Source: Globomyces pollinis-pini (Eukaryota > Chytridiomycota > Chytridiomycetes > Rhizophydiales > Globomycetaceae). Taken from it: a stretch of DNA of 27,070 nucleotides. The notes beneath the pieces are model-generated. The model had not been told where the DNA came from. It saw nothing but the letters and a program-made list of their open reading frames with translations, and searched no databases. This document shows, in pieces, positions 1 to 27,070 of this stretch. Made by a program: the position numbers and the translations under genes. Position 1 is the stretch's first letter, and the number at the start of each line of letters is the position of its first letter. The DNA lies in assembly GCA_025399215.1 (NCBI GenBank), contig MU621249.1:5927-32996 (forward strand). Reading direction: 5' to 3'.

Positions 1-1186
1 CAAAGACAACGTCATACTATATATCAAATGGAGTCTGTATTGATCAATTTTACCGCTGTTTTGATAACAATACATTTGTTATTTACACAGATAAGGGCTG
101 TACTGGATCAATTCAACAGATTCCTACACATAACGATGTGTCTACTGTCACGCTTTCAGATAATCAAAAACTGCAAGTTTCAAAACGGAACATAAATCAA
201 GCAGAGACGACATATATCTGGGTCAGCACCATTCCAGAAATTTACCAAATCCCAGTACGGAACGAACTTCCCAGCTTGCTCACACATTTATGCAAAGCTC
301 TTTATTTCATCTGCGTATTTCCAAACTTTGTTTATGCAGCAGTTAAATATTTCAGATTACGGGTAAGGAATTGGTTGTTCGTGTCACTACTTCAATTACT
401 AAGGATATTGGTACTGTTTGCAAATATACACTACTATTATACACTATTTCCGGATAATAACACAATGTACATTTCTGGTTGGATATACTATTCATTACTT
501 GGTATCGAAACATTGGCAACAATAGCTTATACCTATAATCAAATCCATTCATTCTTGCATAAAAAACCGTCTCTTTATCAGATGATAGCAATAGTGGTTA
601 TTGTATTAGTACTACATGCTGGTTTATATGGCGGACTTTATTTCTTGGTTTGCTTCCCTGATGGTTCAGTGTGTTACCCCTGGAAGTCATTCGTTAAAAC
701 TTGGATTAGATATCGGTCATATTGGTAAGGATAACCCTACTTATATTAAACTGTAGGTTTGTTTTGGTATTTATTTTGAATTTCTTGCCTGTTCAAATAA
801 TTGCTTTTATAGTTGTTTCCAACCTGTCTACTAATGATACAAATGTCTTCAAGACAGTTCTTAAAATGTTTTCCCTTGACAGATCTTTCACTGCATTGAC
901 AATCGTTCAAGTGATTATAATCATATTGTACTTCATGGTCAATTATGTTCAATTACAAACTACGCTATGTGGAGATGATATGACCTATCTGCTATTTGGG
1001 CATTTACGTACCACTCTAGTGGGATTTCATGAGATTCTTAATATTTGGTTGACAAGTCGGATACGTGTTCTCTTTCAAGGCGCTGCTAACAGTGGAAGAG
1101 AGTCCCAAACTAGCCAAATTAAGACTGTCAAACCAGATAAATTTGGTATTGAAAAATCTCATCCATCTGTAACGACAGGATTATGA
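1..1186 (+). CDS. 7TM receptor-like protein with Cys-rich outer domain (5' end missing)
   Basis: The frame is open from base 3, so the gene starts outside the window; 383 residues are visible. Two exons (3-724, 757-1186) flank a 32-nt GTAAGG...TAG intron, and splicing joins RYRSYW to FVLVF in frame. The visible N-terminal part is a soluble Cys-containing segment (a GVC...YRC...NNT...GC pattern). It is followed by about seven hydrophobic segments and a short polar tail ending TTGL. The same G-x-C/R-C/N-x-T pattern occurs just before TM1 of the protein at 3163-4794, so the two look paralogous. I recognise no named family; a surface receptor or sensor is an inference from topology. The stop lies only 32 bp from the stop of the convergent P450 gene. 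Confidence 0.75.
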
Positions 1187-1218
1187 GATCCTTTTTATTT
1201 CAAATAAATTCAATTTTG

Positions 1219-2923
1219 CTATTTGCGTTTTGATAAATTGATCATTAACCCATCTTTCAGAGTGTACGAGAGGATAGTAACAAAATCAAGTGGAAAACCT
1301 TCAACGATTGAAAAAGAATAATGTTTCACCAATTGGAATAAGATCATTTTGGCTTCAATCACCGCAACTTTCTGTCCAATGCAATTATGGTTTCCATCTC
1401 CAAAAGGAAGAAACGAGTTGGGGTAAATTTTCTCCAGCCATCGATCAGGATTAAATGTCAAAGGATCAGTCCAGTATTTTGGATTAAGATGAACAGCTCG
1501 AATATTTGCAAATACTTGTGTTCCTTGTGGTATCAAGTAGTCTCCTAAATACACATCCTTTGTAGCAGTTCGAATGAGGCCTCCAAAAATTGTATTTACC
1601 CTTTGAGATTCTTTGAAAACTGCATCCTAAAACCATTACTCATAATCAATATTACCAAATATCTAATCACTAATCAATAAATTTCAAAACTTACTTTAAA
1701 CTTGAGAGTACTTCAACATAGTTGAAATTGTCAAACTTGACGTCTTTGATTTCATTGTACAATTTTTCACAAACATCTGGATGTCGACATAATTCCAACA
1801 TAGTAAATGTAAGTGTATTTGTGGTGGTTCTATTGTATTAAAGTGGGGAGTTTGATACCCTAATCCAGCCAGAAAGAATCCAATCAATTCACCATCAATT
1901 TCTTCTTCGCTTAAAAGCTTTAAGAATTAAAATATTAGATACACATACCCCTTGTTCTCCTGATCCCATCAATCGCTGTTTGACATTCAACTTCCAGTTA
2001 TTATTAGTTGAATCTTGATCTTCTTCGGTATTTTTCTTACTAATACCTTGCTGAACTTCGTCTTTTAGATTTTGGTTTAATTTGGTAAGATTGGAGCTAT
2101 TTTTGTCTAGCCCAAACAATGGCCAAAGAAATTCAGCAAAGAGAAATCGCTACGATAAACGGTTATGCATCAAGTTACTTTTTTCATTATATTGACTCCT
2201 GCATCGAATGCGGTCCATCTCTACATGTTACAATACATATCATCATACCCATTCAGAATCTTTCTCTACCTTTTCGACTGCATTGAATGAATTTCCAAAA
2301 GCAACAAGACCACTATATATCAGTCTAAAGGACTTACATAACTTCCAAAGTAACTGCAGATAAATTGTATCGAATATTGCATTGGATTGAATCGGTTGAC
2401 TTCAATCTTTGATCCCAAATGGAACGCATTTTATCCATAGTCTCAAGTGTAACATGAGCAGTATGACGAATATGAGTGGGACCAAATCCTGGTTGAATTA
2501 ACTTTCTGTGTCGTTTCCAAGTTTCTCCAGTTGGTAATACAAACAGTGCATTATCAAAAATCCCCCTAATAAATCAATATTGATCCATAATTACTCTATG
2601 ATACGAACATCAGCAGCACGAATGAATTCTTCTGAATCAGTTAAAATTCGTTTGACCAGGTCCGCATCAGAAACAACGACCACATTTCGTATCTTACAAA
2701 TTGATCCATGTTGATCAACGACATTTTGAATAAGCTCATGTCTTTTTCCACGTGTAGCTGCTACAAGTTGTTGAATTCTAAATTTCAAATTCCAACCAGT
2801 TGGCCCAGGAATATGCTTTAGTGGAGTCCAGTTGATAGATAGAATCACTGTCAATGCTGCTACTGCTACTACTGCAGACCTTACAGCATTCTTATCTTCA
2901 AATATTTTCAATATCGTTTCCAT
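1219..2923 (-). CDS. Cytochrome P450 monooxygenase, 9 exons
   Basis: Haem-thiolate monooxygenase, probably anchored in the ER by an N-terminal hydrophobic helix (residues about 14-32) followed by a proline hinge HIPGP. Exons on the minus strand: 2923-2595, 2565-2338, 2312-2249, 2220-2179, 2149-1949, 1917-1859, 1829-1695, 1662-1656 (7 nt), 1626-1219; the product is 490 aa, normal for the family. Visible motifs: WKRHRKLIQPGFG (helix C), I-helix AGLGTTT (305-311), K-helix ExxR (Glu361, Arg364) and haem loop FGDGNHNCIG with Cys437. The eight introns are 25-32 nt. The microexon supplies the last base of Lys353 plus Tyr354 and Leu355; without it the K-helix is out of frame. Substrate and CYP family are not assignable. 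The promoter is shared with the divergent receptor gene. Confidence 0.93.
1656..1662 (-). other. 7-nt microexon of the P450 gene
   Basis: Seven bases (ATATTTG on the minus strand) lie between a 32-nt intron (1694-1663, GTAAGT...TTAG) and a 29-nt intron (1655-1627, GTAATA...TTAG). Including them restores the frame and gives SSLKYLDAVFKESQR, matching the usual P450 'YLDAVxKExxR' K-helix. Joining the flanking exons directly gives an early stop. Confidence 0.85.
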
Positions 2924-3162
2924 AATTACAACCCTATTTGTGTTACTTTTTGTTGTTTTTATGGGGGTTGTAGTCGGTCCGAAAACTATCAGTCGGACCG
3001 AATAGCCTCATTGTCACTACAAAGCATTAGCATTATCATTAGAAAGCTAAACGAGTTCAAATAGACTCGACGTGATAAGATTGATTTGGACATCATTGGT
3101 TACGATCCACGATTTGGTGAATTAAATGGTTGGGTGGATAACATGTTACCAAATTCAAAATC
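2924..3162. promoter_or_regulatory. Divergent promoter of P450 and receptor genes, with two CGG-N-CCG sites
   Basis: This 239-bp interval separates the P450 start (-) from the receptor start (+). A perfect 9-bp inverted repeat (TCGGTCCGA at 2974-2982, TCGGACCGA at 2993-3001) is separated by 10 bp. Each arm contains an inverted CGG pair with a one-base gap (CGGTCCG, CGGACCG), the kind of half-site arrangement bound by fungal Zn2Cys6 regulators. The sites lie about 50-80 bp upstream of the P450 start. Binding by such a factor is inferred. A transcribed hairpin is an alternative. Confidence 0.5.
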
Positions 3163-4794
3163 ATGATATACCAATTGGGGATACTATTCTCGACTAGTTA
3201 TTCAAGATTAATCTATCAAAGTTTTTGGGACACGATGTATGATTGTGAAGGACCACCATATCTGATGGGAGTTTTTGATTTGGATACATCACCAGAATCG
3301 AATCTCAACTATTTTTGTGGTTATAATCCAATCCCAGCAAATACAGGATGTTGTATCAGTCAACTAAAACGAAAAAATTTGGATGGATACCACTCAATTT
3401 CAGTCCAATATGTAATTGACCCAGATGATGAGCAAGCTCCATATTCCGCAAATGGATATTCATATTGTAAATTGGATATGTTTAAGAATGTATCGCGTGA
3501 AAATGATTTCGATGTTTCTTATTTACTTGCAGATGGAAAATGTCATGAAGGTTTTAGATGCTTATCAAATGGAACAATAAGCAATTATGAAGATATGAAT
3601 TGCACGAAATTGATGCAAGAAGATAATGTATTTCAATCAACCACTGTGCAAGGCAACTATACAGTATCCTTTCTCACAATTTTGAATAGTAAAAATGTGA
3701 TGGAGTGGACCACGTATCCATACGTGACCACTATCATATTTTCACATATGCTAGATTATTTTGGACTTCTTTGTGTCTCTTTATCCTTCATATTTACCAT
3801 TATTGCTTGTGGACGACACATAAATCAATTCAGGAAGAATCAAAAACAATATCATATCAGTAGTTTATTGCTTTATTTTTGCTTACTATTATCATCGTCA
3901 CTTAATACTGTCAATTGGGTACATTCATGTACAACGGAACTGTCCTGCTTCTTTCTTTATGAATTCAAAGATGTATTTGAAAATATTGCAACGTTTTTAA
4001 CTGTATATGATACAATTCAAACCTTACTAGAGTATCTACATTTGGTTGGAACTTTAACACAAAAATTGGCCTTGTTGGTACTTGTTGTTGTTCATCTAGT
4101 CTTGGCAGGATCAAATTACGTATCATACTGGGTATTCATTGAAGAATCAACAACTTCCATAATCAGTCGATGGTCATATCTATTACCAGGATGGATCATA
4201 GTCATGCATATTGTGGACATTGTCCCACCTACGTATCTGATTGTGAAGATATCAAAAACTCTGTCAAATGATGGTGTTACTGAACAGAGCACTTGGAGAT
4301 GTTTGCATAATCTGTTCCTCAAAAATCGGCTATTATGTGTTCTCTATATCTTTCAATTCCTCAATTTCTCTTCTTTTGTCATACTATCAGTTCTAACTCG
4401 TTATTCGACACTGCTGAAGGATGATCTTAATTGGATGGCGATGACTGGTCCCTTATCCATGACATTAGTCATTCACACAATCATGAATAAGCTATTAATG
4501 ATTGAAATACGGAAAATATTCACTTTTGAGAAAGAACAACGTAGACGTCAAAGATTGATGAAAGCTCAGGGAACCATCAACAATGCGATTGAAATACCAA
4601 GAACTTATCCAAATGGTGTTAGAACAGTGAATACTTCCGAATTTGCGAATATGACTACAAGAATGTCCAATTATCAACCGAATCAATTAGATAAAGATAA
4701 TGGTGGTAGTTTGATACAGGATGATATGTTAGATATGCCTACTCAAATACCAAAGGACGAAAATGAAATCATACCTGATATTCATCACCTGTAA
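3163..4794 (+). CDS. 7TM receptor-like protein with large Cys-rich extracellular domain
   Basis: Single-exon gene, 543 aa, from ATG 3163. Residues about 1-190 form a soluble, Cys-rich domain (Cys28, 52, 63, 64, 102, 127, 133, 147) with several N-x-S/T sites (NVS, NGT, NCT, NYT). Seven hydrophobic segments follow at about 194-217, 232-250, 272-295, 301-324, 338-362, 390-412 and 425-447. The tail of about 95 residues starts with a basic stretch (EKEQRRRQR) and ends acidic. This is GPCR-like topology with a ligand-binding-type ectodomain, but I do not recognise the family. The GKC...FRC...NGT...C block resembles the one in the receptor at the window start. No clear signal peptide is visible, so a short upstream exon is possible. 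Confidence 0.8.
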   Translation: MIYQLGILFSTSYSRLIYQSFWDTMYDCEGPPYLMGVFDLDTSPESNLNYFCGYNPIPANTGCCISQLKRKNLDGYHSISVQYVIDPDDEQAPYSANGYSYCKLDMFKNVSRENDFDVSYLLADGKCHEGFRCLSNGTISNYEDMNCTKLMQEDNVFQSTTVQGNYTVSFLTILNSKNVMEWTTYPYVTTIIFSHMLDYFGLLCVSLSFIFTIIACGRHINQFRKNQKQYHISSLLLYFCLLLSSSLNTVNWVHSCTTELSCFFLYEFKDVFENIATFLTVYDTIQTLLEYLHLVGTLTQKLALLVLVVVHLVLAGSNYVSYWVFIEESTTSIISRWSYLLPGWIIVMHIVDIVPPTYLIVKISKTLSNDGVTEQSTWRCLHNLFLKNRLLCVLYIFQFLNFSSFVILSVLTRYSTLLKDDLNWMAMTGPLSMTLVIHTIMNKLLMIEIRKIFTFEKEQRRRQRLMKAQGTINNAIEIPRTYPNGVRTVNTSEFANMTTRMSNYQPNQLDKDNGGSLIQDDMLDMPTQIPKDENEIIPDIHHL

Positions 4795-4902
4795 TCATAC
4801 CATAATATAACAACCTGTTTTTCTTAATCATCATTGTATTATACTGGTTGGTATTTTATCCAGTTTGAAGTGATTTTTACATTTTCCTCAGTTCCAATTC
4901 AT

Positions 4903-5424
4903 ATGAATTTAACGTATGAAATCCATGATAAATCCATAGGATCAATTGAAGAAATATTGTCCTTTTCTAAACAGAATTTTACTAATTATCTTGACCAAAG
5001 GAAACAACAACTTGCACTAGATAATTTAAAGAGTACAACAACAAATACAGATTCAAAAGAATATTGGCAATCATTAATACAAGACCATAATGGACATTTA
5101 TTTATAGCAAGAAATGATAAGCAAGTTATTGCATTGGTATTTACATTTCAAAAAGTATTGAATAAACAACATATTTGGTTAGCAATTACCCATCCTGATT
5201 ATCATCGATTAGGAATTATGAAAGCTTTATTTCAAAAGGTTCAAGATCATTTTACGAATCAGAATTTGACTGTCAACACTATACCAGAGATTTTTCCAAA
5301 TATGCCAAAGTTTTTACAATCCTTGGGTTTTGATATAGTCAATAGAAAGACGGTGGAAGGTCCATTTGGTGCATTAGTTGAGAAGATTATGTTGGAGAAA
5401 CAGTCATCAACTTCTCCAGTTTAA
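4903..5424 (+). CDS. GNAT-family N-acetyltransferase
   Basis: Probable acetyl-CoA-dependent N-acetyltransferase of 173 aa. ATG 4903 is the first ATG in the frame; the 69 open bases upstream contain none. Order of features: an N-terminal helix region, an 'LFIARNDKQVIALVFTF' strand pair, then the acetyl-CoA-binding motif A 'IWLAITHPDYHRLGIMKALF' (a Q/R-x-x-G-x-like loop with RLG). The C-terminal part 'MPKFLQSLGFDIV' is the usual GNAT motif B region. Substrate unknown. It starts 108 bp after the receptor stop on the same strand and converges on the WDR83-like gene, with 105 bp between their stop codons. Confidence 0.8.
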   Translation: MNLTYEIHDKSIGSIEEILSFSKQNFTNYLDQRKQQLALDNLKSTTTNTDSKEYWQSLIQDHNGHLFIARNDKQVIALVFTFQKVLNKQHIWLAITHPDYHRLGIMKALFQKVQDHFTNQNLTVNTIPEIFPNMPKFLQSLGFDIVNRKTVEGPFGALVEKIMLEKQSSTSPV

Positions 5425-5529
5425 TATAAAAACAGTACAGTTGAAAGACACTTTTATTGCAATATTGAGCATCATATATTCCAGATCTTGAAAAATATAC
5501 CATACTATGCAAATTGGTATATATAAAAA

Positions 5530-6614
5530 TTAAGAAGTCCAAAGTTTGGCAGTTCCATCAAATGAACATGATATCATAGTATGTAGATTCGGATGATACT
5601 TGACTGAAGTCACTACACGACTATGAGCATCCAAAGTTTTAACAATTTGACCCTATAAATATATCAATATCTAAAACAGATGGATACCTCTACCAAATCC
5701 CAAAAATGTATTTTACCATCTTCACTACCACTAATCACATGCGAATCTGTAGATGTAAAACAAGGTGATAATCGATATTGAGAATTAACATGGCCTTGAT
5801 AACTACACAAAAAGGTAAAAACAGATGAAAATTACTCGCATAACAATTCACCAGTTTCCTTATCAAACAAACGGATGGTATTATCAAGAGTAGCTACCAG
5901 TATACAATTTCGATCATTAGATAATTGAACAGAAGTCACTGGAACTATATAGAAATTTAAAAAAAAATGATAGAAATTACAACCAACTTTATCTTCCACC
6001 ATCGTTCGATTTCGAATATCATAAACACGAACGGATCCATCTACTGATCTACCAATCAATTCACAAAACATCCAAACCCTGTGACAATTTGAAAATCCAC
6101 AATACAAACAGATTCAATACTATCTTTTGAATCCGATAATATCTGTAAAGGTTTTTTAGATAAAGATCGACAATCCCATAATCGAACGGTAGAATCATAT
6201 GATCCTGATACGACAATTGTTCCATCTTTATTGAAATCTACAGAATTCACTCGTTGTGTATGATCTTGAAATCTTTGAACAGTTTTACCGGTTTGTACAT
6301 CCCATCTATCATCAACTATTTCAAATTTATACATGTATACATTTCGATCACCACTACCAGAAACAAATCTAGAATTATCCGTTTTAGGACTGTAATGTTA
6401 AAGATTGAAAAGGTTACAGTTGTATTGCTGATATTTCTTTTCCATGACCTTTATAAGTTTTAATCATCATTCCTGTATGTGGATTCCATAATTTGATGGA
6501 TCGATCTGCACTTCCTGTTAAACAATAATTGCCATCTTGGTTAAATATGGCACAGTTGATTGGTCCTTCATGTCCTTTTAATGTCACTGTTTCATTGACG
6601 GGTAATAAATCCAT
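5530..6614 (-). CDS. WDR83: WD40 protein, WDR83/MORG1 orthologue, 7 exons
   Basis: Seven-bladed WD40 propeller of 298 aa (human WDR83 is 315 aa). Family knowledge: a scaffold linked to MAPK modules and found with spliceosomal complexes. Exons (minus): 6614-6418, 6389-6333, 6305-6078, 6048-5981, 5944-5836, 5802-5688, 5652-5530; introns are 28, 27, 29, 36, 33 and 35 nt. Characteristic stretches: LKGHEGPINCAIFNQDGNYC, IKLWNPHTG, IWDVQTGKTVQRF, VRLWDCRS, SVDGSVRVYDIRN, VGFPVTSVQLSNDRNC, IRLFDKETGELL, ISGSEDGKIHFWDLVEG and LDAHSRVVTSVKYHP. The start is ATG 6614; a GTG two codons upstream is not needed. The 27-nt second intron is a multiple of three without a stop and would be easily missed. The third intron uses the weak donor GTTTGG. 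Confidence 0.93.
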
Positions 6615-6794
6615 CGTCACTCAAAAAAAATCAAAAAATTCAATTGGTGGTCAATAATCTATTTCGACAACTTGAATAATAAATCAATACACAACGCAAT
6701 TTGATACCAAAACCACGTAATAAGAATCTCAAATGATTGTATATGAAATAAAAAATTAATGGTATCAATAATAAAACGAATTAACAATACAGAT

Positions 6795-9700
6795 TCAACT
6801 AATAATTTCAACTTCATCATCAGTATCATCAGGTATGGGAGCTTCAACAACAAATCCAAGTTGTTGATATTGACCTTGTAAATCACGCATCATCTTCATC
6901 ATATCTATCCGTTTCTGCACAACAACATCATGACTGAACCAATCAATTAATGATTCTCTCGCCTATAGGTTAGTTGAAACGGTTACGAGAATGCTTTGTA
7001 GGGTTGGTTGTGGATTGGTAAAGAATCTTTGAATGATTTCAAGTAGGTAGACTCCACAATCACAGTGGTTGGGTTGGATAGGTGCTTTGACGTGGATACC
7101 GCCAATCTCTTTGACCATGGAATCACGGAGATTGGGGTCTGTTTGTTTTTTGGTGATAGCTTCAGCTACCAGATAATGTTTCAATGTTTTGAGTGTTCGT
7201 GATCGTTGAAGTCCCAATGAATCGAATACAAGTATCTTACACCTGCAGTTAATAAAAAACAAAAAATAGATACTTTTTTAATTCTGCCTTTAGTTTTTGA
7301 TCTCGTTGGTGTTCTCGATCACTTTTGGTGAGCTTCAACTTTGAAAATATAGATGGTTGTTTTTTCGACTTTCCTGTAAAAGCATGTATAGATGGTAACT
7401 CATGATCGGCTAAAGGCATAGCAACAGCCTCCTCATCAACGGTCGATATGGATTCCGGTTTATCATTCGAATTCACAGATATCGTTTCCCAATCCATATT
7501 CACAACCGCCTGTGATTCCTGCTCGGGTATGTCATGTATAGGCTCTTCATCTGATATGTGTACGACATTGGTCGTGGACACTTGTTCAGATGGGACTTGA
7601 GTTTCAAGGAAAAATCCACATGGTTCTTGGTCAGGAATGACTTGAGCAGGTGGAACAGTTGAGCTTGATAATTCTATTTCTAAATCACTTCCTGTTGATT
7701 CCGATTCAGAATCCGAACCATCATCGGATTGTAGAATCGCACTCGGATTATATATAATTACTAGGTACCAATGCAAACTATAAAATCAATACAAGGACCC
7801 AAACTGTTCATTGATGGGCAACACCAAGTAATCCTTCTGGAAAATATCAACCTTATTGGTCCATTTCTTCACTTTTTCATATCCATATTCATATTGAGAT
7901 TTATCGCCCCGAAATTCGTCTTTCAATATCAACTGGTTATAGAAAAAGGATGAAAAGAAATGGACTCGATCAAAATCGAGTTTATCTTTCAACGTTCTAG
8001 AAATGAGGGTTTTTTGAAAATATACCGAATATAGAATTCAATAACGGTATCATTAAGGAATTCACCTTCATTGAGCCGATGAAAATCTTGTTCACGAATA
8101 GTGATGGAAAGACGGTCATTAAATGGGTATTGGAATAACCTACAAATTAGTCATGTTAAATACGATCGGTTTGTAGTGGGCATCTCTTTCGCTATACGTC
8201 GACTTTTGCGTTTCGAGTCTGTTTCTTGTTCTGTATCAGATATCAACATATCAATTTCATCATAAACTTTTCGTTTTCCTTGAAAATTTAATTGTGGTTG
8301 TTTGGCGATACGCGTGGAACTACGGACTGGAAGAGTCTGTGTTGCGATTTCAAGTGCTTGAATAGTATCCTCAGAACTAATCTAAGAAATATAATTGTCT
8401 TACTTCATATATGAGACGCTTAAACCAACACGTTCTAAAGCAACCTTGATTGTTTCAATTTTTGTACTATCATGTAGTTTCAATAAATAATTTTCAATTC
8501 CAGTAGTCCATGGAATGAAGTTGACAAATACTTCGTTTGATTTACTTATCTATGGATTTAGTTGAGATAGCTTACTCTAGCAGTACGGTAAGGACCTTTT
8601 TCTATTACAATGAATACTAGTCCACTACGACAGATATCAATAGAGGATTCGCGTACTTCCATTGTTAATTCTGTGTCGTCTACTGCCTTTCTGTTTTCCC
8701 ATAATTTATCAATCACATATACCATGATCTAAAGCAGTTAATAAGGTAAGAATGGAATGTAGCTAGTATCGCAGATTGGAAACGCAAATAGGAGTCAAAT
8801 AATGGACCATTAGAATTTGAAAAGGAGAGAAAATTTGAGATGAAAATAAGGATTGAAAAGGTAAGAATACTGAAAGGTGATTGTGTAATAGAGAAACCTC
8901 CCATATAAAGATGAAAAAAAGAAAGGTTAGGGTACACATACAGGTTTAGAATTAGATTTATCAGGATCCTTGAACTGTCCTTTAACATCGTTATGTTTTG
9001 TATTCCCCCGATTACGTTTGTCTTTATAATTTTCCACCTTTGTAAAGTCACGATCCAACAATAGTCCTTTGCCAACATCACTATTCTTTTCATTTGCCGT
9101 TTTAGCGAAAAACCTGTCTCCTGTGACGGGATTTAAACCTGTAGTTTGCTGGATAACAGTTTTTTTGGGTCGAGGTTGACGGGTAGTTGGTTTGTTTGGT
9201 TTGGTTTGGTGGGTTGTCATAAAAGTGCTTGTGAGTTCATCATCTGAAGAGATATGTTCTATTACATTTGAATTCCCACGGTTTTTGGATGGAGAAATAT
9301 TAGATTGGTGATGATCAGACATTTGTCCATGAGGATTAAAGTATTGAGATGTTGTTTTTTGATTTGAAAGGGTAGAATTGAGAGATTTAGCGTAAATATT
9401 GGTCGTTGATTGTTTACTTGATAATTTCTGAAGATTAAAGAGTTGAAGGTTACCTTTAAGCCATTTTCTAAGAGACCTGATGATAAGAGACCTGATGATG
9501 CTTTAGCTTCCACGGAGGTTCCTCCTAGATTTGATGATTCTATTTAGTGAATGAAAAAGAATATTGTACGTAAGTCTTTAATTTTCCATGGAGTTGAATG
9601 AGCAGATTTGTGAGGAGTGGAATGATTTGATTTGAATTGATTTGAATTAGATTTCAGATCATTATGCCTATCGTAAGGACCACTAGTTATAGAAGATTTC

Positions 9701-9853
9701 TTATTTTTTTTAGAATAAGTGACTTGATTTGATACTAAAGAATTTCTAGCAGCATTTGGAGTGTTTGTTTCTGGAATTTTTATTGGTACTCCTTTTCTTT
9801 TAAGAGAGCTAAATATGATGAGATATTAGTTCATACTCCAAGTTGTGGGTCAT
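6795..9853 (-). CDS. Ulp2/SENP6-7-type SUMO protease (C48), 12 exons
   Basis: Cysteine protease that removes or edits SUMO chains, about 857 aa. Exons (minus): 9853-9837, 9808-9570, 9539-9454, 9427-8942, 8728-8576, 8549-8404, 8376-8164, 8139-8026, 7996-7805, 7777-7274, 7242-6987, 6962-6795. Residues 1-276 are polar and disordered, with a SIM-like VIEHISSDDE. A globular, PH-like segment (VYVIDKLWENRK...) comes next. The catalytic domain opens with LSITIREQDFHRLNEGEFLN and carries His551 (HLHWYLVIIYNPSA), Asp724 (ILVFDSLG), Gln773 and Cys779 (NHCDCGVYLLE). An acidic insert of about 155 residues between His and Asp is typical of SENP6/7. The C-terminus EVEIIS is SIM-like. Weak point: the fourth intron (8941-8729) is 213 nt, so exons 1-4 could be a separate gene. 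Confidence 0.88.
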
Positions 9854-10351
9854 TGTTTTTTTTTATATTGAATGTCAATACAGTTTGGAATTAAAAAACA
9901 AAAAAACTAAGATGAATGAATGCATTCAAAAGTCCATTTGAATGAGATAATCATGGTAGTCATAATCAATCTAATTGCGTATATGAATTATTCATATATA
10001 TTACAATGTATTACATGTACTATTATTATACGTACTGATACTATATGGATCATGATTGGTAATAACCAATGGATTAGAGTTCTTAAAGTCAATCCATTGT
10101 TAAATTAAATTAAATATCCAATTGATCCATGGCTCATCAAACAACTGCTCCCTAACAAAACTTGTTCAACACACTTGAAAGTATCCATAATTAATATACT
10201 ATTTAATACTATCATCCTAATTCATCTCGATTTATTTATCCTTAAAGTCTTCTGACTAGCACAATTCGAGTCGTTTTGTGTCACTATCTTCCGCTGGTAT
10301 CCCAGTCCATTCGTTTCATTATTGTCCCTTTCTTTTTCTTATTATTATCAA
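9854..10351. other. Intergenic, divergent promoters
   Basis: 498 bp between the Ulp2-like start (-) and the 7TM start (+). It is very AT-rich. The last 40 bp before ATG 10352 are a pyrimidine-rich leader (GTCCCTTTCTTTTTCTT). I see no gene, tRNA or clear repeat. Confidence 0.6.
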
Positions 10352-11668
10352 ATGAGACAGGATAATGCTTACTTGGCTGCTTCTGCTATGATCATAGGAA
10401 TAGCTTACCACAATTCTGCTTCCGCTCTCGTACTCATCCTATCAAAAGCTACTACTGCCGGTAAAGGCGCTTTGTGGAGACTCGCTCTTCTCGCTTGGTT
10501 AGTCACTACCGCTTTTGTAGTATTTCAAACTATCATTCTAGACTTCATTACTTCCCCTTACCCTGTTCCTGATTGGTGGGTTGGCTTCATTCAACTCATG
10601 AACTTTGTCTTTCATTTCTTGACTACCGTCGCTTTGGTAGCTATGATGATGACTCGATTGTCTGTCTTTTATAAGGTTTATTATTTTATCTCTAATTCCC
10701 TCTAGAAAGGTTCAAATTTCATGATTTCTATGTACATCATGTCCTTTATCGTCATTCTCGTTAAACTGGTCGGTGAATCTTATGCCACTGTCATGTCCTT
10801 AAGTATCATGAACAATACATATCTACGTTATGAAGAGCATCCTTATTACCCTATCAGTCAGGGTATGCTCGCTGCTAGTGGTACTTCTGAAATGATATTT
10901 TCTATCGTTGGTTCCGTAGGTTTTCTAAATGCCTTGAATACTTCGGTTGGTGGGTCCCGTCAACAATTCATTCAAGAGGTTTTGATTAAACATGAGGGCT
11001 ATCGTTTAGTATTACTCACTGTCCTCTATACCATATTTGCTACTTTCCTCATTTATGGTGCAAACTTTCAACATACTCCTCTCACTCATTGTGTGTTTTA
11101 TCTACCTTCTTGGATATATGCTCTTGAATTGAGAACTTTCTTGGAACTATCTTATGTCTCCGCAAAAGAAATCATCTTGAAACAAGCAAACACTTCCTCC
11201 CGTGAACATGAAGTTACCTATGACCTAGATCCTAAACGATCTCTAGAACAAAAACGTAAAACAACCCCTAAAAGTTTCAGTCAACCTTCTTACAACAGTC
11301 ATCAAAGTCATCAAGCTTCCGAAGATACTCACATCAATCAGCAAAAACCTGCATATAACGAACCAAACTCTCCTTACGCCTACAACCCATACTCAAGCTC
11401 CCAAACTCGCAATGAAGACTATCTTCCACTCCAAAACAGACCAGGTACACCTACCCAATACCGTCAAGACTCTCCATCTCAATACCGTCATGAACAACTG
11501 CCATACCAACAAAACTCACCAGCATATCGACAAGACTCTGCTGGTACATACCAAAATCAAGAATCTCCGTTACCCAGAGTCAATTCCAACCGTAGTGGAT
11601 ATACCACCTCGTCCATTCAACGGCATGTTGTTGATAAGCAAAATCAGAATGTTCCTCAGTTTTTTTAA
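10352..11668 (+). CDS. 7TM membrane protein with long repetitive polar tail
   Basis: Two exons (10352-10675, 10706-11668) with a 30-nt GTTTAT...TAG intron give 428 aa. ATG 10352 is the first ATG of the frame and follows a pyrimidine-rich leader. Seven hydrophobic segments occupy roughly residues 5-275, for example GALWRLALLAWLVTTAFVVF, ISMYIMSFIVILVKLVGES and LVLLTVLYTIFATFLIYG. A polar tail of about 150 residues follows, rich in Gln, Ser, Tyr and Pro, with imperfect QYRQDSP / QYRHEQ / AYRQDSA repeats. Short N-terminus and no large ectodomain, so it differs from the two Cys-rich receptors. Codons favour GCT, CTC, ATC and ACC, more like GAPDH here than like neighbouring genes, suggesting high expression. 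Family unrecognised; a receptor with a phosphorylatable tail is only a guess. Confidence 0.8.
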
Positions 11669-11999
11669 AACCTGTTTTTCAATAGATAGATTACATAATA
11701 TTTTACCTAGTACCATTTTGAGTTACAGTGAATATATATTATTGACGTATTTATACTGGTGATTTTTTTCTATCATTCGTATGATATAGTTGACCAGGAT
11801 ACTAATTTGCTCATATGCAGATGCACAATTAACACCATACATTCACGTTTTTATCAGCTCATATGTTTTTAGAATGCAAAAGTCAATGATATCATCAATG
11901 GATAAATTACATAATATTCTGTGTCCAATACACCAAATTTAAACTATTTTGGTTTGGTACACAAAAGCACAGACGACCAACACCAACAAAATCCAATCA
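11669..11999. other. Intergenic, convergent 3' ends
   Basis: 331 bp of AT-rich sequence between the stop codons of two convergent 7TM genes. No open frame with gene-like content and no clear repeat; presumably both 3' UTRs and poly(A) sites. Confidence 0.6.
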
Positions 12000-12923
12000 T
12001 CATTTCGTCATTGCAACATTCCTCGAAGCCTTTTTCGAATGCCTCACCACATGCTCCTCCCCAAACTTCATATTCTTTATAAATTTAAAGATGAATCCAT
12101 AAATGAAAATCAATAACGTAGATAAACAAGTTGAACCATTGACAAGTATAATCCCAATATCTCCTGCAATACTACATTCACTTTTATAAGTTCTGATTTG
12201 AAATCCTACAACAGCCATCACATCACCCACCACACATACGATGAAGAAAATGAGGATGGTAGGGATAGCATACCAAATATAAACCGTTCGTTCTTTGGAA
12301 GCATGAGCAGAAGTCACATATTGAAACATTTTAATTGAAATGTAAATACATTGACAAACAACTACCAAAGAAGCGTATCCAATCAAGATAGTAATCAGAT
12401 CATACCACTAACAATAAATCATCAAAATTTCAAACCTTGGAACAGATATGATTAGCTGATAAATCCGTAAATGGAAAACATAACACACCTACAACGTCAA
12501 ATTCACCAAGTAGTTACCACCACCTAAACCAATTCCCAATAAAAGTTCGAATATTTGTACTTTAACGATAAATCCCACACTGAATGAAGTTAATACATAC
12601 AACAACTTCAACATTTCCAAATCAGTTACCATAAACAATATTGGATAACAAAATACTCCAATACTATTCAACATGGACATGATTCTATAATGAGATATCC
12701 ATAATTCCGGATAATAAGCTGTTACTGTTGATAACATTGCTAATTCCAAAGCAAAGAATTTTAAAATCAGAATGAGAGTTTGATATAATCTTTGATGGGT
12801 TCGATATTCATATAGATGTGTGAAAAGACTGGTGAAACCAATGGCTGTTAGAATTGGGTATACGATTTTACTGGTTGTTTGAAGTTGCTGGAGTAATATT
12901 GAATTACATGCTATTGAAATCAT
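12000..12923 (-). CDS. 7TM membrane protein, paralogue A of a tandem pair
   Basis: Three exons (12923-12518, 12488-12436, 12407-12000) with introns of 29 and 28 nt encode 288 aa. ATG 12923 is the first in frame. Seven hydrophobic segments are visible, e.g. IVYPILTAIGFTSLF, LILILKFFALELAML, WYDLITILIGYASLVVVCQC, AIPTILIFFIVCVVGDVMAV and CLSTLLIFIYGFIF. The cytoplasmic end is short and basic. It aligns along its length with the next gene: DLEMLKLLYVLT versus NMEMLRLLYVLT, CFPFTDL versus IYPFTEL, and QCIYISIKM versus QCIYLSMKM. Both genes have the same intron positions, phases and 53-nt middle exon, so this is a tandem duplication. Family not recognised; GPCR-like topology only. Confidence 0.82.
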
Positions 12924-12986
12924 TTTAAAAACGCGTCTCAAGATTTGATTCAAGTTAAATGTCTATTGGTATATTGGAATGAGACA

Positions 12987-13978
12987 TCAAACTACCAAAG
13001 TAGGTTTCTTGACATCAAATGAAAAAGTAGGTTTCTTGACATCAAATGAAAAATTAGGCAACTTTATCAAAACTGATGGTAATCTCTCTGCACTCTTTCT
13101 CTTCATCTCTGCCTGAAATCGCATCTTCTTGATACACATAAAAATTTGTTTATACACATAGATTTGGAATGGTAACAATACCATTGAAAGCAATACAAAA
13201 TCAGCACCTAATTCAGCTGCAAAAGGTGAATTTCGTCTTTCATATCCAATCACTAATCCAATCACTCCCAATAAAAAACTGGCCATGGTAAATAACATGA
13301 AAAAGATCAAGTATAATATTGTTGGCCATATACTAATAGTCTCTTGTTTCAATTTCTGACAAGTCTTTGAAAACTTATGCATTTTCATTGATAGATATAT
13401 ACATTGCCAATAACAGGATAGATTACAATACAACAAGTATACGAATATGATATCAAAATACTAGAATTACATAAAATTGATTACCTTTGAGAGGAATGAG
13501 AGTTGGTTAAGTTCGGTGAATGGATAGATAAAAATACCTAGGATAAATATTTGACAGACATACCACCAGATAAGATAATTCCAAAGATAGATTCAACAAT
13601 TTGTATCTTTGTGATACGTGATGGTGTGAAAAAAGGTGTGAGTACGTAAAGTAAACGTAGCATTTCCATGTTGGATAAACGAAAGACAAACATGCTCATG
13701 AATGCTGGCCAGGAAGTGGTGATGAGGGATAAGCGATAAGCGTTTGGGTTCTGAAGGTCTTTGTAATTGGAATAGATGTAGTATGTTGGGATTGAGGTGT
13801 GGAGCAGTGAGAGTAGGACAAGAGTGAAGATAAGTCGATCGTAGATACGTTTGTTTATGGGTAGTAGTCTGATTTCGTGTATTAGGAGCATGGTGGATAA
13901 TATGATGGTGAGTGGAAATATGATTTTTAGTGTGAGTCTCGTAATAGTGAGATTCTGTTGAGTTATAAATGAATTCAT
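12987..13978 (-). CDS. 7TM membrane protein, paralogue B of a tandem pair
   Basis: Three exons (13978-13564, 13537-13485, 13460-12987) with introns of 26 and 24 nt encode 313 aa from ATG 13978. Seven hydrophobic segments are visible (e.g. IIFPLTIILSTMLLI, LIFTLVLLSLLHTSI, YFDIIFVYLLYCNLSCYWQC, ILYLIFFMLFTMASFLLGVI). Gene structure and conserved residues match paralogue A, 63 bp downstream. B differs in a longer C-terminal tail that ends in a perfect repeat of FSFDVKKPT, encoded by a 27-bp tandem duplication. Function unknown; probably a surface receptor or sensor by topology. Confidence 0.82.
13000..13053. repeat. 27-bp tandem duplication inside a 7TM gene tail
   Basis: Two perfect 27-bp copies (13000-13026 and 13027-13053), starting GTAGGTTTCTTGACATC. 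A degenerate third start (TTAGG) follows. The repeat keeps the frame and duplicates nine residues, FSFDVKKPT, near the C-terminus of paralogue B. Confidence 0.95.
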
Positions 13979-14376
13979 TGGTCAAGTATTATGGCAAGTT
14001 GTTGGATTTTGTTGGATTTTGTTTTTGTAAAGATTTGATAATGGTTGTGTACGTCATTATAGAATGATATGTTCAATAACAGTGTTTTCTGTACGCGTTT
14101 CATTCTATAATTTGATTAGGACTCTGACTATTTATGATTCTGATATATCAAGGGCAAAATAATGAATTATTATATTGAATCTTTTGAGAATAATGGATAT
14201 TAACAGTCTTGCCCTCTATTCATCAATCCAAGTGAGAAATTTTAGAAAACAATTGATTATACATACATTAATCACAAAGGCACATTGTTTATTTCAATTA
14301 AAAATAGATATCAATCTTGTACACTCTAACCAATCCAAATTAAAAAACCATTGTAAATCTACACAATATTCAACCA
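13979..14376. other. Intergenic, promoter of 7TM paralogue B
   Basis: 398 bp between the 7TM-B start and the SGNH hydrolase stop (both minus). It holds a 2 x 10-bp direct repeat (GTTGGATTTT at 14001-14020) just upstream of the start. No gene is supported; the plus-strand open frame at 14175-14399 has no family features. Confidence 0.6.
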
Positions 14377-14997
14377 TTATAGATCAAATTCAATTCTAAA
14401 TCCAGCACTTCTCAACATATCGAACCATTTCATATATCCATTTTCAGTTAAATGTAATTGATCTTCAAAATCCAAATCTAAATCTAATTTGGGCCAGCAT
14501 AGATTGATCAATCCTTCACTATACAACAATGAATTGAATAATTGAATATTTTTTTGACATTCCATTTCCATATCACAATTCATTGGTGGAATTGGAAATA
14601 TAATTATTTTAGATTCTATCCATCGATTTTCTACCATAGATTTAATCAATTTAACACGATCTACTAATTTCATCAATTGAGAAGTAGACATTAATTTCAT
14701 TTGAATATCATTTGTTCCAATCATGATTCCAATTGTTGTGAATGATCCAGTTATTTGAGTATTTTGAGTATATCCTAATAAATCATCATTTTGAATTCTC
14801 CAACTTAATTGAGAAATACGATCCCCTCCTACTCCACATAACCAAGTATTTTTTGGTTTTAAATGTTGGAATTTCCAAGTAAGTCTTTCAACATGCGAAT
14901 CACCAAGTAAGAGTTGATCGTGATTGATAGAGTATTGTATACAGTGTTGTATACAAGTTTCTTTTGTTTTCTCTCTCATTGCTTTTGATTTTGCCAT
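14377..14997 (-). CDS. SGNH/GDSL-type hydrolase
   Basis: Single-exon serine hydrolase, 206 aa. ATG 14997 is the first ATG of the frame. The three SGNH blocks are all present: block I LLLGDSHVERL (Ser34), block III IGTND (Asn96) and block V DQLH (Asp179, His182). A Gly-rich CGVGGDRI corresponds to block II. Ends with SAGFRIEFDL. No signal peptide is visible, so probably intracellular. Substrate unknown: esterase, acylhydrolase or deacetylase activity is possible. It is transcribed divergently from the BCL7-like gene. The 287 bp between them hold a 7-bp inverted repeat (GTTCAAG 15105-15111, CTTGAAC 15121-15127). Confidence 0.85.
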   Translation of the reverse strand: MAKSKAMREKTKETCIQHCIQYSINHDQLLLGDSHVERLTWKFQHLKPKNTWLCGVGGDRISQLSWRIQNDDLLGYTQNTQITGSFTTIGIMIGTNDIQMKLMSTSQLMKLVDRVKLIKSMVENRWIESKIIIFPIPPMNCDMEMECQKNIQLFNSLLYSEGLINLCWPKLDLDLDFEDQLHLTENGYMKWFDMLRSAGFRIEFDL

Positions 14998-15284
14998 TCT
15001 TGTAGTAGGTCCCTTTGTGAGAATATTTATAACAAAATTATTGCTGACACATATGAGTCGAATTATACAAATTATTGAACTAATGAACAAACATCGTAAT
15101 TGAAGTTCAAGTATTCAAGTCTTGAACAAACACAATATTTGTACGTGGTGATTTAGTTGGACATCAATTCCCTTGACCTAATTTAACAATTCATTATGGA
15201 ATATGAAGCTTCATGTTTAGTTAAGAAATACTTGAATTAGTCTTGGAATGAATAGAAATCGATTTCTACAATTTTTTCATACCA

Positions 15285-15856
15285 ATGAGCAAACAACGAG
15301 TTGCAGAAGATGGTTCAGCACTTCCATTCTGGACTCCAGTACTCAAATGGTACTAGCAAGAAACTAACGGTAGGGAAAAGAAATGGGTCATGGCAGCCCA
15401 ACATCCTATATCAGCTACACTTGGTGCTAGACCAGGAAATACTTTAAGAGTATACTATTATACTAATCAAATAGCCTGCTCCTAATGGATACAAAGTACA
15501 AAAGTGGGTTCAGACAGGTAGATCGATTCATATGTATTTTTTATATATTCAGATCCAACGTCATTTGATATGGAAGAAGAGAAAGTTGGAGAATTGGAAT
15601 TACTTCCTGTCATGCAACCACCAGCTGATGAACCTGATTTGGTTATTGGTGGAGTGGATGTTAAAGAACTGACGGCACCAATGACAGGTATTCTTCTTTT
15701 ATCTTATTGGTATTAGAGGAAGAAATTGCTAGAAAGAAGGCTATTTTGGAAGCAGAGAAAGAGGAAGAAGAAGAACAATCCCGTTTGGCATCTATTGCTC
15801 AAGGTATTCCTCAACCAGCAGCAGTTAATGGACAAACCAATGGTGCTGCTAAATAG
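15285..15856 (+). CDS. BCL7-like protein (likely SWI/SNF accessory subunit), 5 exons
   Basis: Five short exons (15285-15349, 15374-15449, 15475-15517, 15553-15687, 15717-15856), with introns of 24, 25, 35 and 29 nt, encode 152 aa; each exon alone is too short to stand out. The N-terminus reads PFWTPVLKWEKKWVM... and later GYKVQKWVQTDP. This resembles the BCL7 N-terminal region (KWEKKWV, then a Y-K-W-V segment), with an insert between the two halves. The middle is acidic and proline-containing. The C-terminal part is a charged helix (EEEIARKKAILEAEKEEEEE) and a polar Ala/Gln end. BCL7 proteins are nuclear SWI/SNF components in animals; the same role here is inferred from this short similarity. 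Confidence 0.7.
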
Positions 15857-16272
15857 ATACCACTTACTTGAATGAACCTTAAGAATCCAGATGCAATATA
15901 AAAATTAATCGTTACGACAAGTTGACAATTTTGAGTCATATCCAATGACAATGAACTAAATGACTAGCCCTTCGGAGGTCACGGCCTAACAGTTCCAAGT
16001 CGGAGTTCTTTCGAATTACGAATAAACTAGCCCCATGAAAGCCATAAAATAAATAAGACTGAAACTGTACAGATTCAATGAATAGTGTACAATTGTACAC
16101 ACTCAATAATGGTGACATTATTACAATCGCCTTGAAGCAGTTTGTACTGGAACCCAGGTTAATTTGCAAAAGGAATGGAATTTGATAAAACAGATTCATG
16201 AATGATAGTTTCATGATTAACCCACCAAATAATATAAAAGGCTCCAACTAGGTAGTAAAATCAGTTGATATC
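15857..16272. other. Intergenic upstream of the deacetylase cluster
   Basis: 416 bp between the BCL7-like stop and the first deacetylase. No convincing gene on either strand. It ends with a TATA-like box listed separately. Confidence 0.6.
16233..16240 (+). promoter_or_regulatory. TATA-like box of the first deacetylase gene
   Basis: TATAAAAG lies 40 bp upstream of ATG 16273. A similar TATAAAAT (19299-19306) lies 33 bp upstream of the third deacetylase. Position and sequence fit a core promoter with a short leader. Confidence 0.5.
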
Positions 16273-17329
16273 ATGTTAATTATTTCATTGTCCATTTTGT
16301 ATATGACAGTAGTATCCTTAGTTCTGTCCGAATATCCTATTCCAAACGCCAAACCGCCCATAAACAAAACTTGGACAGACATATTTTTACAAGGAACCAC
16401 TATTCCTACTATTCCGGTAAACACTGCCCCTATAGCAGTACCAAATCATGCGGATGATTTATCAACATGTCCAAATCCTACTGATTGGGCAATTACCTAT
16501 GGTATACTTAATCTATTAACATTTAGATGATGGGCCAAGTCAATTTACTCCAAAAGTTTTAGAGTTACTTCAAGAGCAGAATGTAAAAGCAACCTTTTTT
16601 GTTATTGGATCAAATGTTCTCAAATTTCCGGAAATCCTCCTTCAAGTACATCAAGCAGGTATTGTGTGTACAAATATTAAATTACAAGGTCACCAAATAG
16701 GGATTCATACTTGGTCTCATACAGCATTAACCACACTCACGAATGATGAGATAATCGCAGAGTTGGTCTGGACAGCAACAATAATTAAAGATATAACTGG
16801 CCAAGCACCAAAATATATGAGATGTCCTTTTGGGGACATCGATGAAAGAGTTCGGGCAGTCATCAAATCAATGGGATTGATTGTTGTATGGTGGAATCGT
16901 GACTCTAAAGATTTCTCATATACAAATACTCCTGCACAAGCTTCTGCCATAGACAGTTCTTTTGTTTCCTGGGCAGCTTCAAAATTGAGTGCAATTTCAC
17001 TCCAACATGATATTGCCCAAATACCGGTGGATCATGTTACCACTACATTAAAGATAGTGATTGATGCAAAGTACTCGATTAAAACAATCGCAGAATGTGT
17101 TGGTGATAAAGAACCATATAAAAACCAATTCCTGATGAAAGCTGGTATTGTAAACAAATCAGGTACGAATCCAACTGGCATTATCGTGAACAATGAAGTA
17201 ACTTCTACTGCTAATCCTCAACCTACACTAAGTCCTAGTGATTCACCCAAGTCTGATAGTATTCACATATTCAAGAGTGTGTCATATTTTTCTATGATGG
17301 CTTTGTCCACTTTTCATTTCCTGATTTAA
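16273..17329 (+). CDS. CE4 polysaccharide (chitin) deacetylase 1, GPI-type
   Basis: Probably removes acetyl groups from chitin at the cell wall, giving chitosan. Exons 16273-16501, 16527-16658, 16689-17329 (introns 25 and 30 nt); 333 aa. N-terminal signal peptide (LIISLSILYMTVVSLVL). CE4 motifs: TYDDGP (75-80; Asp77 expected base, Asp78 metal ligand), HTWSH (His127, His131), RCPFGD (165-170), WWNRDSKDF (188-196) and SLQHD (224-228). A Ser/Thr/Pro-rich tail and a hydrophobic C-terminus suggest GPI anchoring. The first intron splits the Asp codon of motif 1; the second lies just before the metal-binding histidines and is absent from copy 2, its closest relative in the cluster. First of four tandem copies. 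Confidence 0.92.
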
Positions 17330-17817
17330 AGGACAAATACAAACTATTTATTTAAGTAACATTTTCGTTTGTTTTTCATCAAAGTACAAGATAGATAGTA
17401 GATAGGAGAATTGACAGTATGGTATCACAAGTGTGACCACATTTTCATTCTAAAGAATCGAATGACCTGAATGTGGAATGCAGAATGGGTTCTGTAAGCG
17501 GATCGGGACTTGAATCATCCATTCATAATTTGAAATTCATTATTACACATTAGGTTCACGACCATACAATTACAAATGAATGGTAAGTTGGTAAGAAAAG
17601 GCGTCACTCTACCGACTTTGCGGTTGACTACCCCTTGCTAAAATCGGAAAATCTTACAACTCTTTTAATCACGTTTTTAGCCATTAAAATGGCTTTGGAC
17701 CTGAAAAAAGAGTGGCGTGAAATCGGTCAAAATGAATATTTGAAGATTCAGATTCTTGATTTCACTACAGATTATTAGAGAAAAGCTTGGTATTTCATTC
17801 ATACAATAATTCACGAA
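17330..17817. other. Intergenic between deacetylases 1 and 2
   Basis: 488 bp with no supported gene. It contains the 12-mer AATGGTAAGTTG (17579-17590), found again upstream of deacetylase 3, and a small hairpin-like AGCCATT-AA-AATGGCT (17679-17694). No clear TATA box near ATG 17818. Confidence 0.55.
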
Positions 17818-18887
17818 ATGCTGTTTATATCAATCTTGTTCACCTATGTAAATGCTTTGAATTTAGCAGATTACCCTACACCAATGCAGAAACCACCCGG
17901 AAATCCTACTTGGACTTCCACCTTCCTAAAAGATGCAAACATTCCCAATATTCCCATCAACTCATCGCCTGCTAAAATGCCAAACCATGGTGATGATATT
18001 GCCGCATGTCCAGCCAGAGACGATTGGGGCATTACTTATGGTATTTTTGTCCTAAACTAAATCTAGATGATGGACCTAGTCAGTACACTACAAGTGTTCG
18101 GGAACATTTACAAAGTCTGAATGTGAAAGCCACATTTTTCGTTATTGGCTCCAATGTAATAAAACACCCTGAACAATTGCTGGCGATTCATAAAGATGGA
18201 CACCAAATCGGGATCCATACTTGGAGTCATACTCCATTAACTACCCTCTCAAATGATCAAATTATCTCAGAAGTTGTTTGGACTGCGAAAGCGATAAAAG
18301 AAGTAACTGGTGTGACACCACGATACGTTAGATGCCCAGAAGGGGATATTGATAATAGAGTACGTGCGGTATTGAAAGCCATGGGGCTACGAATTGTATG
18401 GTGGAATCGCGATTCTAAAGACTATACGTTGATTTCATCCCCATCTGCAGCAGCTGGGATTGAAAGAGTATTTCAACAATGGGCTTCCGAAGGAAAACAG
18501 GGGACAATCTCCCTACAACATGACATTCATCCATTGGCTGTTGAAAAGAGCGGTCCAACTCTCAAGACAGTTGCAAATGCTGGATATAAGATAAAAACAA
18601 TAGCTAGTTGCTTGAATGATGCCAATCCATACAGTGATTCTCTATTATCAAGATTGAATCTGAATACTGTAGTAACTACAACTATACCAGTAATTACTAC
18701 CACCATCAATAGTCAGACTCAATCTACCACTACTACTTTACCACCAGTTGCCAATATTAAAGATCCAATTGTAACCGGCACCAATCAATCACCAACTCCG
18801 ACTGCAAAGCCAAATTCGGCCAGTTTGCAAAGTTGGAATCATTTGATTATTTCTATTTCAATCATTTTTTACGCACTCTATTTCTAA
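17818..18887 (+). CDS. CE4 polysaccharide (chitin) deacetylase 2, GPI-type
   Basis: Closest relative of copy 1. Exons 17818-18040 and 18067-18887 (26-nt intron); 347 aa. Signal peptide MLFISILFTYVNAL, then YPTPMQKPPGNPTW. Motifs: TYDDGP (73-78), HTWSH (His125, His129), RCPEGD (163-168), WWNRDSKDY and SLQHD. Motif 3 is unusual: the aromatic residue expected after Pro (RxPF/Y) is Glu166, which could alter substrate binding or activity. The intron splits the catalytic Asp codon as in copy 1, but the second intron of copy 1 is missing. A Thr-rich linker (TTTIPVITTTI...) and hydrophobic end suggest a wall-exposed GPI protein. Confidence 0.92.
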
Positions 18888-19331
18888 TATAAACTGTTTA
18901 GATGAAGTTTGCATGGAATTCAAATGTGACACGCAATTGAACTTTGATTATCCGTTTCTTTGCTGTCTCTTTGAGTAGGTATTATTGGATAAATAATAAA
19001 TGGTAAGTTGATTGAGTACAGACTTTGAATGACCGTGCGCAGAACAAAATATCCCAAGTTTATCCATTAATCAAAGAGAAAGCACAACTAACAATACCCT
19101 TTTTGTTCGTAACACAAAAAAAGAATTGATAAAAGAACAGTTAATGAATCGTTTTCTGCCCTCAAAATTCAATTCAAAGTAACAAGGTTGAAATTTAATA
19201 CTTTACAATATACCATTTAAGGGTTTACGCACGTTGAATCGAGAACGGAATACACGTTCCAAAACAGTTCCTTGATCATTTGTGTGATACAGAACCATTA
19301 TAAAATGTGAGATTTTCTGTAATATTTGATA
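18888..19331. other. Intergenic with imperfect inverted repeat, between deacetylases 2 and 3
   Basis: 444 bp without a gene. An imperfect inverted repeat pairs TGCTGTCTCTTTGA...TTATTGGATAAA (18961-18993) with TTTATCCATTAATCAAAGAG...AGCA (19059-19084). It encloses a second copy of AATGGTAAGTTG (18999-19010). TATAAAAT at 19299-19306 is a likely TATA box for copy 3. Could be a small decayed element or a regulatory fold. Confidence 0.5.
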
Positions 19332-20467
19332 ATGAATGTTTTATTGGTGACTGTGACGCTATGGGTAGCTGTCAGTGGTCTTAGTTGGGATTACCCTACT
19401 ACTATGGACAGGGTACCTCCTGTCAATCCTGCATTTACAGAAATGTTTTCCCCTTCTATTCTTACAGTAAGTGGAGGAGGCTCCGAAATATATTCCTGTA
19501 GACAACAGAATAGTTGGGCACTAACATTTGATGATGGACCATCTCCCCACACAAGAACTTTACTGGTCGAATTGAAACGACGAAATATTAAAGCGACATT
19601 TTTTGTAAAAGGTCAACAAGTTCTAAAACATCCTGATATTCTTCAGCAAATTCATGCAGAGGGACATGAAATTGGGATACACACTTGGAGTCATCCATCA
19701 CTCTATTCACTAACTAACGCCCAAATTATTACTGAGGCAATGTACACGCATCAAATTATTCAAGACCTTATTGGGGTTAGTAGTAGATACTTTCGTGCAC
19801 CATTTGGCTCCACAGATTCGCGTATAAATGGACTGCTGACCCAAATGGGATTCTCAGTTATCAGATGGAATAGAGACACAAGAGATTTTACAGGACCAGT
19901 AGTAAGTCAATACGTAAATTCATGGTTATCTGAAGCTGGTTTGATTGGGACAATTTCATTACAGGTATGGTTTTTTGATGTTGATTGTAGCATGATTTAT
20001 TGCCTGATACTGCGGTACAAGCTCCCGGAGCAATGGATTTAATACTTAAATCAAGATATCAGTTAAAGACTGTTAGTCAATGTGTCGGTATTGGTGCATA
20101 TGGGCCATTGCGATTCAAATCTAAAGATGACAAATCGCCTATTGTTAATCCCCCTGTCACAGCAGTCAAGCCAACAACATTAAATCCTCAAGTTACTGGT
20201 ATCAATCCTCCCACAAATACGAAAGACAAAGGAACATCTAGTACCACAATAAATGCAGTGGTTTCCTCAGCAGCCCCTTCGGCAAACACTCCTACAGTAA
20301 TCAATTCTGTAGAAGTAACGCAAACGGGAACATCAGTAGACGCTACATCTACCGTGACCCCTGTGTTGGTCAAACCTTCCGCATCTGCAACTCCAACAAA
20401 CAGTAGTGGGAACAAATCACCAACCAGCACTATTGTATTGCTTCTAACCCTTGCCGTGATGCTATAG
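19332..20467 (+). CDS. CE4 polysaccharide (chitin) deacetylase 3, GPI-type
   Basis: Second subfamily. Exons 19332-19964 and 19991-20467 (26-nt GTATGG...TAG intron) give 369 aa from ATG 19332. Signal peptide MNVLLVTVTLWVAVSG. Motifs: TFDDGP (65-70), HTWSH (His117, His121), RAPFG (155-159), RWNRDTRDF and SLQHD; all metal and catalytic positions look intact. The intron falls in motif 5, exactly between Gln and His-Asp (phase 0), unlike copies 1 and 2. The stalk after about residue 270 is Ser/Thr/Pro-rich, then a hydrophobic end (TSTIVLLLTLAVML) typical of GPI-anchored wall proteins. Confidence 0.93.
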
Positions 20468-20909
20468 AATAGACAATAAAGACAATGAACACTTTAGTCA
20501 GTCCATTCATCTGATCATCAGTGTGGCATTTTTTGTCGTTTTGAACACAAACCATCCAAAGTGACCTACAGCGGATTCTGAATTTAATTTAATACAGCGC
20601 ATCAGTTTAAAGCAATTGCTGAGTTGTAATACTAAATACAGCCCAAGAAATTTGGAAACTGCCAGCATCAATGATTTACTCACAAATAGATTTGAGTGTT
20701 CGTTCTCCAAGCAATTATTCAACAAAACTCTCAAGATCGAAAGGAGCTCATACAGCACCTTCAGCAAGCCAAATGGAAACACGTTTTTTTTAGGTTCCTT
20801 TTTGATGTCGCACGAGCGTTTCATTGGTCCCTCATAAGCTTCTTCATCATCCTACCAACGAACGCCTCTTAAATACTTTAAACGACTCTTGCATTTTTGA
20901 AAGCTACAA
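20468..20909. other. Intergenic between deacetylases 3 and 4
   Basis: 442 bp. Open frames exist on both strands (e.g. 20507-20824 minus) but show no family motif or signal peptide. TTAAATAC/TTTAAA about 40 bp before ATG 20910 may act as an AT-rich core promoter. Nothing else recognised. Confidence 0.55.
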
Positions 20910-21967
20910 ATGAAATACTTTTGGCTTATCAGTGGAATTGTAGCAGCTGATATCAAATACACTTGGAATTATCCAACCATCCCTGATAAAGTTCCTGAAG
21001 TCAATGCTGCTTTTGTCAATGCATTTGACCCACAAATCTCAAATCTCACCAATGGACCTCCAATAACATTTGAAAAATATGGTTGTAATCAAGTCAATGA
21101 ATGGGCACTTACTTTTGATGATGGACCAGGTCCAAGTACTATATCCGTCTTGGATGAGTTAAAGTCACGCAATTTAAAGGCTACTTTCTTTGTAAAAGGT
21201 CAACAGGCTATTCGATATCCAGAAATTCTCAAGCGAATATTCAAAGAAGGTCATGAAATTGGTATTCATACTTGGAGCCATCCTCAGTTATTTACTTTGA
21301 AAAACTCCCAAGTTATCACTGAAGCAATGTACACCCATCAAATTATAAAAGATATCCTTGGAGTTAGTTGTAAATATTTTAGACCCCCATTTGGTTCAAG
21401 TGATAATAGAGTTCGCGGAGTTTTAGAACTAATGGGATTTGTTGTGGTTCGTTGGAATCGAGATACCAAGGATTGGTCTGGACCAGTACTAAAGGCAAAT
21501 ATGGATCGTTGGATAGCTGAACCAATCACTCATGGTAGCATATCACTTGAGGTAAATTGCTTGAAAGTTAACGATAGCATGACTTGTTTCCAGATGCTGC
21601 AAGCCAGGCACCTTACGCTATGAATGTACTGCAAAAATCCAAATATGCTCTACGTACTGTTAGTCAATGTATTGGTATAACACCCTATGGTGAACTTAAT
21701 TACAAGCGTGCTCTTGTTGCCAACGAAACAATCAAACCAGTAACTTTTCCGTCTATTGCTGTTCCGACCGGAGTAGCATTTGCAACTACCATTACTTGGG
21801 GTGTCGCACATACCAAGACAGCGACAGCTACAGTTCAAGCTGCGAAAACCTCAGTCAATGAAATCCCCTCTCCAGCCCCAGCACCTACTTCTTATGGAAA
21901 GAATTATGGCACAATAACTCAAGTTCCTACTTTTCTGTTCCCTCTCCTTGCGTTAATTTGCTTATAA
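20910..21967 (+). CDS. CE4 polysaccharide (chitin) deacetylase 4, GPI-type
   Basis: Closest to copy 3. Exons 20910-21551 and 21578-21967 (26-nt GTAAAT...TAG intron); 343 aa. Short signal peptide MKYFWLISGIVAA. Motifs: TFDDGP (68-73), HTWSH (His120, His124), RPPFG (158-162), RWNRDTKDW and SLEHD. Intron position and phase are identical to copy 3 (before the motif 5 His-Asp). The C-terminal stalk is shorter and Ala/Thr-rich, ending VPTFLFPLLALICL, again GPI-like. Likely wall-associated chitin or chitooligosaccharide deacetylase. It lies 123 bp upstream of the SCFD2-like gene. Confidence 0.93.
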
Positions 21968-22090
21968 AATACAATTCTAGATGCAATAAATTTAAACAAC
22001 CTTCCATCTATTATTTCCACCCTGTGTATCGTATTCCCTTGAGTTTTCTAAAGTTCAATCTCATTTGAATTTCATTTTCACAAACTTTTA

Positions 22091-24344
22091 ATGGATTGGA
22101 AACCACCAGTGACACTTCCAACACTAGCAGAAGTGGACCAAGAATACTTTCTAGATGCAAGTATTTTAGTTGATGAACCCTATCATTCAATATTAAACCA
22201 TGCTGGATGGTGTTTGGATCATTCAAAAACAATCAAATCATTTCCTCCCGATTTCGTAGATTTTCAAAATGAGTAATAGAGTTAGATATAAATTAACCCA
22301 TAGAAAACTAGTGATTTTATTGTCTTGCCATATCTCTTCTTGTGCTGATGTATTAAAACAAATTGCAAATTCACAACCTAAAGAATTCATCATATTCACA
22401 AATTTATCACAAGAAGCGCATGTTTATCAACTAGAATTTAATGATAATTATATTGGAAAATGGGGTGGGAATGAAGAAATCCCATTAGATTTAGATTATT
22501 TCGATACTGTACAATTCAGATTATCTCAAATCATGCAGTATTCATCTTTTATATTTATTATCAATTTAGAACTGACGCTCTAATGAAGATTATTCATCAT
22601 CCGTTATGTGTGTCCCTGTTGACTGAAGATTTGTTTTTGATACCTCAAGTGGTAGATCTATTCCCTCAATTAAATGGTATGTAGAAAAATTTATGTTAAA
22701 TTTGATAGCCACAACAGAATCTAATGTGGATATACAACCGAATGTATTTTTTGTATGAGATCCTAATGTTAGAAAGGAGAATCTGAATTATCTGCCATTA
22801 TTTCAACTTTATTTGACGGTCTCAATATCAAAGACCATTTGTTTGTACTAGGTATTTATAAATAGAATGCTAAAAACTGTAGGTGAAACTTCTCATCGTG
22901 TTGCAAAAGGAATTATTGAATGTTCACAAGAATCAAGTAGAAGTAGAAGAACCGAAGGAGTAGAAACATCAGTGCTATTGATCGATAGAGTAACACATGT
23001 ATCTTAACATAGCGTTTAGAAATTTGATTTAGTAGCACCTGCTTCGATGTCAGAAAATCTATTGGATTTATTGTATTCTTATAGTCCCCGAAAAAAACCA
23101 AACACGTTCGATTGTATTATTCCCCACAAGAATGTTTTTGATGGCAATAATGAACTGGATGATTCTGGTATATTTTCTTGTGTAATTATAGACATGGATT
23201 TTTTACTTGCACCTCGTTTAAGTCAAGATATTATCAATTTATTTCATGCCATGCTACTGTTACCACAACGAGAAGCATTAGAGTCTTTACGGTATCTCTA
23301 ATGAATTAACTTATCGTAGGAAAAATATTGCAGATTTTATATTACGAAATCTGGGAAGTATTGATAGTCAAGTATTTTTCCATTGAAAACTGAATGATAG
23401 CTTACTTCCGGAAGGACAAGTTTACAACAACTACATGATATGTTGTCATACCTGAAAAACAATGAACCATTGATATTTAAAAACCAAGAGTTGATCGTTT
23501 ACTATATTGCATTAGTAAATTCAGCAAATGACATGTAAACGTTTGATATAGTAACAATTAGGTATACTATACGTCAAGAGTTATCGAATACTGAAAAGGT
23601 TATGGTCAATTCACTAGTTGGTACGTTAGACTCTTCAAATGTGTTTCACCAACTACATGACTTGCTACAAAAGATTTGTAAAGAAAAGGAGGCTGGTTTT
23701 ACCGGAGATATGATAACTACAAGAGATGTGTTACTGTTGACTTTAAAAATGTATTCTTTGATGGGACATGGAATCCATATTGAGCATGAAAGTGAATTGT
23801 TCTTGCAAAAGTCATTTGTTAGGGCTATGATAGCGGTATTTCAAACTTGATTGATGATGTCATAGTCGAACTCAAAGGTGAATGTAAATGCAGTTTCTGC
23901 CTGGGTTAGCAGGGTTTTTGGCCAACTTCAAAAAGTTCGTGGGTGTCGATCTAACCTTCGAAAGTTTCAGTAATAGAAAGAAAATCTAAAAGTAGAAATG
24001 TGATTGATCCTCAGAGTATACATGGGTATCATTCATTACTTCATCAGATTTGTTTGGAAGCAATAGACTCTGGCGAAGTAAATAACCAAACAGATTTAAT
24101 CCATGTACCATATCCATCAACCATCACATCTGTCATCAGTGGTTTTCAAAGATTTATCAAGCAATCAATCCCTCATCCCTCCAGCAATTCTAATTTTATT
24201 GTCATTGTTATCGGTGGGATCACCTTTTACGAAGTTTCATTGATTCAGCAACTTTATAGACAACTTGGTATACCAATATTGATAGGGTCAACAACCATTA
24301 CCAATCGTGATAATATGATGCGCCAAATATTCAAATCAAAATAA
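22091..24344 (+). CDS. SCFD2-like Sec1/Munc18-family protein, 12 exons
   Basis: SM-type protein of 642 aa, expected to bind SNAREs or tethers in vesicle fusion. Exons: 22091-22272, 22304-22537, 22570-22676, 22709-22743, 22773-22851, 22883-22989, 23020-23291, 23320-23371, 23401-23534, 23562-23835, 23866-23969, 23996-24344; the 11 introns are 26-32 nt. Sec1 hallmarks are LLIDRKFDLVAPASMSENLL (the 'DRxxDLVxP' block) and, near the C-terminus, IVIVIGGITFYEV...ILIGSTTI. The N-terminal LVILLSCHISSCADVLKQI, the HHPLCVSLLTEDLFLIPQ segment and the overall length fit SCFD2 better than Sly1, Vps45 or Vps33, but I judged this from general family pattern without an alignment. No exon exceeds 350 nt, so an ORF-based gene finder would fragment the gene. 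Confidence 0.8.
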
Positions 24345-24892
24345 ATACCAGCACATAACATTTTGATATGATTTTAATTTGTTAATGAATGTTCCGACCT
24401 CTACCATTCGATACAGTAGTTACTACAATACTTTCATGCTAATAAGTCCGCCGGAATCAGTAGCACTGCTACGGTTGTACAATATACACTATTTAGAATT
24501 ATAATTAGTAGCCAATAAGCCATATTAATTGCAGTACAGTTTGCACTCAGGTTAATGGAATAATAATTATTGGAGAATCATGAGCGAAAACATCTGACGA
24601 TTGTCATCTGAATGCGGCAAGTCATGAATGTTAAAATAATGTACCTCAAACAAGAAGGAACGTGAAATTAATTTTAAAGCGTAGTAGTGGAATAATTATG
24701 ATAATGGATTCTTGAAATTGTATATGAGATCATAATTGTGAAAGTTAAGAGAACGAATGAACAGCTAAATAATACGCGACTAGGAGAGAGTACAAGAGTA
24801 TCATTAAATTACTCATCATTCACCGTAATGATAAATTGTTACTTTGTACAATTGAGTTCATTTGATGATCTGATGATTTTTTTGTTTAAAAC
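24345..24892. other. Intergenic upstream of MOB4-like gene
   Basis: 548 bp, AT-rich, between two plus-strand genes. An open frame at 24738-24986 overlaps the MOB4 start in another frame and has no features. No RNA gene or repeat recognised. Confidence 0.55.
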
Positions 24893-25681
24893 ATGGCAAA
24901 AGTTCAACGAAATTTACCTGGAATACGACTGGAAGAATGGTCTACCTTTGCAATGGGAGACATTCAAGAGAATATTCAACATTTGATTAGCTTGGACTCG
25001 AATGATATCAGTACCATTTTAACACTACCTGAAAATGTAAATGAGATTCAGTGGAAATTCTATCAAGTTAGGTATCTCTAGCTCCGATCTCTTCAAATAT
25101 AGGTAATAGATTGGATTTTGGATTTAATTAACAGGTAGTTTTATGGATTTTTGAATTTATCATTTAGGTATTATATCCAACTACTTTTAATCCAATCACA
25201 GGCAAATGTGTTTACAGCTTAATGGTATATTGCATTAGTATTTATGAGTTTCATCTAGATCTCTTTTGTGACCTTGCATTCGAATGTAATGCACAAACGT
25301 GTCCTGAAATGAAGGCTGGAAAGTGGAAATACCTCTGTGCTGCACATTCAGAGACCCAAGCATGCTGTGCAATCGATTATATGGAGCATGCGCTAGAAGG
25401 TACATCGATTATACTAAGTTCCGATGTATTTTACCCTCAAACGTAATTTTGAATTGATTTTGAATGGTAGTGGGATATTGTCTGAAGCTGCAGATAAAAC
25501 GTTGAAGAATGCAGTTCGTAGATTGTATCGTATCTTTTCACATTGTTGGTATCATCATAAACAAATATTTCTTGAATTTGAAAGTAAGACAAGTCTTTAT
25601 GGCAGATTTCTAGAATTCACGACCAAAACGTATCGAATGATTGATGAAGAGTTAGTGACAATTCCGATGCCGTATATGTGA
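24893..25681 (+). CDS. MOB4: MOB4/phocein-like kinase regulator
   Basis: MOB-fold protein of 198 aa; family knowledge places MOB4 (MOB3 in filamentous fungi) in the STRIPAK phosphatase-kinase complex. Exons: 24893-25071, 25202-25224 (23 nt), 25259-25442, 25471-25681. The N-terminus QRNLPG resembles the RRNRPG of animal MOB4. Splicing across the composite intron gives VRQMCLQLNDLFCDLAFEC, matching the MOB4 pattern LRQFCMELN...SEC. Zinc ligands are visible: Cys77 and Cys82 (ECNAQTC) plus the two histidines of SHCWYHH. LCAAH...CAIDYMEH and RLYRIFSH are also typical of MOB4 rather than MOB1/2. The intron before the 23-nt exon is exceptional and listed separately. Confidence 0.92.
25072..25201 (+). 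other. Composite intron made of four abutting GT...AG modules
   Basis: The MOB4-like coding frame requires removal of 130 nt here. The segment divides without remainder into four units: 25072-25102 (31 nt, GTATCT...ATAG), 25103-25134 (32 nt, GTAATA...ACAG), 25135-25167 (33 nt, GTAGTT...TTAG) and 25168-25201 (34 nt, GTATTA...ACAG). Each has the size and ends of an ordinary intron in this window. The junctions are AG|GT with no exon bases between. Units 2 and 3 share a core resembling TGGATTTT-G-ATTTA, hinting at duplication. Confidence 0.75.
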
Positions 25682-25910
25682 ATGATACATGTTAATAAGA
25701 ATAAAACAACTTTCCCTGTTTTTTTTTCTCAACAGATTATGCGTGTCCTTTTCATCAATGAATTTGATTATGCTTTAATCAAGATGACTGATCCACCGCA
25801 TTACGGTGAAATGATGGCTCTTTTGTGTTCATTCATTAAATTGTAGCAAGCCACATGTGACTTTTAAATGGAATTTCATCACCCTTTTTACTTTACAAAA
25901 AATAATCAAA
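25682..25910 (+). promoter_or_regulatory. GAPDH upstream region
   Basis: 229 bp between the MOB4-like stop and the GAPDH start, serving as 3' UTR and promoter. A poly-T tract (25720-25728) is present. The leader just before the start is A-rich (AAAAAATAATCAAAATGG), a favourable start context. No TATA box is obvious. Confidence 0.45.
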
Positions 25911-27017
<1,107 letters not shown>

Positions 27018-27038
27018 GGATTCAGATTTGCTAAAACA

Positions 27039-27044
27039 ATAAAA
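27039..27044 (+). terminator. GAPDH poly(A) signal
   Basis: AATAAA lies 22 nt after the GAPDH stop codon, followed by an A/T-rich tract at the window end; consistent with a cleavage and polyadenylation signal. Confidence 0.5.
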
Positions 27045-27070
27045 TTACTTATTAAAACAAAAAGGATTCA

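Follow-up and report, generated by a model that had tools for sequence, protein, structure and literature searches.

The MOB4/phocein gene of the chytrid Globomyces pollinis-pini is interrupted by a first intervening sequence of 130 nt, in a genome whose ordinary introns are mostly 24-34 nt long. What is this sequence, and how does it leave the transcript? The gene lies in the window (the whole stretch of 27,070 nucleotides analysed here, G000:C160:5927-32996), and similar arrangements were searched for in the 18.5-Mb assembly of 459 contigs. Judged from the sequence, the 130 nt are probably a chain of four tiny spliceosomal introns that meet at zero-length exons, each unit being excised as an intron of its own.

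Structure of MOB4 and of its first intervening sequence

On the forward strand, exon 1 of MOB4 (24893-25071) starts with the ATG at 24893; it is identical to the NCBI model and matches phocein without a gap from residue 23 on. The 130-nt sequence follows at 25072-25201. Downstream of it lie exon 2 (25202-25224, 23 nt), intron 2 (25225-25258, an ordinary single intron of 34 nt), exon 3 (25259-25442), intron 3 (25443-25470, an ordinary single intron of 28 nt) and exon 4 (25471-25681, including the stop codon at 25679-25681). Exons 2 and 3 are placed by identity to the NCBI model, by the phocein alignment and by the retention analysis described below. The 23-nt exon and the 34-nt intron behind it had been proposed in a sequence-only reading of this locus and were confirmed.

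The spliced gene encodes 198 amino acids with 100% identity over 100% of the length to BC833DRAFT_528318, the NCBI model of Globomyces pollinis-pini. Alignment to phocein (PDB 7k36) showed no gap at the junction WKFYQVR|QMCLQLN, and all three related proteins found lack an insert at this position; therefore, exactly 130 nt must leave the transcript. When any non-empty subset of the four units described below was retained, the protein was truncated or frameshifted (15 of 15 combinations). The earlier claim that the frame needs precisely 25072-25201 removed is thus borne out by the identity to the NCBI model and the gap-free phocein alignment.

The 130 nt divide into abutting units of 31, 32, 33 and 34 nt: unit 1 (25072-25102, GTATCT...TATAG), unit 2 (25103-25134, GTAATA...AACAG), unit 3 (25135-25167, GTAGTT...TTTAG) and unit 4 (25168-25201, GTATTA...CACAG). 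Each begins with GTA and ends with AG, AG|GT stands at all three internal junctions, and both lengths and ends fit the ordinary U2-type introns of the genome. Among 20,000 dinucleotide shuffles with the first 3 and last 2 bases fixed and a unit size of 22-38 nt allowed, none could be divided into abutting GT...AG units. The coordinates and the four-unit division first noted from the letters alone were exact.

The last 35 nt of exon 1 (25037-25071) also form a GTA...TAG stretch, flush with the chain, which could pass for a fifth unit to an annotator or to the cell; its removal would shift the frame. As a fifth upstream unit it was dropped, because the residues it encodes, VNEIQWKFYQVR, align gap-free to phocein; a first, poorly trained version of our gene finder had used its donor.

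On its forward strand the window also carries, at about 16303-21967, four consecutive related genes for secreted single-domain products, which by eye look like polysaccharide (chitin) deacetylases. It holds a GAPDH gene as well, and a stretch translated from this gene is 100% identical to a protein of Globomyces pollinis-pini. The records of a GAPDH relative (P0002, 88%) and of a MOB4 relative (P0122, 52%) both give a 5,746-base metagenome contig, which suggests that MOB4 and GAPDH are also neighbours in a relative.

Ordinary introns of the genome

A purpose-written gene finder (the decoder) was trained on 227 kb, made up of the window and of 20 ten-kilobase stretches taken from contigs 1-20. 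When all lengths of 18-45 nt were given equal prior weight, 381 of 452 introns in the final training round measured 24-34 nt, with a peak at 28-29 nt; when the prior was instead learned from that run and extended by a tail up to 300 nt, the same range held 484 of the 537 introns predicted. The three introns of the GAPDH gene are 32, 28 and 30 nt long. Predicted lengths look two-moded (517 of the 537 at 45 nt or less, 1 at 46-69 nt, 10 at 70-99 nt and 9 at 100 nt or more), the group of 100 nt or more being doubtful; several of the longest predictions are flanked by poor exons and are probably mistaken.

Two longer single introns were predicted in conserved genes. In ESF1, an intron of 82 nt lies within the match to the Pfam model RRM_ESF1; a relative of solved structure was looked for and none was found for this protein. 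In a stomatin-like gene, an intron of 84 nt is flanked by two Pfam domains; the protein predicted after splicing aligns to QmcA (PDB 8z5g) without a gap at the junction. AGGT is absent from both introns, so no upper size limit compels stepwise removal, and the earlier suggestion that a machinery tuned to about 30 nt may be unable to remove longer introns found no support. A search with Rfam models located U2 snRNA at C213:1166-1358; the U1 and U12 models gave no match, and their controls were equally silent.

Chains across the genome

We counted three successive AGGTA words at the spacing expected of abutting introns. At gaps of 20-31 nt there were 287 such triplets genome-wide (129 forward, 158 reverse), compared with 11 at gaps of 33-44 nt and 11 at gaps of 7-18 nt; triple matches overlap, and 100 matches listed correspond to 69 separate places. 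For triple AGGT, 943 matches were found at intron spacing versus 212 at longer spacing. A second control, the words read backward, was less favourable to chains: backward AGGTA gave 72 at intron spacing and 64 and 74 at the other spacings, and backward AGGT gave 1,952 at intron spacing and 1,867 at longer spacing. Such counts chiefly reflect the overall frequency of the reversed word. Because backward words are commoner at every spacing, other spacings of the same word are the fairer control. Genome-wide, the words are enriched at intron spacing.

In the 227-kb sample, zero-length internal exons numbered 16 (13 at a stricter intron cost), compared with 0-4 (0-3) internal exons of each length from 1 to 10 nt. 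For this count the exon-side splice-site weights were set to zero, so that AG|GT earned no bonus. The decoder listed ten chains in the sample, of which those in L007, L017 (minus strand) and L024 have weak flanking exons. It also errs: the MOB4 gene and its chain were missed in the 227-kb run, and a 27-nt exon of a PhyH gene was called a unit. In the sample alone the AGGTA spacing profile is modest (20 pairs at 21-36 nt), and the argument that chains are general is carried by the genome-wide AGGTA counts rather than by this profile. A first pass without a length prior had found 9 of 109 predicted gaps longer than 45 nt decomposable, against 1.08 expected from simple interior shuffles; most of these 109 gaps are decoder errors or real long introns.

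The lengths of chain units do not differ from those of single introns in the unbiased 227-kb sample (16 units, mean 29.0 nt, KS p = 0.9998). In a larger set of 33 chains, the 125 units measure 24-36 nt, apart from two units of 23 and 40 nt. G at intron position +5 is less frequent in the units of these chains (0.10) than in single introns (0.23); in a set of which most chains were picked by AGGTA, this points to somewhat weaker 5' splice sites. Long AGGT runs at intron spacing were also seen at G000:C4:31807-32069 and C7:65414-65641, many of them with GTT or GTG starts in place of GTA.

Could AT-rich long introns simply hold accidental AG|GT, the division into units being made post hoc? Short chains taken one by one would allow it (4,034 of 20,000 shuffles of a 52-nt gamma-tubulin chain were decomposable), but with none of 20,000 for MOB4 or for a PhyH chain, 17 of 20,000 for a 108-nt gamma-tubulin chain, the excess among long predicted gaps and, above all, the spacing controls, chance is already contradicted and keeps practically no probability. 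Sequence support is strong that chains are a real and general arrangement in this genome.

Chains in conserved genes

The gamma-tubulin gene on contig 15 contains the 108-nt chain (29, 24, 26 and 29 nt; C15, about 10105-10212), which lies beyond chance, and the 52-nt chain (26 and 26 nt), which alone does not. Without the chains, the first 206 residues align gap-free to a gamma-tubulin of solved structure (PDB 8va2). A gene for a PhyH dioxygenase contains a chain of ten units in 285 nt (G000:C12, about 42085-42369; L027:3286-3570); the junction IFK|QP left by its removal is kept in 6 of 6 aligned homologues. The 27-nt first "unit" that the decoder had placed here (GTTTTA...) was rejected, comparison with the homologues having identified it as an exon (VLQSMLIFK). 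A 5-unit chain in a Ste20-like kinase and a 3-unit chain in a Dopey protein each lie within a Pfam domain. With MOB4 and the two chains of gamma-tubulin included, homology backs seven chains in six genes. The Pfam matches of the HD, prefoldin and SDR genes do not span their chains, and that of the Usp gene spans its chain at a score below the curated cut-off; these four were left out of the homology-proved set.

These alignments bear on whether a chain might be partly translated, as a coding minisatellite or as retained micro-exons. In the NCBI model for PhyH (BC833DRAFT_47563), 19 residues from within the chain are indeed translated, but these residues are missing from all six homologues. Moreover, gamma-tubulin and MOB4 align gap-free once their chains are removed, and no retained subset of MOB4 units spares the protein. 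Translation of chain sequence is thus very improbable.

Branch-point motifs in chain units

Removal of a chain in a single step would call for a branch point in the last unit only. We learned a branch-point motif from 322 single introns, approximately (A/T)(T/C)T(A/G)A(T/C), located 2-8 nt before the final NAG. Ordinary introns score 0.82 in training and 0.71 when held out, and shuffles score -0.96. For the chains, 39 (10 from the sample, 28 from the targeted search and MOB4) were reduced to the set of 33 chains and 125 units by dropping leading units without a GTA start and units longer than 45 nt, because the 27-nt PhyH "unit" had proved to be an exon.

Among non-last units, 56 resemble no other unit of their own chain. 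These score 0.91, compared with -0.96 for their own shuffles (KS p = 7e-18). Since units without a similar partner score this high, inheritance of the motif through recent duplication does not explain the branch points of non-last units. By this measure, non-last units look like introns in use.

The motif belongs to units as a class and is uneven in MOB4. Unit 2 has a good predicted motif (TTTAAT, about 25123-25128; 0.96 quantile of its own shuffles), units 3 and 4 have moderate ones (best motif ATTTAT, about 25155-25160, 0.82 quantile; TTTAAT, about 25186-25191, 0.75 quantile), and unit 1 has no clear motif (0.54 quantile); none of the four values is individually significant. Given its score, unit 1 may be removed jointly with unit 2, or its branch point may be atypical.

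Separate or one-step removal of the chain

We propose that each unit acts as an intron in its own right. Its excision would join an AG end with the GTA that follows and so keep or regenerate a splice site for further short-range rounds of splicing, and short-range pairing of splice sites (intron definition) would remove the units singly. Whether the GT of a unit pairs with the AG of the same unit or with one further along, the shortened chain could still be spliced, so all orders of removal would lead to the same exon 1-exon 2 mRNA. Stepwise removal through zero-length exons, as the sequence-only reading had it, is therein retained as the best reading of unit lengths and branch-point motifs. 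Its strict left-to-right ratchet is unproven, because the mRNA is the same whatever the order of pairing and unit 1 is without a clear branch point. Support for separate excision of the units is good but indirect; for MOB4, we infer one excision and one lariat per unit, as well as the order of removal and an origin by duplication.

Alternatively, the chain could be a fossil of duplicated introns, with the first 5' site pairing with the last 3' site and the internal AG|GT left over. One-step removal would yield an identical mRNA, and it would be consistent with the single 82- and 84-nt introns predicted without internal AG|GT and with the poor branch point of MOB4 unit 1. It is at odds with non-last units that have no similar neighbour and yet hold motifs as good as those of single introns, and with diverged chains whose junctions and unit lengths are still intact, as would not be expected of units out of use; in PhyH, it would have to remove 285 nt at once, far beyond the usual intron size here. 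For the targeted chains, the junction argument is limited by their ascertainment through AGGTA. The branch-point argument is free of this limit, because the decoder called chains without any branch-point term. Given these observations, we regard removal in one step as unlikely, and separate excision of the units as the preferred reading.

Origin of the chains

Neighbouring units are more often alike than distant ones: 19-20 of 92 adjacent pairs (21%) were similar at p<0.01, compared with 12% of 130 non-adjacent pairs. Two units of the PhyH chain are identical, and near-copies occur in a chain on contig 68. When three units, none of them from MOB4, were searched genome-wide with up to 3 mismatches, they matched only inside their own chains (2, 3 and 1 matches). 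Taken together, these results favour in-place copying over the spread of a mobile intron for young chains.

These features suggest that, in at least some chains, a whole intron was duplicated in tandem where it stood. In the decoder training, exons tended to end in AG before an intron. Exon end and intron end would then share AG, and slippage between them would copy exactly one GT...AG unit. Such a duplication would be nearly harmless, because the copy would itself be a complete intron.

Most neighbours lend duplication no support: the remaining 79% of the 92 adjacent pairs have no similarity at p<0.01. This majority would suit a different origin, in which introner-like introns repeatedly entered the AG|GT of an existing splice site, splicing still being stepwise; an AG|GT site is expected from insertion and from duplication alike. 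Near-identical neighbours within several chains speak against repeated insertion, as do the three searched units, which revealed no dispersed family. Independent insertion is regarded here as unlikely. As for tandem duplication, the origin suggested earlier for the MOB4 array is backed in other chains and only hinted at in MOB4 itself: the kinship of units 2 and 3 noted earlier gave p = 0.0115 against random intron pairs, an uncorrected value for the best of six unit pairs.

Discussion

In kind, the chain removal proposed here is recursive splicing, yet with tiny introns and no required direction. As in the ratchet-point recursive splicing of Drosophila described in PMC8605326, AG|GT stands within an intervening sequence (three times in MOB4, as abutting 3' and 5' splice sites), zero-length exons are invisible in the mRNA, and stepwise removal would regenerate a 5' splice site. 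According to the same account, Drosophila ratchet points (0-nt exons) occur predominantly in long introns and are tied to cryptic downstream exons. The chains described here differ in location and in scale: the units are 24-36 nt long, up to ten of them abut, the MOB4 chain totals only 130 nt, and similar neighbours point to tandem duplication.

Fungal stwintrons, as described in PMC5639578, are complex intervening sequences removed by consecutive splicing reactions in which splice sites are paired by intron definition, and consecutive removal is likewise proposed here from sequence. In a stwintron, however, the introns are nested, the inner one splitting a donor, branch point or acceptor of the outer (e.g. 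[D1,2]), whereas the units here are complete and stand side by side. Micro-exons of 1-2 nt, which could mimic the [D1,2] or [D2,3] type, numbered 0-3 each in the 227-kb sample, compared with 13-16 zero-length exons.

Other systems share single features. The human UBC gene, in the account of PMC10809524, has a tandem AGGT array usable as 5' or 3' splice sites and linked to tandem duplication; its repeats are coding monomers and give isoforms of differing length, whereas intron repeats here would give one product whatever the order. Intron gain through tandem genomic duplication at AGGT (PMC4974935) also makes splice-competent units by AGGT-bounded copying, but there exonic sequence is turned into an intron, whereas here an existing intron has apparently been multiplied in place. 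The ciliates Stentor and Loxodes also splice far below the usual minimum size; the descriptions of their ultra-short introns in passages of PMC9505925 and PMC11441545 include no end-to-end chains. A passage of the Galdieria intron paper (PMC5880011) holds nothing relevant to chains. Introner-like elements form dispersed families of similar introns, and no such family appeared for the three units searched. In the open-licence literature, which leaves out most subscription papers and preprints, we found no report of tiny introns chained end to end. The arrangement is apparently unreported, as a variant of recursive or complex introns.

On balance, the sequences favour a genome-wide mode in this chytrid in which intervening sequences would grow one complete intron at a time, with AG|GT at each joint, and be removed unit by unit in any order. 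Because a duplicated unit would automatically be splice-competent, chains could lengthen neutrally, in ratchet fashion, to ten or more steps through zero-length exons. For gene prediction, chains are misleading, as the NCBI PhyH model with its additional residues illustrates.

Recursive splicing is usually discussed for very long introns, and chains of introns of about 28 nt would place it at the opposite extreme of size. If this reading is correct, a compact fungal genome would offer many natural test cases, including the conserved gamma-tubulin and MOB4 genes; the chains would be a direct record of in-place intron multiplication, and they would provide a clean system for studying how the spliceosome chooses partners where all choices give one mRNA.
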